A DNA stretch of 64,000 nt, taken from NCBI RefSeq assembly GCF_002896875.1, contig NZ_CP023278.1:4658501-4722500 (forward strand), read 5' to 3'. Under the pieces are notes generated by a model. It did no database searches, was not told the origin of the DNA, and worked only from the letters and a program-made list of their open reading frames with translations. Made by a program: the position numbers and the translations under genes. Numbering within the stretch: position 1 is the first letter of the stretch; each line of letters begins with the position of its first letter. Shown in pieces: positions 1-64,000 of this stretch. This stretch comes from Nostoc sp. CENA543 (lineage in GTDB: Bacteria > Cyanobacteriota > Cyanobacteriia > Cyanobacteriales > Nostocaceae).

Positions 1-962
<962 letters not shown>

Positions 963-970
963 TAAATTAG

Positions 971-991
971 GGTGGGCATTCATTGCCCACC
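971..991 (+). terminator. Hairpin after thiC
   Basis: Perfect 8-bp stem GGTGGGCA/TGCCCACC with a 5-base loop, 8 bases after the thiC stop. No T-run follows, so it may stabilise the 3' end or be a dispersed palindrome rather than a classic intrinsic terminator. Confidence 0.5.
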
Positions 992-1073
992 TGAGAACTC
1001 CAGAGCATACACTTTACTTTCAAAAGCAAGAAAAAACTAGGGCTAGAAGAATAACTAAAGAAACAAAATTAGC

Positions 1074-2468
1074 TCAATCAGAATGGTTATTTTTTAGTAC
1101 ACCTAATAAGTTAGCTGTTTTGGAATCATATACGGCTTTATCCCAATTATTACCAGATGTAATCTGTCTTTTTTTTATTGGTTCAGGCTCAAATATTGCA
1201 TTTTTGAGGATTGTACCTTTTAGATTAGTACCATTAAGATTTGCGTGAGTACATATGAAAACTTCTTCATCAAAAATAGGGTCGTGTTTTGGAATTGAAC
1301 CAGATAATTGAGCTTCATTGAGATCAGCTGCTTCTAAATCCGCATTTTGTAATGAAGTGCCAACTAAAGAAGCCCTAATTAGTTTAGCTCGTTTGAGATT
1401 AGCTCCCTGTAGATTAGCTGAGTTCAAAATAGCTCCTGTTAAATCAGCTTGCTTGAGATTAGCTCCCTGTAGATTAGCTGAGTTCAAAATGGCTCCTGTT
1501 AAATCAGCTTGCTTGAGATTAGCTCCCTTTAAATTGGCTGAATCAAGGCGGACTTCCACAGGATAATCACAATATTTGCATTCCTCGTAATCAACCCTTG
1601 TTTCCATAGTGCTTCGCAAATCAGCCCCTGATAAATCAGCACCTTCTAAGTTAGTGTTGAATAATTTAGCTTTCCGTAAGTTCACTTTATTAAGTTTAGC
1701 ATTCTTTAGAATTGCTCCCGATAGATTTGCATTCTCAAGGTTAGCTTCTTGTAGTTCTGCGTCTTCAAAATTGACATTTTGCAAGCAAGCTCCTGAAAGA
1801 TTAACCCTTTTAAGGGTCACTTTTTTTAAATTCAAACCTTCAAGATTACTCCCACTTAAGTCTAAAGAATATTTATCACCCTTTTTAAAAATCAATGCCC
1901 GTCTATTAAGAATATTCACAGCAGCTTCAATAGTAGCTGTAATAGAATAATTGCTACTTTTAGGTTTATTATGAGATTCTTTTCTTACATAAGTTGTTAA
2001 TATTTCTATAATTTGCCAATAATCTTTATTAGAATCTTTAGCTATTCTCTCAAGGGAATAAATTGCGCCTATACGAACATGAGTGTTTTCGCTTTCTAGT
2101 TGCTCAATGGCTTTACTAAAGCGTTCCGTAATTTGCTTTTCTTCGGCTATAGAAACATTACGCTTTGTCTCTCGGTAATTAAGGAATGAAATAAAAGCTG
2201 TAATGCAAAAGAATAAGCCACCAAAAAATTTAACTATGACAGTACGACTGGCATTTTCAGCATCAATGCGTATTTTTTCCAAATTTACAAGGCTTTGATA
2301 ATCTATGGTTTGCGAACTGGAACTTTTTAAAATATCAATTTGTTCCTGTATATCAATAACTTGTAATTGTGGAATTCTCCAAATAATAAATAATACAATT
2401 ATCATTAGTATAATAACTACAACAGTCGTAAAGAAATAAACTAATAAACGCTTGATAGGTTCAATCAT
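1074..2468 (-). CDS. Pentapeptide-repeat membrane protein
   Basis: A hydrophobic N-terminus (two likely membrane helices), then a short helical block containing RIGAIYSLERIAKDS, then pentapeptide repeats of the A(N/D)LXX type over roughly the last 270 residues (for example LSGANL, LEGADLSGADL). Such repeats fold as a right-handed quadrilateral beta-helix; their role in cyanobacteria is mostly unknown. The frame stays open to a TTG at 2540, which would add 24 hydrophobic residues; the ATG at 2468 (MIEPIKRLL) is preferred because it keeps the typical short lead before the first helix, but neither start has a clear ribosome site. The gene converges on thiC. A recent 60-bp duplication lies inside the repeats. 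No function is assigned. Confidence 0.85.
   Translation of the reverse strand: MIEPIKRLLVYFFTTVVVIILMIIVLFIIWRIPQLQVIDIQEQIDILKSSSSQTIDYQSLVNLEKIRIDAENASRTVIVKFFGGLFFCITAFISFLNYRETKRNVSIAEEKQITERFSKAIEQLESENTHVRIGAIYSLERIAKDSNKDYWQIIEILTTYVRKESHNKPKSSNYSITATIEAAVNILNRRALIFKKGDKYSLDLSGSNLEGLNLKKVTLKRVNLSGACLQNVNFEDAELQEANLENANLSGAILKNAKLNKVNLRKAKLFNTNLEGADLSGADLRSTMETRVDYEECKYCDYPVEVRLDSANLKGANLKQADLTGAILNSANLQGANLKQADLTGAILNSANLQGANLKRAKLIRASLVGTSLQNADLEAADLNEAQLSGSIPKHDPIFDEEVFICTHANLNGTNLKGTILKNAIFEPEPIKKRQITSGNNWDKAVYDSKTANLLGVLKNNHSD
1393..1525 (-). repeat. 60-bp tandem duplication inside the pentapeptide gene
   Basis: Unit beginning TTGAGATTAGCTCCCTGTAG on the plus strand repeats with a 60-base period, about 2.2 copies, with one visible difference (atagct versus atggct). 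It encodes two nearly identical 20-residue blocks (LKQADLTGAILNSANLQGAN), i.e. one turn of the beta-helix was added by in-frame duplication. Confidence 0.85.
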
Positions 2469-2695
2469 AAAGAACAGAATTATAAAACATGGACAATATA
2501 AAATACCTAAATAAGCAAAAGATTCAAGTAAAAATCCCAAAATAAATAAGTTTATGCCAATAGAAATATTCTTGATTATACCTGACTTGTACTAAAGCTC
2601 ATTTAGGCTACGGAGGATATTATGACAAATGCGATCGCACTACAGAAAATCTTCGTAATCTTGGGAGAGTCGCTAGGCGACCCTAAATTTCCCAA

Positions 2696-3316
2696 TTAAT
2701 TAGCTAATTCCCGATACCGTTCTTGAATGTCCTGAATGGTATAAACTGCCTCAAACCGTAAACCCACGGACTGGTAAAACTCCGCGCCTCCTTGTTGTCT
2801 GTCCACTAATGAAATTACCTCATTCACTACATAGCCAGCCGCCCTCAGTCGGTCAACAGCCTTCATTGCTGATTGTCCAGTGGTGACGACATCTTCTAAC
2901 ACCACCACTTTTGCACCTTCAACTAAATTTGGCCCTTCAATATATGCTTTGGTTCCGTGACCTTTAGCTTCTTTACGAATAATCAAAGCGGGAATTGGTT
3001 GATTTTCATAGGCAGAAACTACACTCACAGCTGTCACAATTGGATCAGCTCCCAGTGTTAAACCTGCTACAGCTTGAGTATCGGAAGGTAGCAAAGATAA
3101 GAGAATACGCCCAATAGCTAAAGCACCTTGGGGATGGAGTGTTACCTGTTTACCATTAATGTAGTAAGAACTGGGTTGTCCTGAAGAGAGGACAAAATCA
3201 CCCTCTTGATAGGCAAGTTGGCAAAATAAATCCAGTAGATTTTGACGCAGAGTGGCAATATCAGCACTAGCCGCCCACATATCCGATTCAGTAAGGGTTT
3301 CAGTAGAATACGTCAT
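2696..3316 (-). CDS. pyrE: Orotate phosphoribosyltransferase
   Basis: Type I phosphoribosyltransferase converting orotate and PRPP to OMP in de novo pyrimidine synthesis; cytoplasmic. The 206-residue length fits the family. The PRPP-binding loop is VVVLEDVVTTGQS near residue 138, and SSGQPSSYYINGK and IRKEAKGHGT are typical PyrE blocks. ATG start (MTYSTETL); the N-terminal ~20 residues are poorly conserved-looking, so an internal start is possible. It stands alone, divergent from the secreted-protein gene at 3418. Confidence 0.95.
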   Translation of the reverse strand: MTYSTETLTESDMWAASADIATLRQNLLDLFCQLAYQEGDFVLSSGQPSSYYINGKQVTLHPQGALAIGRILLSLLPSDTQAVAGLTLGADPIVTAVSVVSAYENQPIPALIIRKEAKGHGTKAYIEGPNLVEGAKVVVLEDVVTTGQSAMKAVDRLRAAGYVVNEVISLVDRQQGGAEFYQSVGLRFEAVYTIQDIQERYRELAN

Positions 3317-3417
3317 TACAAAACAGTGAAAGTTATGCTACACCAAAGGGTGAACTCATGAGAGTTCTGAACTTAAGCATAAGTTAAGTTTTGCCCAAAA
3401 ATTGAGGAGCAAGCAAG

Positions 3418-3849
3418 ATGGGTATCAAATTTAAGTCCATTAGTGGATTATTAGTGATTTTAGCTACTGGTATGGTTATGCCGGCGATCGCTCATGCTGA
3501 AGAAGTACCCAATTATGAAAGCACAAATGATGCGTTTGAGCGTGCTTATTTCCGCCATGATCGCAATTTTTATGAAAATAACACTCCCAAGCGTCAGTTA
3601 GACTCATTATTAGGTATTGGTTCTAGTCCTCGTGACTCCTTTGCAGATAATGAAATCACTAGTGATGCAGAGTTGATCAACACCCTTTATCGCGATGTCC
3701 TCACACAACAGGCTATGAATGACCCTTATCTGCGGACACCTGATTTACCAAATCCTTACAATACATCAATATTGATGTCCCCGCGATTGAATGCTAACAA
3801 GTTCAAAACCGGGACAGAATTCCGCTTTGATACTTCCCTATCTCGATAA
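3418..3849 (+). CDS. Small secreted protein of unknown function
   Basis: 143 residues with a clear signal peptide: a basic start (MGIKFK), a hydrophobic core (GLLVILATGMVMPA) and a likely cleavage after AIAHA. The mature part is acidic/polar, with no cysteines and no recognised domain. A strong ribosome site (GAGGAG) lies about 10 bases before the ATG, which fixes the start and supports a real gene. Probably periplasmic; function unknown. It is divergent from pyrE across about 100 bases. Confidence 0.8.
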   Translation: MGIKFKSISGLLVILATGMVMPAIAHAEEVPNYESTNDAFERAYFRHDRNFYENNTPKRQLDSLLGIGSSPRDSFADNEITSDAELINTLYRDVLTQQAMNDPYLRTPDLPNPYNTSILMSPRLNANKFKTGTEFRFDTSLSR

Positions 3850-3972
3850 AATCCACAAATATTTAAAGCTACCCAATAGTTAAGAGTCTCTGGACTTTTG
3901 ACTATTGAACGCCAGTTGCTTTAAGTCGGCAGAGCCGCCCAACGCACTGGCTCCTGTTGACTATCACATAAA

Positions 3973-4045
3973 TCCAGGGTGCAGGAGTTGAACCTGCCTT
4001 GGGCGAATTATGAGTTCGCTGCCTCAACCGCTCGGCCAACCCTGG
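3973..4045 (-). tRNA. tRNA with CAU anticodon, probably tRNA-Ile2 (lysidine type)
   Basis: Folds as a 73-nt cloverleaf on the minus strand: 7-bp acceptor stem CCAGGGT/ACCCTGG, 3-bp D stem GCC/GGC, anticodon stem GCGAA/TTCGC with loop CTCATAA (anticodon CAT), T stem GCAGG/CCTGC with loop TTCAACT, discriminator A, CCA not encoded. The D-arm GGCCGAGCGGTTGAGGC and the AACTCATAATT loop closely resemble plastid trnI-CAU, in which C34 is modified to lysidine to read AUA. The first base pair is C-G, so it is not initiator tRNA. An automatic call may say tRNA-Met; the plastid-like body favours Ile2. Confidence 0.92.
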
Positions 4046-4248
4046 TTAGAATTAGATTGTATCCTATGTTTGGGTGATCTGTACAATCCTCAACATACTT
4101 GTTGACTTTTATATTACACAATTTATTTATGCCACAGGGCAAACTATGATTATTTAAGTTATCTTAAAGTTTTTGGCATATAGGTTTAACACTCTTAATA
4201 TACTCCAGCTAATATAGACCAGCATGATTTGATAGTAGCTTATTAGCA

Positions 4249-4956
4249 ATGAAAATAAATTCTACTGTAATTCTTACTCTAATTTTGTTAATCCTGATGT
4301 TGGGGTCTGGTTCTGTCAGTGCCTTTTTAGGATTTAACTTGGGTAGTTCGGCTCTCAAAGGTGTCACCACACCAGATGGTCGTCCTACTAGCAAATTTGC
4401 CAGTGCTAAGTCCAATAGCTCCCAATCAGGAGCAGTGACCCTTTTAAAAGAGGAAGACATTCTCAAAACCGTCAAAGCACGAATTGAGGGTAAAGCTAAG
4501 ACTGCTCAATCAGACAAGTTAGCAGAAGACGACGAAGACATTAATGGCAACAAGCAGCAACAAAAGGAAAAAACCCAGAAAGTAGTCGAAGAAAAACCAC
4601 AACCAGGCTTTCCCATCACATCTGAAAGTCAAGGTGTAACCTTTGCGGTGCAATCTGCACGCTATTCCGGCGGTGATTTGCTCCTGAAAGTGAAAATGCA
4701 GAACAAAGGTGCAGATTCTGTGCGCTTTTTGTATAGTTTCCTAGATGTCACTGACGATAAAGGCAGAACCCTCAGTGCCAGTACAGAGGGATTACCCGCA
4801 GAATTACCCGCTAATGGCTCATCATTTTCGGGGACGGTGAGTATCCCAACAGCTTTACTGGATGATGTGAAGAAAGTATCTCTATCCCTTACAGACTATC
4901 CCGATCAGAAATTAAAGTTAGATGTAGCAAATATTCCAGTGGATAAAAGGGACTAG
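4249..4956 (+). CDS. Membrane-anchored/secreted protein with a C-terminal beta-sandwich-like domain
   Basis: 235 residues. Residues 4-25 form an uncleaved signal anchor or signal peptide (VILTLILLILMLGSGSVSAF); the middle is charged and Gln/Lys rich (about 85-125); the last ~110 residues (from GVTFAVQSARYSGGDLLLK) look like an Ig-like/DUF4352-type beta-sandwich, with alternating hydrophobic strands and KMQNKGADSVRF. No catalytic motif is seen. It probably sits on the periplasmic face. The start ATG has only a weak ribosome site (TTAGCA). Function unknown. Confidence 0.75.
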   Translation: MKINSTVILTLILLILMLGSGSVSAFLGFNLGSSALKGVTTPDGRPTSKFASAKSNSSQSGAVTLLKEEDILKTVKARIEGKAKTAQSDKLAEDDEDINGNKQQQKEKTQKVVEEKPQPGFPITSESQGVTFAVQSARYSGGDLLLKVKMQNKGADSVRFLYSFLDVTDDKGRTLSASTEGLPAELPANGSSFSGTVSIPTALLDDVKKVSLSLTDYPDQKLKLDVANIPVDKRD

Positions 4957-5009
4957 ATGAAGAGGCAGGGGGGCGGGGGGCAGAAAGTAGAGGGCAGGGG
5001 GCAGGGGAC

Positions 5010-5100
5010 TGGGAAGATGGGGGAGTGTGGGGAGTGTGGGGGGAAAGATTTCTTCCCTATCCTCCCACCCCTCCCACACTTCCTGCTTGCCCTATTCCCC
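5010..5100 (+). repeat. G/C-biased dispersed palindromic repeat, copy 1
   Basis: G-rich left half (gggaagatgggggagtgtgg) and C-rich right half (cctcccacacttcctgcttg) around a GAAAGATTTCTT centre, able to form a long hairpin. The same sequence occurs in reverse orientation at 20284-20410. The surrounding bases 4957-5128 are low-complexity G-rich DNA; the open frame through them is not credible as a gene. Confidence 0.8.
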
Positions 5101-5134
5101 ATTCCCCATTCCCTATTTAGTAAGCGTATGAGCT

Positions 5135-6487
5135 GTGGCGGTGAATGAATTTCCTAATTTGAGCTTGACTGATGTGGGATTGCGGTTATTGTCAGTGTTA
5201 GTGCTGATAGTAATTAACGCCTTTTTTGTCACGGCAGAATTTTCTATGGTGACTGTGCGTCGATCGCGCATTCATCAGTTAGTAGAGTCTGGTGATATTC
5301 CGGCGATCGCAGTCGAAGCACTACAGCGTAATATTAACCGACTCCTATCAACAACTCAGTTGGGAATTACCCTTTCTAGCCTGGCTTTGGGGTGGATTGG
5401 AGAAAGTTCAATTGTGGTGGTTATCGGTTCATGGCTGCAAAATTTGCCCTTAACCGCCAAAATCACCCATGCACTCGCCCATTCCCTAGCAATTCCTATT
5501 GCTTTTTTCTTAATTGCCTATCTGCAAATAGTCTTAGGGGAATTGTGTCCTAAATCAGTAGCAATGCTGCACTCTGAACAGTTGGCGCGATTTTTGGGGC
5601 CTTTAGTCAAAGCGATCGTCCGTTTTTTCAGTCCCTTTCTCTGGATTCTCAACCAATCTACTAGTTATCTGTTAGGGTTATTTGGCATCAACTATACAGG
5701 GCAAGGTTGGCGACCCCCTGTCACACCTGAAGAATTACAGTTAATTATCTCCACAGAACGAGAATCCACTGGCTTAGAAACCACCGAAAGAGAACTACTC
5801 AATAATGTGTTTGAATTTGGTGATGTCACAGCCCAAGATGTCATGACTCCCCGTACTAGCATCGTCGCCTTATCTAAAGACGCTACTTTTGAGAACCTGC
5901 TGCAAGAGATGATTGCTACCGGACATTCCCGCTATCCCATTCTTGGGGAATCCCTAGACGATATGCGAGGAATTGTTTACTTTCGAGATTTAGCTAAACC
6001 CCTAGCCACCGGACAACTCCATTTAGACAGCCATATTCAAGCCTGGATGCGTCCCATTCGGTTTGTACCAGAAATTACCCCACTTAGCGAACTCTTGCCC
6101 ATGATGCAGCAAGAAAAGCCAGCTATGGTCATCGTTGTAGATGAATTTGGCGGAACAGTCGGACTTTTGACTATTCAAGATGTAATTGCGGAAATTATTG
6201 GTGACGTGGGTGCGTCTCCTAGCAGTGAAGACTTATTGTTTGAGATGATTGACCCCCAAACATTTTTAGTCCAAGCCCAGGTGAATGTAGAAGACCTCAA
6301 CGAAGTTTTACACCTCAACTTACCTCTCGCCAAAGAATATCAGACCCTAGCTGGATTTTTACTTTACCAATTGCAGAAAATGCCCAGCATAGGTGAAACT
6401 TGCCGCTATGAAAATCTAGAATTCACTATTGTCTCCGTAGAAGGGCCGCGCCTGCATCAGATTCAACTGCGACGTTTGGGGGAGTAG
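5135..6487 (+). CDS. CNNM/CBS transporter-like protein (HlyC/CorC family)
   Basis: 450-residue protein of the hemolysin/CorC-CNNM family, linked to divalent-cation (Mg2+/Co2+) export. N-terminal CNNM membrane domain with about four helices (e.g. SVLVLIVINAFFVTAEFSMV, IAFFLIAYLQIVLGELCPKS); a CBS pair from about residue 235 (VFEFGDVTAQDVMTPRTSIVAL, DMRGIVYFRDL, PAMVIVVDEFGGTVGLLTIQD); and a C-terminal CorC_HlyC domain (FLVQAQVNVEDLNEVL). GTG start at 5135. The domain order is complete. Substrate cannot be told from sequence. A Mg2+ transporter gene of a different family (mgtE) is at 25685. Confidence 0.93.
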   Translation: MAVNEFPNLSLTDVGLRLLSVLVLIVINAFFVTAEFSMVTVRRSRIHQLVESGDIPAIAVEALQRNINRLLSTTQLGITLSSLALGWIGESSIVVVIGSWLQNLPLTAKITHALAHSLAIPIAFFLIAYLQIVLGELCPKSVAMLHSEQLARFLGPLVKAIVRFFSPFLWILNQSTSYLLGLFGINYTGQGWRPPVTPEELQLIISTERESTGLETTERELLNNVFEFGDVTAQDVMTPRTSIVALSKDATFENLLQEMIATGHSRYPILGESLDDMRGIVYFRDLAKPLATGQLHLDSHIQAWMRPIRFVPEITPLSELLPMMQQEKPAMVIVVDEFGGTVGLLTIQDVIAEIIGDVGASPSSEDLLFEMIDPQTFLVQAQVNVEDLNEVLHLNLPLAKEYQTLAGFLLYQLQKMPSIGETCRYENLEFTIVSVEGPRLHQIQLRRLGE

Positions 6488-6510
6488 GAAGGCAAAAGGC
6501 AAAAGGTATA

Positions 6511-6598
6511 AACCAATTCGCAATTCGCAATTCGCAATTCGCAATGGACTTCTCTCCGAGACGCTGCGCGTAGCCTCTCGTAGAGAAGAGAAGTCCGG
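6511..6598 (+). repeat. CAATTCG heptamer array plus inverted repeat (partial copy of a MITE-like family)
   Basis: About four CAATTCG units (6514-6543) followed by an inverted repeat GGACTTCTCT...AGAGAAGTCC (about 6546-6596) enclosing cgagacgctgcgcgtagcc. The order heptamers-GGACTTC-gagacgct matches the left part of the element at 32601-32787, so this looks like a truncated relative. Confidence 0.75.
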
Positions 6599-6658
6599 TT
6601 TTAGACCCGATTTTTTCGATAAATAAGAGAATCTTTTACTTTTTTACTTTTTCCTTTT

Positions 6659-7336
6659 TTAAGCAGCATAAGGTAGTGGGTCTTCCAGACCCAATTCAGC
6701 GAAAGCAGCTAATCTCAAACGACAAGAGTCACAAACACCGCAGGCCACATCACCACCGGCATAACATGACCAAGTTAATTCCCAGGGTACTCCTAATTTG
6801 TTACCAAGTTGGATGATTTCAGTTTTTTTCAGTTCTAGGAGGGGAGCAATAATTTTAATCGGTTCTCCTTCCCGCCCTTGTTTAGTTCCCAGTCGAAAGA
6901 CTTCTTGCATCGCTTCGATATAATCAGGGCGACAGTCAGGATATCCTGAGTAATCTAAGGCATTGACTCCGATGTAAACTCGCTGGGCGGCGATCGCTTC
7001 TGCATAGGCTAGGGCAAAACTTAAAAAAATTGTATTCCGTGCAGGTACGTAGGTGACAGGAATATTTTCCGACATTTCGCTCAAAGAACGGGCTTGAGGT
7101 AGCGCGATCGCATCATCAGTCAAGGCTGAACCACCCCACTGTCTTAAATCAAAGTTCACTACCTGATGTTGTGCAACTCCCGCATTTTGCGCCACGCGTA
7201 ACGCTGAATTCAACTCACGGCGATGTCGCTGTTGATAATCAAAGGACATCGAGTAACACTCACAACCATCAGCCTTTGCTTGGTAAAGAATAGTAGAAGA
7301 ATCTAATCCCCCAGACAACAAAATTACAGCTTTCAT
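6659..7336 (-). CDS. queC: 7-cyano-7-deazaguanine synthase
   Basis: ATP-dependent enzyme converting 7-carboxy-7-deazaguanine to preQ0, the queuosine precursor. The PP-loop LSGGLDSST is at the N-terminus and the zinc site CYAGGDVACGVCDSCR is at the C-terminus; VPARNTIFLSFALAYAE and VYIGVNALDYSGYPDCRP are family blocks. The frame is open to a TTG at 7360, but the ATG at 7336 (MKAVILLSGG) puts the PP-loop at the usual distance from the start. About 225 residues, normal length. It has no other queuosine genes beside it. Confidence 0.96.
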   Translation of the reverse strand: MKAVILLSGGLDSSTILYQAKADGCECYSMSFDYQQRHRRELNSALRVAQNAGVAQHQVVNFDLRQWGGSALTDDAIALPQARSLSEMSENIPVTYVPARNTIFLSFALAYAEAIAAQRVYIGVNALDYSGYPDCRPDYIEAMQEVFRLGTKQGREGEPIKIIAPLLELKKTEIIQLGNKLGVPWELTWSCYAGGDVACGVCDSCRLRLAAFAELGLEDPLPYAA

Positions 7337-7985
7337 TTTCGTCGCGAATTTTCCTTGCAAATCACCAAATCCTTATCACTCTTAGCAAGTAGATGTATCA
7401 CTGGCCAACTACCCACTCAGATTCAAAGAAACACTTTTTCTTTCCCCATTCCCTGACACCCCTACATTCCTATACACTGACGTTTCTTTAAAGTATCGTA
7501 TTTTTAATGAGCATCCGTAAAAATCATTGGTCAAATCTATTTAAGGATGCCAATAATCAGGCAAGAATAATTTAAGTATGACCATAGTAGCAATCTTAGA
7601 AAAATCTTTTTTTATGTAAGCGTTCCAGTATGATATTGTTATCAATCAATCTGTAATTTTCCTCACAATGGGATCGCTAATCTTTAACTCAGATAATTTA
7701 TTGTCATATTATCTTTTAAACATTTCCACATAAAACCACCAGATTTTTCTAGGTCATAGAAAGGCGAATTTTAGTTTGTGTAGAGCAGAAACAACCGAAC
7801 AGTTAAGTAACGTCTATACAAAAGACAGCCAAATTACGGGAACTGATCGTAAACTTTGAAATTCTTCATAAACAAGGCCTCTATGTTACCATCTGGATGG
7901 TTTTAGACGGAGCATAATTGGCTGTCAAGTATAAACGCCAACGGCCATAGCGTCTCTAAATTTGGTGGTTGAGGAGAGAACAATA
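7337..7985. other. 649-base intergenic region with a paired repeat near its right end
   Basis: No credible gene: the short frame across 7903-8103 on the minus strand is antisense to the next gene's start. The region is AT-rich. The arms GACAGCCAA at 7824-7832 and TTGGCTGTC at 7918-7926 are perfect 9-base complements about 85 bases apart, ending 59 bases before the oxidoreductase start. They could base-pair in the 5' leader of that transcript or be the ends of a small insertion. I see no known riboswitch motif. Confidence 0.5.
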
Positions 7986-9068
7986 GTGCAAAATAGCATG
8001 TCAGTGGCAGAAGCAAATTCATATACACAGCGCAACCAGCCACGACCGATTCGTATAGGTGTAATCGGCGTAGGTAACATGGGACAACATCACACCCGCA
8101 CACTCAGTTCCATGAAAGATGTTGAACTAGTAGGCGTGGCAGATATTAATGTCGAACGAGGCTTAGAAACCGCCAGTAAATACAAGGTGCGTTTTTTTGA
8201 AGATTACTGTGACCTGCTCCCCCATGTAGAAGCGGTGTGCATAGCTGTTCCCACTCGCTTGCATTATGCTGTGGGCATTAACTGTCTTTTGGCAGGAATT
8301 CACGTTTTAATCGAAAAGCCCATTGCTGCTAGTATTTCTGAGGCGGAATCCTTAGTAAATGCGGCGGCTGAGTCTCAATGTATTTTGCAAGTCGGTCATA
8401 TTGAGCGATTTAATCCGGCTTTCCGTGAACTGCACAAGGTACTGCAAACAGAAGAAGTTCTAGCATTAGAAGCTCACCGCATGAGTCCCTATTCTGACAG
8501 AGCTAACGATGTTTCGGTGGTGCTGGATTTGATGATTCACGACATCGATTTATTGTTAGAACTAGCAGGCTCACCAGTGACAAAATTAACTGCTAGCGGT
8601 ACTCGTGCCTTAGACTCTGGTTATTTAGACTATGTAACTGCTACCTTGGGATTTGCTAACGGTATTGTGGCAACTCTGACAGCCAGTAAAGTCACACACC
8701 GCAAAATCCGTCGCATCGTCGCCCACTGTAAAAACTCATTTACTGAAGCAGATTTTCTCAAAAATGAAATTTTAATCCATCGTCAAACACCTGCTAATTC
8801 TCATAATGAGCATAAGCAAGTGTTATATAGACAAGATGGTTTAATTGAAAAAGTTTATACAACCAATATTCAACCTTTGAGTGCAGAATTAGAGCATTTT
8901 GTCAACTGTGTTCACGGGGGCAATCAGCCTTCTGTGGGTGGAGAGCAAGCACTGAAAGCTTTGAGATTAGCTAGTTTAATTGAGCAGATGGCTTTAGAAG
9001 ACCGAGTGTGGAATCCATTAGATTGGCAATCTGAACCCAGAGTACAATCATTGACTCCCACAGTGTAA
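7986..9068 (+). CDS. Gfo/Idh/MocA-family sugar oxidoreductase
   Basis: NAD(P)-dependent dehydrogenase of 360 residues. Rossmann motif IRIGVIGVGNMGQHH near residue 22, the family EKPIA motif, and a catalytic-region block LQVGHIERFNPAF ... LDLMIHDIDLLLEL. The HIERFNP and MIHDIDL signatures resemble UDP-GlcNAc 3-dehydrogenase-like members, so a nucleotide-sugar substrate is plausible but unproven. The open frame starts at TTG 7962, but GAGGAG at 7971-7976 is correctly spaced for the GTG at 7986, which I take as the start. Followed by a strong terminator. Confidence 0.9.
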   Translation: MQNSMSVAEANSYTQRNQPRPIRIGVIGVGNMGQHHTRTLSSMKDVELVGVADINVERGLETASKYKVRFFEDYCDLLPHVEAVCIAVPTRLHYAVGINCLLAGIHVLIEKPIAASISEAESLVNAAAESQCILQVGHIERFNPAFRELHKVLQTEEVLALEAHRMSPYSDRANDVSVVLDLMIHDIDLLLELAGSPVTKLTASGTRALDSGYLDYVTATLGFANGIVATLTASKVTHRKIRRIVAHCKNSFTEADFLKNEILIHRQTPANSHNEHKQVLYRQDGLIEKVYTTNIQPLSAELEHFVNCVHGGNQPSVGGEQALKALRLASLIEQMALEDRVWNPLDWQSEPRVQSLTPTV

Positions 9069-9088
9069 AAATCTAAAAAGCAGAAGAT

Positions 9089-9133
9089 AAAAGGTAAAAG
9101 GTAACAGTCAAAAACTGACTTTTACCTTTTTTC
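9089..9133 (+). terminator. Intrinsic terminator after the oxidoreductase gene
   Basis: Perfect 12-bp stem AAAAGGTAAAAG/CTTTTACCTTTT (9089-9100 with 9119-9130) with an inner CAGT/ACTG pair and a run of T, 20 bases after the stop codon. Confidence 0.8.
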
Positions 9134-9369
9134 AATTTTGGAATCCCTACACCAACAAGAGACTTCCAGCTAAAAAATATACAATCGCTTTGGGAAGCAG
9201 GGGAAGCAGGGGGGCAGGGGAGGAAGAATACAATGATCATGTTTGCTCTGACCCACTGAAGAATTTATTTTCTGGAAATCCATAAGTTGAAATTTAACAT
9301 TGGGAAGGCGGAAAACATGAAGTTAAACTGGGTAACGAAAACTGTCCAAAGTCATAATCACTAAATTTC

Positions 9370-9987
9370 ATGTCATCGGATTGGATCAAAAATATTATTG
9401 AATCTTTGGGCTATTGGGGAATAGGACTGTTAATGTTTGTGGAAAACTTATTTCCGCCCATTCCTTCAGAGTTAATCATGCCGTTGGCAGGATATACCGC
9501 CAATTTACCAGGATCGAAGCTGAATATTGCAGGTGTTTTTGTAGCTGGGCTTTTGGGTTCTGTAGTCGGCGCGCTGATCTGGTATTATCCAGGAAAACTT
9601 TTAAGTGAAAAGCGTTTAAGAGATTTAGCCGATAAATACGGTAAGTGGATTACTGTATCTGGCAAGGATATTACTAAAGCTAAACAGTGGTTTGATAATC
9701 AGGGAAATCAAGCAGTTTTAATTGGTCGCCTAGTTCCAGGTGTTCGCACATTAATCTCCGTACCTGCTGGTATGAGTAATATGCGGTTGCTACCTTTCCT
9801 ATTTTATACAACTATAGGTAGTGCGGCTTGGGTAGGTTTGCTAACATACTCAGGATACGTCTTGGGTAGTCAGTATGATCTGGTGGATAAATATTTAGCC
9901 CCTGTATCCAAAATTATACTTGGAAGTTTGGTTTTAGGATTTGTCTTTTGGGTACTCAAACGTAGGCGCAGAAACACCAGAATTTGA
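9370..9987 (+). CDS. DedA-family membrane protein
   Basis: 205-residue inner-membrane protein of the DedA/SNARE-associated (VTT) family; some members flip undecaprenyl phosphate or other lipids. Signature blocks are ENLFPPIPSELIMPLAGY, a conserved GALIWYYPGKLL helix, FDNQGNQAVLIGRLVPGVRT and SVPAGMSNM. Four to five hydrophobic segments, and a basic C-terminal tail (KRRRRNTRI). The acidic residue and the R-x-x-P-G-x-R motif needed for activity are present. ATG start. The upstream 300 bases contain G-rich low-complexity DNA (9190-9230). Confidence 0.92.
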   Translation: MSSDWIKNIIESLGYWGIGLLMFVENLFPPIPSELIMPLAGYTANLPGSKLNIAGVFVAGLLGSVVGALIWYYPGKLLSEKRLRDLADKYGKWITVSGKDITKAKQWFDNQGNQAVLIGRLVPGVRTLISVPAGMSNMRLLPFLFYTTIGSAAWVGLLTYSGYVLGSQYDLVDKYLAPVSKIILGSLVLGFVFWVLKRRRRNTRI

Positions 9988-10209
9988 AAAACAGTTACCT
10001 TTAGTTGCCACTTGGGGGTTACATTTGGTAAAAATTCGCCTACACTATGCCAAATAATGCTGAATAAGCGATCGCCTAAAATTTACTAAAATTTTAAAAC
10101 TGGGCGTATTTGTAGTTACACTTGACGAAGCCCATAATTTCTGGTATCCCGCATATTTGTACAACAGGCATGGTAACTTTTTACAGTTAAGTAAGGACTA
10201 GGAGCTTGT
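9988..10209 (+). promoter_or_regulatory. Region upstream of parM with repeated GTTAC motifs (candidate centromere/operator)
   Basis: Four copies of a decamer close to RGTTACMYTT: AGTTACCTTT at 9993-10002, GGTTACATTT at 10017-10026, AGTTACACTT at 10114-10123, and an inverted copy at 10172-10181. Plasmid parMRC loci carry iterons bound by ParR directly upstream of parM. The spacing here is irregular and the copies are short, so this is only a candidate. Confidence 0.3.
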
Positions 10210-11358
10210 ATGACCGACCAACCTTCCGCCGCTACCCCTATGAATGCTGCTGCCATACCTCTAAACAGGGTGTCAGCATCTACCCCCATCAATAGCACTA
10301 CCCCCCCTAAACCCACTAACGGTGTAGGGAAAGCAATTCTGAGCGTGGATTTGGGCAGAACCTCCACAAAAACTTGTGTGAGTCGTGAACCCAATAGCGT
10401 GATGTTCATACCTGCCAACGTTAAACGAATGTCCATAGAACAAGTACGTGGCGGCGTGTTTGAAGCCCGCGCCACCGACCCACTCATGGACTTATGGCTG
10501 GAATATCAAGGCAATGGCTACGCCGTAGGTCAACTAGCAGCAGACTTTGGGGCTAATCTAGGAGTTGGCCAGTCCAAAGTGGAAGATGCACTGATTAAAG
10601 TTTTGGCTTGTGCTGGCTACTTTAAACTCAGAGACGAAATTTCCGTAGTTTTAGGCTTACCTTTCCTCTCCTTAGAGCAATTTGAAAAGGAAAAAGCCCA
10701 ATTAATTAGCCAAGTCACCGGGCCTCATGTCCTCAACTTCCGAGGAGAGGCTGTGTCCTTGAATATTTCCAAAGTTTGGGTAATGCCAGAAGGCTATGGC
10801 AGTTTGTTATGGTCAGAAGCACAACCCAAAAAGAGTGGTAGCACCCCAGATTTCACAAAAATCTCTGTGGCAATTGTTGATATCGGACACCAAACTATTG
10901 ACTTTTTGATGGTAGATAACTTCCGGTTTGCCCGTGGTGCTTCCAAGAGTGAAGATTTCGGAATGAACAAGTTTTATGAATTGGTAGCAGCTGGAATTGA
11001 AGGCGCAGATAGTCAATCTCTGGCTTTAATTTCGGCTGTAAATAAACCAAAAGGCGATCGCTTCTATCGTCCCAAAGGTGCTAGCAAACCCACCAACTTA
11101 GACGACTTTCTCCCCAACCTCACTGAGCAGTTTTCTCGCGAAATTTGTAGTCGCGTTTTAGCATGGTTGCCAGAACGGGTTACAGATGTAATTCTCACCG
11201 GTGGTGGTGGAGAATTCTTCTGGGAAGACGTACAACGTTTACTCAAGGACGCTCAAATTAACGCTCACCTATCAGCTCCTTCTCGACAAGCGAACGCTTT
11301 GGGGCAGTATATTTATGGAGAGGCGCAATTATCCGCCAGTCGCTCTTCTAGGGCTTAA
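10210..11358 (+). CDS. ParM/StbA-like actin-family ATPase
   Basis: 382 residues. After a Pro/Thr-rich, probably disordered lead (1-37) come the actin-fold nucleotide-binding motifs: phosphate-1 LSVDLGRTSTKTC, phosphate-2 VAIVDIGHQTIDFLMVD, and adenosine motif VILTGGGGEFFW. ParM proteins polymerise to push plasmid copies apart; chromosomal relatives in cyanobacteria are uncharacterised. ATG start preceded by AAGGACTAGGAG. Five bases separate it from the next gene, whose N-terminus looks like the ParR fold, so the two are probably one operon. It could instead be a cytoskeletal or phage-type actin. Confidence 0.88.
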   Translation: MTDQPSAATPMNAAAIPLNRVSASTPINSTTPPKPTNGVGKAILSVDLGRTSTKTCVSREPNSVMFIPANVKRMSIEQVRGGVFEARATDPLMDLWLEYQGNGYAVGQLAADFGANLGVGQSKVEDALIKVLACAGYFKLRDEISVVLGLPFLSLEQFEKEKAQLISQVTGPHVLNFRGEAVSLNISKVWVMPEGYGSLLWSEAQPKKSGSTPDFTKISVAIVDIGHQTIDFLMVDNFRFARGASKSEDFGMNKFYELVAAGIEGADSQSLALISAVNKPKGDRFYRPKGASKPTNLDDFLPNLTEQFSREICSRVLAWLPERVTDVILTGGGGEFFWEDVQRLLKDAQINAHLSAPSRQANALGQYIYGEAQLSASRSSRA

Positions 11359-11363
11359 AAAGA

Positions 11364-11873
11364 ATGTTCCAATGGTCAAAAAAAGTAGTTAAATCGGTTA
11401 CGTTCAACCCAGAGGTCGCTGATGAAAGTTTGTTAGCGGTTGTAGAAAACTATCTAGAAAAACAACCGGACAAAACTTTCAGTGACCTCTGCAAAGAAGC
11501 CTTGTGGCAAACTTTATGCGTACCGGAATCTGTAAAACCTGGTCTCAAAACAGCAGCGACAGGCGCGGTTGAACAAAAAATCGATGACCTGCAACGTCAA
11601 GTAGCTGACCTTGAGGAACGTTTTTTTGCCAAAGAATCGAATCGCCTAGAGGGACTAGAACGCCAGGTATTGCAATTAACGCAGCAGCTGGCGCATCTGG
11701 CAATCATGGTGACAGAAAGACCCGTAGTGTATTCTTCACCTCCACCCACGCCAGCAGTAGAAGCAGTCAATCCTACTGCTACTACTCCTCCCCCTCCTAG
11801 CTATCCTGTCAATCCTCCAGAAGAGGTTGATCCTTTAATTAGTCGTTTGAGCCAGTATCTTGATGATTTTTAA
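11364..11873 (+). CDS. ParR-like ribbon-helix-helix protein with coiled coil and proline-rich tail
   Basis: 169 residues. Residues about 8-55 fit a ribbon-helix-helix: a strand (VKSVTFNP), helix 1 (DESLLAVVENYLEK), a turn (QPDKTF) and helix 2 (SDLCKEALWQTL). Residues about 70-115 form a coiled coil (VEQKIDDLQRQVADLEERF, LEGLERQVLQLTQQL). The tail is Pro-rich and ends in an acidic/hydrophobic peptide (DPLISRLSQYLDDF), which could contact the actin filament as the ParR C-terminus does. Position directly after the ParM-like gene supports the adaptor role; DNA binding is inferred. Confidence 0.7.
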   Translation: MFQWSKKVVKSVTFNPEVADESLLAVVENYLEKQPDKTFSDLCKEALWQTLCVPESVKPGLKTAATGAVEQKIDDLQRQVADLEERFFAKESNRLEGLERQVLQLTQQLAHLAIMVTERPVVYSSPPPTPAVEAVNPTATTPPPPSYPVNPPEEVDPLISRLSQYLDDF

Positions 11874-11915
11874 CAAAAAATCATAAATATTGAGCCTTAA
11901 ATGCTCATATGAAAG

Positions 11916-11943
11916 TTCCTTAATAGTCTCGGCTATTAAGGAA
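11916..11943 (+). terminator. Hairpin after the parM operon
   Basis: Perfect 11-bp stem TTCCTTAATAG/CTATTAAGGAA with a 6-base loop TCTCGG, 43 bases after the stop. Only a weak T-rich tail follows. Confidence 0.6.
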
Positions 11944-11954
11944 TATTAGTATTT

Positions 11955-12051
11955 GGTCAATAGTCATTAGTCAACAGTCAACAGTCAATAGTCAACAGTT
12001 ATTAGTCATTCGGTATGGGAGGACAATCTACCTTGTCTACCTTGTCTACCT
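11955..12051 (-). repeat. Inverted-repeat left arm flanking the phosphohexomutase gene
   Basis: TCAACAGTC/TCATTAG-type heptamers followed by cggtatgggagga and two copies of ctaccttgt. Its reverse complement is found nearly unchanged at 13677-13786, on the other side of the gene. A short TTTTGAA array (12068-12091) follows. Confidence 0.85.
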
Positions 12052-12173
12052 CGTTCCCAATCCTTCTTTAATTTTGAATTTTGAATTTTGAATTTATCAG
12101 TCCCCAGTCCCTTTTATTACTTGCCCAACTGTGCAAATGCTAGAATCCTCAAGTGTACTCTGAGGATACTTGA

Positions 12174-13610
12174 ATGCCAGTTATAGCTAGTCCAATCAAG
12201 TTCGGCACGGATGGCTGGAGAGGCGTAATTGGTGATGAATTCACCTTTGAACGTCTAGCTTTGGTCGCGCCAGTTGCAGCAAAAGTATTATATGATACTT
12301 ATTTTTCAACGGTGGGTAGCCGCACAATCATTGTGGGTTACGATCGCCGGTTTATGGCAGAAGATTTTGCTCGTGTTGTAGCTAATGCTGTCACCGCCAT
12401 TGGTTTTGATGTGCTGCTAAGTGATAGCTATGCCCCGACTCCGGCTTTTAGCTGGGCGGCAAAACAACTCAATGCTTTAGGCGCGTTAGTCATTACAGCT
12501 AGTCATAATCCAGGGGCTTATTTAGGATTAAAAGTTAAAGGTTATTTTGGTGGTTCAGTATCGCCAGAAGTCACAAAAGATATAGAAGCACTATTACCAG
12601 TAGGTGTACCAGCAGCAGCAACACCAGGTAAATTAGAGAATTTTGACCCTTGGCCGAGTTATATCCAAGGCTTAGAAGCCAAAGTCAATATCACCAAACT
12701 CAGAGAAGCGATCGCCTCTGGTAAACTCAGCGTATTCGTTGATGTCATGCACGGTGCAGCTGCTAGCGGTTTGGGCAGATTATTGGGAGAAAAAGTCCAA
12801 GAAATCAATAGCAACCGTGATCCTTTATTTGGTGGTGGTGCGCCAGAACCTTTACCGAAATATCTGGATGAACTATTTGATTTAATTAAAGCTCATCGCG
12901 ATCGCCATCCGTCAGATTTAACAGTGGGTTTGGTATTTGATGGAGATTGCGATCGCATCGCCGCCGTTGATGGTAGTGCTAATTTCTTGAGTTCCCAAGT
13001 CTTAATCCCGATATTAATCGACCACCTCACCCTCAGACGCAACTTCACAGGCGAAATCGTCAAAACTGTCAGTGGTTCAGATTTAATTCCCAAGGTAGCA
13101 GAACTACACAACCTCTCAGTATTTGAGACACCAGTAGGGTATAAGTATATTGCCGATAGAATGTTAGCTGCACCAGTATTGTTAGGTGGGGAAGAATCGG
13201 GCGGTATTGGTTATGGAAGCCATATTCCCGAACGCGATGCCCTTTTATCAGCATTGTATGTCTTAGAGGCGATTGTTGAATCTGGGCAAGATTTAGCAGA
13301 CTATTATCGCCATCTCCAACAACAAACAGGCTTTAATTCTGCATATGATCGCATCGACTTACCCCTAGCCAGTATGGAAGTCCGGGCGCGACTACTGCAA
13401 CAACTAGAAACTCAACCCTTAATGGAAATTGCCGGTAAAGCTGTAATTGATTGTAAAGCGATTGATGGTTACAAATTCCGCCTCGCTGACAATAGCTGGC
13501 TAATGATTAGATTCAGTGGTACAGAACCAGTTTTGCGCCTCTACTGCGAAGCCTCCACCATTGAAGAAGTACATAAAACTTTGGCGTGGGCTAAAGACTG
13601 GGCGGAGTGA
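12174..13610 (+). CDS. Phosphoglucomutase/phosphomannomutase-family alpha-D-phosphohexomutase
   Basis: 478 residues, with the full set of phosphohexomutase sites: the phosphoserine loop ITASHNPG, the metal-binding loop VFDGDCDRIA, the sugar-specificity loop GGEESGGIGYG and the phosphate-binding loop IRFSGTEPVLRLY. It interconverts hexose 1- and 6-phosphates for glycogen, cell-wall or glycolipid sugars; which sugar is preferred cannot be told from sequence. ATG start (MPVIASPIKFGTDGWRG). The gene sits alone between inverted copies of a ~90-bp repeat, which could allow its inversion. Confidence 0.92.
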   Translation: MPVIASPIKFGTDGWRGVIGDEFTFERLALVAPVAAKVLYDTYFSTVGSRTIIVGYDRRFMAEDFARVVANAVTAIGFDVLLSDSYAPTPAFSWAAKQLNALGALVITASHNPGAYLGLKVKGYFGGSVSPEVTKDIEALLPVGVPAAATPGKLENFDPWPSYIQGLEAKVNITKLREAIASGKLSVFVDVMHGAAASGLGRLLGEKVQEINSNRDPLFGGGAPEPLPKYLDELFDLIKAHRDRHPSDLTVGLVFDGDCDRIAAVDGSANFLSSQVLIPILIDHLTLRRNFTGEIVKTVSGSDLIPKVAELHNLSVFETPVGYKYIADRMLAAPVLLGGEESGGIGYGSHIPERDALLSALYVLEAIVESGQDLADYYRHLQQQTGFNSAYDRIDLPLASMEVRARLLQQLETQPLMEIAGKAVIDCKAIDGYKFRLADNSWLMIRFSGTEPVLRLYCEASTIEEVHKTLAWAKDWAE

Positions 13611-13612
13611 AG

Positions 13613-13675
13613 GGACTGGGGACTGGGGACTGGGGATTGGGGACTGGGGATTGGGGATTGGGGATTGGATACTGG
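13613..13675 (+). repeat. GGGGACT/GGGGATT heptamer array
   Basis: About eight consecutive 7-base units of the GGGACTG/GGGATTG type directly after the phosphohexomutase stop. This is the short tandemly repeated repetitive (STRR) class known from heterocystous cyanobacteria. Confidence 0.9.
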
Positions 13676-13676
13676 G

Positions 13677-13786
13677 TGACAAGGTAGACAAGGTAGATTT
13701 TCCTCCCATACCGAATGACTAATAACTGTTGACTGTTGACTGTTGACTGTTGACTAATGACTAATGACTAATGACTAATAACCAAT
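13677..13786 (+). repeat. Inverted-repeat right arm flanking the phosphohexomutase gene
   Basis: GACAAGGTAGACAAGGTAGA, then tcctcccataccgaatgac, then TGTTGAC and TAATGAC heptamers, running into the rdgB start. It is the reverse complement of 11955-12051 with only a few differences. A shorter piece (gacaaggtagacaaggtaga) recurs at 32801-32820 and partly at 48531-48546. Confidence 0.85.
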
Positions 13787-14369
13787 GACAATACTAGTAG
13801 TAGCGACGAGTAACCCTGGTAAATTGCGGGAAATGCAAGCTTACCTCAAAGATACTGATTGGGAATTACAACTCAAGCCTGAAGAATTAGAAATAGACGA
13901 GACAGGAGAAACCTTTGAGGAGAATGCCTGTTTGAAAGCTTCAGAAGTAGCTAAAGCTACAGGACAATGGGCGATCGCAGATGATTCTGGTTTACAGGTC
14001 GATGCCCTTTATGGTTCGCCTGGTGTATATTCTGCCCGCTATGGTAATAGTGACACTGATAGAATTGCCAGATTATTAAAGGAGTTAGGTAGCGAAGTTA
14101 ACCGCAAAGCTCAGTTTGTATGTGTAGTGGCGATCGCTTCTCCCGATGGTAATATTGCTATTCAAGCCGAAGGTATTTGTCCTGGCGAAATTCTTCATGC
14201 ACCCCTTGGCGAAGGTGGTTTTGGCTACGATCCCATTTTTTACGTTCCAGAGAAGCAATTAACCTTTGCTCAAATGACACCAGAAATCAAAAAATCAGTT
14301 AGCCACCGAGGTAAAGCCTTTGCTGTTTTACTCCCTCAACTCAAAACATTGCTGAGTCCTGAGTTCTAA
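13785..14369 (+). CDS. rdgB: Non-canonical purine NTP pyrophosphatase (RdgB/HAM1)
   Basis: 194 residues; hydrolyses dITP, ITP and XTP to monophosphates so that deaminated purines are not used in nucleic acids. Family motifs: VVATSNPGKLREMQ at the start, ETGETFEENACLKA, ADDSGLQVDALYGSPGVYSARY (catalytic Asp region), GEGGFGYDPIFYVP, and SHRGKAF near the end. ATG start; no ribosome site is visible because the heptamer repeats abut the gene (CCAATG). Length is normal. Confidence 0.95.
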   Translation: MTILVVATSNPGKLREMQAYLKDTDWELQLKPEELEIDETGETFEENACLKASEVAKATGQWAIADDSGLQVDALYGSPGVYSARYGNSDTDRIARLLKELGSEVNRKAQFVCVVAIASPDGNIAIQAEGICPGEILHAPLGEGGFGYDPIFYVPEKQLTFAQMTPEIKKSVSHRGKAFAVLLPQLKTLLSPEF

Positions 14370-14519
14370 GTGTTGAATTGGGAGAGATGTTTTGAGTAGT
14401 CATAGTGAAGAAAGATTTCATTAAAATTTCTTCACACCTTCCTTCAGACCAACTCAAAATTTCACCAGATAACTTTAATTTCTCTCTCAACTATTTTCAC
14501 TCAGCACTCAAAACTCAGC

Positions 14520-14578
14520 ACCGGCTAAACGCCGCGCTTCCGCTAACAGCACCGGCTAAACGCCGCGCTTCCGCTAAC
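14520..14578 (-). repeat. Two 28-bp repeat units beside the glnB 3' end
   Basis: Two copies (14520-14547 and 14551-14578) of ACCGGCTAAACGCCGCGCTT + CCGCTAAC. The reverse complement occurs three times at 15241-15351 and once at 27098-27125. The second copy ends 5 bases from the glnB stop codon. Confidence 0.9.
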
Positions 14579-14583
14579 AAAAC

Positions 14584-15240
<657 letters not shown>

Positions 15241-15351
15241 GTTAGCGGTAGCGCGGCGTTTAGCCGGTGGTGAGTGCTGTTAGCGGTAGCGCGGCGTTTA
15301 GCCGGTGCTGAGTGCTGAGTGCTGTTAGCGGTAGCGCGGCGTTTAGTTGGT
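15241..15351 (+). repeat. Three 28-bp repeat units (inverted relative to those at 14520)
   Basis: GTTAGCGGTAGCGCGGCGTT + TAGCCGGT at 15241-15268, 15279-15306 and 15324-15351 (the last ends TAGTTGGT), separated by gtgctgagt-type spacers. Together with 14520-14578 they enclose glnB in inverted orientation. Confidence 0.9.
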
Positions 15352-15414
15352 GCCGAGTCATTAGTTGCTTTCCCTGCCTCCCTTGCTTTCCTTGCCTTCT
15401 CTCTTGTATCTCCT

Positions 15415-16026
15415 CTAACGGCTTTGATGTTGAAACAGGGGACGCACGACTAAGTACCCAGCCCCGAAAGCTGTCAACATAATCAACAGGATGCTGATTG
15501 CTAACCACCAACCATTCATTTCTTTAGGCTCTGGCTTGGAGTTAGGATAATAACTTACTTCTTGCTCTTCAATCACAACTGTTTCTGGTGTGGGAGAGGT
15601 GATTTCTACTATAGGTACAGAGAAATCAGTGTGACTGACTTTGCTGGTTGCAGGTTCAGGTATGACGGGTTGACGTGAACGAGTAGCTTGTGGGCGTGGT
15701 TGTTCTTTTGCAGGTGCATCGGTGCTAGGAATATTACTAACTTCAGGGTGAGAATTAGGGGTATGGGTAAAGTTTGATGTAGGAGGATAATCTACTAATT
15801 TTTGTAGGTGTATAAAAGATTTAACAACTTGAGTAATTTCAAAGCGCAGACGTTGGTTTTCCTGTGCTAATTGTTGGTTTTTCGTAGTCAGCACATCTAA
15901 CTTTGCCTGTGTTGCTTTTAATTCCGCCGCTAATTCCCGATATACGTATAATGGTACGGAAGTCGGATGATTTTGGGATGTTGCTTTTGGGGGATTGCCT
16001 GGAACAGAACCAGTGGTTGTTCGCAT
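15415..16026 (-). CDS. Tail-anchored coiled-coil protein of unknown function
   Basis: 203 residues. Residues about 25-75 are a coiled coil (ELAAELKATQAKLDVLTTKN onwards); residues 80-165 are Pro/Thr/Ser/Glu-rich and probably disordered; a single membrane helix lies near the C-terminus (WWLAISILLIMLTAFGAGYL) followed by a short basic tail. The topology is therefore tail-anchored, with most of the protein in the cytoplasm. No enzymatic motif. The neighbour glnB does not suggest a role. Confidence 0.72.
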   Translation of the reverse strand: MRTTTGSVPGNPPKATSQNHPTSVPLYVYRELAAELKATQAKLDVLTTKNQQLAQENQRLRFEITQVVKSFIHLQKLVDYPPTSNFTHTPNSHPEVSNIPSTDAPAKEQPRPQATRSRQPVIPEPATSKVSHTDFSVPIVEITSPTPETVVIEEQEVSYYPNSKPEPKEMNGWWLAISILLIMLTAFGAGYLVVRPLFQHQSR

Positions 16027-16200
16027 TGGTGGGTTGGTATAAAAATGAGTTGAATTTAGAGTATGAGCAATGTTATCAAAAGATAGTTGGCTTGGAAACA
16101 GGCAATAGGTGATTGGTCATTGGGAATAGGGAATTGGGCATGGGATATAGAATTCGCCTATGCAGAGTTTTGATTGGGGGTTATCTTGCCTGTATAAATG

Positions 16201-17022
16201 TTAATTTGACAACAAGGGGTAAAAGTGTCCTACCGGGCCTTGACCTTTGCCTATATCTAAGGCGTAAGTGAGTGCATTAGTAACATATTTTTTAGCTTGT
16301 TGTACAGATTGCCATAAATCTTCACCTTTGGCTAAATTGGCAGCGATCGCAGCTGATAAAGTACAACCAGTCCCATGAGTATTGTGAGTATCTACTTGCT
16401 GTGTGGTTAAGGTTTCTAACTTCTGCCCGTCAAACCAAATATCAACACCACGGGCGTTACCTGATATTCCACCACCTTTAACTAGCACGACTTTCGCCTT
16501 TAAATTACGATGAATTACTTGTGCTGCTGCCCTCATATCGTCTAATGTATTTACCGTTAAACCACTTAAAATCTGAGCCTCGTAGCGATTGGGTGTAATA
16601 ATAGCAGCTTGGGGGATGAGTTGTTCTCGGAGTGTTTTCACAGCGTCATCATCAATTAACTGCGCCCCTGTGCGTGATACCATCACAGGGTCAACAACTA
16701 AATTAGGAATTCCTAAAGCCTCAACTTGCTCGGCAACAGCAGCAATAATTTCTTGATTGAGTAACATTCCCGTTTTCGCCGCTCGTACCCCAATATCCTC
16801 AAATACGGCTTGAATTTGGGCTATAATCGCCTCTGGTGGCATAGCATCAACTCGCGCTACTCCCAAGGTATTTTGAGCCGTCACGCAGGTTACAGCACTA
16901 GTTCCGTGAACGCAATGAAAAGCAAAGGTGCGTAAGTCAGCTTGAATTCCTGCACCACCACCGCTATCTGAACCAGCAATAGTTAATGCAACTGGTATTT
17001 TAGATTTTATCTCAGCATTCAT
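16201..17022 (-). CDS. thiD: Hydroxymethylpyrimidine/phosphomethylpyrimidine kinase
   Basis: Ribokinase-fold enzyme that phosphorylates HMP-P to HMP-PP in thiamine synthesis. Visible motifs: TIAGSDSGGGAGIQADLRTF (HMP site), VVDPVMVSRTGAQLI, ITPNRYEA and the anion hole/catalytic HNTHGTGCTLSAAIAA. No ThiE fusion. The ORF reaches a TTG at 17028, but ATG at 17022 (MNAEIKSK) is the likely start, 273 residues. It diverges from the amidohydrolase gene across 33 bases, so promoters must overlap. Confidence 0.95.
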   Translation of the reverse strand: MNAEIKSKIPVALTIAGSDSGGGAGIQADLRTFAFHCVHGTSAVTCVTAQNTLGVARVDAMPPEAIIAQIQAVFEDIGVRAAKTGMLLNQEIIAAVAEQVEALGIPNLVVDPVMVSRTGAQLIDDDAVKTLREQLIPQAAIITPNRYEAQILSGLTVNTLDDMRAAAQVIHRNLKAKVVLVKGGGISGNARGVDIWFDGQKLETLTTQQVDTHNTHGTGCTLSAAIAANLAKGEDLWQSVQQAKKYVTNALTYALDIGKGQGPVGHFYPLLSN

Positions 17023-17055
17023 AAGCAAAAGTTAATTTAAATTACAGCTAATGCA

Positions 17056-17826
17056 ATGGATTTATTTACTGTTAACACACCAATATCACCAGCAGTACCA
17101 ATAGTTGCTAATATTCCCCATAGCGGGTTAAATATTCCGGCAAATATAGCTCAACATCTTTCTCAAGCCTATCTCCCTAACCAAGATTGGCATTTAGATA
17201 AACTGTATGATTTTCTCCCTCAATTGGGAGTAACAGTCATGCAAGCTAATTACAGTCGATATGTAGTTGATTTAAACCGAGAGTTAAAAGAGCCGATAGC
17301 AGGCAATTTTTGGTCATCTGTTGTACCGCTACAAACAGCATTTGGTCAGGCAATTTATCAAAATAATCCTAGTATAGAAGATATACGACATCGTATACAG
17401 AAATATTATCTTCCCTATCATCAAAAATTAGAAAAATTACTGAAAGAGAAAGTGCAGGAGTTCGGAAAAGTCTATTTGCTAGACTTACACAGTTTTGGTG
17501 GATTAATTGATGATCAAATATGTTTAGGGAATTCTAACGGAAAAAGCTGTAAGGAATGTTTGATGTTAACAGTCGAATCGAGTTTTACAGCTAGTAATTA
17601 CCAAGTGGTAAAAAATAAAGTTTTTACAGGTGGTTATATTACTCGATTTTATAGTCAAATATCAGGAGTTGAAGCACTACAGATTGAGGTTAAATATCAT
17701 GTTTATTTAGATACTAAGCAACTAGATCAACCACAATCTCCTGATTGGGATGTACCCCATTTCCATCAAGCCAAGGATAAATTTAGAGATGTCTTTGCTA
17801 AAATCAGCAGTTCATTAAAAGGCTAA
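17056..17826 (+). CDS. N-formylglutamate amidohydrolase-family protein
   Basis: 256 residues. Motifs of the FGase family: VANIPHSGLNIPANI, NYSRYVVDLNRE, PYHQKLEKLLKE and LLDLHSFG (candidate metal ligands His/Asp). Known members hydrolyse N-formyl-L-glutamate in histidine breakdown, but the hut genes are not here, and the family also contains other carboxyamide hydrolases. ATG start at 17056. Overall lower GC and AT-ending codons than thiD, but not clearly foreign. Confidence 0.85.
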   Translation: MDLFTVNTPISPAVPIVANIPHSGLNIPANIAQHLSQAYLPNQDWHLDKLYDFLPQLGVTVMQANYSRYVVDLNRELKEPIAGNFWSSVVPLQTAFGQAIYQNNPSIEDIRHRIQKYYLPYHQKLEKLLKEKVQEFGKVYLLDLHSFGGLIDDQICLGNSNGKSCKECLMLTVESSFTASNYQVVKNKVFTGGYITRFYSQISGVEALQIEVKYHVYLDTKQLDQPQSPDWDVPHFHQAKDKFRDVFAKISSSLKG

Positions 17827-17879
17827 ATATTATTAATTGAAACAGCATTTAAATTTAAATATTATCTCTTTCCTCTTCC

Positions 17880-18305
17880 CTATTCCTTCGTGATATTTTG
17901 CAACGCACCTTGTAAAAACTTACCCCATTCCGCCGCTAGGGAAATTTCTGTGAATGGAACTTTTACTGATTGATTGGCTTCATTCAAGATAAATTCTAGC
18001 TCAATTGTCCGACCCTTCTGGGGAAGCGCATTTATATCTGTAACTTTTCCATCTATCAACAGGTGAATCTTTTGAACGTCTAACAGTGAGAAAGTTTGCA
18101 GTTGAATTAGTCCCTTGGCTGTGGGTTTGCCCCAGGTGATGCTGTTGTCCTTTTGACCCAAAACAGCGTAAATATCGTATTTAGCGCGATCAAATTGCTC
18201 TGCCCAAATACGATAAGCTTCGACTTTTTGATACTCCTTTGAGCCTTGCCAAGCCAGCCAGAAAAATATGATTAATAGGGGCAACCAGAAAAGACCACGT
18301 TCCAT
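17880..18305 (-). CDS. Small membrane-anchored protein of unknown function
   Basis: 141 residues with one N-terminal membrane helix (GLFWLPLLIIFFWLAWQGS) and a C-terminal soluble part with alternating strands (KPTAKGLIQLQTFSLLDVQK, KIHLLIDGK, RTIELEFILNEA). Looks like a conserved hypothetical; no catalytic motif. ATG start. It diverges from the subtilase gene at 18432, 126 bases away, and might act with it on the periplasmic face, which is only a guess from position. Confidence 0.75.
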   Translation of the reverse strand: MERGLFWLPLLIIFFWLAWQGSKEYQKVEAYRIWAEQFDRAKYDIYAVLGQKDNSITWGKPTAKGLIQLQTFSLLDVQKIHLLIDGKVTDINALPQKGRTIELEFILNEANQSVKVPFTEISLAAEWGKFLQGALQNITKE

Positions 18306-18431
18306 CGTTTAAATATTCCTCAGTCAAAGATTTAACTAAAAAAGGTGTAACTTAATTGCAAACTCAACCAACTAGGGGTGTAGATAAGTTATCGTAGTGA
18401 ACAAACTGGCAAAAAGCGGTGATGAGTTGGT

Positions 18432-20282
18432 ATGAAAAAACTGATAATACTTTGCTTGTTTGTCGTCGGGTTGATATCTGCTGTGTGGGGGTTTCTGAAT
18501 TTTCAGGGACTAGCAGCAAAAGGTGAATTCGAGACAATTTTGGTGGATTTTCGGGAAGATATTCCCGCCGATGTGATTCAGAAAGATTTACAAGCGATCG
18601 CCCAAAAATACAACGTTACTCCTCAATTAGATAATAAATTCTCAGCACAAGATAATGTTTATATTATCAAGGGCGATCGCGATCGGCTCAAAGAACTGCG
18701 GAAATCTCCCTTTGCCCAAGCTACAGAAATTATTGAACCGAATTACGTCTACAAGTTAATTGAGCCGGCATCTCAAGCAACTTGGTTAGGCGAAATGTTA
18801 CGACCCCAAGAAGGTGAAGATTTTCAACCTTCATTAACTGCACCCAATGACGAATATTACAGTAAACAGTGGAACCTCCACAAAATCGGCGTGGAAGGTG
18901 CATGGAAAGAAACCAAGGGTAGCGGTGTCACCGTCGCAGTAATTGACACAGGCGTTACCAAAGTCCGCGACTTATACGAAACCAAATTTGTCAAAGGTTA
19001 CGATTTCGTCAACGACAAAGAAGATGCTAGTGATGATAACGGACATGGTACTCACGTTGCTGGTACAGTTGCCCAAGCCACCAATAATAAATATGGTGTA
19101 GCGGGAATTGCTTACGAAGCCAAACTCATGCCCCTCAAAGTGCTGAGTGCTTACGGCGGTGGGACTGTAGCTGATATTGCCGAAGCCATTAAATTTGCAG
19201 CCGACAAAGGCGCAGATGTCATTAATATGAGCTTGGGGGGTGGGGGAGAAAGTCAACTCCTCAAACAAGCCATTGAATATGCCCATAAAAAAGGTGTAGT
19301 CATCATCGCCGCCGCCGGTAACGAAAACGACAGTTCTGCCTCATACCCTGCCCGTTATCCCCATGTCATTGGGGTTTCAGCATTCGGCCCTGATGGTGAA
19401 AAAGCCCCCTATTCTAACTTTGGTGCAGGTATTGATATTTCTGCCCCTGGTGGAACTGATGCCGGTGCAATTCTCCAAGAAACCATCAACGAACAAGGAC
19501 AAGGGGTATTCTTAGGACTCCAAGGCACAAGTATGGCTTCTCCCCACGTTGCGGGTGTAGCAGCTTTAATTAAAGCCAAAGGTGTTCAAGATCCAGAGGA
19601 AATTTTAAAAGTCCTCAAGCAGTCAGCACGGGTAATTAAAGAAGATAGTTTAAACTACTACGGTGCTGGACAACTCAACGCGGAAGCCGCAGTTAAACTC
19701 GCCACCGAAGGACAAATCAGCTTCCAAGATTTCTTCCGGTGGTTACGGGATAATGGCTATCTCAACCCTGGTTTTTGGATAGATGGCGGTGCAGTCGCCC
19801 TATTGCCAAAAGTCTTAATGGTACTAGGTTCATATCTTTTAGCCTGGTTCTTGCGGGTTTACTTCCCCTTTGCTTGGAGCTGGTCATTATCTAGCGGTCT
19901 AATTTTTGGTAGTTCTGGGTTATTCTTCCTCAAAGGTATCTACATCTTTGACTTACCCCAGTGGCCATTCCGCGTTTTGGGCAGTTCCATTCCCGAATTA
20001 GGCAACAGTATACAGGGTACTGACGCTCTCAACCCAATTTTTGCTAGTGTCTTAATTCCTGTGGTGCTAGTAGCATTATTACTAGGTCATCCTAGCTGGA
20101 AATGGTTTGCTATTGGTTCTACTCTAGGTGTAGCCGCTTGTTTAGCAGTCAGTGCAGTATTAGACCCAGCAGTTTGGGGTTTTAGTAACGAGAACTTAGC
20201 TAGAATCTTCCTCTTGACTAACGCCTTACTCTGTTATGGACTAGCCAGATTAGCATTGAAAAACGAAGGACAAACAGCGTAA
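18432..20282 (+). CDS. Subtilisin-family (S8) serine protease with C-terminal membrane domain
   Basis: 616 residues. An N-terminal signal/anchor (LIILCLFVVGLISAVWGFL) is followed by a propeptide-like segment (about 30-110, fervidolysin-type) and the S8 catalytic domain with Asp172 (VAVIDTGV), His205 (NGHGTHVAG), oxyanion Asn297 (AAAGNEND) and Ser367 (GTSMASPHVAG). From about residue 450 come four or more hydrophobic helices (VALLPKVLMVLGSYLLAWFL, FASVLIPVVLVALLLGH and others). The triad is complete, so it should be active on the outer face of the membrane. A C-terminal polytopic domain is unusual for subtilases. Confidence 0.92.
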   Translation: MKKLIILCLFVVGLISAVWGFLNFQGLAAKGEFETILVDFREDIPADVIQKDLQAIAQKYNVTPQLDNKFSAQDNVYIIKGDRDRLKELRKSPFAQATEIIEPNYVYKLIEPASQATWLGEMLRPQEGEDFQPSLTAPNDEYYSKQWNLHKIGVEGAWKETKGSGVTVAVIDTGVTKVRDLYETKFVKGYDFVNDKEDASDDNGHGTHVAGTVAQATNNKYGVAGIAYEAKLMPLKVLSAYGGGTVADIAEAIKFAADKGADVINMSLGGGGESQLLKQAIEYAHKKGVVIIAAAGNENDSSASYPARYPHVIGVSAFGPDGEKAPYSNFGAGIDISAPGGTDAGAILQETINEQGQGVFLGLQGTSMASPHVAGVAALIKAKGVQDPEEILKVLKQSARVIKEDSLNYYGAGQLNAEAAVKLATEGQISFQDFFRWLRDNGYLNPGFWIDGGAVALLPKVLMVLGSYLLAWFLRVYFPFAWSWSLSSGLIFGSSGLFFLKGIYIFDLPQWPFRVLGSSIPELGNSIQGTDALNPIFASVLIPVVLVALLLGHPSWKWFAIGSTLGVAACLAVSAVLDPAVWGFSNENLARIFLLTNALLCYGLARLALKNEGQTA

Positions 20283-20283
20283 A

Positions 20284-20410
20284 TGGGCATGGGGCATTGG
20301 GCATGGGGCAAGCAGGAAGTGTGGGAGGGGTAGGAGGTGTGGGAGGATAGGAAAGAAATCTTTCCCCCTCTCTCCCCACACTCCCCACACTTCCCCATCT
20401 TCCCAATCCC
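20284..20410 (-). repeat. G/C-biased dispersed palindromic repeat, copy 2 (inverted)
   Basis: The reverse complement reads like 5010-5100: gggaagatggggaagtgtgg ... gggaaagatttctttcctat ... cctcccacacttcctgcttg. Placed directly after the protease stop codon. Heptamer-like tggggactgggg units follow up to 20452 on the minus strand. Confidence 0.8.
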
Positions 20411-20460
20411 CAGTCCCCATTCCCCAGTCCCCAGTCCCCAGTCCCCATTCCCTAAATCTT

Positions 20461-20694
20461 ATGAGCATCACAGTTACAGGAACAATTGAACGCCGTCAAC
20501 TCGGTATGGGTGCATGGGCGTTGGTTAGCGATGAGGGTGTCACCTATGAAATCTTCAAGGGTGCAGATCAAGAATTACTTAAGGCTGGACAAAAAGCCAA
20601 AGTTACAGGACAGGTGCGTGACGATATCATGACGATCGCCATGATTGGCCCTGTCCTCGAAGTAAAATCATTTGAGGTAATCAGTTCTAATTAG
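20461..20694 (+). CDS. Small OB-fold-like conserved protein
   Basis: 77 residues with a strand-rich pattern: TVTGTIERRQLGMGAWALVS, VTYEIFKG, KAKVTGQVRDDIMTIAMIGP, LEVKSFEVI. This resembles short nucleic-acid/cofactor-free OB-barrel proteins (DUF5818-like) found in cyanobacteria. ATG start; no strong ribosome site. Cytoplasmic, function unknown. HIP-like and codon features match the neighbours, so I take it as a real gene. Confidence 0.78.
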   Translation: MSITVTGTIERRQLGMGAWALVSDEGVTYEIFKGADQELLKAGQKAKVTGQVRDDIMTIAMIGPVLEVKSFEVISSN

Positions 20695-20725
20695 TCCTAT
20701 GGGTAAAAATCATAGGATTCAGTTC

Positions 20726-20792
20726 GTAGTAAGGACTTTAGTCCTTTTCGGTTCGCGGAGCGTCTCGTGGAGAGAACTAAAGTTCTCACTAC
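20726..20792 (+). repeat. Small MITE-like element with GTAGT ends
   Basis: Left end GTAGTAAGGACTTTAGTCCT and right end (read inverted) GTAGTGAGAACTTTAGTTCT match at about 17 of 20 bases, with an inner ggttcgcggagcgtctcgtg. A single arm (same left end) lies inverted at 41901-41921. Confidence 0.75.
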
Positions 20793-20806
20793 AAACCTTT
20801 CATTAT

Positions 20807-22642
20807 TTACTCAATGATTAAATTAAATGGCAATCTGGCATAAACTCCTTGGGGGTCATTCATATTTTGCATAATTGCTAATTCTTTTTGAATTTTTTGG
20901 AGTTCAGCATTTAAGGGATTACTTGGCTGAATATCTACTTTTTGTAACCCAATAGTGGTGCTGATATTTTCAACGGTTTGTCCAAACAAACGCTCGCCAA
21001 ATGTGCTTTCTTTAGGATATTCTTGTAACTGCCAATTTTTACCTAATTTAGCTTCCTTAGCTGCATATTCAACGGCTGCATTTAAACCGCCAATTTCATC
21101 GACTAAACCAATTTGTTTCGCTGCTACACCAGACCAAACTCTACCTTGAGCAATTTCTGCTACTTTTTGTGCTGGTAGTTTGCGTCCTTGAGCGACTTTA
21201 CTTAAGAATATGTTGTAAATGCGGTTAACGCTGCGTTGATACAAAGCTAATTCTTCCGGTGATTTAGGACGCGAAACGGTTTGGCTGTCAGCATAACGGG
21301 CGGTTTTGACAGCATCCCAAGTGATACCATTATCGTTGGCTAGTTTTTGACCGTTGATTAAAACTCCAAATACACCGATTGAACCTGTAATAGTGTTGGG
21401 TTCGGCGAAAATGCGGTTAGAATCACTAGCTATCCAGTAACCACCAGAGGCGGCGACATCACCCATAGAGACGATGACGGGTTTAACTTGGCGAGTGAGT
21501 TTGATTTCTCGCTGCATAACTTCGGAGGCGATCGCACTGCCTCCTGGACTGTTAATTCTTAATACAACGGCCTTGACATCTTTATCTTGACGAATTCTGC
21601 TGAAAATCGCTGCAAAGCGATCTCCTCCTATTTGTCCTTCCTCGCCTTTACCGTCAACTATCTCACCCTCAGCGTAAACCACAGCAATTTTATTTTTAGC
21701 TTGGCGTTCTACTGGTAAAGATTTATCCGGTACTTGTGCGTACTCCATTAAATCTATGTGTTTGAAGCTTTTATCACTTTCTTTGCTATTGGTTAATTTT
21801 TTTAAATCAGTTACTATCTGATCGCTATAGGCTATCTGGTCGATTAAGCCGTTACTTTTGGCTGTATTTGCCTCTAGTATGGCTTGATTGTCGGCGATCG
21901 CTTGGAGTTTTTGCGGGTTAATTTTCCGGCTGTTACCTACTGTCGCGCGCCACTCTCCCCAAATATCATTGAGTAATTTTTGGGTTTGTTCGCGGTTTTC
22001 TGGACTCAGTTTATTGAGTACCAGAGGTTCAACTGCACCTTTAAATTTACCCACTCGGACAATTTGCACCCCGATACCATACTTTTGTAATGCTCCCGCC
22101 AGGAAAACAGGTTGGCTACTAAAACCGTTCATTTCCATTGCGCCAAAAGGGTTAAGTGCAATGGTATCGGCTGCGGAACTGAGATAATATTCTTTTTCTC
22201 CCCATTCCATTCCGTAAGCGATTACCTTTTTACCACTGGCGCGGAAGTCTTCTAAGGCTTTGCGAATTTCTTTAAGAGATGCAAAACCCAAGTTACTAGC
22301 TCCACCTGTGCGGGTAGCATCTAAGTAAATACCCACAATTCGCTGATCACTCTTAGCTTTGGCGATGGTATCCAAAACGCTACGGAGTGTCATCCGTTCT
22401 GGTTTCACACCGGATAGAGTGTTTTGAAAAACTTCACCAGAACTGGGTTCTCTGTCAGTGATAGTCATTGATAAGTCAAAAACTAAGACGGATTTATCTT
22501 TGACTAGAGGCCCTGTATCTTTGGAACCCGCCACAGCAAATAATAAAAATAAAAGTCCTACTGTACTAATTCCAGAGAAAACAATTAGTCCTAATACAGT
22601 TCCAAGTAAGCTAGCAGCAGTTTGTTTTAAAAAGTTATTCAT
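20807..22642 (-). CDS. sppA: Signal peptide peptidase SppA (67-kDa type)
   Basis: 611-residue membrane-bound serine protease (protease IV) that degrades cleaved signal peptides; a cyanobacterial homologue is linked to acclimation of phycobilisomes and photosystems to light. One N-terminal membrane helix (LIVFSGISTVGLLFLLFAVA). It has the duplicated ClpP-like domains of the long form: the general-base Lys150 in GEKEYYLSSAADTI in the first half and nucleophile Ser399 in GDVAASGGYWIAS in the second. AVVLRINSPGGSA and TGSIGVFG are conserved. ATG start; both catalytic residues are present. Confidence 0.95.
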   Translation of the reverse strand: MNNFLKQTAASLLGTVLGLIVFSGISTVGLLFLLFAVAGSKDTGPLVKDKSVLVFDLSMTITDREPSSGEVFQNTLSGVKPERMTLRSVLDTIAKAKSDQRIVGIYLDATRTGGASNLGFASLKEIRKALEDFRASGKKVIAYGMEWGEKEYYLSSAADTIALNPFGAMEMNGFSSQPVFLAGALQKYGIGVQIVRVGKFKGAVEPLVLNKLSPENREQTQKLLNDIWGEWRATVGNSRKINPQKLQAIADNQAILEANTAKSNGLIDQIAYSDQIVTDLKKLTNSKESDKSFKHIDLMEYAQVPDKSLPVERQAKNKIAVVYAEGEIVDGKGEEGQIGGDRFAAIFSRIRQDKDVKAVVLRINSPGGSAIASEVMQREIKLTRQVKPVIVSMGDVAASGGYWIASDSNRIFAEPNTITGSIGVFGVLINGQKLANDNGITWDAVKTARYADSQTVSRPKSPEELALYQRSVNRIYNIFLSKVAQGRKLPAQKVAEIAQGRVWSGVAAKQIGLVDEIGGLNAAVEYAAKEAKLGKNWQLQEYPKESTFGERLFGQTVENISTTIGLQKVDIQPSNPLNAELQKIQKELAIMQNMNDPQGVYARLPFNLIIE

Positions 22643-22715
22643 TAGTTAATAGTCAATAGTCAATGGTCATTAGTCAATAGTCAATGGTCAGTAGCATTAG
22701 TCATTAGTGTTTTTC
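22643..22715 (-). repeat. TTAGTCA/ATAGTCA heptamer array upstream of sppA
   Basis: About eight variable copies of (C)AATAGT/CATTAGT heptamers directly in front of the sppA start codon, leaving no recognisable ribosome site. STRR class. Confidence 0.8.
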
Positions 22716-22754
22716 TGTTCTATTCTCAATTACCAATGCCCAATGCCCCATTCC

Positions 22755-23807
22755 CTATTGTATTATTTGTAAACTGTTTGAGTGTTTTAACTCAGATAGG
22801 TTGGTATTACCTGTGCAGAATAATACTGTGGTGATTTCTGCAATTAATACCTCGGCTAAATCTTGGAGTGCTGTTTCTGATTCTACGGCAGCTTTGAGGA
22901 AAGGCATAGCCAAGCCTGCGATATCTGCTCCTAGTGCGATCGCTTTGGCGACATCTAAGCCATGACGCAAACCACCGGAGGCGATGAGGGGAACATGGGG
23001 TGCGATCGCTCTAATACTGGTAATACATTCGGCTGTAGGTATTCCCCAATCGGCAAATGTCAGCCCTAAACGTCTTTGTAGTGCGTTTTCTGCCCTTTCT
23101 CCTTCGACTTTTGCCCACGAAGTCCCGCCTGCTCCCGCTACATCAATGGCTCTCACCCCTACTGCTAATAGCTTTTCGGCCATTGTGGCGGAAATACCGT
23201 TACCTACTTCTTTGGCAATTACTGGCACTGGCAATTTAGTGCATAATTTATCTATTTTGTCAAGTAAGCCCCGAAAATTGGTATCGCCTCTGGGTTGAAT
23301 AAACTCTTGTAGAGGATTAATATGCAAAATCAAAGCGTCGGCTTCTAACATATCAATGATTTGCAGACATTGATCTAAGCCGTATTTGTAGTTAAGTTGT
23401 ACAGCACCAACGTTAGCAAACAACAGAATATCGGGTGCAAATTGACGCACTGCAAAGGTATCAGCGACTTGGGGTTTTTCTACTGCTACCCGTTGTGAAC
23501 CGACACCCATCGCTAATTTATAGGTTTGAGCGACTGCGGCTAAACGCTGGTTAATCATTTTTGCTTGTTCTGTTCCCCCAGTCATGGAGGAAATGAGCAA
23601 AGGTGCGTTGAGGGTTTTACCGAAAAATCGCGTTTTGATATCGATGTCTTCACGATCTAATTCTGGTAAGCAACAATGAGTGAAACGATAGCGTTCTAAA
23701 CCGTTAGTGATTTCCTGACACTGGACATCTTCTTCTAAACAGATGCGGATGTGATCTGCTTTACGTGACTGAATGGGGATGGATGTGTTATCTGTAGGGG
23801 GATTCAC
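22755..23807 (-). CDS. fni: Isopentenyl-diphosphate delta-isomerase, type 2 (FMN)
   Basis: FMN- and NADPH-dependent enzyme isomerising IPP and DMAPP for carotenoids, chlorophyll tails and quinones. Motifs: [80 protein letters not shown] and [14 protein letters not shown]. The frame is open to 23906, giving an extra 33 residues unlike the family; the GTG at 23807 ([16 protein letters not shown]) gives the usual ~350 residues. No good ribosome site precedes it, so the start is inferred from length. Confidence 0.94.
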
Positions 23808-23909
23808 GGGTGGGTATGATTTATAGCTTGCGATTACTATTGTAAGTGGGTCTGCTAAGTTGTACAGGCGATCGCAAATTTCCCATAAGCTAAACTGCAA
23901 AAGCAAATA

Positions 23910-24509
23910 TCAGTTAGCATCATTAGCAGTAGCTTTTTTAACTTTAATTTGAGTTGACATTGCTTCTCTAGTTTGCAGGTGTGCTTGTTCCAACTTGTAA
24001 CTGAGCCAAACAAAGCTGCTACCAAAAGAAGTAATGGTAATGAGACAAATAGTTATTAATAACCTCACTTGAGAACGGAGAGATTTAATTTCTTGTGTTT
24101 GTTCTATCAAGTTTATAGATGATGGCGGTTGAATTTGGGAATTTTCTACTATTCTTGCGGCTGTTTGTGGCGCAATACTGGCAAATTTTACCTGCTCATA
24201 TAGCCAGTTAGTAATTAATTGCGGACAGTTTTTTTTAAACCATTGCCAAGCAATCATCCGAAATACAGGTTTAGAAAACTTCGCCATCATTTTCAAGAGT
24301 CTATTCATGCTACGGGAACGGACTTTCTGATTAATGAGGTTCGTGGCTCCTACATCATATAGACAATCTAATATTAATTTAACCGTTGTTTCTTCTCTAT
24401 ATGATAAGTTTTCTAGCAAGAGAAGTACGTCATGAATACGTTCTTCCGTCATGATTTGCTCTGGTGATTTGGACGGTAAATTGACAAGCTGATGATTGGA
24501 AGTGTTCAT
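23910..24509 (-). CDS. Tail-anchored protein of unknown function
   Basis: 199 residues: a helical N-terminal half (ILDCLYDVGATNLINQKVRS, MNRLLKMMAKFSKPVFRMIA) and one membrane helix near residue 150-172 (LLITICLITITSFGSSFVWL) followed by a short soluble helix ending in a Lys-rich tail. The N-terminal half, with paired basic residues, resembles conserved cyanobacterial hypotheticals. ATG start at 24509. Possibly co-transcribed with fni (about 100 bases apart using the GTG start), but no functional link is evident. Confidence 0.72.
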   Translation of the reverse strand: MNTSNHQLVNLPSKSPEQIMTEERIHDVLLLLENLSYREETTVKLILDCLYDVGATNLINQKVRSRSMNRLLKMMAKFSKPVFRMIAWQWFKKNCPQLITNWLYEQVKFASIAPQTAARIVENSQIQPPSSINLIEQTQEIKSLRSQVRLLITICLITITSFGSSFVWLSYKLEQAHLQTREAMSTQIKVKKATANDAN

Positions 24510-25684
24510 GACATCTAAAACTAGTTAGGTTGGTATATTAAGTCTGATTTGACGACACTAATTTTTCAAAAAATGCGTTTGATATACTGACGTAGTTTCT
24601 AGAAAGTAATTAAAAGTCTCACCGCAATATACTTATTTCATCGCTGACCTGCTAGATAAGTACAATTCGCTATATTAAAATTTGTGTTTTTATTGAATTT
24701 TGACTACAGTAGTGAGCCTGAAAAAATTGGTATATTCACGGAATCGCTATTTTTAGACCATATTATTTGTTTGCTATTCCCGTATTGTTCAGAAAATTTA
24801 CTGGTTTAAGCACAAAGGTATATTTTGAACACCAATAATATTATACACCATAGATTGGGATGTACTTAACTGTCTGTAAGCATCTTAATGTTAGGATTAA
24901 TTGTCATCTAGATAAGATAAAGGAGATTCTTAAAGTTAATATTTGATGTCTAACGTTTGGTTATTTTCGATTTATTTATATTTCGCTGGTAGAGGATGTT
25001 TAAAAAGGACTTTTATTAAAGTTTCCATCCCTCAGCCAGATTTATTAGTTTAAATGATTGGCGTTTATCGTAAATCAGAGGGTTTAAGACCCCTACGTCT
25101 ATACGTAGCATATTTTCAGTGGGGGTTGAAATCCCCGACTGAAAATGTCTTTAATTTTGAATTTTGAATTTTGAATTGTTAAACCCTATACTTATTACAT
25201 TCAAAATCTGACTTAACCTTATATCTTTTCCTTTCTGAAATATAAAATCATCCATCTATGGTGTAATAAATTTTCCTGATATATTATGATTTTGATGTCC
25301 AGAACCCCGATTTCTCAAAGAAGTCGGGGAGCTTTTAGATTACAAATGATTTAAGACTGCCATAACAGAAAATTCACATGTATTAATAGCGTAGTTAGTG
25401 AATAGGAAACAAAGGTGTACCTAGCTTTGCAGCAATCAAATATGATTTCTACTATCAGGAAATTTAATAATCATTGAATATAACCAAATTAAATCTAATT
25501 CTTAACCTAATCTTAAAGTAATTATAGTTACTAATCCTAGAAACTCAAATTAGTGTTGGCGATATGGTTTGATCTGTGCGTTGGTGAAAGTAGAAAAAAT
25601 CACAGCAAGTTTAACTTTACGCCTCCCACTATCCCTTAGACTAGGGGCAGCAACTTTGTTAATATTGGTCGAGGAAAGTGGAAA
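24510..25684. other. 1.2-kb non-coding region before mgtE
   Basis: No credible open frame on either strand. It contains: a hairpin at 25112-25146 (ATTTTCAGT-GGGG with CCCC-g-ACTGAAAAT), three TTTTGAA units at 25155-25176, an 11-bp stem at 25305-25330 (CCCCGATTTCT/AGAAGTCGGGG), and a dispersed repeat at 25396-25457 shared with 61793-61856. The length suggests decayed or insertion-derived DNA, though regulatory RNA cannot be excluded. I could not recognise an M-box or other Mg2+ riboswitch upstream of mgtE. Confidence 0.5.
25396..25457 (+). repeat. Dispersed repeat with GTGTACCTAGCT core
   Basis: Contains ggaaacaaaggtgtacctag and aatcaaatatgatttctact. The reverse complement of 61793-61856 reads ggaaaataagagtgtaccta and aatcaaatacgattcctata, so the two are diverged copies. 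Confidence 0.6.
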
Positions 25685-27085
25685 GTGACGGAAACGAACA
25701 ACTTAAACTCTGCTCTTCAGGACGTTTCACGTAGAGAATTGCGCGATTTAGTCAGGACTCAGCTGCGAATGCTATTGGAAGCAGGAGATTTGCAAGCAGC
25801 TAAAGCTATTCTCGTACCTGTGCAGCCTGCGGATATAGCTGAGGCGATAGAAGGTTTACCAGAAGCGATGCACGCTTTGGCGTTTCGTCTACTTTCAAAG
25901 AGTGAGGCGATAGAAGTTTATGAATATCTGGACTACAGCGTTCAAGAACGATTAATTGAGGAATTGAAAAGTCAAGAAGTCCGCGATATTGTTGATCAGA
26001 TGTCTTCCGATGACCGTGCTAGGTTATTTGATGAATTACCAGCGAAAGTAGTCAATCGGCTATTAGAACAACTCAGTCCTGTCGAACGCCAAGCTACGGC
26101 TTTACTTTTGGGTTATGAAGCTGGTACGGCTGGACGCATCATGACTCTGGAATTTATCGCCCTGAAAGATAATTTTACGGTATCTCAAGCCTTAGAACGG
26201 ATACGCAGTCTCGCTAATGCGAGTGAGATGATTTACTATCTCTACGTCACTGATGCAGCTAGAAGTTTAACGGGGATTGTGTCTTTGCGAGAGTTAGTCA
26301 CATCTCAACCAGAACAGATTATTGGCGATATCATGACTCGTGATGTCATTTGTATCCATACTGATACAGACCAAGAAGAAGTGGCTAGATTAATTCAAAG
26401 ATACGATTTCTTAGCTGTACCCGTAGTAGACAAGGAAGAACGTTTAGTAGGTATCGTCACTGTTGATGATGTCATTGATATTTTGCAACAGGAAACTACT
26501 GAAGATATCTACGCTGTGGGTGGTGGTGTGCAATCTAGTGGTGATAACTATTTTCAGATGGATTTAATGCAAGTAGCCCGTAAGCGAGTTTTATGGTTGT
26601 TTGTCTTATTAATTACCAATACAGTTACAGGTACGATTATTAAATCTCAAGAAGATATTTTGACCAAAGTTGTCACATTAACGGCGTTTATTCCCCTACT
26701 GACTGGTACTGGTGGTAACGTCGGCGCGCAATCTTCAACGGTGGTGATTCGGGGGATGAACACTGACGAAATCAGAAGCTTGGGGACTTTGCAGGTGATT
26801 GGGCGGGAAGCGATCGCGGGTGCATTACTAGGTGGTATGTTAGGTAGTATTGCTACAGTCTGGGCTTTCTTTTTACAAGGACGATTAGAAGTTGCGATCG
26901 CGGTTGGTAGTAGTTTAGTAGCTATTTCTGTTTTAGCTTCTGTTTCCGGTTCAGCACTGCCATTTTTGTTTCGCTTCTTGCGTTTAGATCCAGCCTTGAT
27001 GTCTGCACCGTTTATTACTACAGCCGTTGACGTTTTAGGTGTGTTAATCTACTTCAACTTGGCACGAGTGATTTTACAGTTGTGA
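25685..27085 (+). CDS. mgtE: Magnesium transporter MgtE
   Basis: 466-residue Mg2+ channel. N-terminal MgtE_N superhelical domain (about 20-135, with PADIAEAIEGLPEAMHALAF, LFDELPAKVVNRLLEQL), a CBS pair (GDIMTRDVICIHTDTDQEE, LAVPVVDKEERLVGIVTVDD), then five membrane helices with the pore motif FIPLLTGTGGNVGAQSSTVVIRG split as PLLTGTGGNVGAQSS. In known MgtE, the cytoplasmic domains close the pore when Mg2+ binds. GTG start with GAGGAAAG upstream. All regulatory domains are present, so a gated channel is expected. Confidence 0.95.
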   Translation: MTETNNLNSALQDVSRRELRDLVRTQLRMLLEAGDLQAAKAILVPVQPADIAEAIEGLPEAMHALAFRLLSKSEAIEVYEYLDYSVQERLIEELKSQEVRDIVDQMSSDDRARLFDELPAKVVNRLLEQLSPVERQATALLLGYEAGTAGRIMTLEFIALKDNFTVSQALERIRSLANASEMIYYLYVTDAARSLTGIVSLRELVTSQPEQIIGDIMTRDVICIHTDTDQEEVARLIQRYDFLAVPVVDKEERLVGIVTVDDVIDILQQETTEDIYAVGGGVQSSGDNYFQMDLMQVARKRVLWLFVLLITNTVTGTIIKSQEDILTKVVTLTAFIPLLTGTGGNVGAQSSTVVIRGMNTDEIRSLGTLQVIGREAIAGALLGGMLGSIATVWAFFLQGRLEVAIAVGSSLVAISVLASVSGSALPFLFRFLRLDPALMSAPFITTAVDVLGVLIYFNLARVILQL

Positions 27086-27097
27086 GTTGTGAGTGGT

Positions 27098-27125
27098 GTT
27101 AGCGGTAGCGCGGCGTTTAGCCGGT
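27098..27125 (+). repeat. Single 28-bp repeat unit after mgtE
   Basis: GTTAGCGGTAGCGCGGCGTT + TAGCCGGT, identical to the units around glnB, followed by gctgagtggtgagtgctgag and ATGAGTA heptamers. Starts 13 bases after the mgtE stop. Confidence 0.9.
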
Positions 27126-27201
27126 GCTGAGTGGTGAGTGCTGAGTAATGAGTAATGAGTAATGAGTTTTTCTTGTCTGCTTCTGTCACCTGTTCCATGT
27201 C

Positions 27202-27311
27202 ATACCAATTCACTAAAATCATGAGACAGATCCAAATCCAGAAATCCTTGCAACATATGGATTTTTGGATTTTGAATTTTGAATTTTGAATTTTGAATTT
27301 TGAATTGGTAT
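27202..27311 (+). mobile_element. MITE-like element with ATACCAATTC ends (copy 1)
   Basis: 110 bp bounded by perfect 10-base inverted ends ATACCAATTC (27202-27211) and GAATTGGTAT (27302-27311). The left interior (actaaaatcatgagacagat, ccaaatccagaaa) matches the inverted right interior of the element at 32601-32787. The right half is an array of about five TTTTGAA units. No coding capacity. Confidence 0.75.
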
Positions 27312-27322
27312 CACCGCAACTT

Positions 27323-27580
27323 CTACAGTTCTGATGGTGTATCTGGAGCGATAATTTCACCAGTACCCATTTTCAAAATCTTGTCTTGTTCGGTAATTAA
27401 TTCACTCAATTCTTTAACTTGTAAATTCATTTGTTCGCAGGCTTGTCGAAGTTCGCGTGCGAAGGTGTTAATATCTTCCCCGTAACCGCATTGATAGGCA
27501 GCAGTTTCAATTCCTTGCTTGGCATTTGCCCTAGCGCAGTCTACTAAGTCGGTTCCATGCAATGGTTTTGCAGATGCCAT
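27323..27580 (-). CDS. Small conserved helical protein
   Basis: 85 residues, mostly helical: KPLHGTDLVDCARANAKQGI, ETAAYQCGYGEDINTFAREL, EQMNLQVKELSELITEQDKI. Two cysteines (about residues 16 and 31) and a C-terminal MGTGEIIAPDTPSEL tail. AAAGG precedes the ATG. No known domain; no membrane segment. Its 3' end lies 11 bases from a MITE-like element. Likely a real cyanobacterial hypothetical because the composition is normal and the frame is clean. Confidence 0.7.
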   Translation of the reverse strand: MASAKPLHGTDLVDCARANAKQGIETAAYQCGYGEDINTFARELRQACEQMNLQVKELSELITEQDKILKMGTGEIIAPDTPSEL

Positions 27581-27800
27581 AGACCTTTGTTGTTAACTTT
27601 GCTTGTGTTGTCCTTTAGCTAAATTAGCAACACGACAAAATGAAATCATCCTTCTGTTGACAGACAAAAATACTATCTTTAGGTGTATTAAGCTTGAGTT
27701 TTCTTGATGAAGCTATAGGAATCAGATTTAATTTCGGCGATGTTCTTTCCCTGGTTACAGGATGTTATTCAAACTTGGTGCGAAGATCATAAATTATGAA

Positions 27801-27915
27801 TATAGCGTTTCCTAGTCTGCTGAGGTACAAATCTCTGCGTACCTCTGCGCTTTACTCCGCGCCCCTGTGCGTTTCAAAATATTATCTGTACCTCACTTAA
27901 CTGGAAATCGCTATA
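27801..27915 (+). mobile_element. MITE-like element with TATAGCG ends
   Basis: 115 bp. The left end TATAGCGTTTCCTAGT...GAGGTAC and the inverted right end TATAGCGATTTCCAGTTAAG...GAGGTAC match in blocks. The inner part carries ctctgcgtacctctgcgc-type sequence typical of Nostoc dispersed repeats. A diverged left half occurs at 41942-42010 and a lone end at about 61787-61802. Confidence 0.7.
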
Positions 27916-27947
27916 ATATCCAACTCTAACTACTAACCAGTACATTC

Positions 27948-28148
27948 ATGAACAAAACAACAAAAAACAGATTTATAGCTGGGATGACTGATGAAGATTG
28001 GTTTAACGTAGGGAAATCTGATGCTTGGGCGGGGAAATCCAAAGTACCACCAGAACAAGATGCTCAAGCTGCTAGTATGTATGACCTTGGTTACAGTGAG
28101 GGAGAGATTACACATCCACCAACTGAAACTAAAAAAGATGATAATTAA
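27948..28148 (+). CDS. Small acidic protein of unknown function
   Basis: 66 residues: MNKTTKNRFIAGMTDEDW, FNVGKSDAWAGKSKVPPEQD, AASMYDLGYSEGEI. The repeated F/Y-G-x-S-(D/E)-(A/G) pattern (VGKSDAWAG and LGYSEGEIT) suggests a small motif seen in short cyanobacterial proteins related to DUF-type acidic helices. No signal or membrane segment. ATG start without a clear ribosome site. It lies just after one MITE-like element and before another. Confidence 0.65.
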   Translation: MNKTTKNRFIAGMTDEDWFNVGKSDAWAGKSKVPPEQDAQAASMYDLGYSEGEITHPPTETKKDDN

Positions 28149-28200
28149 TACGTCTCAAAGTTTAAATAACACTTCATCAGAACAAGAAAATACTAATTTA

Positions 28201-28315
28201 GGGACTTCCAGAAAATAAATTATCCAATTTCCGATATAAGACATTGTTATTTTTCCCCCTGCTCCCTGCCCCTCTGCCTACACAGTGATAGTATATTTTT
28301 TAAGTTGTAAGTCCC
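28201..28315 (+). mobile_element. MITE-like element with GGGACTT ends (copy A)
   Basis: 115 bp with 7-base inverted ends GGGACTT (28201) and AAGTCCC (to 28315), flanked on both sides by TTA, a possible 3-base target duplication. A related copy in opposite orientation lies at 59819-59939. The interior has ccccctgctccctgcccctc and a cacagtgatagtatattttt stretch. It ends 17 bases before the GAF gene start. Confidence 0.78.
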
Positions 28316-28332
28316 TTAAGGCGTGCCTTTTC

Positions 28333-28869
28333 ATGACTGACTTAGCTTTGCCAAGAAGCATACAAAATATTTTAGAAAAATACACTGAGCCAGAGGCTAT
28401 TTTTCCGGCAATCTTGCCAGCGATTGGAGAAGTGTTAGAATGCGATCGCTGTTTTTTGTACTTGAGAAATCCTCAAACTCGGTTTGCTAAAATTGCCTAT
28501 TGCTGGCGAAAACATCGAAATATTCCCGATATTACAGAATCGGCATGGAAGTTAGAGCCTTCATCATTACCCCAAGAAGACCCTTTGTTTGCCGCAGCAC
28601 TACGGGCTGAGGCTTCCATTTACGTTGAAGATGTGGAAACTGCTAGTCCAAAAGTGGTAAATAAAGAATTTGAGCGGAAAAATTTGGGACATCGGGCATT
28701 AATTCATGCTCACCTGTGCCAAGATGGTCAACTTTGGGGAATTTTACAGCCTAGTGTCTTCGGTAACAAGCGAATTTGGTCAGATTTTGACCATGCTATT
28801 ATGACTCAATTGGAAAATAAATTAACACCCTTAGTCATCACCTATATGACAAAAGAAAAATCACTCTAA
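28333..28869 (+). CDS. Single GAF-domain protein
   Basis: 178 residues, essentially one GAF domain: LPAIGEVLECDRCFLYLRNP, YCWRKHRNIPDI, YVEDVETASPKVV, ALIHAHLCQDGQLWGILQPS and a final helix. GAF domains bind small ligands or bilins; the Cys in LECDRCFLYL is not in the usual bilin position, so bilin binding is uncertain. No output domain, so it may act with a partner protein. The frame extends back to 28285 but the ATG at 28333 (MTDLALPRS) follows AAGG and excludes residues encoded by the adjacent MITE-like element. Confidence 0.8.
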   Translation: MTDLALPRSIQNILEKYTEPEAIFPAILPAIGEVLECDRCFLYLRNPQTRFAKIAYCWRKHRNIPDITESAWKLEPSSLPQEDPLFAAALRAEASIYVEDVETASPKVVNKEFERKNLGHRALIHAHLCQDGQLWGILQPSVFGNKRIWSDFDHAIMTQLENKLTPLVITYMTKEKSL

Positions 28870-28875
28870 ATTTAT

Positions 28876-30378
28876 CTATGGTGATGTTTCTGCTGCTTCC
28901 TGAAGTTTTAATTGGTCAATTACAGCAAAACGAATATCGCGTTTTTCTGCAATTAATTTTATCCCTGGGTGCTGAAGATTTAAAAAGTCTAATCCCTTTT
29001 CTTTACCACTAATTAAAAAGTCACTAATGGCGATTTTGTAGGTGCGTTTGGGGTCAAGTGGTTGACCTTGAATTAACCAATTTTGAGAATTCGCTTCCTG
29101 ACTAATTTTAGCTGTTTGCAAATAACCACCAGTCCCTTGATTGGCTTTTCCTTGATTTAATACTTTTTGTAAAAGTTCGCCATTCATCTCTACCGCCACA
29201 ACTTTACCGCCAAAAGGCAAGATGCGAATTATGTCGTATTGGGTGATGGGGCCTGGTGGTATCACATCATCAATACGAATTGAACCACCATTAAACACGG
29301 CTAAATCTGCGTCAGGGACTTCTTGTAACATCGCCTCAGCAATTAACTCTGTCAAATTTGTCGATTTGTTGCGGACGCTGGATTCTAGTCCATCTAAAGC
29401 AAATGTGAGTTGAGTAATTACTTGACTGGGGTCAAAGCCATTGGCAATAAAGGCTTGATAACCTTTTTCTAGCCACCCTTGCACCACCTTTGCTGTTTTT
29501 GGTTCTTCAGGAATCTGATCTGTAATTGGGACTAAGCGAGAGTTAATTACCAGACTTTTTTTGACAGTATCGTAATTCAATTGATGAACGTAAACTGTAC
29601 GTGCATTAGCATCGGCTTTAAAAATCGGTGTAAAATCTCGACCCCGCCATTGTTGAATATTTTCATGTTCATGACCACCCAGAATTACGTCTATTTCTGG
29701 TACAGTTTCGGCTAGTTGGCGATCGCTGGCAATTGATAGATGGGTCAAAGCTACGATAATATCAACTTTACCTTTGAGGCTATTTACCTGCTGTTTAGCT
29801 GTGGCGATGGGATCTGTGTAGCTGACGTACTTTGGTTGATTGCTGTTGAGGGTGACACCGATTAATCCTACCCTAACTACAGCCCCGCGATCGCCTTTGA
29901 CATTAAATACTATTGTCCGGGGAACACCTTTAAAGGGTTGGCCTGCACTATCAGAAACATTACTTGATACCCAACGAAACCGCGACTCTCGCAATCTTTG
30001 ATAAAACAGGTTTTCTGGTAGGTCAAATTCGTGATTACCAAAAGTCACATAATCTACACCCAGGGTATTCATCACAGCCACCATTTGCTGACCTGCTAGG
30101 GGTGTACCGTTGATTTTAGCAGTTCCTAAAGCCGAAGGACTCAGAAAATCTCCAGCTAAGACTGTGTAGGTGCGGGGGTTATCTTGATAAAGTTGTTGTC
30201 TCAGGGTGGCGACACGGGCTAAACCACCACGCGTCCCTCCTTCCACTGGCGTAATTTCGTAGACATCGTTAAGTTGCAACAGGTTAATCTTGACAATTTC
30301 CGCCAGCACTGGGGTAGTTAAAGTTACTGTCGCCAATATTTGTAAAATTACACTGCAACCAAAATAAATAAGTTTCAT
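28876..30378 (-). CDS. 5'-nucleotidase/metallophosphoesterase (UshA family), secreted
   Basis: 500 residues with a signal peptide (VILQILATVTLTTPVLA). The N-terminal calcineurin-like domain has the dimetal motifs LLQLNDVYEI, LAGDFLSPSALG, FGNHEFDLP, ALTHLS and GGHEHE. The C-terminal 5_nucleotid_C domain has DLAVFNGGSIR and ITQYDIIRILPFGG. Likely hydrolyses 5'-nucleotides or related phosphoesters in the periplasm to recover phosphate or nucleosides. The first metal motif is D-x-Y rather than the common D-x-H (LNDVYEI), seen in some family members. Converges on the GAF gene, 6 bases apart. Confidence 0.93.
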   Translation of the reverse strand: MKLIYFGCSVILQILATVTLTTPVLAEIVKINLLQLNDVYEITPVEGGTRGGLARVATLRQQLYQDNPRTYTVLAGDFLSPSALGTAKINGTPLAGQQMVAVMNTLGVDYVTFGNHEFDLPENLFYQRLRESRFRWVSSNVSDSAGQPFKGVPRTIVFNVKGDRGAVVRVGLIGVTLNSNQPKYVSYTDPIATAKQQVNSLKGKVDIIVALTHLSIASDRQLAETVPEIDVILGGHEHENIQQWRGRDFTPIFKADANARTVYVHQLNYDTVKKSLVINSRLVPITDQIPEEPKTAKVVQGWLEKGYQAFIANGFDPSQVITQLTFALDGLESSVRNKSTNLTELIAEAMLQEVPDADLAVFNGGSIRIDDVIPPGPITQYDIIRILPFGGKVVAVEMNGELLQKVLNQGKANQGTGGYLQTAKISQEANSQNWLIQGQPLDPKRTYKIAISDFLISGKEKGLDFLNLQHPGIKLIAEKRDIRFAVIDQLKLQEAAETSP

Positions 30379-30582
30379 ATTTAGCTGGCAAAACCATTAA
30401 TCTACGGAACTGATTTTACTCATAATTCGCCCAGATCTTGCCATCAGAAAAGAATGTTGATTTTTGTATCAGTCATAGTTACCAAAACTGTAACGACGAC
30501 CACAGTAGAGCCTGCTGAGGAATATTCTAAGTAATTAACAACAGCAGATGTAACAGCAAAAATTCAGTGTGAGGAGTTAGTC

Positions 30583-32601
30583 ATGTCTAGCCGCATTCCG
30601 TCTCAAGTTTGGCAAAAAGTTAGTATTGCTACACTATTATTATTAATACCATCGGTGGGAATAGCGATCGCTCGTCAATCTGTTACTGTCGCCCTACCAG
30701 CAAATCTAACTCCTCCCAGAATTAGCTCAAATACCTCGATTCTTCCTCGTCACCCCGACTATCAAGCACTCCAGGCATTAGTTCAAAAGTATAGTTGTAC
30801 TGTCTCTGTACAAAACTTTGGCAAAGTTGCTATAACTCGCACAGAATTTGCCACAGTCTTAAATGCCTGTATAAATCGCAGCCAAGAGTTAACTGCAAAT
30901 AACCCCAACGCCGTTAGCCAAGCCGATATCCAAACCCTACAACGCTTACAGGCACAATTCGCACCAGAGTTAGCAGTTCTCAACGTTAAGCCAGATGAAT
31001 TAGTAGAAGATAGTACCATTACCGGCAGTCCGACAACTAGAAAGCTGACTCCAGCTAGCAAACCCAAGTTGGCACTTCCTAGTGTGCCTCCTCAAAATCA
31101 ACTTGTTAACCGTTCCAATTCATCTTATTACGGCACAGTTACTGCTGAATCTCAGCCCAATAGCCAATTCAACACAGAAAGTTACAACCGCATTGATGAT
31201 AATCCTTTTCGCCGCGTCAGTAATGAACCCCTTTCCACCTTTTCTATTGATGTAGATACAGCATCCTACAGCAATGTCCGTCGATTTCTTACCCAAGGCA
31301 CATTACCACCTAAAGATGCAGTGCGAGTTGAGGAACTAATTAATTATTTTCCTTATAATTATCCCCAACCACAAGGCGATCGCCCTTTTTCTGTGACTAC
31401 AGAAGTGGCTAATGCCCCCTGGAATTCTCAGCACAAGTTGGTACTAGTGGGTTTGCAAGGTAAACGCCATACCAGTGCCACTTTACCACCCAGCAACTTA
31501 GTATTTCTGATTGATGTCTCCGGTTCGATGGATCAACCAGACAAATTGCCCTTGGTGCAGCAGTCCCTGAAATTGCTTGTGAATCAACTGCGCCCCGAAG
31601 ATAAAGTCAGTTTAGTAGTCTACGCCGGCAATGCTGGATTAGTCTTACCAGCTACCCCTGGCAGTCAAAAAGCCAAAATTTTGGCAGCAATTGACCGTTT
31701 GCAAGCTGGAGGTTCTACGGCTGGGGGTCAAGGTATTGAGTTGGCATACAAGATAGCTAAACAGAATTTCCTCAAATCAGGAAATAACCGAGTAATTTTA
31801 GCTACCGATGGCGATTTTAACGTCGGGGTTTCTAGTGATGCCGAACTCACACGATTAATTGAACAGAAACGAGACCAGGGAATTTATCTCACGGTCTTGG
31901 GATTCGGTACTGGTAACTATAAAGACTCAAAAATGGAGCAGTTAGCGGATCGGGGTAACGGCAACTATGCTTACATTGATACTTTATTAGAAGCCAAAAA
32001 AGTTTTAGTCAATGATCTGCGGCAAACTTTGTTTACCATTGCCAAGGATGTGAAAATTCAAGTGGAATTCAATCCCGCAAAAGTGCAGGCCTATCGCTTA
32101 ATTGGTTATGAAAACCGCCTTTTGCAAAACCAAGACTTTAACGATGACCGCAAAGATGCAGGAGAAATTGGGGCTGGTCATTCTGTCACCGCACTTTATG
32201 AAATCATTCCCACCGGCATCACCAGCGATGTGAAATTACCACAGATAGACCCACTACGATATCAGCGTCCTGGTGCAACTACCACTGATATTGGCGCGAA
32301 TGAATTAATGCAAGTGAAACTGCGCTATAAATTGCCCCAAGCCAACACCAGTCAATTAATCACCCAAACCATCCAAGATAGTGATTTGCAAAGCACTCAA
32401 ACACCGTCTACCAATTTTAGATTTGCATCTGCCATAGCTGCTTTTGGTATGGTGTTGCGTGACTCTGAGTATAAAGGTAATGCTAACTATAGCTTGGTGA
32501 TGAAATTAGCCACGCCAGCAGTCGGGGAGGATAAGGAAGGCTATCGGCGTGAGTTTATTCGTTTAGTAGAACAAGCTAATACTATTGCGCTGGAGAAGTA
32601 A
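30583..32601 (+). CDS. von Willebrand factor A-domain protein (YfbK type) with SLH-like N-terminus
   Basis: 672 residues. Signal peptide/anchor at the N-terminus (IATLLLLIPSVGIAIA); residues about 50-100 resemble an SLH-type segment (YQALQALVQKYSCTVSV, TRTEFATVLNAC); then the YfbK-type vWF N-terminal region (NPFRRVSNEPLSTFSIDVDT), a VWA domain with the MIDAS motif DVSGSMD (Asp311, Ser313, Ser315), and a C-terminal DUF3520-like part. Strong ribosome site GAGGAG. Probably a surface or envelope protein mediating adhesion or complex assembly. The stop codon overlaps the first base of a MITE-like element. Confidence 0.9.
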   Translation: MSSRIPSQVWQKVSIATLLLLIPSVGIAIARQSVTVALPANLTPPRISSNTSILPRHPDYQALQALVQKYSCTVSVQNFGKVAITRTEFATVLNACINRSQELTANNPNAVSQADIQTLQRLQAQFAPELAVLNVKPDELVEDSTITGSPTTRKLTPASKPKLALPSVPPQNQLVNRSNSSYYGTVTAESQPNSQFNTESYNRIDDNPFRRVSNEPLSTFSIDVDTASYSNVRRFLTQGTLPPKDAVRVEELINYFPYNYPQPQGDRPFSVTTEVANAPWNSQHKLVLVGLQGKRHTSATLPPSNLVFLIDVSGSMDQPDKLPLVQQSLKLLVNQLRPEDKVSLVVYAGNAGLVLPATPGSQKAKILAAIDRLQAGGSTAGGQGIELAYKIAKQNFLKSGNNRVILATDGDFNVGVSSDAELTRLIEQKRDQGIYLTVLGFGTGNYKDSKMEQLADRGNGNYAYIDTLLEAKKVLVNDLRQTLFTIAKDVKIQVEFNPAKVQAYRLIGYENRLLQNQDFNDDRKDAGEIGAGHSVTALYEIIPTGITSDVKLPQIDPLRYQRPGATTTDIGANELMQVKLRYKLPQANTSQLITQTIQDSDLQSTQTPSTNFRFASAIAAFGMVLRDSEYKGNANYSLVMKLATPAVGEDKEGYRREFIRLVEQANTIALEK

Positions 32602-32787
32602 TACCAATTCGCAATTCGCAATTCGCAATTCGCAATTCGCAATTCGCAATGGACTTCGTCCCGCTTCTCTACGAGACGCTACACGTAGCTTGCTTCCACG
32701 GAGTGGTACGCTAACGCAATTGATAAATCCTGACTTGACAAGAGTTTCTGGGTTTGGATCTGTATCAGAATTTTAGTGAATTGGTAT
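32601..32787 (-). mobile_element. MITE-like element with ATACCAATTC ends (copy 2)
   Basis: 187 bp from ATACCAATTC (32601, sharing its first base with the VWA stop codon) to GAATTGGTAT (to 32787). The minus-strand beginning (actaaaattctgatacagat, ccaaacccagaaa) matches copy 1 at 27202. Its other side holds about six CAATTCG heptamers and the ggacttc...gagacgct segment also found at 6511-6598. Confidence 0.78.
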
Positions 32788-32800
32788 AACTGAGGATTGG

Positions 32801-32870
32801 GTGACAAGGTAGACAAGGTAGATTTTACTCCAATACCCAATGCCCTATGCCCTATGCCCTATTCCCAATG
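32801..32870 (+). repeat. GACAAGGTAGA repeat and CCCTATG heptamers
   Basis: A third copy of gacaaggtagacaaggtaga (also flanking the phosphohexomutase gene) followed by ccaatgccctatgccctatg-type heptamers, filling the gap to the TamB stop codon. Confidence 0.75.
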
Positions 32871-32874
32871 CCCA

Positions 32875-35800
32875 TCAAAACCTATTTTGATACTCAATTA
32901 CAGCCCGGCTATCATCTTCTAAATTAGTGGAAGCACGCACCCGAATTTTATCGTTAATGCGGTAATTAATCCCCCATTGGAAGGGGTCATTGGCTGTCAA
33001 AATCTTAATACTAGAAATTGACAATTTTGTAGAAAGATCCACGCCGGCTTCAGCCGCTAATTCAATAGAAGAACCACTTTTACCGGCTTCGGGATTATCG
33101 GAAATTACTGTGGGGAATATCCTCAACTCACTTAACCCAAAGGCTGTACCGATTTGGTTAAAGGCAGACTGGAAATTATTAAATACTGCTGAACCGGCAA
33201 TATTAATGATACCCAGGGTGCTATCACCCCCTCCTTGGGCGTTGGCAAACCCACCACCCAATAAGGCGACAATTTCGTTTTCGCTGCGGGAGGGGCTGCT
33301 TCTTAATTCTAGGCTTTGGTCAAGTTTGCTGGCTTGTCCTTTGACGTTAGCTTCTACCCGCACTGTTTCTAATGCTGCTAAACCGGTGGGACTTAATCTA
33401 CTATCACTAAAGTTACTGTCTTGGACGACATCCAAAACTTTCGCAAATAGTTGTACATCTAAATCGGGGTCACGGGGTTGATTGGCTCTAAAGGTGGCGG
33501 TATGTTTATAACCGCTAGCTAGTTTAAATTGGGTGGTGAATAGGTTTACGCCACCGTCTTTTAATTGGATAGTGCCTACGGGAATGGGATCAGCGAAAGT
33601 ACCACTGACAATCAAGTTACCTGTGGCGCGGAAACTTAAGATAGGTGGACGGGTAATTTGCAGATTTTTGCCTAATTCTAGTTCTAAATTATTAAAGCGC
33701 GCGATCGCATTTGCACTATTTACTTCTTGTTTGTCTTGTTTGTCTTGTTTGCTTAGTGAGATGCCATTATTGTTATTCTGCTGCTGGGTATTAGTGGACT
33801 CTGCTAGCAAGACTTGACCATCATAGAGGCTGATTTTACCGCCAATCGCTGGTTTGAGGGCAGAACCTGTAATTTGTAAGTTACCACTAGCCCCGCCTTG
33901 ATACAGTCCCTTCAAGTTTAAGTTTAATTGCTCTAGTTCCACTGTGAGGGGATTATTAATTGCCAGTTCGGTGTTAAAAATGGGTATTTCCCCTGCGGCG
34001 GCGACTTGGCCACGGCTAAATCGACCTTGGAGACTTTCTACTAAAACACGGTCAAAATCGAATTGAATTTTACCGGTGACGCGTCTGACTTTCCCTGGTA
34101 AAGCTTGAGCTGAGAAAGTGGCATCCTTCACAGTGGCAATCCCATTTAATATGGGTTTTTGTCTAGTTCCTCTGACTGTTAAGTCAATTTCACCTTCTCC
34201 TTGTTCAAAGGCGATTTGGTTGGTTAACAGGTTTAATAATGCCAATCCTTCGTTCTGCACTTTCACATCTAAGCTGATTTGGTCGCTATCGGGATTTGTG
34301 GTGGCGAAGGGCAATTTATAAGGAATACTGCCATTGATGTTGACTGGTTGCGGCCCCGCAATGGCAACGATACTACCAAAGTTCAGGCGACCGTTGGCGT
34401 AACTAAAACTGGCGTTGGCTGATTCTATGGCTTTGTCGTTGAGTTTACCTTCAGTAATTTGCAGTTCTCCTCTAGCTTGGGGGTTGCCAATACTACCTGC
34501 TAAAGCTGCCGTACCACTCAGATTACCAGTGATGCCAATGGGCAGTCTGACAAAGTTATTCAGCACCTCTATGGGGAAATTATTCACCCGTAATTGTCCT
34601 GACTGGTCTGAGCCGCCAATGTTACCAGCAAAAGCTACAAGACTATTAGCTGATTCAATGCGTAATGGTCGCACTTGTAACACCCCATTGGCAAAGCTAC
34701 CTTCAGCGATGATTTTGTCAGCACGATAGAAACGGTTTTCTTCTTCTTCTTTACCCCAAGTAAAGTTCTGTCCGTTCAAATTGAATTGAACTGATAAACC
34801 TTCTGGTGTACCCGTGTCTAAAGCCACATCGCCGCTAAAGGTTCCCTGTAAATCTGCTAATTCGGGAATTGGGGAAGCGGTGCGTTGTTCTTCTCGGTCA
34901 GCTATGAGGCGATTAATTTGGGCTAGACGTTCGATTTGGTCAAGTAAAGGACGATTAGGTAAGCCTTGGGGTGCGGTATTGAGGTCGGCTGCACTACCGT
35001 AACTAGGCGGCGAACCGTTGTTTTGCAAATCTTGGATGTCAAAAATTTGGGCTACAGTGAGTACGTCTTGGATATTGCCTTGGCTAACGTTGAGTTTACC
35101 TTGGATTCTTGGCCCTTGGGCAGTTGGGGCAAGATTGCCAGTGAGGGCGTAACGACTATTGCCTTTAATAAATTCACTACTGGTAATGCTAGCTGTGCCA
35201 TCACTATAACGGAATTGCGCCGCCAAGCGATCGCCTTTAATTCTGCCGATTTCTGGTTTGGCGATCGCTAAGTTGGCACTAGTCGCAAATGTGCTTTGAT
35301 TAAATTGGATATCTCCTGTTAAATTACCTGCGAGTTTCCCTGCACCCAAACGCAGATTTGGTGGCGGTGATACATTCAAAATTTGTAAGGGGAAGCTAGC
35401 AACTTGTACACTCCAGTTATCCCCCTTAACTTGACCCTGGGCTGAGGCTTGCTGCCATTTTACTAAGAAGGATTCGGGGCGATTATTGGCATTGAGATTT
35501 AGGGCGATGCGGTCATTATTGCCTCTCAAGTCTAAATTTAAACCTTGTCCCTGGGCTGACTGCACACTACCCTTAAGTACAGGTTCAAAGGCAATACCCT
35601 GGACTGCTAAATCTTTTAATGCCAATTGTCCAGCTACATTCGGTAACGGTAATTTCCCAGTCACCCGACCGTTAAAATCTAACCTACCTGCCACCGCTAC
35701 CTGATTGGGTAAAGTCACAGGTAATTGTTGTAAATTAAAGTCTTGGGCTTGGATATTGAGATTTAAGGCGGTAATTTCTGGGATACCTGGTCTATTGGCG

Positions 35801-38766
35801 TTGGCGGCTATTTGTCCACTCACGTTTAAGCCTGGTGCCGTGGCTTGCTGAATTGTCAACTGTTCGCCATTCCAAGCCAGGGAAGCGACTAAGGGGCGTT
35901 CTAGTCCTGGTAAACCTTGGGATAACTGCACCTGACCCGCAGCTTCAATATCTGCTAATCTCGTGGAACCCAAATTACCTGCTAATTGCAGTTGTCCGCC
36001 TAATTGTCCCCGCAGTTGTTGATTAAAGCGGTTTAACTGCACACCTGTAGCTGCCACTACGGTTTGATAACGACCGTTAGCCAGTTGAATATTAGACGCT
36101 GTAACTTGACCACCTGCGACATTTAACTGTCCTTGACCTCTGGCTTGGATACTGTTGAGACTGAAAGAATCTACACTACCAGCAACATTTAATTGACCAG
36201 TTAAATTACCTTGAAATTGGGGCGGGACAGTAGCCAAGCGTTGCACAGGGACGTTATCGGCTTGGATTTGGGTTTGATAACGACCGTTAGCCAGTTGGAT
36301 ATTAGCGGCGGTAATTTTACCCTGACCAACATTGATGCTGGCTTGTCCACTGGCTTGGATGGTTTTAGGACTGAAGGAATTGACACTGCCAGAAACGTTT
36401 AACTGTCCTGTTAAATCACCTTGTAGTGGAACCTTGGCCAAGCGTTGCACAGGGACGCTGTTGGCTTGGATTTGGGTTTGATAACGACCGTTAGCCAATT
36501 GAATGTTAGCGGCGGTAATGGTACCGTTACCGACATTAATTTTGGCTTGTCCACTGGCTTGGATGGTATTGGGACTGAAGGAATCTATACTACCGGCAAC
36601 ATTTAATTGTCCGGTTAAATTACCTTGTAGGGGTACAGCCGCTAAACGTTGCACAGGAACATTATTTGCTTGCACTTGGGTTTGATAACGACCGTTAGCA
36701 AGTTGAATATTGGTGGCGGTAATTGTGCCATTACCTACACGTAAGCGGGCTTCTCCGTTGCCTTGGAGAGTTTTCAGATTCAAATTTTCTCGATTGCCGG
36801 CGATTTGAAATGTGCCATCTAGGGGGTTAGCTAAGGCTGGGGGAGAATTTTTGAGGACGTTACCCAGACGGACATTATTAGCGATGAAACGGGCGGTGAA
36901 GTTTTTGTCTTGTAATTGAATACTCGCGATCGCAATCCTACCACCACCAATCTGCACCCCCGCATCTTGGGAACGAATATTGACGATTTGGAAAGGTTCA
37001 GCCGTCCCCGCGAGAAGGAAACGACCGTTTAATTCTGTCCCCGCCAAAGAGATATTTTGCAATTGATTGGGGTTGACAAAGGGTTGTAAACTCACCCTGG
37101 AAGCTTTGGCGACAGCTTGCCAACGCTGATTGACAAAACTCCCACTACCTTGAATCGTCCCCCCACCTACCCGCGCCACCACATTGCGAAAATTAATGTT
37201 ACGATTAGCACCAACTATCACTTCCCCCGTGGTAGGATAAACTGCCTGTGGTGCGGCAAATTGGACGAAAGTCTGGCTATTGGTAGGTGTACCCGTCACC
37301 CTGGCTGTAGCGTTAACACTGCCAATTTTTACGGCCACATTAGGATTATAGAGTTTAGCGATCGCATCTCCAGCCACTTGATTGGCGGCAAAACTCAAAT
37401 CGAGTTGGGGATTTTTTCCTAACTGAATAATCCCACCGCCTCTAATCTCACCACCGACTGAAGTTTCTCCCAGAACGTCTTCCAACTTCACTACAGCATC
37501 CTGGGTGTTGAATGCAAAGTTACTACTAACTCTTTTAAAATTAATCTTATCAATTTGGGCAGTTTTCACAGTGGTGACACTACCCAAGAGAACGGGGTTA
37601 TCAACATCCCCTACCACCTGTAATTTCGCCTGTAATTGTCCAGCCACAGGTACAGGCAGTTTTAATTTTAAAGTTTCTTGGGCTGTAGCGACACTCACCC
37701 CATTAATGCGCCCAGCTAACTTAAAGCCTTTAATACTATCAATAATTCCCGCCGCCACTAGGGGAATTTTGCCGTAGTTAGTAGTGAGATTTTCGAGTTT
37801 AATTTCTGTTCCCTGAAAATAAATACTACCTTGGCTATTAATAAACGGTTGTGGTACGCGGGGAATTTGCAGCGTCACCCCTTCTAAATCAGCACTACCA
37901 TACAGTAAAGGCTTCTGTTCTGGCGCGAGTTGAATTTTTAAATCACCATTCACCCGACCTGTTTGTAATTCCAGGGGTAATTTTATCAATTGGGTAACGT
38001 GTGCAGCCAGCATTTTTTCTGCTTGCACCTGTATATTCGCCACCAAAGTTTTAGGACGCACATCCCCAGCCAAGGTAATGTTACCGCCAGTCTCCGCCTG
38101 ACCTTGGACTGCAAATTTCACCAATTGGTTATTTTCTAAAAATTGAGCAGATCCCAAAAGTTGCGAAAAAGCGATGGGAGAAGCCGCAACATCTTCCTTA
38201 TCTACCTTGTCTGCTGGTTCCCCAACTTCCGCCACCTCTTTCTTTTGGGGTAACAGTACCAAATTGCCATTCCGCAGACGCAGTGTATTTAAATCAGTTT
38301 TAATTGCTCCCGCCTCTCCTGGAGGAGCTAAGGTTGTAGTAATCCAACGCCCTTGATTATCCTGTTCAATGTAGGCATCAGGATTAACTAAGGTAACATC
38401 CAGTTTTAGTTGACGATTAAAAATTAACAGCCAAGGATTAAAAGTAACTTCCACCGCATCGACTTCCGCCTTATCGGGGTCTGTAGCTGTCGGAGGGATA
38501 GAAGAAGCCCCAAAATTGACCCCTGTGAGCGAAAATTGACTAACCTTACCCAATTTTACGGGGCGGTTTAGCGTATTGGTCAGACTTTTTTCTGCTAAAG
38601 GCGTTAATTCATTCTGCACGAAAACCCATAATCGCCAAGCACCGCCGATTAAACCTAGCAGTAAAATACTGCCCAAGGTAATACCACCACGTTTCAAAAC
38701 CCGCAACCATAGACGCTGGCGGTCAGAATTACCGGACTGATGATCTTGAGGGGAAGAATTACTCAT
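32875..38766 (-). CDS. TamB/Tic236-family inner-membrane translocation and assembly protein
   Basis: 1,963 residues. One N-terminal membrane helix (GITLGSILLLGLIGGAWRLW) and a very long beta-rich periplasmic part of AsmA-like repeats, ending in a DUF490/TamB C-terminal domain (GGVNLFTTQFKLASGYKHTA, ALETVRVEANVKGQ, SRSENEIVALLGGG, LDLSTKLSISSIKI, AVIEYQNRF). TamB forms a hydrophobic groove bridging the two membranes, working with an Omp85 protein in outer-membrane protein or lipid transfer; plastid TIC236 is the plant homologue. It has a four-fold internal repeat (residues about 660-910) and short low-complexity inserts (DKVDKED, KQDKQDKQE) encoded by repeat-like DNA. ATG start at 38766. Confidence 0.95.
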   Translation of the reverse strand: MSNSSPQDHQSGNSDRQRLWLRVLKRGGITLGSILLLGLIGGAWRLWVFVQNELTPLAEKSLTNTLNRPVKLGKVSQFSLTGVNFGASSIPPTATDPDKAEVDAVEVTFNPWLLIFNRQLKLDVTLVNPDAYIEQDNQGRWITTTLAPPGEAGAIKTDLNTLRLRNGNLVLLPQKKEVAEVGEPADKVDKEDVAASPIAFSQLLGSAQFLENNQLVKFAVQGQAETGGNITLAGDVRPKTLVANIQVQAEKMLAAHVTQLIKLPLELQTGRVNGDLKIQLAPEQKPLLYGSADLEGVTLQIPRVPQPFINSQGSIYFQGTEIKLENLTTNYGKIPLVAAGIIDSIKGFKLAGRINGVSVATAQETLKLKLPVPVAGQLQAKLQVVGDVDNPVLLGSVTTVKTAQIDKINFKRVSSNFAFNTQDAVVKLEDVLGETSVGGEIRGGGIIQLGKNPQLDLSFAANQVAGDAIAKLYNPNVAVKIGSVNATARVTGTPTNSQTFVQFAAPQAVYPTTGEVIVGANRNINFRNVVARVGGGTIQGSGSFVNQRWQAVAKASRVSLQPFVNPNQLQNISLAGTELNGRFLLAGTAEPFQIVNIRSQDAGVQIGGGRIAIASIQLQDKNFTARFIANNVRLGNVLKNSPPALANPLDGTFQIAGNRENLNLKTLQGNGEARLRVGNGTITATNIQLANGRYQTQVQANNVPVQRLAAVPLQGNLTGQLNVAGSIDSFSPNTIQASGQAKINVGNGTITAANIQLANGRYQTQIQANSVPVQRLAKVPLQGDLTGQLNVSGSVNSFSPKTIQASGQASINVGQGKITAANIQLANGRYQTQIQADNVPVQRLATVPPQFQGNLTGQLNVAGSVDSFSLNSIQARGQGQLNVAGGQVTASNIQLANGRYQTVVAATGVQLNRFNQQLRGQLGGQLQLAGNLGSTRLADIEAAGQVQLSQGLPGLERPLVASLAWNGEQLTIQQATAPGLNVSGQIAANANRPGIPEITALNLNIQAQDFNLQQLPVTLPNQVAVAGRLDFNGRVTGKLPLPNVAGQLALKDLAVQGIAFEPVLKGSVQSAQGQGLNLDLRGNNDRIALNLNANNRPESFLVKWQQASAQGQVKGDNWSVQVASFPLQILNVSPPPNLRLGAGKLAGNLTGDIQFNQSTFATSANLAIAKPEIGRIKGDRLAAQFRYSDGTASITSSEFIKGNSRYALTGNLAPTAQGPRIQGKLNVSQGNIQDVLTVAQIFDIQDLQNNGSPPSYGSAADLNTAPQGLPNRPLLDQIERLAQINRLIADREEQRTASPIPELADLQGTFSGDVALDTGTPEGLSVQFNLNGQNFTWGKEEEENRFYRADKIIAEGSFANGVLQVRPLRIESANSLVAFAGNIGGSDQSGQLRVNNFPIEVLNNFVRLPIGITGNLSGTAALAGSIGNPQARGELQITEGKLNDKAIESANASFSYANGRLNFGSIVAIAGPQPVNINGSIPYKLPFATTNPDSDQISLDVKVQNEGLALLNLLTNQIAFEQGEGEIDLTVRGTRQKPILNGIATVKDATFSAQALPGKVRRVTGKIQFDFDRVLVESLQGRFSRGQVAAAGEIPIFNTELAINNPLTVELEQLNLNLKGLYQGGASGNLQITGSALKPAIGGKISLYDGQVLLAESTNTQQQNNNNGISLSKQDKQDKQEVNSANAIARFNNLELELGKNLQITRPPILSFRATGNLIVSGTFADPIPVGTIQLKDGGVNLFTTQFKLASGYKHTATFRANQPRDPDLDVQLFAKVLDVVQDSNFSDSRLSPTGLAALETVRVEANVKGQASKLDQSLELRSSPSRSENEIVALLGGGFANAQGGGDSTLGIINIAGSAVFNNFQSAFNQIGTAFGLSELRIFPTVISDNPEAGKSGSSIELAAEAGVDLSTKLSISSIKILTANDPFQWGINYRINDKIRVRASTNLEDDSRAVIEYQNRF
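36040..36790 (-). repeat. Four ~208-bp in-frame repeats inside the TamB gene
   Basis: The plus-strand phrase gtttgataacgaccgttag recurs at about 36062, 36271, 36478 and 36688, a period of 207-210 bases. It encodes four copies of a ~69-residue unit carrying NIQLANGRYQT, VPVQRLA, LTGQLNVAGS and IQASGQA, differing by a few substitutions each. Confidence 0.88.
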
Positions 38767-38879
38767 GTGGCTTCACTTCTCTTTTCCTGAACGTGGTAGG
38801 CACACTACTAGCACTATGGGCATATTACTACGCCAATACCAAGATACAAACCAATCTCATCCTTTGGCATTCGGATGAA

Positions 38880-39110
38880 TGCGTAGTAGTCATTAGTCAT
38901 TAGTCATTAGTCATTAGTCATTAGTCAACAGTCAATAGTCAACAGTCAATAGTTATTACTCATTACTCATTACTCATTACTCATCACTCATCAGTTTTTC
39001 TTCCCCTACTCCCTTGTCTCCCCTGTCTCCCTTGTCTCCCCTGCCCCCTGCCCCCCTGCCTCTTTTCCCCACCCCCCTACACCCTTACACCCCTACACCC
39101 CTAAACTTAT
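38880..39110 (+). repeat. TTAGTCA heptamers and C-rich low-complexity DNA between tamB and the DUF3110 gene
   Basis: TAGTCAT/TAGTCAA heptamers at 38889-38955, CATTACT heptamers at 38957-38985, then tcccttgtctcccctgtctc-type and polyC-rich DNA to about 39105. No gene in the 370-base gap. Confidence 0.8.
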
Positions 39111-39136
39111 AGATATACATAACAATGTAAGGACGG

Positions 39137-39565
39137 ATGATTACGCCAATGCGGGTTTTTGTGTTGATTTTTAACGCTAATACGGAAAATGAGGGGATTC
39201 ATACAATTCAGGTGGGCGATCGCAATAAAATTCTGATGTTTGAATCTCAAGATGATGCTATCCGTTTTGCCCTGATGTTGGAGGCTCAAGATTTCCCAAC
39301 TCCTACTGTGGAAACAATGGATGCTGAGGAAATCAAGGAGTTTTGTGAAAGTGCTGACTATGACTGGGAAATTATCCCAGAAAATAGCGACCTTGTCATT
39401 CCTCCAGAGATTAATGTTGAAGAAACTGATTGGCAGCCCGATGGGCAATATGATGATAATTACGAGGATGGTTTAGACTTCGATGATGTTCCACCTGCGG
39501 AGGAAACGGAATTTTCTGCGGCTGAATTAGAAAAGATTCGCCGCAAATTAGAAGGATTGTTGTAA
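39137..39565 (+). CDS. DUF3110 protein
   Basis: 142 residues. The family block MRVFVLIFNANTENEGIHTI, followed by ILMFESQDDAIRFALMLEAQ and FCESADYDWEIIP, is the small alpha/beta DUF3110 domain found almost only in cyanobacteria and plastids. The C-terminal 50 residues are very acidic (DDNYEDGLDFDDVPPAEETE) and end in a short helix (SAAELEKIRRKLEGLL). AAGGACGG precedes the ATG at 39137; a second ATG at 39149 is possible. Soluble; function unknown. Confidence 0.88.
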   Translation: MITPMRVFVLIFNANTENEGIHTIQVGDRNKILMFESQDDAIRFALMLEAQDFPTPTVETMDAEEIKEFCESADYDWEIIPENSDLVIPPEINVEETDWQPDGQYDDNYEDGLDFDDVPPAEETEFSAAELEKIRRKLEGLL

Positions 39566-39646
39566 CTTAGTCATTTAGTCATTAGTCAATAGTCCATAGT
39601 TGATGGGCGATGACACAGATAACAACGAACGCGCAGGCTACCATAA

Positions 39647-40564
39647 ATGACAAATTTACAAGAACGTGGGCATTTATTGACAGAACAAGTCAATCCTTTG
39701 AGCCTGAATTTAGACCAGCTCAGTTGTTTGGAGTTGGTAGAGTTGTTTAATAGTGAAGACTATAAAGCAGTAGAGGCGGTAGCGGCGGCTAAGGAGGAGA
39801 TAGCCCAGGCTATTGCACAAACAGCCGCCCGTTTGCGTCAGGGTGGACGTTTGTTTTACGTGGGTGCGGGAACAAGTGGACGCTTGGGGGTATTAGATGC
39901 GGCGGAATGTCCCCCAACTTTTTGTACGCCACCAGAGTTAGTTCAGGGGATTATTGCTGGTGGTGCTGGGGCTTTAGTACGCAGTTCTGAGGATTTGGAA
40001 GATAGGGCGGAAGACGGAGATAGCGCGATCGCTCAACGTCATGTTACTCAGTTAGATGTAGTGGTGGGAATTACCGCCGGTGGGACAACTCCTTTTGTTC
40101 ACGGTGCTTTAAATGCTGCCCGTCAACGGGGGGCATTGACAATTTTTATTGCTTGTGTTCCAGCCGAACAGGTGAGTTTTGAGGCGGATATTGATATTCG
40201 CTTGTTAACAGGGCCGGAGATTTTAGCCGGTTCTACCCGTCTCAAAGCCGGTACAGTCACCAAGTTGACTTTAAATATCCTATCTACTGGGGTAATGGTG
40301 CAATTAGGCAAAGTTTACGGCAATCGCATGGTGGATGTCGCAGTCACAAATCAAAAGTTACGCGATCGCGCTTTACGCATCTTACAAGACCTCACAGGTT
40401 TAAGTCGAGAAGCTGCTGGTTATCTTTTGGAACGTAGCGGTAAATGGGTGAAACTGTCATTATTAATGCACTGGACTGGTTTAAGTAAAGAAGCTGGGGA
40501 ACAGCTTTTATCAGCCCACCAAGGTAATCTCAGAGAAGCTGTCGCTAGTCATAAGAATACTTAG
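39647..40564 (+). CDS. murQ: N-acetylmuramic acid 6-phosphate etherase
   Basis: 305-residue SIS-fold lyase that removes D-lactate from MurNAc-6-P to give GlcNAc-6-P during cell-wall recycling. Motifs: GRLFYVGAGTSGRLGVLDAA, ECPPTFCTPPELVQGIIAGG, SEDLEDRAEDG, ITAGGTTPFVHGAL, LAGSTRLKAGTVTKLTLNIL, and VYGNRMVDVAVTNQKL. Catalytic Glu lies in SSEDLEDRAEDG. No anmK or phosphotransferase gene is beside it. Complete; ATG start. Confidence 0.96.
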   Translation: MTNLQERGHLLTEQVNPLSLNLDQLSCLELVELFNSEDYKAVEAVAAAKEEIAQAIAQTAARLRQGGRLFYVGAGTSGRLGVLDAAECPPTFCTPPELVQGIIAGGAGALVRSSEDLEDRAEDGDSAIAQRHVTQLDVVVGITAGGTTPFVHGALNAARQRGALTIFIACVPAEQVSFEADIDIRLLTGPEILAGSTRLKAGTVTKLTLNILSTGVMVQLGKVYGNRMVDVAVTNQKLRDRALRILQDLTGLSREAAGYLLERSGKWVKLSLLMHWTGLSKEAGEQLLSAHQGNLREAVASHKNT

Positions 40565-40569
40565 TAAAT

Positions 40570-40595
40570 TTGAGTGCTGAGTGTTCAGCACTCAA
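40570..40595 (+). terminator. Hairpin after murQ
   Basis: Perfect 11-bp stem TTGAGTGCTGA/TCAGCACTCAA with loop GTGT, 6 bases after the stop. The tail is weakly T-rich. The stem sequence resembles the gtgctgagt spacers used in the repeats elsewhere in the window. Confidence 0.6.
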
Positions 40596-40751
40596 AACTT
40601 CTGAAAATGAATAAATTAAAGTTATCTACCCAATTGACTTAGTTAATAATGTGGCTTTAACTACGCTCTTGATGGGAATTAGTGGGATAGACTAAACGAG
40701 TATCTTTCATCTAAATATTAACTTTCACTTATTCACAAAAGAGGGTTACTA

Positions 40752-41015
40752 ATGACTAGAGAAGGGACTAAGGTTATTCTATGGGAAGAACAGCAAAGAG
40801 ACTATATCAAGAAATTCTATGATTTACAATTTATACCCAGAGTTGGAGAGGAAATTTATCTCAGAAAGGAGAGTTGGAAAGTCACGAGAATTGAACATGA
40901 TATAGAAGTAGATGAAGTTAATATCTACATGGAAGTAATGAAAAAGGGTAAGCAGGATAAGGATAGGGACAAAGATAAGGATAAGGATAAACCTTCAGTC
41001 AAACACAATGAATGA
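40752..41015 (+). CDS. Small protein with charged KD-repeat tail
   Basis: 87 residues. The first 65 look like a small beta domain (GTKVILWEEQQRDYIKKFYD, VGEEIYLRKESWKVTRIEHD, EVNIYMEVM). The tail repeats KDKDKDRD-type charged residues encoded by a near-perfect GATAAG/GACAAA hexamer array (40958-40990). GAGGG precedes the ATG. It overlaps the next gene by 8 bases (ATG at 41008), implying translational coupling. No known domain. Confidence 0.72.
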   Translation: MTREGTKVILWEEQQRDYIKKFYDLQFIPRVGEEIYLRKESWKVTRIEHDIEVDEVNIYMEVMKKGKQDKDRDKDKDKDKPSVKHNE

Positions 41016-41205
41016 TTCAGCCTTCACTATTTTTATTATCTTTGGGAGCATCTGGATTTTAATGGCGACAGTAGCAGTAATTGCGCTTTTCAAAGCAGAT
41101 GGGCAAGAAATTCGTTTCGGTAAGACGGGAATTATCATTACTTTGTCTATTATTCTTCCCATTATTATCACTCTTGCCTATGCTGCTTGGAGAGGTACTT
41201 TCTAA
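41008..41205 (+). CDS. Small two-helix membrane protein
   Basis: 65 residues with two membrane helices (FTIFIIFGSIWILMATVAVI and IIITLSIILPIIITLAYAAW) joined by a polar loop (FKADGQEIRFGKTG). Overlaps the preceding gene by 8 bases in another frame and lies 30 bases before the ribbon-helix-helix-like gene, so the three may be one transcript. Function unknown. Confidence 0.68.
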   Translation: MNDSAFTIFIIFGSIWILMATVAVIALFKADGQEIRFGKTGIIITLSIILPIIITLAYAAWRGTF

Positions 41206-41235
41206 AGATTTGTTTTAATAGCTCGTGCATCTGCA

Positions 41236-41457
41236 ATGACTTCACAAAATCAACGCCTTCAAATAAATTTAAATTTATCGCTCGAATTATATAAAACCAT
41301 TGATAACTTATCACAGCAAATTCATGGCGATCATGCTGATGTTTTCCTCAAAGCACTAGCACTACTAGAAATAGCTGTAGAAGCCAAGCAGCAAGGTAAA
41401 CATCTCTGGATTGTGGATGATAATCAAAATCTGGACACTGAAATTTCAGGCATCTAA
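41236..41457 (+). CDS. Ribbon-helix-helix-like small protein
   Basis: 73 residues with a strand (RLQINLNLS), helix 1 (LELYKTIDNLSQQI), turn (HGDHA) and helix 2 (DVFLKALALLEIAVEAKQQG), then LWIVDDNQNLDTEI. This fits the short ribbon-helix-helix regulators common in cyanobacteria, often antitoxin-like, whose helix 2 reads KALALLEIA(V)EAK. ATG start. It is followed by a small membrane protein gene, which would be the partner if this were a toxin-antitoxin pair; that is inference. Confidence 0.7.
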   Translation: MTSQNQRLQINLNLSLELYKTIDNLSQQIHGDHADVFLKALALLEIAVEAKQQGKHLWIVDDNQNLDTEISGI

Positions 41458-41548
41458 TACCCATTTTAGATTTTAGATTTTGGATTTTAGATTTTGGCTT
41501 GAAAATCGAGATTTAGAAGATATTCTATAAATTTATAACAATACTACT

Positions 41549-41565
41549 TATACCAATTTGGTATA
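41549..41565. promoter_or_regulatory. 17-base palindrome TATACCAATTTGGTATA before the start codon
   Basis: Perfect palindrome (centre T) ending 6 bases before the ATG at 41572. It equals two ATACCAATT ends of the MITE-like family placed head to head, so it may be a deletion remnant; it could also act as an operator or hide the ribosome site. Confidence 0.55.
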
Positions 41566-41571
41566 ACCAAT

Positions 41572-41823
41572 ATGGCCAATATTAAGTATTTAGCAGAGAT
41601 AATTGCCACCAAGGGTGAAAATCCGCTAATTGTCTCAATCATAAATCAAAATTCTCAAGCGGACGCAGAACTTGATCGTCAGTTGCGAGAATTGCAATTT
41701 AGGCAAGAACTAAGAAAAGACTGGATTTTATTTATAGTGAGAGATTTAGTGATATTTTCTACTACTATCTTGTTTATTTTGCTAGTTAGTGGTTATGCTT
41801 TATTTATGCACATTTATCGATAA
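41572..41823 (+). CDS. Small C-terminally anchored membrane protein
   Basis: 83 residues: a soluble lead with a charged amphipathic helix (QADAELDRQLRELQFRQELR) and one C-terminal membrane helix (LVIFSTTILFILLVSGYALF). It lies 114 bases after the ribbon-helix-helix-like gene. The pairing of such a regulator with a small membrane protein recalls small-membrane-toxin modules, but there is no direct evidence. Function unknown. Confidence 0.65.
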   Translation: MANIKYLAEIIATKGENPLIVSIINQNSQADAELDRQLRELQFRQELRKDWILFIVRDLVIFSTTILFILLVSGYALFMHIYR

Positions 41824-42632
41824 AAATATATTTATTTAATGTAGTAATAACAAAAGGGTAAATAATTAAAAAATTGTATTAATAACTTTAGGTTTTAAGA
41901 AAGGACTAAAGTCCTTACTACAAACTTGATTATATTATTTATATAGCGTTTACTAGTCTGCCGAGGTACAAATTTATCTGCGTTTCTCTGTGTTTATCTG
42001 CGTTTAATTATTGTCGTTTGTAATTCATTAGGGTTAAAAGACTATAGCATATTAAAATTCTGAATATTAGTTATAATCATACTTTCGCTTACCTCCTAAA
42101 AATATAGTGTTTAAATTGCCAATTGGTTGATATTGATGATGTTTATAAATTACCGAATATAATTTGTGATAATCATCACAAATTAATAATTAAAGAATGT
42201 TGTCAACGCACATTTAAATATTTTGTATAGGCAATATACTGAAATTGCAAGCAAGGATACATTATAGAAGAGTTATTTTTGCTAATCAAACTTTTTTAAA
42301 AAAATGTTGTAATTACTTTTGACAACTAGTGAAAAAATCCTTAAGCTAATAGATAGGACTCACTCACTCAACAACCAACGGCAATTTTGTTAGGTAAATT
42401 AAAAATCGCTGTTGTAGCTTATCAGTATGAACAAATGAATTAATCTCAATCATTGACTATAAATAATAGCCTCACTTAATTGACAACAAATAGGCAAATT
42501 ATAACGTAGCCAGATGTCGCCACGACTATCTAAAAATCAATTCTGGTTATGCAGGTAAGCCTATGTGGATGTGAGTGAATGTCGAGTATTGAGATGTTAA
42601 TGAGGTGCGATCGCTATGCCAAGGAGAGGAGA
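41824..42632. other. 0.8-kb non-coding region before the oxidase operon
   Basis: Contains an inverted single arm of the GTAGT element (41901-41921, palindromic aaggactaaagtcctt) and a diverged left half of the TATAGCG element (41942-42010). The rest, 42010-42600, is AT-rich with no open frame and is the likely promoter region of the oxidase operon. I searched by eye for GTA-N8-TAC (NtcA) sites and found none. Confidence 0.55.
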
Positions 42633-43133
42633 ATGCTTGATTATCTTACATCGTTGAACGATCACAATTTACCCTACCCAGACACAATACATCCCATCGT
42701 TGTTCACTTTGTAATTGCGATGGTGTTGTTTGCATTTGTTTGTGATCTGATTGGTTATTTCACAGGTAAAGCTCGGTTTTATGAAGTGGGTTGGTGGAAT
42801 TTATTTGTTGCTACCATTGCCATTTTTGTCGCCATTATTTTTGGTCAGTTTGAAGCTGGCTTGGCTAAACCCTACGAAGTAGCTAAATCTGTACTGAATT
42901 TGCATACCTTAATTGGTTGGTCATTGTCAGGTATTATCGCCGCCATGACAGCTTGGCGATATGTTCTCCGGGCGCGTAACCCCTACAAAATCCCTATCCA
43001 CTACTTAGGAGTAGGGTTAATTTTAGCCTTAATTGTAGGTGTTCAAGTTTATCTCGGAGATGAACTGGTTTGGGTCTATGGGCTACACACAGTCCCAGTT
43101 GTAGAAGCTGTTAAGGATGGTATGCTGCCATGA
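42633..43133 (+). CDS. DUF2231 four-helix membrane protein, oxidase operon
   Basis: 166 residues, four membrane helices. Histidines sit at helix ends: TIHPIVVHFVIAM (two His seven apart in helix 1), LNLHTLIGWSLSG and VYGLHTVPV. DUF2231 members are unassigned; the paired His could bind haem or metal. The frame is open from 42579, but AAGGAG at 42621-42626 is correctly spaced for the ATG at 42633 (MLDYLTSLND). The stop overlaps the next start by 4 bases (ATGA). Co-occurrence with a CuA-less oxidase suggests an electron-entry or assembly role; this is inference. Confidence 0.85.
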   Translation: MLDYLTSLNDHNLPYPDTIHPIVVHFVIAMVLFAFVCDLIGYFTGKARFYEVGWWNLFVATIAIFVAIIFGQFEAGLAKPYEVAKSVLNLHTLIGWSLSGIIAAMTAWRYVLRARNPYKIPIHYLGVGLILALIVGVQVYLGDELVWVYGLHTVPVVEAVKDGMLP

Positions 43134-43735
43134 ACTCAGAACTAATTGAGCAATTAAATATCCAATTAGGAGCGAACGGATTACCTTACACAATTCCGAT
43201 TCATCCCAACCTGGTGCATTTGACTTTGGGCTTATTCATCATCGGTATTACTTTTGATATCGTTGCTGTGCTTTTCCCTTTTCAAAAATGGGTGTTCAAA
43301 TTTTTGGGAATGACAGTTGAACGGGAAAACCTGTTTGATGTTGGCTGGTACAACATGGTAGGTTCGACCGTCATCACCTTTTTCACAGTGGCCGCAGGCT
43401 TTTATGAAATGTTTCTCGCCACACCTACCCCTGATATCAAAAGTGCTTGGGGACTAAAAGCCATGCAAACCATGATGTGGCATGGGGTAGGAGGTGTATT
43501 TCTACTGGGTTTAATTGCTCTCATGACTTTATGGAGAGCATGGCAGCGTTATGTTTGGTCTGAAGACCAAGACCAACAAGTGCAGTGGTGCTATTTAGCT
43601 ACAGGCGTGTTCATCATGTTCATCATGTATCTCCACGGCACTTTAGGAGCGCAATTAGCAGCTGAATTTGGCGTACACAACACAGCCGATAGCTTACTGC
43701 GTTTAGGTGAAGACCTCAATAACGTCCTCAAGTAA
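43130..43735 (+). CDS. Second DUF2231 membrane protein, oxidase operon
   Basis: 201 residues, a paralogue of the preceding protein: TIPIHPNLVHLTLGLFIIG in helix 1, FDVGWYNMVGSTVITFF, MMWHGVGGVFLLGL and FIMYLHGTLGAQ, with the same His spacing. Longer loops than its partner. Overlaps it by 4 bases, so the two are made together and may form a heterodimer. Seventy bases of TTGACTA-type heptamers separate it from coxB. No published function known to me for this pair. Confidence 0.85.
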   Translation: MNSELIEQLNIQLGANGLPYTIPIHPNLVHLTLGLFIIGITFDIVAVLFPFQKWVFKFLGMTVERENLFDVGWYNMVGSTVITFFTVAAGFYEMFLATPTPDIKSAWGLKAMQTMMWHGVGGVFLLGLIALMTLWRAWQRYVWSEDQDQQVQWCYLATGVFIMFIMYLHGTLGAQLAAEFGVHNTADSLLRLGEDLNNVLK

Positions 43736-43805
43736 AGGGAGAAGTAACGGAGAAATTGAGGATGTTGACTATTGACTATTGACCCTTGACTCTTGACTAT
43801 CAACT

Positions 43806-44732
43806 ATGAAATTTCGGACATTTTTCAATATTTTTACGCTGATAGTAGGAGCGATCGCGATCTCTACTGTTAGCCTGTGGGTAGGTAAACTCGCCTATTC
43901 CTGGTTGCCTCCCCAAGCGGCGGCTGAATCTCACTTGATTGATGATTTATTTAGCTTCTTGGTCACTCTAGGTGCTTTCATCTTCCTGGGTGTAACTGTG
44001 GTTTTGATGTACTCTTTGTTATTCCATCGGGCGGAAAAAAATGACTGGAGTGATGGCCCCCACATCGAAGGTAATATCACCCTAGAAGTAGTTTGGACAG
44101 CTATTCCGATTTTCCTGGTATTTTGGATTGCAGGTTATAGCTACCAAATCTATGAACAAATGGGGATTCAAGGCCCCACAGCCTTGGGACACCTACACAA
44201 CCCAATGGAAATGAAGTCAGCTTATGCTGCTACCGATGATGAAGGTGGAGTAATTGCAGCTGAACCTAGTGAAAAAATTGACGTAATCGCTAAACAATGG
44301 GCGTGGGTTTTCCACTATCCCGATAAGAATGTTACCAGTACCGAATTGCATTTACCAAGCGATCGCCGTGTGCATTTAGCCCTACATTCCCAAGATGTAC
44401 TCCACGGCTTTTACATCCCTGCATTCCGTCTTAAACAAGACATTGTTCCTAATCAAACCATTGATTTTGAATTTACCCCCATCCGCGAAGGCGAATATCG
44501 TCTAACAGACTCTCAATATAGCGGTACCTACTTCGCCACTATGGAAGCAAATGTGGTTGTGGAGTCTCCAGAAGACTATCAAAAATGGTTAACTAAAGTC
44601 GCTACTCACAAACCCATGCCCGCTTATAACCAAGCTGCGGCTGAATACGCCCAAAGCAGTAGTCAGCCAGTCAAAACAGGCTGGGAAACCGTCGCACCTG
44701 CTGCCGCACCTTTAGTTAATTACCCAGGCTAA
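43806..44732 (+). CDS. Terminal oxidase subunit II lacking the CuA site (ARTO type)
   Basis: 308 residues: an N-terminal hydrophobic segment, two membrane helices (LFSFLVTLGAFIFLGVTVVL, ITLEVVWTAIPIFLVFWIAG) and a cupredoxin-like domain with QWAWVFHYP and HSQDVLHGFYIPAFRLKQDI. The CuA loop, normally RLFCAEYCGTNHSGM, reads RLTDSQYSGTYFATM: Asp235, Ser239 and Phe243 replace Cys, Cys and His. CuA is therefore absent and cytochrome c cannot be oxidised in the usual way. Known cyanobacterial ARTO enzymes have this feature and are thought to take electrons from quinol. ATG at 43806. Confidence 0.93.
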   Translation: MKFRTFFNIFTLIVGAIAISTVSLWVGKLAYSWLPPQAAAESHLIDDLFSFLVTLGAFIFLGVTVVLMYSLLFHRAEKNDWSDGPHIEGNITLEVVWTAIPIFLVFWIAGYSYQIYEQMGIQGPTALGHLHNPMEMKSAYAATDDEGGVIAAEPSEKIDVIAKQWAWVFHYPDKNVTSTELHLPSDRRVHLALHSQDVLHGFYIPAFRLKQDIVPNQTIDFEFTPIREGEYRLTDSQYSGTYFATMEANVVVESPEDYQKWLTKVATHKPMPAYNQAAAEYAQSSSQPVKTGWETVAPAAAPLVNYPG

Positions 44733-44747
44733 AAGGAACATCAACAC

Positions 44748-46424
44748 ATGACCAATATCCCTATTGATAGGCTCGATCTCCCTGTGGAGAAGCCTAACCA
44801 CGGACACGGATCTGGCGGTGGCTGGAAAGAGTATTTCAGCTTCAGCACCGACCACAAAGTTATCGGTATCCAATACCTAGTTACTTCTTTTATCTTCTTT
44901 CTCGTCGGCGGTATCTTCGCCATGATTTTGCGGGGAGAACTCATCACCCCTGAATCAGACTTAGTTGACCGCACCGTTTATAACGGGATGTTCACTATGC
45001 ACGGTACAGTGATGCTGTTCCTGTGGACATTCCCTTCCCTTGTGGGTTTAGCTAACTATTTAGTCCCCCTAATGATTGGGGCGCGGGACATGGCTTTTCC
45101 CCGCCTCAACGCCGCCGCCTTTTGGATGGTTCCCGTCGTAGGGATTCTGTTGATGGCGAGCTTTTTTGTTCCCGGTGGCCCGGCTCAAGCTGGTTGGTGG
45201 GCTTATCCCCCAGTGAGTCTGCAAAACCCCACCGGTCACTTAATTAATGGCCAAGTGATTTGGCTGTTGGCAGTGGCGATTTCTGGTGTGTCCTCAATTA
45301 TGGGGGCTGTCAACTTTGTTACTACTATTGTCAAGATGCGTGCGCCAGGTATGGGCTTCTTTCGGATGCCTTTATTTGTCTGGGCAGTATTTAGCGCGCA
45401 GATTATCCAATTGTTTGGTTTACCTGCCCTGACAGCCGGTGCAGTTATGTTGTTACTCGACTTGACTGTCGGTACTGGCTTTTTTAACCCCACCAATGGC
45501 GGTAATCCGGTGATGTTCCAGCATTATTTCTGGTTCTACTCTCACCCTGCCGTTTATGTGATTATTCTGCCCATTTTTGGGATTTTCTCGGAAATTTTCC
45601 CAGTTTACGCTCGTAAACCTCTGTTTGGTTACAAAGTAGTTGCCCTGTCTTCTATATTGATTGCGGTAGTCAGTGCAATTGTCTGGGTACACCATATGTA
45701 TGTCAGTGGTACACCTGCTTGGATGCGGATGGTATTCATGCTGACTACCATGTTGGTATCTGTACCGACTGGGATTAAAGTATTTGCTTGGGTTGCTACT
45801 ATCTGGGGCGGCAAAATTCGCCTCAATACACCCATGCTGTTTGCTTTGGGTGGTTTGATTATGTTCGTGTTTGCGGGTATTGTTGGCATTATGCTTTCTT
45901 CTGTACCCGTGGATATTCACGTTAACAATACCTATTTCGTTGTCGGACACTTCCACTATGTCCTCTATGGGACAGTGACAATGGGGATGTATGCAGCCAT
46001 CTATCACTGGTTCCCCAAAATGACCGGTAGAATGTACAACGAAGGTTGGGGTAAAGTACATTTCTGGTTAGCATTTATCGGTACTAACCTCAACTTCTTA
46101 CCCATGCACCCATTAGGATTGCAAGGGATGTTACGCCGAGTTGCTTCCTACGCACCAGAGTATGAAGGCTGGAATATTGTGGCTAGCTTAGGTGCATTCT
46201 TGTTGGGTATGTCTACATTACCCTTTATCTTCAATATCCTAGTTTCTTGGATGCAAGGTGAAAAAGCACCTGATAATCCTTGGCGCGCTATTGGTTTGGA
46301 GTGGTTGGTTGCTTCTCCTCCACCAGTAGAAAACTTTGAAGAGATTCCAGTTGTGATTTCTGAACCTTATGGTTACGGTAAATCAGAACCCTTAGTGGCA
46401 GAAGCACATAGTCATCAACATTAG
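44748..46424 (+). CDS. Terminal oxidase subunit I, A2-type (ARTO)
   Basis: 558 residues, twelve membrane helices, haem-copper catalytic subunit. Low-spin haem His in MFTMHGTVMLFLW; CuB/Tyr motif WFYSHPAVYVIILP (His266, Tyr270); CuB His pair WVHHMYVSG; high-spin haem region HVNNTYFVVGHFHYVLYG. The helix-VI motif is YSHPAV, not GHPEV, so the D-channel Glu is replaced by Ala268 and the Tyr-Ser pair of A2-type oxidases is present. The catalytic set is otherwise complete. Fifteen bases from coxB, with AAAAGGAAC upstream of the ATG. A His-rich tail ends the protein. Confidence 0.95.
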   Translation: MTNIPIDRLDLPVEKPNHGHGSGGGWKEYFSFSTDHKVIGIQYLVTSFIFFLVGGIFAMILRGELITPESDLVDRTVYNGMFTMHGTVMLFLWTFPSLVGLANYLVPLMIGARDMAFPRLNAAAFWMVPVVGILLMASFFVPGGPAQAGWWAYPPVSLQNPTGHLINGQVIWLLAVAISGVSSIMGAVNFVTTIVKMRAPGMGFFRMPLFVWAVFSAQIIQLFGLPALTAGAVMLLLDLTVGTGFFNPTNGGNPVMFQHYFWFYSHPAVYVIILPIFGIFSEIFPVYARKPLFGYKVVALSSILIAVVSAIVWVHHMYVSGTPAWMRMVFMLTTMLVSVPTGIKVFAWVATIWGGKIRLNTPMLFALGGLIMFVFAGIVGIMLSSVPVDIHVNNTYFVVGHFHYVLYGTVTMGMYAAIYHWFPKMTGRMYNEGWGKVHFWLAFIGTNLNFLPMHPLGLQGMLRRVASYAPEYEGWNIVASLGAFLLGMSTLPFIFNILVSWMQGEKAPDNPWRAIGLEWLVASPPPVENFEEIPVVISEPYGYGKSEPLVAEAHSHQH

Positions 46425-46448
46425 GGAAATGCAATTGCGGAAGGATTT

Positions 46449-46481
46449 CCAGACGAAAAGAACGAGCTTCTTTTTGTCTGG
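46449..46481 (+). promoter_or_regulatory. Hairpin between oxidase subunits I and III
   Basis: Fourteen-pair stem CCAGACGAAAAGAA/TTCTTTTTGTCTGG (one G-T pair) with loop CGAGC. GGGAAA (46424-46429) and TTTCCC (46484-46489) extend it outward. It may attenuate or process the message so that subunit III is made at a different level. Confidence 0.65.
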
Positions 46482-46526
46482 TGTTTCCCTAAAAGAACTT
46501 ACAGTACACAACTCATAATTGCACCG

Positions 46527-47141
46527 ATGGATAGCTATATTGTTCCCGATGATTTACAACAATCGTCGCATCATGCAGGCGGCGAACACGGCCACGACGA
46601 AGAAGGCAATAAAATGTTCGGTTTTATTGTGTTCTTATTGTCTGAAAGTGTCATTTTCTTGAGTTTTTTCGCTGGCTATATTGTCTATAAACTCTCTACC
46701 CCTAATTGGCTACCACCTGGCATTTCTGGGTTAGAAGTTAAAGAACCAGCAATTAATACTGTGGTGTTGGTTGCTAGTAGTTTTGTGATTTATCTGGCAG
46801 AAGTCGCCCTCAAACGCCACGATTTACGGATGTTCCGTATTTTCTTGACTACAACAATGGTTATGGGTGGCTACTTTTTGGTAGGACAGGCCATTGAATG
46901 GAGCAATTTAGAGTTTGGTTTTACTTCCGGTACATTTGGCGGGATGTTCTACCTGCTGACGGGTTTCCACGGTTTGCACGTTTTGACTGGAATTATATTG
47001 CAGTTAATCGTGCTGTTGCGCTCTTTTGTTCCAGGAAATTACGACAACGGTCACTTTGGTGTCAATGCTACTTCTTTGTTTTGGCACTTCGTCGATGTGA
47101 TTTGGATTGTTTTGTTTATCATGCTTTACATTTGGCAGTAA
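46527..47141 (+). CDS. Terminal oxidase subunit III
   Basis: 204 residues, five membrane helices, the short bacterial form of CoxC. Family blocks: MFGFIVFLLSESVIFLSFFA, NTVVLVASSFVIYLAEVAL, GGMFYLLTGFHGLHVLTGII, HFGVNATSLFWHFVDVIWIV. The N-terminal 30 residues are rich in His and acidic residues (QQSSHHAGGEHGHDEEG). It is separated from subunit I by 102 bases carrying a hairpin but is surely in the same operon. ATG start without a strong ribosome site. Confidence 0.94.
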   Translation: MDSYIVPDDLQQSSHHAGGEHGHDEEGNKMFGFIVFLLSESVIFLSFFAGYIVYKLSTPNWLPPGISGLEVKEPAINTVVLVASSFVIYLAEVALKRHDLRMFRIFLTTTMVMGGYFLVGQAIEWSNLEFGFTSGTFGGMFYLLTGFHGLHVLTGIILQLIVLLRSFVPGNYDNGHFGVNATSLFWHFVDVIWIVLFIMLYIWQ

Positions 47142-47176
47142 AACAGATTAATCCTGTAGCCGAATACCGATTTTGT

Positions 47177-47206
47177 GGCTAATAGCAAGAAAATGGGCTA
47201 TTAGCC
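47177..47206 (+). terminator. Terminator-like hairpin after the oxidase operon
   Basis: Perfect 10-bp stem GGCTAATAGC/GCTATTAGCC with a 10-base loop, 35 bases after the subunit III stop, followed by AATTATTTTG. It can serve as the operon's 3' end. Confidence 0.7.
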
Positions 47207-47293
47207 AATTATTTTGCAAATTTTGGTTTTATTATCGGTTATTTGGTCTTGAACAAAACGCTGTAATTGGCTCACAATGATTTGTAAAATTAC

Positions 47294-48346
47294 TTAGGCG
47301 ACTTGAAAATTCTCCGCTTCTTCCATTGGTTCATAACCCTGAGTTAAATGCTCAATGGCTTTATCGATTAAGTCTAAACCTTGCTGGACGGTTTCAATGA
47401 CGCTTAATTGTCCCCGTAATTCAGCCGCACCAACAAAACCTTTAGCGTACCAAGTCATATGTTTACGGGCTTGACGTACACCGCGATCGCCTTTATATTC
47501 CCATAAAGCCTGTAAATGATCTCTGGCACATTCGAGGCGTTGCATGGGAGTTGGTGCTGGTAATAATTCGCCAGTCTTGAGGAAGTGGTCGATTTCTCCA
47601 ACCAAAAAGGGATAACCCAAAGTCCCACGGGAACACATCACACCATCTGCGCCAGTCTCCTCTAAGCATTTGACAGCCGCTTCCACTGAGAAGATATCAC
47701 CATTACCAATGACTGGGATGGAAAGTGTTTCTTTGACACGGGCTATCCATTCCCAGCGTGCATTGCCATTGTACCCCTGTGCGCGGGTGCGTCCATGCAC
47801 AGTGATCATTTCTGCACCTGCGTCTTCCATACGCTTGGCAAAATCAAGGATAGTGATTTCTTTGTCATTCCAGCCAATGCGGGTTTTGACTGTCACTGGG
47901 ACATCAACAGCTTTGACAACTTCTCGCACGATAGCTTCTGCGACTTCCGGCTGTCGCAACAGTGAAGAACCGCCACCATTTTTAGTAATTTTATTTACCG
48001 GACAACCCATATTAATATCAACTGTATCCGCACCTTCTGCTACAGCTTTGATAGCGGCTTCAGCCAGAAAATCAGGGCGACAGTCAAATAACTGAATGCT
48101 AATTGGGCGTTCGTTGGGGTCTACTTCCATGATTTTGGGTAGTTGCTTGACGTAGTGTAACCCTGTAGCGTTCACCATTTCGGTGTACATCATGGAATCT
48201 GGTGCATAGCGACGCACCAACCGACGAAAAACCATATCTGTCACCCCAGATAAAGGTGATTGCAGAACTCGACTTTTGACGGCAAATGAGCCAATTTTCA
48301 GGGGTTGGGAGAGTCTAGCTTGCAGACTGGGAGACAGAGTAACCAT
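47294..48346 (-). CDS. dusB: tRNA-dihydrouridine synthase (DusB-type)
   Basis: FMN-dependent reductase that makes dihydrouridine in tRNA D-loops. Motifs: VLQSPLSGVTDMVFRRLVRR, MYTEMVNATGLHY, ISIQLFDCRPD, DINMGCPVNKITKNGGGSSL with the catalytic Cys in GCPV, TVKTRIGW, TVHGRTRAQGY, VIGNGDIFS and VMCSRGTLGYPFL. The frame extends back to 48424 through heptamer repeats; the ATG at 48346 (MVTLSPSLQARLS) gives 350 residues, the usual size, and is preferred. Single gene. Confidence 0.94.
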   Translation of the reverse strand: MVTLSPSLQARLSQPLKIGSFAVKSRVLQSPLSGVTDMVFRRLVRRYAPDSMMYTEMVNATGLHYVKQLPKIMEVDPNERPISIQLFDCRPDFLAEAAIKAVAEGADTVDINMGCPVNKITKNGGGSSLLRQPEVAEAIVREVVKAVDVPVTVKTRIGWNDKEITILDFAKRMEDAGAEMITVHGRTRAQGYNGNARWEWIARVKETLSIPVIGNGDIFSVEAAVKCLEETGADGVMCSRGTLGYPFLVGEIDHFLKTGELLPAPTPMQRLECARDHLQALWEYKGDRGVRQARKHMTWYAKGFVGAAELRGQLSVIETVQQGLDLIDKAIEHLTQGYEPMEEAENFQVA

Positions 48347-48573
48347 GTGAGGGACTGGGGACTGGGGAATAGGGACTGGGTTAAAAGACTGCTGGGATAT
48401 GGCTTCTCTAAATGTTTTATGCACAGTTCACGCCAGCGATTATACAAGTTTATCATCTGGCGCAGCAATCTATCTCAATTACCTGAGTAAAGCCCAGGGA
48501 GTAGAGATTGGGGACTGAGTTTTGGGATGAGGTAGACAAGGTAGATTTGATCCCAATCCCCAGCCCCCAATCC

Positions 48574-49650
48574 CTAATTCTTCAACCCAGCCATACTGCG
48601 GATATGCCCATTACTAGCAAATTTCTCTTGCAAAATTTGCCGATAAACTTCTTCATAGCCATCAGTCATTGCTTGCAAACTAAAACGGTTGTGAACATAT
48701 TCCCGACAGTAAAAACGATCTAAATCTGCAACTTTGTCAATTGCGTGGATACACTCTTCAACATTACTGCACAGAAAACCGGTTTTACCGTGGTCAATGA
48801 CTTCTGTGGTAGAACCCAGTTTCATAGCAATAACTGGTGTCCCTGAAGCCATTGATTCCACCATTACTAAACCAAAAGGTTCTCGCCAAGTTATCGGGAA
48901 TAATGTCGCAACTGCACCACCCATGAGAGCATTTTTTTGTATATGGTTAGCTTCTCCTAAATACTCTATCTGCTGGCCATCAATGAGAGGTTTAATTTCT
49001 TTCTCAAAATATTCGACATCCACAACATCTACCTTACCAGCCATTTTTAATCGCCAACCAGCTTTTTTGGCAATTTCAATGGCTAAATGAGGGCCTTTTT
49101 CTGGAGAAATCCGACCTAAAAATGCTAAATATGGCGGTTCATCTGGTTGGGGATAAAAATTATAACTATTAACATCAATGCCGTTGTAAACTGTTGCCAC
49201 ATAATTCAGTCCTAATGAGAGTTCTCTTTGAGAATCAGAAATACTTACAAAAGGCTGATTTTTGGCATATTGAAACATTTTTTGATTATCAGAAGTGAAA
49301 ATGCCATGCAGTGTATGAACTGTGGGAGTTTTGACTAGTTTGGCATAAGGTAATGACGCACAACCCATATGTGAGTGAATCAGATCAAACTCATCTGCAC
49401 GTTCATACACTGAACCTAGTTGTAGCATTTCATAAATGCTATATTCCTTGACTTTAGAATCAAGTCTTAGCGCACAGGGATGAACTGATACTAGCTTTGC
49501 TAAACTGATAGAATCTCCCGATGCAAACAGTGTGACCTCATGTCCACGCCGGACTAATTCATCGGTTAATAAACCCACTACTAGCTCAATACCTCCATAA
49601 GCTGGCGGCGGTACTCTCTCCCATAATGGGGCTACTTGAGCAATTCGCAT
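48574..49650 (-). CDS. Glycosyltransferase family 4 (GT-B) protein
   Basis: About 358 residues, nucleotide-sugar-dependent glycosyltransferase. N-terminal domain with PPPAYGGIELVVGLLTDELV and RRGHEVTLFASGDS; C-terminal donor-binding domain with LAFLGRISPEKGPHLAIEIA and the E-x7-E region EPFGLVMVESMASGTPVIA. Acceptor unknown; envelope polysaccharide or glycolipid synthesis is plausible. The start is the ATG at 49650, six bases after a perfect AGGAGG; the upstream GTG is too close. Stand-alone. Confidence 0.93.
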   Translation of the reverse strand: MRIAQVAPLWERVPPPAYGGIELVVGLLTDELVRRGHEVTLFASGDSISLAKLVSVHPCALRLDSKVKEYSIYEMLQLGSVYERADEFDLIHSHMGCASLPYAKLVKTPTVHTLHGIFTSDNQKMFQYAKNQPFVSISDSQRELSLGLNYVATVYNGIDVNSYNFYPQPDEPPYLAFLGRISPEKGPHLAIEIAKKAGWRLKMAGKVDVVDVEYFEKEIKPLIDGQQIEYLGEANHIQKNALMGGAVATLFPITWREPFGLVMVESMASGTPVIAMKLGSTTEVIDHGKTGFLCSNVEECIHAIDKVADLDRFYCREYVHNRFSLQAMTDGYEEVYRQILQEKFASNGHIRSMAGLKN

Positions 49651-50172
49651 CACAAACCTCCTAAAAACTGAGATTGGAATTAGGTGTGTTTGTTGGTTGT
49701 TTCAAGAGTGTTTTTCATTGATATATCTACTCTAGAAACTATTTTTTAACACCAATTTTATAATTAAGCACTCATAGATTCTAGGCGTTTTCTTCTTGAT
49801 TACTTGTCTATCTTTGTAGGGAAATTTCCCTATTCCTCAAACATGATTTTAACTTATAATTGATAGTCTAATGAGTGCATATTAAGCTTTAATGGATTTA
49901 ATAACCACAGTATTTATTGCCAAAATTCCCAAAAATTTTGGCATAACTTATATTTTTCCTAGAGACTCGACTTCTGCAATCAAATGGGTATTTAATTTCC
50001 CATTACCCATTTAGGCTACTCTATATAAAAGTTGCATGGGAAAATATCAACTAATTCAGTGGCGTGACTATTGACTATCACAGATATAATCCAGTCAAAT
50101 TAGTCTGTTGACGTTTGCTATGGCGTAGAATATATTTTATACTCGTACTCCTATAAATAAAATAATAAAAAC
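49651..50172. other. 522-base non-coding region between divergent genes
   Basis: AT-rich DNA holding promoters of both the glycosyltransferase and the PotC-like gene. I see no open frame and no remnant of potA/potB. A trace of tttaatttcccattacccat is the only repeat-like piece. Confidence 0.5.
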
Positions 50173-50973
50173 GTGAATATCTCTCAATCTCACAAAAAAC
50201 CGCTTGTCTCATGGCAAGCGGTTTTCTCCATACTCATGTATGTGTTTATGTACCTGCCGATTATGGTACTAGGGTTTTATAGTTTCAACCAGTCGCCCTA
50301 TAGTGCTAATTGGCAAGGATTCACCATTAAATGGTATATTAAACTACTCAGTGACGATCGCATCCTCTCTGCGTTAAAGAACAGTTTAATCGTTGCCTTA
50401 TGTGCAGTCAGTATATCTGCGGTGTTAGGAACATTAATGGCGGTAGGGTTGGCACGTTATCAGTTCTTTGGGAAGAAGTTATATCAGGGTATTTCGTACC
50501 TACCGTTAATTATTCCTGATATTGCGATCGCAGTTGCCACTCTAGTCTTTCTAGCAGCCTTTGCTATACCTTTGAGCTTATGGACAATTGTGGCGGCTCA
50601 TGTAGTATTTTGTCTAGCCTATGTTGGTTTGGTGGTTTCTTCCCGACTCACCAATTTAGATCCCCACCTAGAAGAAGCCGCATTAGATTTAGGCGCGACA
50701 CCTGTACAAGCTTTTATTAGAGTCTTACTACCCCAATTAATGCCAGGAATTGTTGCAGGTTGCTTACTAGCATTTGTCTTAAGTTTAGATGATTTTCTCA
50801 TCTCTAGTTTTACTGCTGGTAGTGGTTACAATACCCTACCAATGGAAATTTTTAGCCGGATTAAAAGGGGGGTTGAACCTGATATTAATGCTTTGAGTAT
50901 GTTATTGATTGTAGCTTCTGCGATCGTGGCTTTAATCGCCGAATCAATTCGTGCCTTGGGAGATAAGAATTGA
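50173..50973 (+). CDS. PotC-type ABC transporter permease (orphan)
   Basis: 266 residues, six membrane helices, with the ATPase-contact EAA loop EEAALDLGATPVQAFIRVLL...PGIVAG and a C-terminal block DDFLISSFTAGSGYNTLPME typical of the spermidine/putrescine PotC permease. PotC works as a heterodimer with PotB, together with ATPase PotA and binding protein PotD; none of these is next to it, and a terminator follows directly, so the partners must be elsewhere. GTG start with no visible ribosome site; the first 18 residues are cytoplasmic. Substrate (polyamine or other) is not certain. Confidence 0.9.
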   Translation: MNISQSHKKPLVSWQAVFSILMYVFMYLPIMVLGFYSFNQSPYSANWQGFTIKWYIKLLSDDRILSALKNSLIVALCAVSISAVLGTLMAVGLARYQFFGKKLYQGISYLPLIIPDIAIAVATLVFLAAFAIPLSLWTIVAAHVVFCLAYVGLVVSSRLTNLDPHLEEAALDLGATPVQAFIRVLLPQLMPGIVAGCLLAFVLSLDDFLISSFTAGSGYNTLPMEIFSRIKRGVEPDINALSMLLIVASAIVALIAESIRALGDKN

Positions 50974-50984
50974 TGATTAAATCA

Positions 50985-51014
50985 GATACCCGATTCTTCA
51001 ATCAATCGGGTATC
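50985..51014. terminator. Bidirectional terminator
   Basis: Perfect 11-bp stem GATACCCGATT/AATCGGGTATC with an 8-base loop, centred between two convergent stop codons (50973 and 51022). Confidence 0.75.
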
Positions 51015-51021
51015 TAATGAA

Positions 51022-52587
51022 TCAATTCATACAAACCTCACAAGCTGCCAGCAAATATAAGATGTTTCTAGCGTCATACCCTTGTTCTTCCAAAAGGGAT
51101 TCGATATTTCTGAGTTGAGTTTCCAGATGCTGCTGACTTTTAAAATTATGCAATAATATCTGTTGAATACGTTGCACAATTCTTCGCATTTGTTCTCGAT
51201 GCAATTCTTCGTCTATGGGATGTTCTGTAATGAATTGGTGGGTAATAAACAATTCATTGCCAGAAATTACACCCTTATTCATCACTTCGATAATCTGTTG
51301 ATATACCTGCTCAACAAATCTCTCGGTGGTATACTTCAAAATCACTGGCTCTAGTGCATAAATTAATGGCTCTTCCTCTGTATTTTTATATAGTAAAGAA
51401 TGCTGGCTAATTAAACTATTAACATACTCAATTAGTTGGTGCTGTCGCAGAAATGCTTTACTGTCTTGTACTAGTTGATTCCACGAAACGGTATTGCGTC
51501 TGATAGCCACACAATACATCAGATTTACTTCCATTTGTGAAAGTTTTTGAAATTGCTGATTTAAAAAATCAGTAGTCGCTTCATCCATAAAAGTTGTAGA
51601 TTCACCATTATTCATAAATGGTGATATTTCCCCATTAAAGACAGTTTGAATTATTTGGATGATTCTCTTGAGTATCCAAGAATTGTTATAGAGTCTGCTA
51701 AATCTTTGTATTTCTTCCACTGAACCAAACAAACCCTCTGCTTTGATGAATTCTCTAATTTCATCATCCCTTAGTGACTGTAATCTTCTAGATTCAACGA
51801 ATTTACCCTCTAGTTCAACATTTTGAGGTTTTCTTCTACTGATTACCACAACACAACTTTGATGCTGTGTTTTATGAATTTTCTCCAGGAATTGATAATA
51901 TTGTGTGCAATCTTCACGACTATTATCAATAATTTCATCCCAGTAATCTATCACCATCAGGCATTTTTGACGTTGCAATTCCTGAATAACGTCACTCAAG
52001 TTACCAGTTTCTCTTTCACCTTTAGAAAAGAATTGTACAAGCTGACTTATAGTTTCTGGAAATGGAGGAGATGATTGTAGAGACAACCAAATTAAACGAT
52101 GATATTGTTTAGTAACTCTATCTACTAACTGACGAACTAAAGCACTTTTTCCCACACCCCCCATGCCATAGAGTAAAACTAATCGACAGCGTTTTACTAA
52201 TTGCTGAAGTTCGTTTAATTCTTGTTTACGTCCATAAAATTTAGTCAGTGCTGGTGCTTCACTCAAATCTGTATTGGCATCCATTTCACTTTCTGCGATT
52301 TCTTCCCAATTTAATTCTAAAACCTGACAAAACTTCTTAAAAAAATCTGCATCAATCCGCGTTTTTGCTTGTCGAAAACGCGTCCAAGTCGGTAAACTAA
52401 CAGCGTATTTATCTTCGGAATTTCCCCATTCTTTATCGGGTTCTAATATTTTACTTGCTTCTCTTAAAAATATTTCATCCATATCAATATTTCCTTCTTT
52501 TTCTCTGAATTCGGCAATTTTTTTAATTCGCGCTTCTTTGATACGTTGCTTGCCAAACATAGATGCTTTAAGAGTTAGACGAGGCAT
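51022..52587 (-). CDS. HTH-NB-ARC STAND ATPase without sensor repeats
   Basis: 521 residues. Residues about 60-100 form the cyanobacterial HTH (AVSLPTWTRFRQAKTRIDAD, FFKKFCQVLELNWEEIAES). The NB-ARC/AAA domain follows: FYGRKQELNELQQLV, Walker A GMGGVGKSALV (about 139-149), Walker B CLMVIDYWDEI, sensor VVVISRRKPQ. The helical end (LRNIESLLEEQGYDARNILY) corresponds to the linker after which relatives run into WD40, TPR or pentapeptide sensors, but here the protein stops. It starts 9 bases after the kinase gene's stop, so the two are coupled. Possibly signalling, defence or regulation; unproven. Confidence 0.85.
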   Translation of the reverse strand: MPRLTLKASMFGKQRIKEARIKKIAEFREKEGNIDMDEIFLREASKILEPDKEWGNSEDKYAVSLPTWTRFRQAKTRIDADFFKKFCQVLELNWEEIAESEMDANTDLSEAPALTKFYGRKQELNELQQLVKRCRLVLLYGMGGVGKSALVRQLVDRVTKQYHRLIWLSLQSSPPFPETISQLVQFFSKGERETGNLSDVIQELQRQKCLMVIDYWDEIIDNSREDCTQYYQFLEKIHKTQHQSCVVVISRRKPQNVELEGKFVESRRLQSLRDDEIREFIKAEGLFGSVEEIQRFSRLYNNSWILKRIIQIIQTVFNGEISPFMNNGESTTFMDEATTDFLNQQFQKLSQMEVNLMYCVAIRRNTVSWNQLVQDSKAFLRQHQLIEYVNSLISQHSLLYKNTEEEPLIYALEPVILKYTTERFVEQVYQQIIEVMNKGVISGNELFITHQFITEHPIDEELHREQMRRIVQRIQQILLHNFKSQQHLETQLRNIESLLEEQGYDARNILYLLAACEVCMN

Positions 52588-52596
52588 AGGTTATAA

Positions 52597-55263
52597 TTAT
52601 GGATTATTTCGTTGTGGTTTTTCGAGTAAATCAAAGTTATATTCGTCACTTGTGGTATTATTTCTATTAACTTTTACTAAAACACCAACCCCTGTAATTT
52701 TTTCGCGATCGCCATTAATATCAAATGTGACATTTGTGTTTGCACCTTTCACTGAAAATTTGTTTTGGCGATCGGTTAATATTTTATATATGTTTTCACC
52801 ATCTTGATCCAAGCCTTTTAGATTTGATGTTTCCACCGCTTTAGAAAATACTTTTGCTGCATCATAAGAAGTCATGGTTCTCCAACTAACATAACGTGTT
52901 CTCCAAAAATTGCTAGCTTTATTTTGGAAATCTGCATTAGCCAGGCTTGCATGAGAACAGACGGCAATTACCATACCTTCAGCCGAAGATTGTAGAAGAT
53001 TTAATGTTTCTTTGTCATATACAACATCTCCTCCTATCAGTTGAATTTCTGGGTTATTAGTTTTCACTCTTCTAGCGATTCCTGCGGCGGATCTGAGATA
53101 ATTTGATGACGGAAATAAAACCAGTACACCTATGTCCTCTTTAGTGACTCTTTCAATACAATTATTTTCCTCCCTTGATGTTGCAGTTTGAGTATTACCA
53201 TTAGGAGTTAAGTTACACAACTTAGGGCGAGGATTAGTACCTAATTGACGTACTAATTCTCCCTGAAGTGAATCACTGTATTCATCATTACTGTTATAAA
53301 CAATTAATGTTTTCTTTGCTGCATGATCTTTTTTGATGTAATTAGCTAAATCTTCAGAAGCAATAGAATCATTAGAAGCTGTACGGAAGACATATTTATT
53401 TAATTGTTGATTTTGCCTATCCCAATACTCTCTAAATGCTGTACTCGTAGATGCAATTAGAACGATTTTATTACCACCATAAATATCTCCTACTTCCTTA
53501 ATGTATTTGCTTGTATATCCACCAATGACACCTAATATTTTACTTTGATTGAAATAATTTCCTGGTTCTGGAATTGTTTGATTAGCAATGTCTCTAGCTA
53601 TTGCATTTGAATTTTCTACTGTATAATTGGCTAGCAAAATTTGAAACAAGGGATTATTTTTATCTAATTCATCCAAGGCTTGGGCTACACCGCGCAATAT
53701 TTCTAGTCCAATAATAGACTTGTTTTTGTTGTATTCTGCATTATTAAATGCTATTCTTTCTACATCATTCGCAACGACAATTGTAGGAAGTCTTCCTTGA
53801 CGAGCTAAATTAGTTTGAGCGACTATAGCATTGTATTCTTGAATTCTTGCCTCAGGATCAGGGATACAATTCTGATTAGCCAGAGATTTTTGAATAGATT
53901 CTGTGAATTTCTGTCTGGCTTTTTCAAATGTTGCTTGATCACCAGTTTCACTCGCTTCTTTAAAAGCTGCCATTCCATCCTGTTTCGCTTGATATACATC
54001 TTGACAAGCAGCGTTATGATTAAGTTCAGGAATTAAAGATTCTTCTCCCCTACTAAAATATTTAGCATTTTCATTTTGCTGTGAAACCATTAACTCTATA
54101 AATGATTCTGCATTTATGGGTTTTGGTTCTAATATTTTTACTATAGGGGGATATGCGGAAACTACTATCACAAAACTTAACAAAGCCAAAGTTGCCCACT
54201 TAATTGGCACTCGACGTTTAATAAAATTAGTAATATCACTAATATAATTTTTTAAATGATTAAAAAAATTCACAACCTGAGATTGTTTTCTACCATCCAG
54301 AATATCTATAACTTCTTGAGCAGATTGAGGACGGTCTTTTACTTTATGTTTGAGCATTAATTCTAAAGCTGTAGCAAAATGCTGATTACGCACTTGTTGC
54401 ACTTTCAAAATATCTGTTATGTCTGATTCTTTAAGTAATTGATTAGGATTTCTATTCCCTGTTAACAAACACAGACAGGTTGCAGCCAAAGCATATAAAT
54501 CTGATGCGTAAAATAATTGATCGCCATAAAATTGTTCAGGTGGGGCAAAATTTCTATCTAAGACTATGGATGTGGTTTCTACAGGAAGTCCTTGTGCTAT
54601 CTGTTTTACCGCACCAAAATCTATGAGATATAGCTTTTGATTCTGACTATAACGCATGATATTGGCAGGTTTAATATCTCTATGTATAGCTCCTTGAGGA
54701 CGGTCATAGTTATGAATGTATTTTAGTATGTTTAAAATTTCCCTGAGAATATCTATAACCTCATCTTCAGAAAAGCATTTTTTCTGTTCAAGTTCTTGAT
54801 CTAAATTTTGACCTTCAATATATCCTTGTACTAAATAATAATATCTCTCCACAAGACCTGTTTTTGACTCAACTTCTGTGGTAAAAGAAGCGAAGTATCG
54901 GGGAATCCTTTCATGTATTAATTGATTCAAAATTTTTGCTTCATTCTGAAACATGATGCGGATGCGATTCTGTGTTGCTTGAGGTTGTGCATGGGGAAGT
55001 TTTAGCAGTTTAATTACTCTTGTATTATCTGCAAATTCCTCATATATATCTTTTCCTCGAAAAGTCCAACCAAATCCACCTTCACCTAATAATTCTATGG
55101 CGACAAAATGTCCCTGTAAAATTAATGGCATTCCACAGTGAGTGCAGTTAGCAGCACCAGCGTTTATCTGTTCAGGGGAAATAGTATTTTTAGGTTTTTC
55201 ACAACCTGGACGAGTACAATAAACGTTGATTGATTGACTTTCAAAATTGCTGGAGTTAAACAC
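52597..55263 (-). CDS. Transmembrane Ser/Thr kinase fused to a periplasmic ligand-binding domain
   Basis: 888 residues. Zinc ribbon (Cys16, Cys21, Cys40, Cys43), then a Hanks-type kinase: GEGGFGWTFRG, catalytic Asp196 in HRDIKPANI, Asp215 in IDFGAVKQ, APPEQF, ending near 335. A membrane helix at about 355-377 (WATLALLSFVIVVSAYPP). From about 470 to 870 a type-1 periplasmic-binding fold like branched-chain amino-acid binding proteins: IGLEILRGVAQALDELDKNN, ILGVIGGYTSK, IVLIASTSTAF, TLIVYNSNDEYSDSLQ, MTSYDAAKVFSKAVE. The kinase is cytoplasmic and the ligand domain outside. GTG start with AGGAGA at 55269-55274. Ligand unknown. Confidence 0.9.
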   Translation of the reverse strand: MFNSSNFESQSINVYCTRPGCEKPKNTISPEQINAGAANCTHCGMPLILQGHFVAIELLGEGGFGWTFRGKDIYEEFADNTRVIKLLKLPHAQPQATQNRIRIMFQNEAKILNQLIHERIPRYFASFTTEVESKTGLVERYYYLVQGYIEGQNLDQELEQKKCFSEDEVIDILREILNILKYIHNYDRPQGAIHRDIKPANIMRYSQNQKLYLIDFGAVKQIAQGLPVETTSIVLDRNFAPPEQFYGDQLFYASDLYALAATCLCLLTGNRNPNQLLKESDITDILKVQQVRNQHFATALELMLKHKVKDRPQSAQEVIDILDGRKQSQVVNFFNHLKNYISDITNFIKRRVPIKWATLALLSFVIVVSAYPPIVKILEPKPINAESFIELMVSQQNENAKYFSRGEESLIPELNHNAACQDVYQAKQDGMAAFKEASETGDQATFEKARQKFTESIQKSLANQNCIPDPEARIQEYNAIVAQTNLARQGRLPTIVVANDVERIAFNNAEYNKNKSIIGLEILRGVAQALDELDKNNPLFQILLANYTVENSNAIARDIANQTIPEPGNYFNQSKILGVIGGYTSKYIKEVGDIYGGNKIVLIASTSTAFREYWDRQNQQLNKYVFRTASNDSIASEDLANYIKKDHAAKKTLIVYNSNDEYSDSLQGELVRQLGTNPRPKLCNLTPNGNTQTATSREENNCIERVTKEDIGVLVLFPSSNYLRSAAGIARRVKTNNPEIQLIGGDVVYDKETLNLLQSSAEGMVIAVCSHASLANADFQNKASNFWRTRYVSWRTMTSYDAAKVFSKAVETSNLKGLDQDGENIYKILTDRQNKFSVKGANTNVTFDINGDREKITGVGVLVKVNRNNTTSDEYNFDLLEKPQRNNP

Positions 55264-55613
55264 TGCATTCTCCTGAATAATAAAAAATATTAAATTTAGC
55301 AGTTTAGATAGGTTTAGATCCCCGCCTTCTTTGAAAAGTCAGGGATCTATTTGATGATTTTTATGGTAGTGGGAATACTAGTAGCAAAATTATGTACATG
55401 GAAGTTTTGCTGTAGGCTATTAAGAATTACAACGACTGCTCCACCCACTTTTTAAGAAAAATTACTTAAGTAATAATTCTAGTACAGTTCACGATTTTGT
55501 AACATAGTATTGATCATGTTTTTTGCAAATGGTAATAAACTCTAAGTAAATAAAAATTGATAATTTTGTCACCTGACTGCTTGCATACAGTCAGGTGGCT
55601 TGCACAATCAAGC
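55264..55613. other. 350-base gap with two inverted repeats
   Basis: No gene. AGATCCC (55316-55322) pairs with GGGATCT (55342-55348) around a cgccttctttgaaaagtca loop, in the leader of the kinase operon. The second stem is the porin terminator, listed separately. Confidence 0.55.
55570..55597 (-). terminator. Terminator of the porin gene
   Basis: Perfect 10-bp stem CACCTGACTG/CAGTCAGGTG with an 8-base loop, 16 bases past the porin stop on the minus strand, followed in that direction by acaaaattatcaattttta. Confidence 0.75.
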
Positions 55614-57191
55614 TCAGATCCTAAAAGTTGTCCGAATCACTCCTAGAAAAATGTCACCGTTTTGTTCGTTGTGATTTGGTGCTGTCAACCAAATTACACC
55701 AGGAGTAATACTGATTCTGTCATTGATTTGATACCGATAAAACGCTTCAATGTGAAATCCTGTATCGGGATCATGACGGGGTAAGCCTGATAATTGTGCA
55801 GAAGAACCAGTCAATTTAGGCTGCATCCCTACGATGATCCCGCCTAAATTTCCTTGTTTACCCAAATCAGGAAAGGCTAGAGTTACAGCCCAATTCCAAA
55901 TATCAGCATCGCCTTTGACATCTCCAGTTAAAGCCCGTGCGTTGATGTAACCCACCCATCCACCAAGTTGAAAACCGTCACGGATTTTGAAATTCGCTTC
56001 AATACCATAGGAATTGGAGGAAACTTTCCTATCGTTCAGGTTAGAGGCTAAACTGCCAGTGTTATGTCCTAGACCATTTTCGCTGTAGGCATTGACGTAG
56101 GTAAAGGCTATTTTGGTGGCTTTGTCTTCTGAGTTGGGATACCATATGAGTTGACCCAAAGCACCGTATTTACTGTCAAATAAGCCCCTGCTGGGGTTGT
56201 TGGCATTACCAGCTAGATAGAAAAATTGGGCTGTGAAATTCTTATTGGGCGTAAAAGTTACACCTACACCAGTGTCTCCACCCAAGCGGTAAAGTGTACT
56301 ATATCGGCCGAAACGTGACACAGTACCATAGGCATCGCTTTGCAAAGGATTAATTACATCTGCATCATCAAAGTAAGTATTAAAACCAGTACCGACGAAA
56401 ACTTGGATTTTCTCACCTACGAGAAAACGATATTCCAGCTTACTGATTAAGACATTATTATTGGTATCACTACCAGATTGAAAACTTAAACGTGCCTCAT
56501 TCCCAGATGCAATGGGGTTAACTACATTACTGGCTTGCATTCGTAAAAGCAACCTATCTTTTCCAGTAAAACTGGTAATAAAGTTAATGCGCGCTCGACT
56601 AGAAAATGTCAGATTACTGTCATCGCCATTGCCACTACGGCTAGCGTCGCCAAAAGCATCTGCGGCTGCAACTATGATTTGTCCCTCAAGTTTTGTGGTT
56701 GTAGAAAACTGTTGTTGTTCTAGCTTTTGGGTAACTATTTCTACAGCGTCCACTCTACCGCGTACAGTTGCAAGTTCTGTGGCGAATTGCTCCTGTAGCC
56801 TCTGCACCCTCATCAAATCTTCTTGAGTAGCTGCATTTGCTGTCTCAGCATTCAGACTTTGATTAATTTTGTCTAAACAAGCGTTGAATGCGGCTGCAAA
56901 CTCAAAGCGAGTCATGGCTCGATTTCCTTGAAAAGTGCCATTGGGATATCCCGCAAGACAACCGTAACGTTCAACTAGAGACTGCAAAGCCTGGAAAGCC
57001 CAATCAGTTGGTTGTACATCAGAAAGTTCATTAACTGGAGTGATTGGTGTAGCATCTAGTTGAGTATACTGATCAACTTCTGGAAGGAGATTTTGAGATG
57101 ATTCTACGGCGTTGACTTTTGTCAATGGAATTAACAGCAAAATCAATCCAGTGGCCATGAAGGTCAGAGGAGCTATAAGATAATTCAACAT
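55614..57191 (-). CDS. SLH-OprB outer-membrane porin
   Basis: 525 residues. Signal peptide at the N-terminus (TFMATGLILLLIPLTKVNAV), an SLH domain (TDWAFQALQSLVERYGCLAG, YPNGTFQGNRAMTRFEFAAA) that ties the outer membrane to the wall, a coiled coil (LMRVQRLQEQFATELATVRG), and a C-terminal OprB-type beta-barrel ending in a terminal aromatic strand (GDIFLGVIRTTFRI). Such porins carry small solutes and inorganic ions, including iron, across the cyanobacterial outer membrane. ATG start. Divergent from the NB-ARC/TPR gene; monocistronic. Confidence 0.94.
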   Translation of the reverse strand: MLNYLIAPLTFMATGLILLLIPLTKVNAVESSQNLLPEVDQYTQLDATPITPVNELSDVQPTDWAFQALQSLVERYGCLAGYPNGTFQGNRAMTRFEFAAAFNACLDKINQSLNAETANAATQEDLMRVQRLQEQFATELATVRGRVDAVEIVTQKLEQQQFSTTTKLEGQIIVAAADAFGDASRSGNGDDSNLTFSSRARINFITSFTGKDRLLLRMQASNVVNPIASGNEARLSFQSGSDTNNNVLISKLEYRFLVGEKIQVFVGTGFNTYFDDADVINPLQSDAYGTVSRFGRYSTLYRLGGDTGVGVTFTPNKNFTAQFFYLAGNANNPSRGLFDSKYGALGQLIWYPNSEDKATKIAFTYVNAYSENGLGHNTGSLASNLNDRKVSSNSYGIEANFKIRDGFQLGGWVGYINARALTGDVKGDADIWNWAVTLAFPDLGKQGNLGGIIVGMQPKLTGSSAQLSGLPRHDPDTGFHIEAFYRYQINDRISITPGVIWLTAPNHNEQNGDIFLGVIRTTFRI

Positions 57192-57397
57192 TTCTTGAGT
57201 CTAGTAGTAGTTTTCTTTAATAAAAACTCCCAATTCATTGGGGATGAATTATGGGACATCAGGCTTTACCGCTAACAGAAATTTCAACTCATAAATCATG
57301 AACGGTAATGTGCTTAACTGTATTTTTTATTCAAAAATAACAGATTTTAAATCCTTTGTGTAGGTAGATACTAGTTTTTTATTTTATTTTTAATAAT

Positions 57398-57427
57398 TGA
57401 AATTCAAGATATTCAACTTGAATTTCA
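57398..57427. promoter_or_regulatory. 11-bp inverted repeat in the divergent promoter region
   Basis: Perfect arms TGAAATTCAAG and CTTGAATTTCA separated by 8 bases, 72 bases before the ATG of the NB-ARC/TPR gene and about 210 bases before the porin start. The size and spacing suit a dimeric repressor's operator; it does not match Fur, LexA or NtcA consensus sequences that I know. Confidence 0.5.
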
Positions 57428-57499
57428 GTTTATTCAATAGTTCATTTTTGAGAAGAATTTAAGTTAAGCTCACTACAAGTAATTATTGATGTTAGACAT

Positions 57500-59818
57500 A
57501 TGAATGAGGAACAGATATTGGCTCTGATAGAAGTGGCAAATAATTTAGTTTTATCTCACACTGACGAACCTTTAAATGATGTGCAGAGGTCTATCTTAGA
57601 ACAGGTTTTGCAGGGCAAGCGGCTCAGGGAGATTCAGTACACTGGATATACTGAAGGCACTGTACAGCGCATATTTTGCCCGAAATTATGGAACTTGTTA
57701 TCAGCAGCTACAGGGCAGAGAATTCGCATTAATACAGTAACTGCGACATTACAAAGATGCTTAAATGAGCCTCTAGATATCGTTAATTCATCATATGAAC
57801 CACCTACTGCTCAGAAAAAAGTACGTCAAAACTTACCAGCTCGAAGTTGCTCTACATTTGTAGGCAGAGAGGAAGAAATTACTCGCCTTTTGGAATTACT
57901 TTCATATGAGCATCCGGCGCATTTGATTAGTGTGGATGGTATTGGTGGTGTAGGGAAAACAACTCTAGTTTTAGAAGCGGCTTATCGCTGTTTACAAGCT
58001 AGTGAAAGGCAAGAATCTTTTTTAGGGATGCCTACCTTTGATACTATTATTTTTACGTCTGCTAAAGAATATTATCTGATTCATTCAGGTTTATTGCAAA
58101 GTTTAGCTCCTAAGAGGACTTTGCAAGATATTTTTCGGCAGATTGCGCGCCAAGTAGATGAGTTAGATATTACAGGGGTGAGTTTTGAAGAGCAATTAGA
58201 TTTAATTAAAGAGGCGTTATCTCATCAGCGTACATTGCTCATTGTGGATAATTTAGAAACGGTGGAAAATCAACAGGATGTATTAGCATTTTTGCATGAA
58301 TTACCACCAACAGTGAAAGCGGTGATTACTACCCGTGAACAAATTGTATTTGTACCTGTGCGCTTAACATCAATGCCAGAATCAGATGCACTGCGTTTAA
58401 TTCAGTATGAGGCGCAAGAAAAGGGTGTTTCTTTGAGTGAAAAAGACAGTCAAACTCTATGTAAATCTACTGGAGGAATTCCAGTAGCAATTAATTATTC
58501 TATTGGTCAATTAGCTAATGGCTATCCTATTCAAGAAGTGTTAGGAAAAATATCGGATTTGAGAGGAGATGTTGCGCGTTTTTGTTTTGAAAATTCCGTC
58601 AAACCACTGACCGGAAAAGCATCCCATAAGTTACTGATGGCACTGGCACTATTTCCTATGCCAGCTTTGCAAGATGCCTTGGTGCAAGTTGCAGTTCCAG
58701 ATGTAAATCTCTGTGCAATCAATGCAGACTTAGCGCGATTAAGAAGTTTGTCCTTAGTCAGACAGGAGAATAATCGTTATAGTATGCTACCACTGACCCG
58801 TGAGTATGCTTTAGCTGAACTCCAGGCATATCCTGATTTTGAGTGGGAGGTAAGGGAGAGGTCGATTCATTGGTATTTAAATTTTTCAGCAATTTACGCT
58901 GGACAGGATGCTCAAAGTTGGCAAGGAAAGTTTGATGGTTTAGAAGAGGAGTGGCAAAATTTACAAGTTGTGATTGAGTGGTGTATGGTTCAGGGTCGAT
59001 ATGCTCAAATGTGGCAGTTTTGGCAAAATCTGGAAGCTTACACCCATGCGATGGGTAGAAAAGAAAGCCGCTTGCGATATTGGGGCGATCGCCTGATGTG
59101 GACAGCCTGGTTAATTCCCGCCTCAGAACAACGGGGAGACTGGCCGGTAACAGCTAAAGTGATGAGCGATCGCGCCGTTACTCTTACATCTTTGGGCAGG
59201 CTGGAACATTTAGCAGAAGCCGATGAGTTATATAGCAAGGCGTGGGAATTACGTCACCATCAAACCCCTGTGTTTAGGCTATGCTTGGCGAGAAATATCG
59301 CTGTGTTGCGAATTCAACAGCAAAATTTTGAAGCAGCGCAGACATGGCTTAATCAAACCAGGGAATTATTAGAACAGACAGAGTTAGGGGAAAAAGAGCG
59401 ATCGCGCCAATTAGTCCAACTTCAGTATTATCAAGGGGAAATTCTCTTTAAAAGTAGACAATACGAACAAGCTAAAATCACTTTTCACCAAACTCTAGAA
59501 CTAGCGCAACAAATTCAATGGGTACGTGCCATTTTTTGTACTCAAAATTGGTTAGCGGAAATTGCCATCAGACAAGAGAAATTAGATGAAGCTGAACGGT
59601 TACTTAAAGAAGGACTGCGCGTAGCTGAAGCCAATCAAGATAAAATTCGCACAGCATTTTGTCAACGTTCATTATCTTCTTTGTCCATCGCTAAAGGTCA
59701 GTTGTTAGAGGCTAAGGAATGGTCAAATAAGGCTATAGAAAATTTTGAAAAATTGGGAATGTCTAAGGAAATTGATGAGACACAAAATTGGCTGCGAACA
59801 TTAGATGCAGATACATAG
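57500..59818 (+). CDS. NB-ARC ATPase with N-terminal HTH and C-terminal TPRs
   Basis: 772 residues. N-terminal helical/HTH domain as in vWA-MoxR-associated (vMAP) proteins: DVQRSILEQVLQGKRLREIQ, GYTEGTVQRIFCPKLWNLLS. Then NB-ARC: FVGREEEITRLLELL, Walker A GIGGVGKTTL (about 148-157), Walker B TLLIVDNLETV, sensor AVITTREQ, GGIPVAINYSIGQL, winged helix (ALFPMPALQDALVQVA). The last 220 residues are TPR-like helix pairs (AEADELYSKAWEL, YQGEILFKSRQYEQAKITFH, LDEAERLLKEGLRVAE). STAND proteins oligomerise when the repeat domain senses a signal. No effector domain is visible, so the output is unknown. Confidence 0.88.
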   Translation: MNEEQILALIEVANNLVLSHTDEPLNDVQRSILEQVLQGKRLREIQYTGYTEGTVQRIFCPKLWNLLSAATGQRIRINTVTATLQRCLNEPLDIVNSSYEPPTAQKKVRQNLPARSCSTFVGREEEITRLLELLSYEHPAHLISVDGIGGVGKTTLVLEAAYRCLQASERQESFLGMPTFDTIIFTSAKEYYLIHSGLLQSLAPKRTLQDIFRQIARQVDELDITGVSFEEQLDLIKEALSHQRTLLIVDNLETVENQQDVLAFLHELPPTVKAVITTREQIVFVPVRLTSMPESDALRLIQYEAQEKGVSLSEKDSQTLCKSTGGIPVAINYSIGQLANGYPIQEVLGKISDLRGDVARFCFENSVKPLTGKASHKLLMALALFPMPALQDALVQVAVPDVNLCAINADLARLRSLSLVRQENNRYSMLPLTREYALAELQAYPDFEWEVRERSIHWYLNFSAIYAGQDAQSWQGKFDGLEEEWQNLQVVIEWCMVQGRYAQMWQFWQNLEAYTHAMGRKESRLRYWGDRLMWTAWLIPASEQRGDWPVTAKVMSDRAVTLTSLGRLEHLAEADELYSKAWELRHHQTPVFRLCLARNIAVLRIQQQNFEAAQTWLNQTRELLEQTELGEKERSRQLVQLQYYQGEILFKSRQYEQAKITFHQTLELAQQIQWVRAIFCTQNWLAEIAIRQEKLDEAERLLKEGLRVAEANQDKIRTAFCQRSLSSLSIAKGQLLEAKEWSNKAIENFEKLGMSKEIDETQNWLRTLDADT

Positions 59819-59939
59819 GGGGCTTACGACTTAAAAATATACTATCACTGTGTAGGCAGGGAGGCAGGGGGCAGGGAGCAGGGGGAAAAATAACAATATC
59901 TTCTCTCGTAAATTGGATAGTTGATTTTCTGGAAGTTAC
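59819..59939 (-). mobile_element. MITE-like element with GGGACTT ends (copy B, inverted)
   Basis: The reverse complement matches 28201-28315 over its whole length (acttccagaaaatcaactat, attgttatttttccccctgc, cacagtgatagtatattttt), with degenerate ends (GTAACTT...AAGCCCC). It begins on the base after the TAG stop of the NB-ARC/TPR gene and ends 27 bases before a terminator-like hairpin. Confidence 0.78.
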
Positions 59940-59966
59940 TAAATTTTATGGTTATCGAGAATAACT

Positions 59967-59995
59967 ACCGAATCTTTAAAAGTTCGGTGGTTTTT
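59967..59995 (+). terminator. Intrinsic terminator displaced from its gene
   Basis: Stem ACCGAA-t-CTT/AAG-TTCGGT followed by GGTTTTTATT. It is 148 bases past the NB-ARC/TPR stop; without the intervening MITE-like element it would be about 28 bases away, the normal distance. Confidence 0.7.
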
Positions 59996-60039
59996 ATTAT
60001 TAAAGTTAACAAGATGTACTTTCACGTTATTGGAAAAAG

Positions 60040-60095
60040 TTCATGCAAAACCTAACCCCCTAACCCCCTTCTCTAGTAGGTAAGGGGGAAATTTA
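60040..60095 (+). repeat. ACCCCCTA/AAGGGGG repeat
   Basis: cctaaccccctaaccccctt followed by ctctagtaggtaagggggaa: two tandem octamers and an inverted CCCCCTT/AAGGGGG, a dispersed hairpin type common in cyanobacteria. Confidence 0.6.
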
Positions 60096-60145
60096 AAGCC
60101 ATAGAATTATGAATTTTCGCAAGAGGCATAATAACAGAAGCAAGA

Positions 60146-60499
60146 CTATACCAGTGGGTGAATCAGAATTTCACAGCAGGCTGGAGGAGAATCACCCATA
60201 GAGCCTTTGCCAAATGTTTGCTCGAATAGTGCTTTCGTTTGGGCGAAAATTAATTGCCATTCTAAATATTCTTCTGCTCCTCCCATACCAAATTCTGGAA
60301 TGTGCTTTATGAGAGTGTTGAATAGTGTTTTACTATTTGTATTAGTCATGTTTGTGTGTAGAACAGCATCAATTTCTTGAGTAGGTACTAATCTCATACC
60401 TGGATATTTTTGACCTAATAATAAGAATTGTTTGTACCTTAATTGCTGCTGTATATTGTCGGAAGATGCAGTGGGTATAGAATGCACTTTGATATTCAT
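60146..60499 (-). CDS. Small protein with a GRDP-like motif, function unknown
   Basis: 117 residues. The central block QKYPGMRLVPTQEIDAVLHT, followed by NMTN, resembles the PT-x-x-(I/V)-D-x-x-x-H-T pattern of glycine-rich-domain-like (GRDP/DUF1399) proteins. The C-terminal region has an FGKGSMGDSPPACCEIL stretch with a vicinal Cys pair five to six residues from the end. The N-terminus is a helix (SSDNIQQQLRYKQFLLLGQK). No membrane segment. ATG start. Role unknown; the family link is tentative. Confidence 0.62.
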   Translation of the reverse strand: MNIKVHSIPTASSDNIQQQLRYKQFLLLGQKYPGMRLVPTQEIDAVLHTNMTNTNSKTLFNTLIKHIPEFGMGGAEEYLEWQLIFAQTKALFEQTFGKGSMGDSPPACCEILIHPLV

Positions 60500-60735
60500 A
60501 AACTTAATTCACTGTGGCTACTAGGTTTGAGAGATATCGCATAACAACATCTCTACAAAGGCTATTAATAGGGGTGTGATGTATATACGGTTCAATTTGG
60601 TTAAACCGTATATTTAAATAAGCATTGACAAAGCCAACTGAAACCTTGATTATCTAGAAATAACAAGAGTTTTAGCCGCAGAGATGACTGACTATTGAAT
60701 ACTATTCGCGAGTTATTTCTTAACAATCACTGGAA

Positions 60736-61353
60736 TTAATGAATCTCAGATGAGGAACGGATGATGTCAGGATAAATGCGGAAGGATGCAAAAAAATCGC
60801 TGGACTCTTGGGTAAATTGATTTGTAGTGACAGCACCCAAGAAGAAAACTCTTTGATTAACTACAAAGGCGCGATACTGTCCCCTGGTTCCGTCGCCGTG
60901 CCTCATCAAAATTTCTAAACCAGGGTGTCCGTCAATTTCATAGTCGGTGCTTCTGACTATGACACCGCTAAGTCCTAAACCCTCTTTGAGTGCGATCGCT
61001 AGCATTTGTCTCTTTTCCACAAGGTTTAATTGACCTGCGATGGGAAAATCTTTGAAGGTCACTAAGTAGGAAGTGCGGGTAGTCGAGCTGTAAGCTAATA
61101 GTTTGTCAACTTCATTGGTTGTTACTTCCTTCGGTATAATCACGCTGCAACCTCCAACTGAATTCACTAGTCTTTGTTGAGCTATGAAATTAGACTGTTG
61201 CAATATCGGTTGATTTACCGTCTCGTTTGCGGAAGTGGGTGGTTTAACTGATGCTGTCGCTGCGTTCTGTATTCCAATGTTCAGTAACGCTGCTACTATT
61301 ATGGCGGTGTTCTTGGAAGTGTTGCCTTTGGGAAGGTTTGGGGTAGGTGACAT
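60736..61353 (-). CDS. Secreted protein of unknown function, PsbP/Mog1-like fold possible
   Basis: 205 residues with an N-terminal signal (NTAIIVAALLNIGIQNAATA). The mature part after residue about 65 alternates strands and helices: GGCSVIIPKEVTTNEVDKLL, TSYLVTFKDFPIAG, GLSGVIVRSTDYEIDGHPGL, QYRAFVVNQRVFFLGAVTTN, SSDFFASFRIYP. This order (exported, central beta-sheet with R-x-F-V and F-x-x-S-F endings) recalls PsbP-like/DUF1795 proteins, a tentative guess. ATG start (MSPTPNLPKG). Not in an operon. Confidence 0.72.
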   Translation of the reverse strand: MSPTPNLPKGNTSKNTAIIVAALLNIGIQNAATASVKPPTSANETVNQPILQQSNFIAQQRLVNSVGGCSVIIPKEVTTNEVDKLLAYSSTTRTSYLVTFKDFPIAGQLNLVEKRQMLAIALKEGLGLSGVIVRSTDYEIDGHPGLEILMRHGDGTRGQYRAFVVNQRVFFLGAVTTNQFTQESSDFFASFRIYPDIIRSSSEIH

Positions 61354-62268
61354 AACCTAGATCCTCTTGTCTGGGTTAACTCTATATCTTGCTGTGCAAC
61401 TCCTTTTTATGCGTACATGACTCATTGAGTATTGGTGAATTGCACCTGCACAAGATTTAGCCTATAGAAGAATTACTGACTGCGCTAGGCTCACAATCAA
61501 CTGATCATTTACTGATCAGTTCATCAGATATAGCCTTTCTTACCCTAGTGAAGTACACGCGACAATAGTTAAACGCAGATTAACACAGATATATCTTGCT
61601 TTCCGCAGGATACGTGGATAATTTCCTACCTCAGCCGACTAGAGAACACCAAAAAATAAATTATCCCAAATAAACCAATACGGTTCAGCTTAGTAGGGTG
61701 CGTCAGTATGAATAACCTCTTGGTATAGTTAGGTTTTCTCGCACTGACGCACCCTACAGTTTGGATATTTTTTTATCTGGAATTCCCCTAGGAAACGCTA
61801 TAGGAATCGTATTTGATTTATGAGGAGCTAGGTACACTCTTATTTCCTTTTCCCTGTTCCCTACCTATGTAAGTAATTTCAATAATCAAGTCGGATTCAT
61901 ATGTATTTAATTTGTATCATAATTATCAATTTATTAAACATTAAGCAAAAAATTAAAATAATCCTAAATTTTATTTTTTGTCCTGAAAACTCAACCATAT
62001 ATATTGAGTAAAACTTGATTAATTCTCACTACTAAAAAATACTGTTGACAAGTTAAATAGCTGAATTATATTATTAATTTATTCGTGAGAATATGATTGC
62101 TAATCTCAATAGTAGTCAGTTAAAAGTAACAAATAAATCTACTTGGTATGTATCTTTTACTTACAGTATAGATATCAAGTGCCTGAAGAATCTTATTTGT
62201 TTCAATATCAGTTTCCAATTTCATAATATTGGGGCTAACTTTGGACAAGATGCTACCCTCTCCTCATT
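61354..62268. other. 0.9-kb non-coding region with repeat fragments
   Basis: No credible gene; the 80-codon frame at 62093 overlaps the kinase start in another frame and has no homology that I recognise. Contents: aaacgcagattaacacagat (about 61571-61590), the inverted repeat at 61693-61757, a TATAGCG end (61787-61802), and the dispersed repeat shared with 25396-25457 at 61793-61856 (minus). 61900-62090 is AT-rich. Confidence 0.55.
61693..61757. repeat. 15-bp perfect inverted repeat, 65 bp total
   Basis: Arms GTAGGGTGCGTCAGT (61693-61707) and ACTGACGCACCCTAC (61743-61757) are exact complements around a 35-base loop, the layout of a very small MITE or a strong RNA hairpin. Confidence 0.8.
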
Positions 62269-64000
62269 ATGCAAATTTGCCAAAATCCCAATTGCTCAAA
62301 TCCATTCAACCCTGATGGCAATAAATTTTGCATGACTTGCGGGCAAAGCAGTTTTGGCCAATTGCTGAGAAACCGTTATCGTGTGTTGCGGCTATTAGGT
62401 GAAGGTGGATTTAGTAAAACTTACGCGGCTGAAGATGTAGACAGGCTGAACGCGCCTTGTGTGATTAAGCAATTCTTCCCCCAAATTCGCGGAACGGGAC
62501 AACGAACTAAAGCCGCCGAATTCTTTAAGGATGAGGCTTTTAGATTATATGAACTAGGGGAAAATCATAACCAAATTCCTAGATTATTGGCTTACTTTGA
62601 ACAAGGTTCAAGCTTATATTTAGTGCAGGAATTTATTCCTGGGTTAACTTTGTTACAGGAATTGTTCAAAAATCCTTTTAACGAGGCACAAATTCGTCAG
62701 GTTTTATTTGATTTATTGCCTGTTTTAGATTTTATTCATTCTTGTAATGTTATACACCGCGATATTAAGCCGGAAAATATTATTCGTCGTGATGGTGATG
62801 GCAAATTAGTATTAATAGATTTTGGTGGTGCTAAACAAGTTACACAAACTAGTGTGGCTCGACAAGCAACTGTAATTTATACCCTTGGTTATGCTCCGAC
62901 AGAACAGATGGCAGGGTTTGCTTGTCCTGGTAGTGATTTATATGCTTTGGGTGTGACTTGTGTGCGGCTATTAACGCAATGTTTGCCGATACAGAATCTT
63001 TATGGCAATATCGATGATGGTCTTTATGACCCAATGAATGCTAAATGGCTATGGCGAGATTATTTAGAAAAGAAAGGTATTTTCGTTAGTGATAATTTAA
63101 GCAAAGTTTTAGATAAATTAATTCAACATTTACCTAGTGAAAGATATCAATCAGCCAGGGAAGCGTTAGAGGATTTAAAAAATACCACTATCCCTGATGT
63201 GGAAACACAAATATTATTAGTCAACCAACCGACACTAGTACCATTACAGCCAAGTTTACAAAAAACTAAGCTGCCACTACCATCCTTACAAAGTTGTGAA
63301 TTTGAGGTAGTGACGGTAGATACTGGGGGACGTGTAGTGAATCGCGATCGCCATACTACCCAATTTTTTGTCGAAGAAATCAGCAAAGATATCACCCTAG
63401 AAATGGTAGAAATTCCTGGGGGTGAATTTAGGATGGGTTCGCCTAACTTTGAAGGCGACGCTGACGAACGCCCACAACATCAAGTTGCGATCGCACCTTT
63501 TTTCATGGGTAAGTATCCCATCACCCAAGCCCAATGGCGGGCTGTTGCTGCTTTACCCAAAATCAACCAACCCCTCAACCCCTATCCCTCTAAATTTAGG
63601 GGTTATCATCGACCAGTAGAAAACGTCTCTTGGCATGAAGCGGTAGAATTTTGTGCCAGATTATCCCAAAAAACTGGACGAGAATACCGTTTACCCAGTG
63701 AAGCGGAATGGGAATACGCCTGTCGCGCCGGGACTACCACATCCTTCCACTTTGGCGAAACTATTACCCCTGACTTAGTTAACTACAGCAGTAGCGACAA
63801 CACCGACAAAGAAGCCAAAAACCGCCCCCGCAAAGAAACAACAGATGTCGGTAGTTTTCGGGTAGCCAACGCCTTTGGATTGTACGATATGCACGGGCTA
63901 GTGTGGGAATGGTGCGCTGATCCTTGGCACAACAATTATCAAGGCGCACCCACAGATGGGAGTGTGTGGGAAGAAGGCGGGGATATCTATCGGCGAGTTT
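62269..64000 (+). CDS. Ser/Thr kinase fused to a formylglycine-generating-enzyme-like domain (3'-truncated by window edge)
   Basis: Reads open for 577 codons to the window end. It starts at ATG 62269 with a zinc ribbon (Cys4, Cys9, Cys21, Cys24: MQICQNPNCSNPFNP, KFCMTCGQ). Hanks-type kinase follows: GEGGFSKTYAAED, IKQFFP, catalytic Asp165 in HRDIKPENI, Asp184 in IDFGGAKQ, APTEQMAG. After a linker (about 300-375) comes an FGE-sulfatase/SUMF1 domain: IPGGEFRMGSPNFEGDADER, YPITQAQWRAV, VENVSWHEAVEFCARLS, YRLPSEAEWEYACRAGTTT, MHGLVWEWCADPW. Both kinase aspartates are present. The FGE-like domain may be a ligand or protein-binding output. No ribosome site is seen. Confidence 0.93.
   Translation, partial: MQICQNPNCSNPFNPDGNKFCMTCGQSSFGQLLRNRYRVLRLLGEGGFSKTYAAEDVDRLNAPCVIKQFFPQIRGTGQRTKAAEFFKDEAFRLYELGENHNQIPRLLAYFEQGSSLYLVQEFIPGLTLLQELFKNPFNEAQIRQVLFDLLPVLDFIHSCNVIHRDIKPENIIRRDGDGKLVLIDFGGAKQVTQTSVARQATVIYTLGYAPTEQMAGFACPGSDLYALGVTCVRLLTQCLPIQNLYGNIDDGLYDPMNAKWLWRDYLEKKGIFVSDNLSKVLDKLIQHLPSERYQSAREALEDLKNTTIPDVETQILLVNQPTLVPLQPSLQKTKLPLPSLQSCEFEVVTVDTGGRVVNRDRHTTQFFVEEISKDITLEMVEIPGGEFRMGSPNFEGDADERPQHQVAIAPFFMGKYPITQAQWRAVAALPKINQPLNPYPSKFRGYHRPVENVSWHEAVEFCARLSQKTGREYRLPSEAEWEYACRAGTTTSFHFGETITPDLVNYSSSDNTDKEAKNRPRKETTDVGSFRVANAFGLYDMHGLVWEWCADPWHNNYQGAPTDGSVWEEGGDIYRRV

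Follow-up and report, generated by a model that had tools for sequence, protein, structure and literature searches.

Paired DUF2231 membrane proteins as candidates for the electron entry point of the cyanobacterial CuA-less oxidase

Two small, histidine-bearing membrane proteins of the DUF2231 family nearly always accompany the CuA-less oxidase of cyanobacteria, and are good candidates for the point at which electrons enter this enzyme. Electron entry is puzzling in the ARTO-type oxidases, since CuA and the known quinol-site residues are both missing from them, and 107/214 sampled class genomes have a CuA-less-type CoxB. The window (the whole analysed stretch of 64,000 nucleotides from Nostoc sp. 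CENA543) carries at 42633–47141 a type-1 ARTO/Qox operon, that is, a CuA-less haem-copper oxidase, with the gene order DUF2231-A, DUF2231-B, CuA-less CoxB, CoxA and CoxC. The genes and sites are as follows:

42633..43133, + strand: DUF2231-A, 166 aa, first gene of the operon (PF09990, 153.9 bits)
42690..43088, + strand: invariant His codons of DUF2231-A, H20 (42690), H25 (42705), H91 (42903) and H152 (43086), in 156/156 distinct sequences
43130..43735, + strand: DUF2231-B, 201 aa (PF09990, 135.6 bits)
43202..43678, + strand: invariant His codons of DUF2231-B, H25 (43202), H30 (43217), H118 (43481) and H183 (43676), in 160/160 distinct sequences
43806..44732, + strand: CoxB (subunit II), CuA-less (Pfam COX2_TM and COX2 matches)
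44508..44543, + strand: lost CuA motif DSQYSGTYFATM in CoxB, read from the sequence
44748..46424, + strand: CoxA (subunit I; PF00115, 538 bits)
46527..47141, + strand: CoxC (subunit III; PF00510, 117.8 bits)

The PF09990 scores of DUF2231-A and DUF2231-B (hereafter A and B) lie far above the curated cut-off of 26.4 bits. The ATG at 42633 was preferred to the longer open reading frame start at 42579, since it agrees with the relatives. As an earlier note on this DNA had described, the two genes stand directly upstream of coxB and overlap via ATGA. The gene order occurs a second time in the same genome (L012) and, in a set of 80 contigs selected by B, CoxB was readable in 76, all CuA-less and with the pair upstream. 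Thus, the arrangement seen in the window is more than chance.

At the CuA positions His/Cys/Cys/His/Met, CoxB reads H-D-S-F-M; the His at the first position and the Met are kept, and the Asp, Ser and Phe that the earlier note had read in place of Cys, Cys and His are indeed there. CoxA of the window retains its haem and CuB histidines (H85, H266, H315, H316, H401 and H403). The bo3 (Cyo) and aa3-600 enzymes are A-family haem-copper oxidases that are fed by quinol and lack CuA, and we take the bo3 quinol site in E. coli CyoB to comprise R71, D75, H98 and Q101. In solved chains of both enzymes, R71, D75 and H98 are retained and position 101 is Q or E (E for Q in aa3-600). The corresponding residues of the window CoxA are V53, F57, V77 and G80, and column counts over 195 CoxA rows from the phylum revealed no row with at least two of the four residues. 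As CoxA is without the residues that form the quinol site in subunit I of bo3 and aa3-600, the electron-entry problem is a real one. The annotation of the E. coli cyo region examined includes no DUF2231 gene.

In the oxidase-led sample, the pair was present at 25 of 26 CuA-less and at 0 of 64 CuA-containing CoxB genes (Fisher p 2e-21, a value that ignores relatedness). The earlier note had named an equal frequency beside CuA-containing oxidases as a counter-sign, which is not what the survey revealed. The sample is counted without L014, fetched by DUF2231, and L113, where the CoxB stub is unreadable; another 18 COX1 places lie outside the survey, of which 14 score 186–215 bits and were on that account regarded as cbb3/NOR-like, and 4 are fragments. 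It includes one genome in which a CuA-less CoxB has no pair within reach (L086) and two others are present. Across the 214 class genomes, B occurs in 107/107 of those with a CuA-less-type CoxB and in 7/107 of those without, "CuA-less-type" meaning here a CoxB E-value of at most 1e-66, a cut chosen after the list had been seen, and the CuA motif itself being read in fetched loci only. The rows nearest the cut fit when read (G240, 3.9e-68, CuA-less; G153, 1.3e-65, CuA present). Among the seven genomes with B and no CuA-less-type CoxB, a CuA-containing CoxB adjoins the pair in three (G099, G143 and G171), two are of the cbb3 type (G036 and G109), in G097 the contig ends inside CoxB and leaves CuA unreadable, and in G178 the pair adjoins CoxA on a short contig with no CoxB seen. 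CoxA stands separately in four f5 genomes, in one of which (L014, L020) A, B and CoxB are still together; there, the pair goes with subunit II. The CuA-less CoxB and the pair are themselves apart in three f5 genomes (L282–L284), and also in L276 and L277.

The motifs HPIVVHF and HPNLVHL quoted in the earlier note are present, and the invariant set proved larger than it had recorded: eight positions over A and B (2 of the 164 A reading frames, short or broken, were left out of the alignment), so that the non-conservation it had considered as a counter-sign was not observed. B carries a further histidine, H169, which is H in 138/160 and Q in 22/160 sequences. Single-chain AF2 models show four long helices for both A (mean pLDDT 74.3, pTM 0.67) and B (77.6 and 0.70). 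The mean number of K + R is 1.7–4.6 in loops 1 and 3, and 0.15–1.5 in the N-terminus, loop 2 and C-terminus. Based on the AF2 helix limits and these loop charges, the invariant histidines of TM1 and TM3 are near the same face, and all eight are predicted to lie on the lumenal/periplasmic side. This predicted one-sided placement would differ from that of a transmembrane two-haem cytochrome b, and the fold searches lent no support to the likeness to a two-subunit membrane cytochrome b proposed in the earlier note: in Foldseek, neither A nor B shared a fold with known membrane cytochromes or had any match at E ≤ 0.001 (best E, 0.72 for A and 0.55 for B), a null result that weighs little given the middling confidence of the models. 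Weak matches of B (STEAP chains, oxidase subunit III) and of A (CcmF, subunit III) were set aside. A sequence search of the PDB returned no relatives of B up to E 10. Fusions were likewise discarded as proof of contact, as in the reading frames of L001–L133, the window stretch 38001–50000, L148–L267 and L272–L291 none joined A to B or either of them to an oxidase subunit, the only flagged fusion being CoxA-CoxC in L102. In a tree covering 27 loci, A and B fall throughout into distinct clades, and L243_B has a long branch and an unsure placement.

The pair is also found beside other oxidases. It adjoins a CuA-containing CoxB in four loci (L238, L240, L241 and L242), which rules out simple CuA substitution as the full account, and in three cbb3-like loci A and B follow CcoN and CcoO, with the haem c motif CXXCH of CcoO intact. 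Thus, the usual electron acceptors coexist with the pair. The quinol-entry idea of the earlier note, which tied the pair to the missing CuA, therefore stands in part: the pair tracks CuA loss and has eight invariant histidines, but it also occurs beside oxidases with CuA and beside CcoN-CcoO. In a quick CoxA tree, the CuA-containing rows with the pair are sister of all CuA-less rows (SH-aLRT 96); a careful tree, to which two CuA-containing rows without the pair were added (L273 and L291), leaves this fork open. It is likely that the pair was gained before CuA was lost. Natural intermediates emerge from the survey: an oxidase that has the pair and still contains CuA, and one of the cbb3-like kind that has it as well.

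The best reading is that the pair is an accessory module for electron entry, in some loci with NDH-2 close by. A and B would be integral accessory subunits forming a heterodimer, and plastoquinol would give up its electrons on the lumenal/periplasmic face, at the dimer or next to it. The invariant histidine clusters may hold a redox cofactor, most likely a b-type haem and less likely copper, and/or accept the quinol proton; from there, electrons would reach the low-spin haem of CoxA, close to where CuA sits in cytochrome c oxidases. Association of the module with the oxidase probably preceded the loss of CuA and would have made CuA dispensable. As the full explanation, a heterodimeric electron-entry module of integral subunits has, in our estimate, an even chance of being right. 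Taken separately, a physical association of A and B with the oxidase is rather probable, a role in electron entry is about evenly balanced, and haem b as their cofactor is a tentative suggestion. A wider proposal, possible although on the doubtful side, is that of a portable quinol-dehydrogenase module, a two-subunit membrane redox protein of a kind not yet described, which could be attached to A-family oxidases with or without CuA and to cbb3-like CcoNO, turning them into quinol oxidases, and whose arrival let CuA be lost once in cyanobacteria.

Several observations may also be read otherwise. Small membrane proteins with conserved histidines, encoded by overlapping genes at the head of an operon, would suit dedicated assembly or maturation factors outside the electron path, acting in haem or CuB delivery or in stabilisation of subunit II; the histidines could have a part in folding or in bringing in copper or haem, the models match no known redox protein, and in some loci A and B coexist with an intact CuA or CcoO. 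However, the pair is missing near all 64 CuA-containing CoxB genes of the oxidase-led sample, although the CoxA of these oxidases has the same haem and CuB histidines, and the retention of both paralogues as separate clades in every tree locus suits a stoichiometric heterodimer, which leaves this explanation unlikely. Alternatively, the role of the pair may be limited to stabilising the complex or its place in the membrane, with quinol bound at a new, unrecognised site of CoxA. Candidate residues do exist: Q218, Q221, W151 and Q159 are each present in 129/130 of the CuA-less group and mostly absent from CuA-containing rows without the pair, W151 and Q159 being largely common to CuA-containing rows with the pair. 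Such a site would leave unexplained both the eight invariant histidines on one predicted face and the same pair beside a cbb3-like oxidase, and is considered improbable.

An NDH-2-like gene (nearest solved chain, YjlD; PF07992 match) was found at >500 bits within 5 kb of 16/83 pair loci and 0/70 CoxB loci without the pair in the genome samples, 5 of the 16 cases coming from the 13 pair loci of the last batch, which were partly picked for odd spacing. It lies between B and CoxB in L237, and in L018 and L233, which are two of the three cbb3-type loci, it immediately follows B. Such neighbourhoods would be expected if A and B coupled NDH-2 with the oxidase as a short NAD(P)H oxidase chain, in which quinol or electrons are channelled from the one to the other. 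The link is evidently not needed, as at this threshold the gene is absent from 67/83 pair loci, the window and the 80-contig set, where the only weaker and more distant match is in L226. Moreover, NDH-2 acts on the cytoplasmic membrane face, opposite to that predicted for the histidine clusters, and coupling of this kind seems improbable. The accessory electron-entry module remains our preferred reading, and the survey singles out two proteins and eight histidines that can be tested directly.

PF09990 has no assigned function in Pfam. The 11 aligned lone DUF2231 proteins carry HPxHP, whereas the pair proteins carry HPxxVH, and no oxidase subunits were found in the loci of the former; DUF2231 genes without an oxidase, as envisaged in the earlier note, do exist in the same genomes, but are of this different, lone type (L013 and others). 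Unlike the cbb3 oxidase CcoNOP, the three cbb3-like pair loci have CcoN and CcoO followed by A and B, with CcoP not detected: its N-terminal domain PF14715 was found in 0/6 genomes searched, the three cbb3-like ones included, with a positive Caulobacter control. The S. elongatus control genome gave PF09990 and FixO matches, which helps the guess that family f15 is S. elongatus-like; families f38 and f46 may, as a further guess, be Gloeobacter-like. In Anabaena sp. PCC 7120, the operon alr2729-alr2730-coxB3-coxA3-coxC3 is already published (PMC6616624); the parts of that review dealing with it give no role for alr2729/alr2730. There, ARTO-type oxidases in Anabaena are heterocyst enzymes, plastoquinol is the stated electron donor of type-1 ARTO/Qox, and it is not clear whether ARTO-type oxidases have further subunits (PMC6616624). 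An NtcA ChIP peak, labelled cox3 operon, is listed at alr2729 (PMC3898017). In the window, there is no exact GTAN8TAC NtcA box within 36061–42633, and 15 occurrences were counted over its whole length (11.4 expected). Judged by gene order and by relatives, Trichormus variabilis among them, alr2729 and alr2730 are presumably DUF2231 genes. As far as the published account of Anabaena Cox3 goes, it shares with the window the same gene order and a subunit II that is CuA-less in both.

The operon comprises five genes on the forward strand at positions 42633–47141, coding for DUF2231-A, DUF2231-B (both PF09990), CoxB, CoxA and CoxC, with the genes of A and B overlapping by ATGA. At the CuA positions normally taken by Cys, Cys and His, CoxB carries D, S and F; it retains the other His and the Met. 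The earlier note was right in describing a CuA-less CoxB preceded by two overlapping DUF2231 genes. The genome that carries the window (7.2 Mb) has four COX1 matches. Two of its oxidase operons (L010 and L011) contain CuA and have no DUF2231 gene nearby, and its two CuA-less operons (that of the window and L012) are each led by an A–B pair. The fifth DUF2231 gene (L013) is of a different, lone type, and no oxidase subunit was found in its 10 kb. Short peptides recur in spurious ORFs on both strands at L013:7264-7890, resembling a CRISPR array read as protein.

For the survey, COX1 and DUF2231 were located in 88 genomes of the phylum, and the CuA positions were read at the fetched COX1 places of at least 238 bits and at two weaker ones. 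This oxidase-led sample yielded 92 CoxB ORFs, 64 with CuA and 28 others, of which 26 remain when L014 (fetched by DUF2231) and L113 (a CoxB stub) are left out. The pair was found upstream of 25 of the 26 CuA-less CoxB genes versus near none of the 64 CuA-bearing ones (Fisher p = 2 × 10−21, with relatives not independent), so that the predicted association of the pair with CuA-less coxB largely holds. In the sole exception, L086, the gene is the third copy of its genome, which has two pairs elsewhere. In a set of contigs chosen by the presence of B (its best 80 matches), CoxB was readable in 76, all of them CuA-less and accompanied by the pair. Across the class, B is present in 114 of 214 genomes; CuA-less-type CoxB (E-value of at most 1 × 10−66) occurs in 107, and every one of these 107 has B.

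In four genomes of family f5 (L014/L020, L015/L021/L282, L016/L022/L283 and L017/L023/L284), CoxA lies apart from the CuA-less CoxB, as does the pair in three of the four, and all parts are still present in each. A decayed ARTO operon (L113; G054:C15:254000-268000) has CoxB shortened to only 105 aa and a CoxA that reads on into the apparent end of CoxC, with A, B and an NDH-2 gene open. The whole A-B-CoxB-CoxA-CoxC operon is also found on plasmid A of Trichormus variabilis ATCC 29413 (L292; record positions 196499-210993), typed as conjugative, near genes for a BlaI/MecI/CopY-type regulator and a cytochrome ubiquinol oxidase subunit I.

The pair is found beside other oxidases as well. It directly precedes CoxB with intact CuA ligands (CTQLCGTYHGVM and similar) in four loci (L238, L240, L241 and L242; families f38 and f46), which form one clade in the first CoxA tree, and follows CcoN and CcoO in three (L018, L233 and L243; genomes G036, G109 and G202). 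CcoO of the latter retains CXXCH; the N-terminal domain of CcoP was found in none of six genomes searched, including these three, with a positive control, and a CcoP-less cbb3 oxidase is possible. Since it also accompanies CuA-bearing and cbb3-like oxidases, the pair cannot be explained as a mere replacement of CuA.

Phylogenetic analysis placed A and B of the CuA-bearing and cbb3-like loci outside the clade of the CuA-less oxidases (support 95/96 for A and 100/99 for B). A and B themselves lie on opposite sides of a fully supported branch, and are therefore old paralogues that have been kept together. The CuA-less CoxA rows form one clade in the first tree (support 100) and in a fuller one (100/100), where three CoxA rows without a nearby CoxB lie inside it. 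According to the first tree, the pair was likely acquired before CuA was lost; the fuller tree leaves the order undecided. CoxA of L103, L104 and L115, from three genomes of the same family as the window, groups with the CuA-type CoxA of L010 in the fuller tree, and neither CoxB nor CoxC was found alongside it in the stretches fetched.

AlphaFold2 models of A and B have four long helices each (mean pLDDT 74.3 and 77.6, respectively), and no fold match was found for either. The earlier note had proposed that the pair could bind haem b and form the quinol site. Four histidines per protein proved invariant: H20, H25, H91 and H152 in 156/156 distinct sequences of A, and H25, H30, H118 and H183 in 160/160 of B. 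They sit where TM1 begins, close to where TM3 begins, and either near the end of TM4 or beyond it. Positive charge is concentrated in loops 1 and 3, and the invariant histidines are therefore predicted to be lumenal/periplasmic, on the side where CuA lies in cytochrome c oxidases. The TM1 and TM3 histidines could hold one haem per subunit.

A gene resembling type II NADH dehydrogenase (NDH-2; above 500 bits; nearest solved chain, YjlD; PF07992) lies within 5 kb of 16 of the 83 pair loci of the genome samples: 8/31 in the first batch, 3/39 in the second and 5/13 in the last, which was partly picked for odd spacing. No such match was found at the 80 loci of the B-selected set (best 80 contigs) or at 70 CoxB loci without the pair. 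In L014 the gene immediately precedes A, in L237 it separates B from CoxB, and in L018 and L233 it immediately follows B. This adjacency is compatible with the pair acting on the quinone side of respiration, and the link is not general.

The operon alr2729-alr2730-coxB3-coxA3-coxC3 has already been published, as seen in passages of a review (PMC6616624), according to which plastoquinol electrons pass straight into haem b in cyanobacterial Qox, and it is unclear if oxidases of this kind have further subunits. In the excerpts consulted, an NtcA ChIP table (PMC3898017) lists alr2729 under the label cox3 operon, and alr2729 and alr2730 appear as putative membrane proteins lowered together with the cox3 genes (PMC7065334) and as hypothetical among lowered genes (PMC4390870). 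The pair is not mentioned in passages of a Cox3 localisation paper (PMC11500504) or in those on ARTO in PMC13331136 and PMC7796093. For DUF2231 itself, a single paper was listed (PMC12828279). No proposed function for the pair was found in the passages and listings consulted, which covered few subscription journals.

The pair is best read as accessory, probably heterodimeric electron-entry subunits of the ARTO oxidase, with haem b as a reasonable guess at the candidate cofactor. The quinol site of E. coli bo3 consists of subunit I residues R71, D75, H98 and Q101. Among 195 aligned CoxA rows (130 CuA-less, 61 CuA-bearing and 4 CuA-bearing with the pair), none has at least two of these residues. 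Having neither CuA nor bo3-type quinol-site residues, the enzyme thus lacks both known entry sites. The solved chain of aa3-600 shares R, D and H with bo3 and has E in place of Q; in CoxA of the window the four corresponding residues are V, F, V and G.
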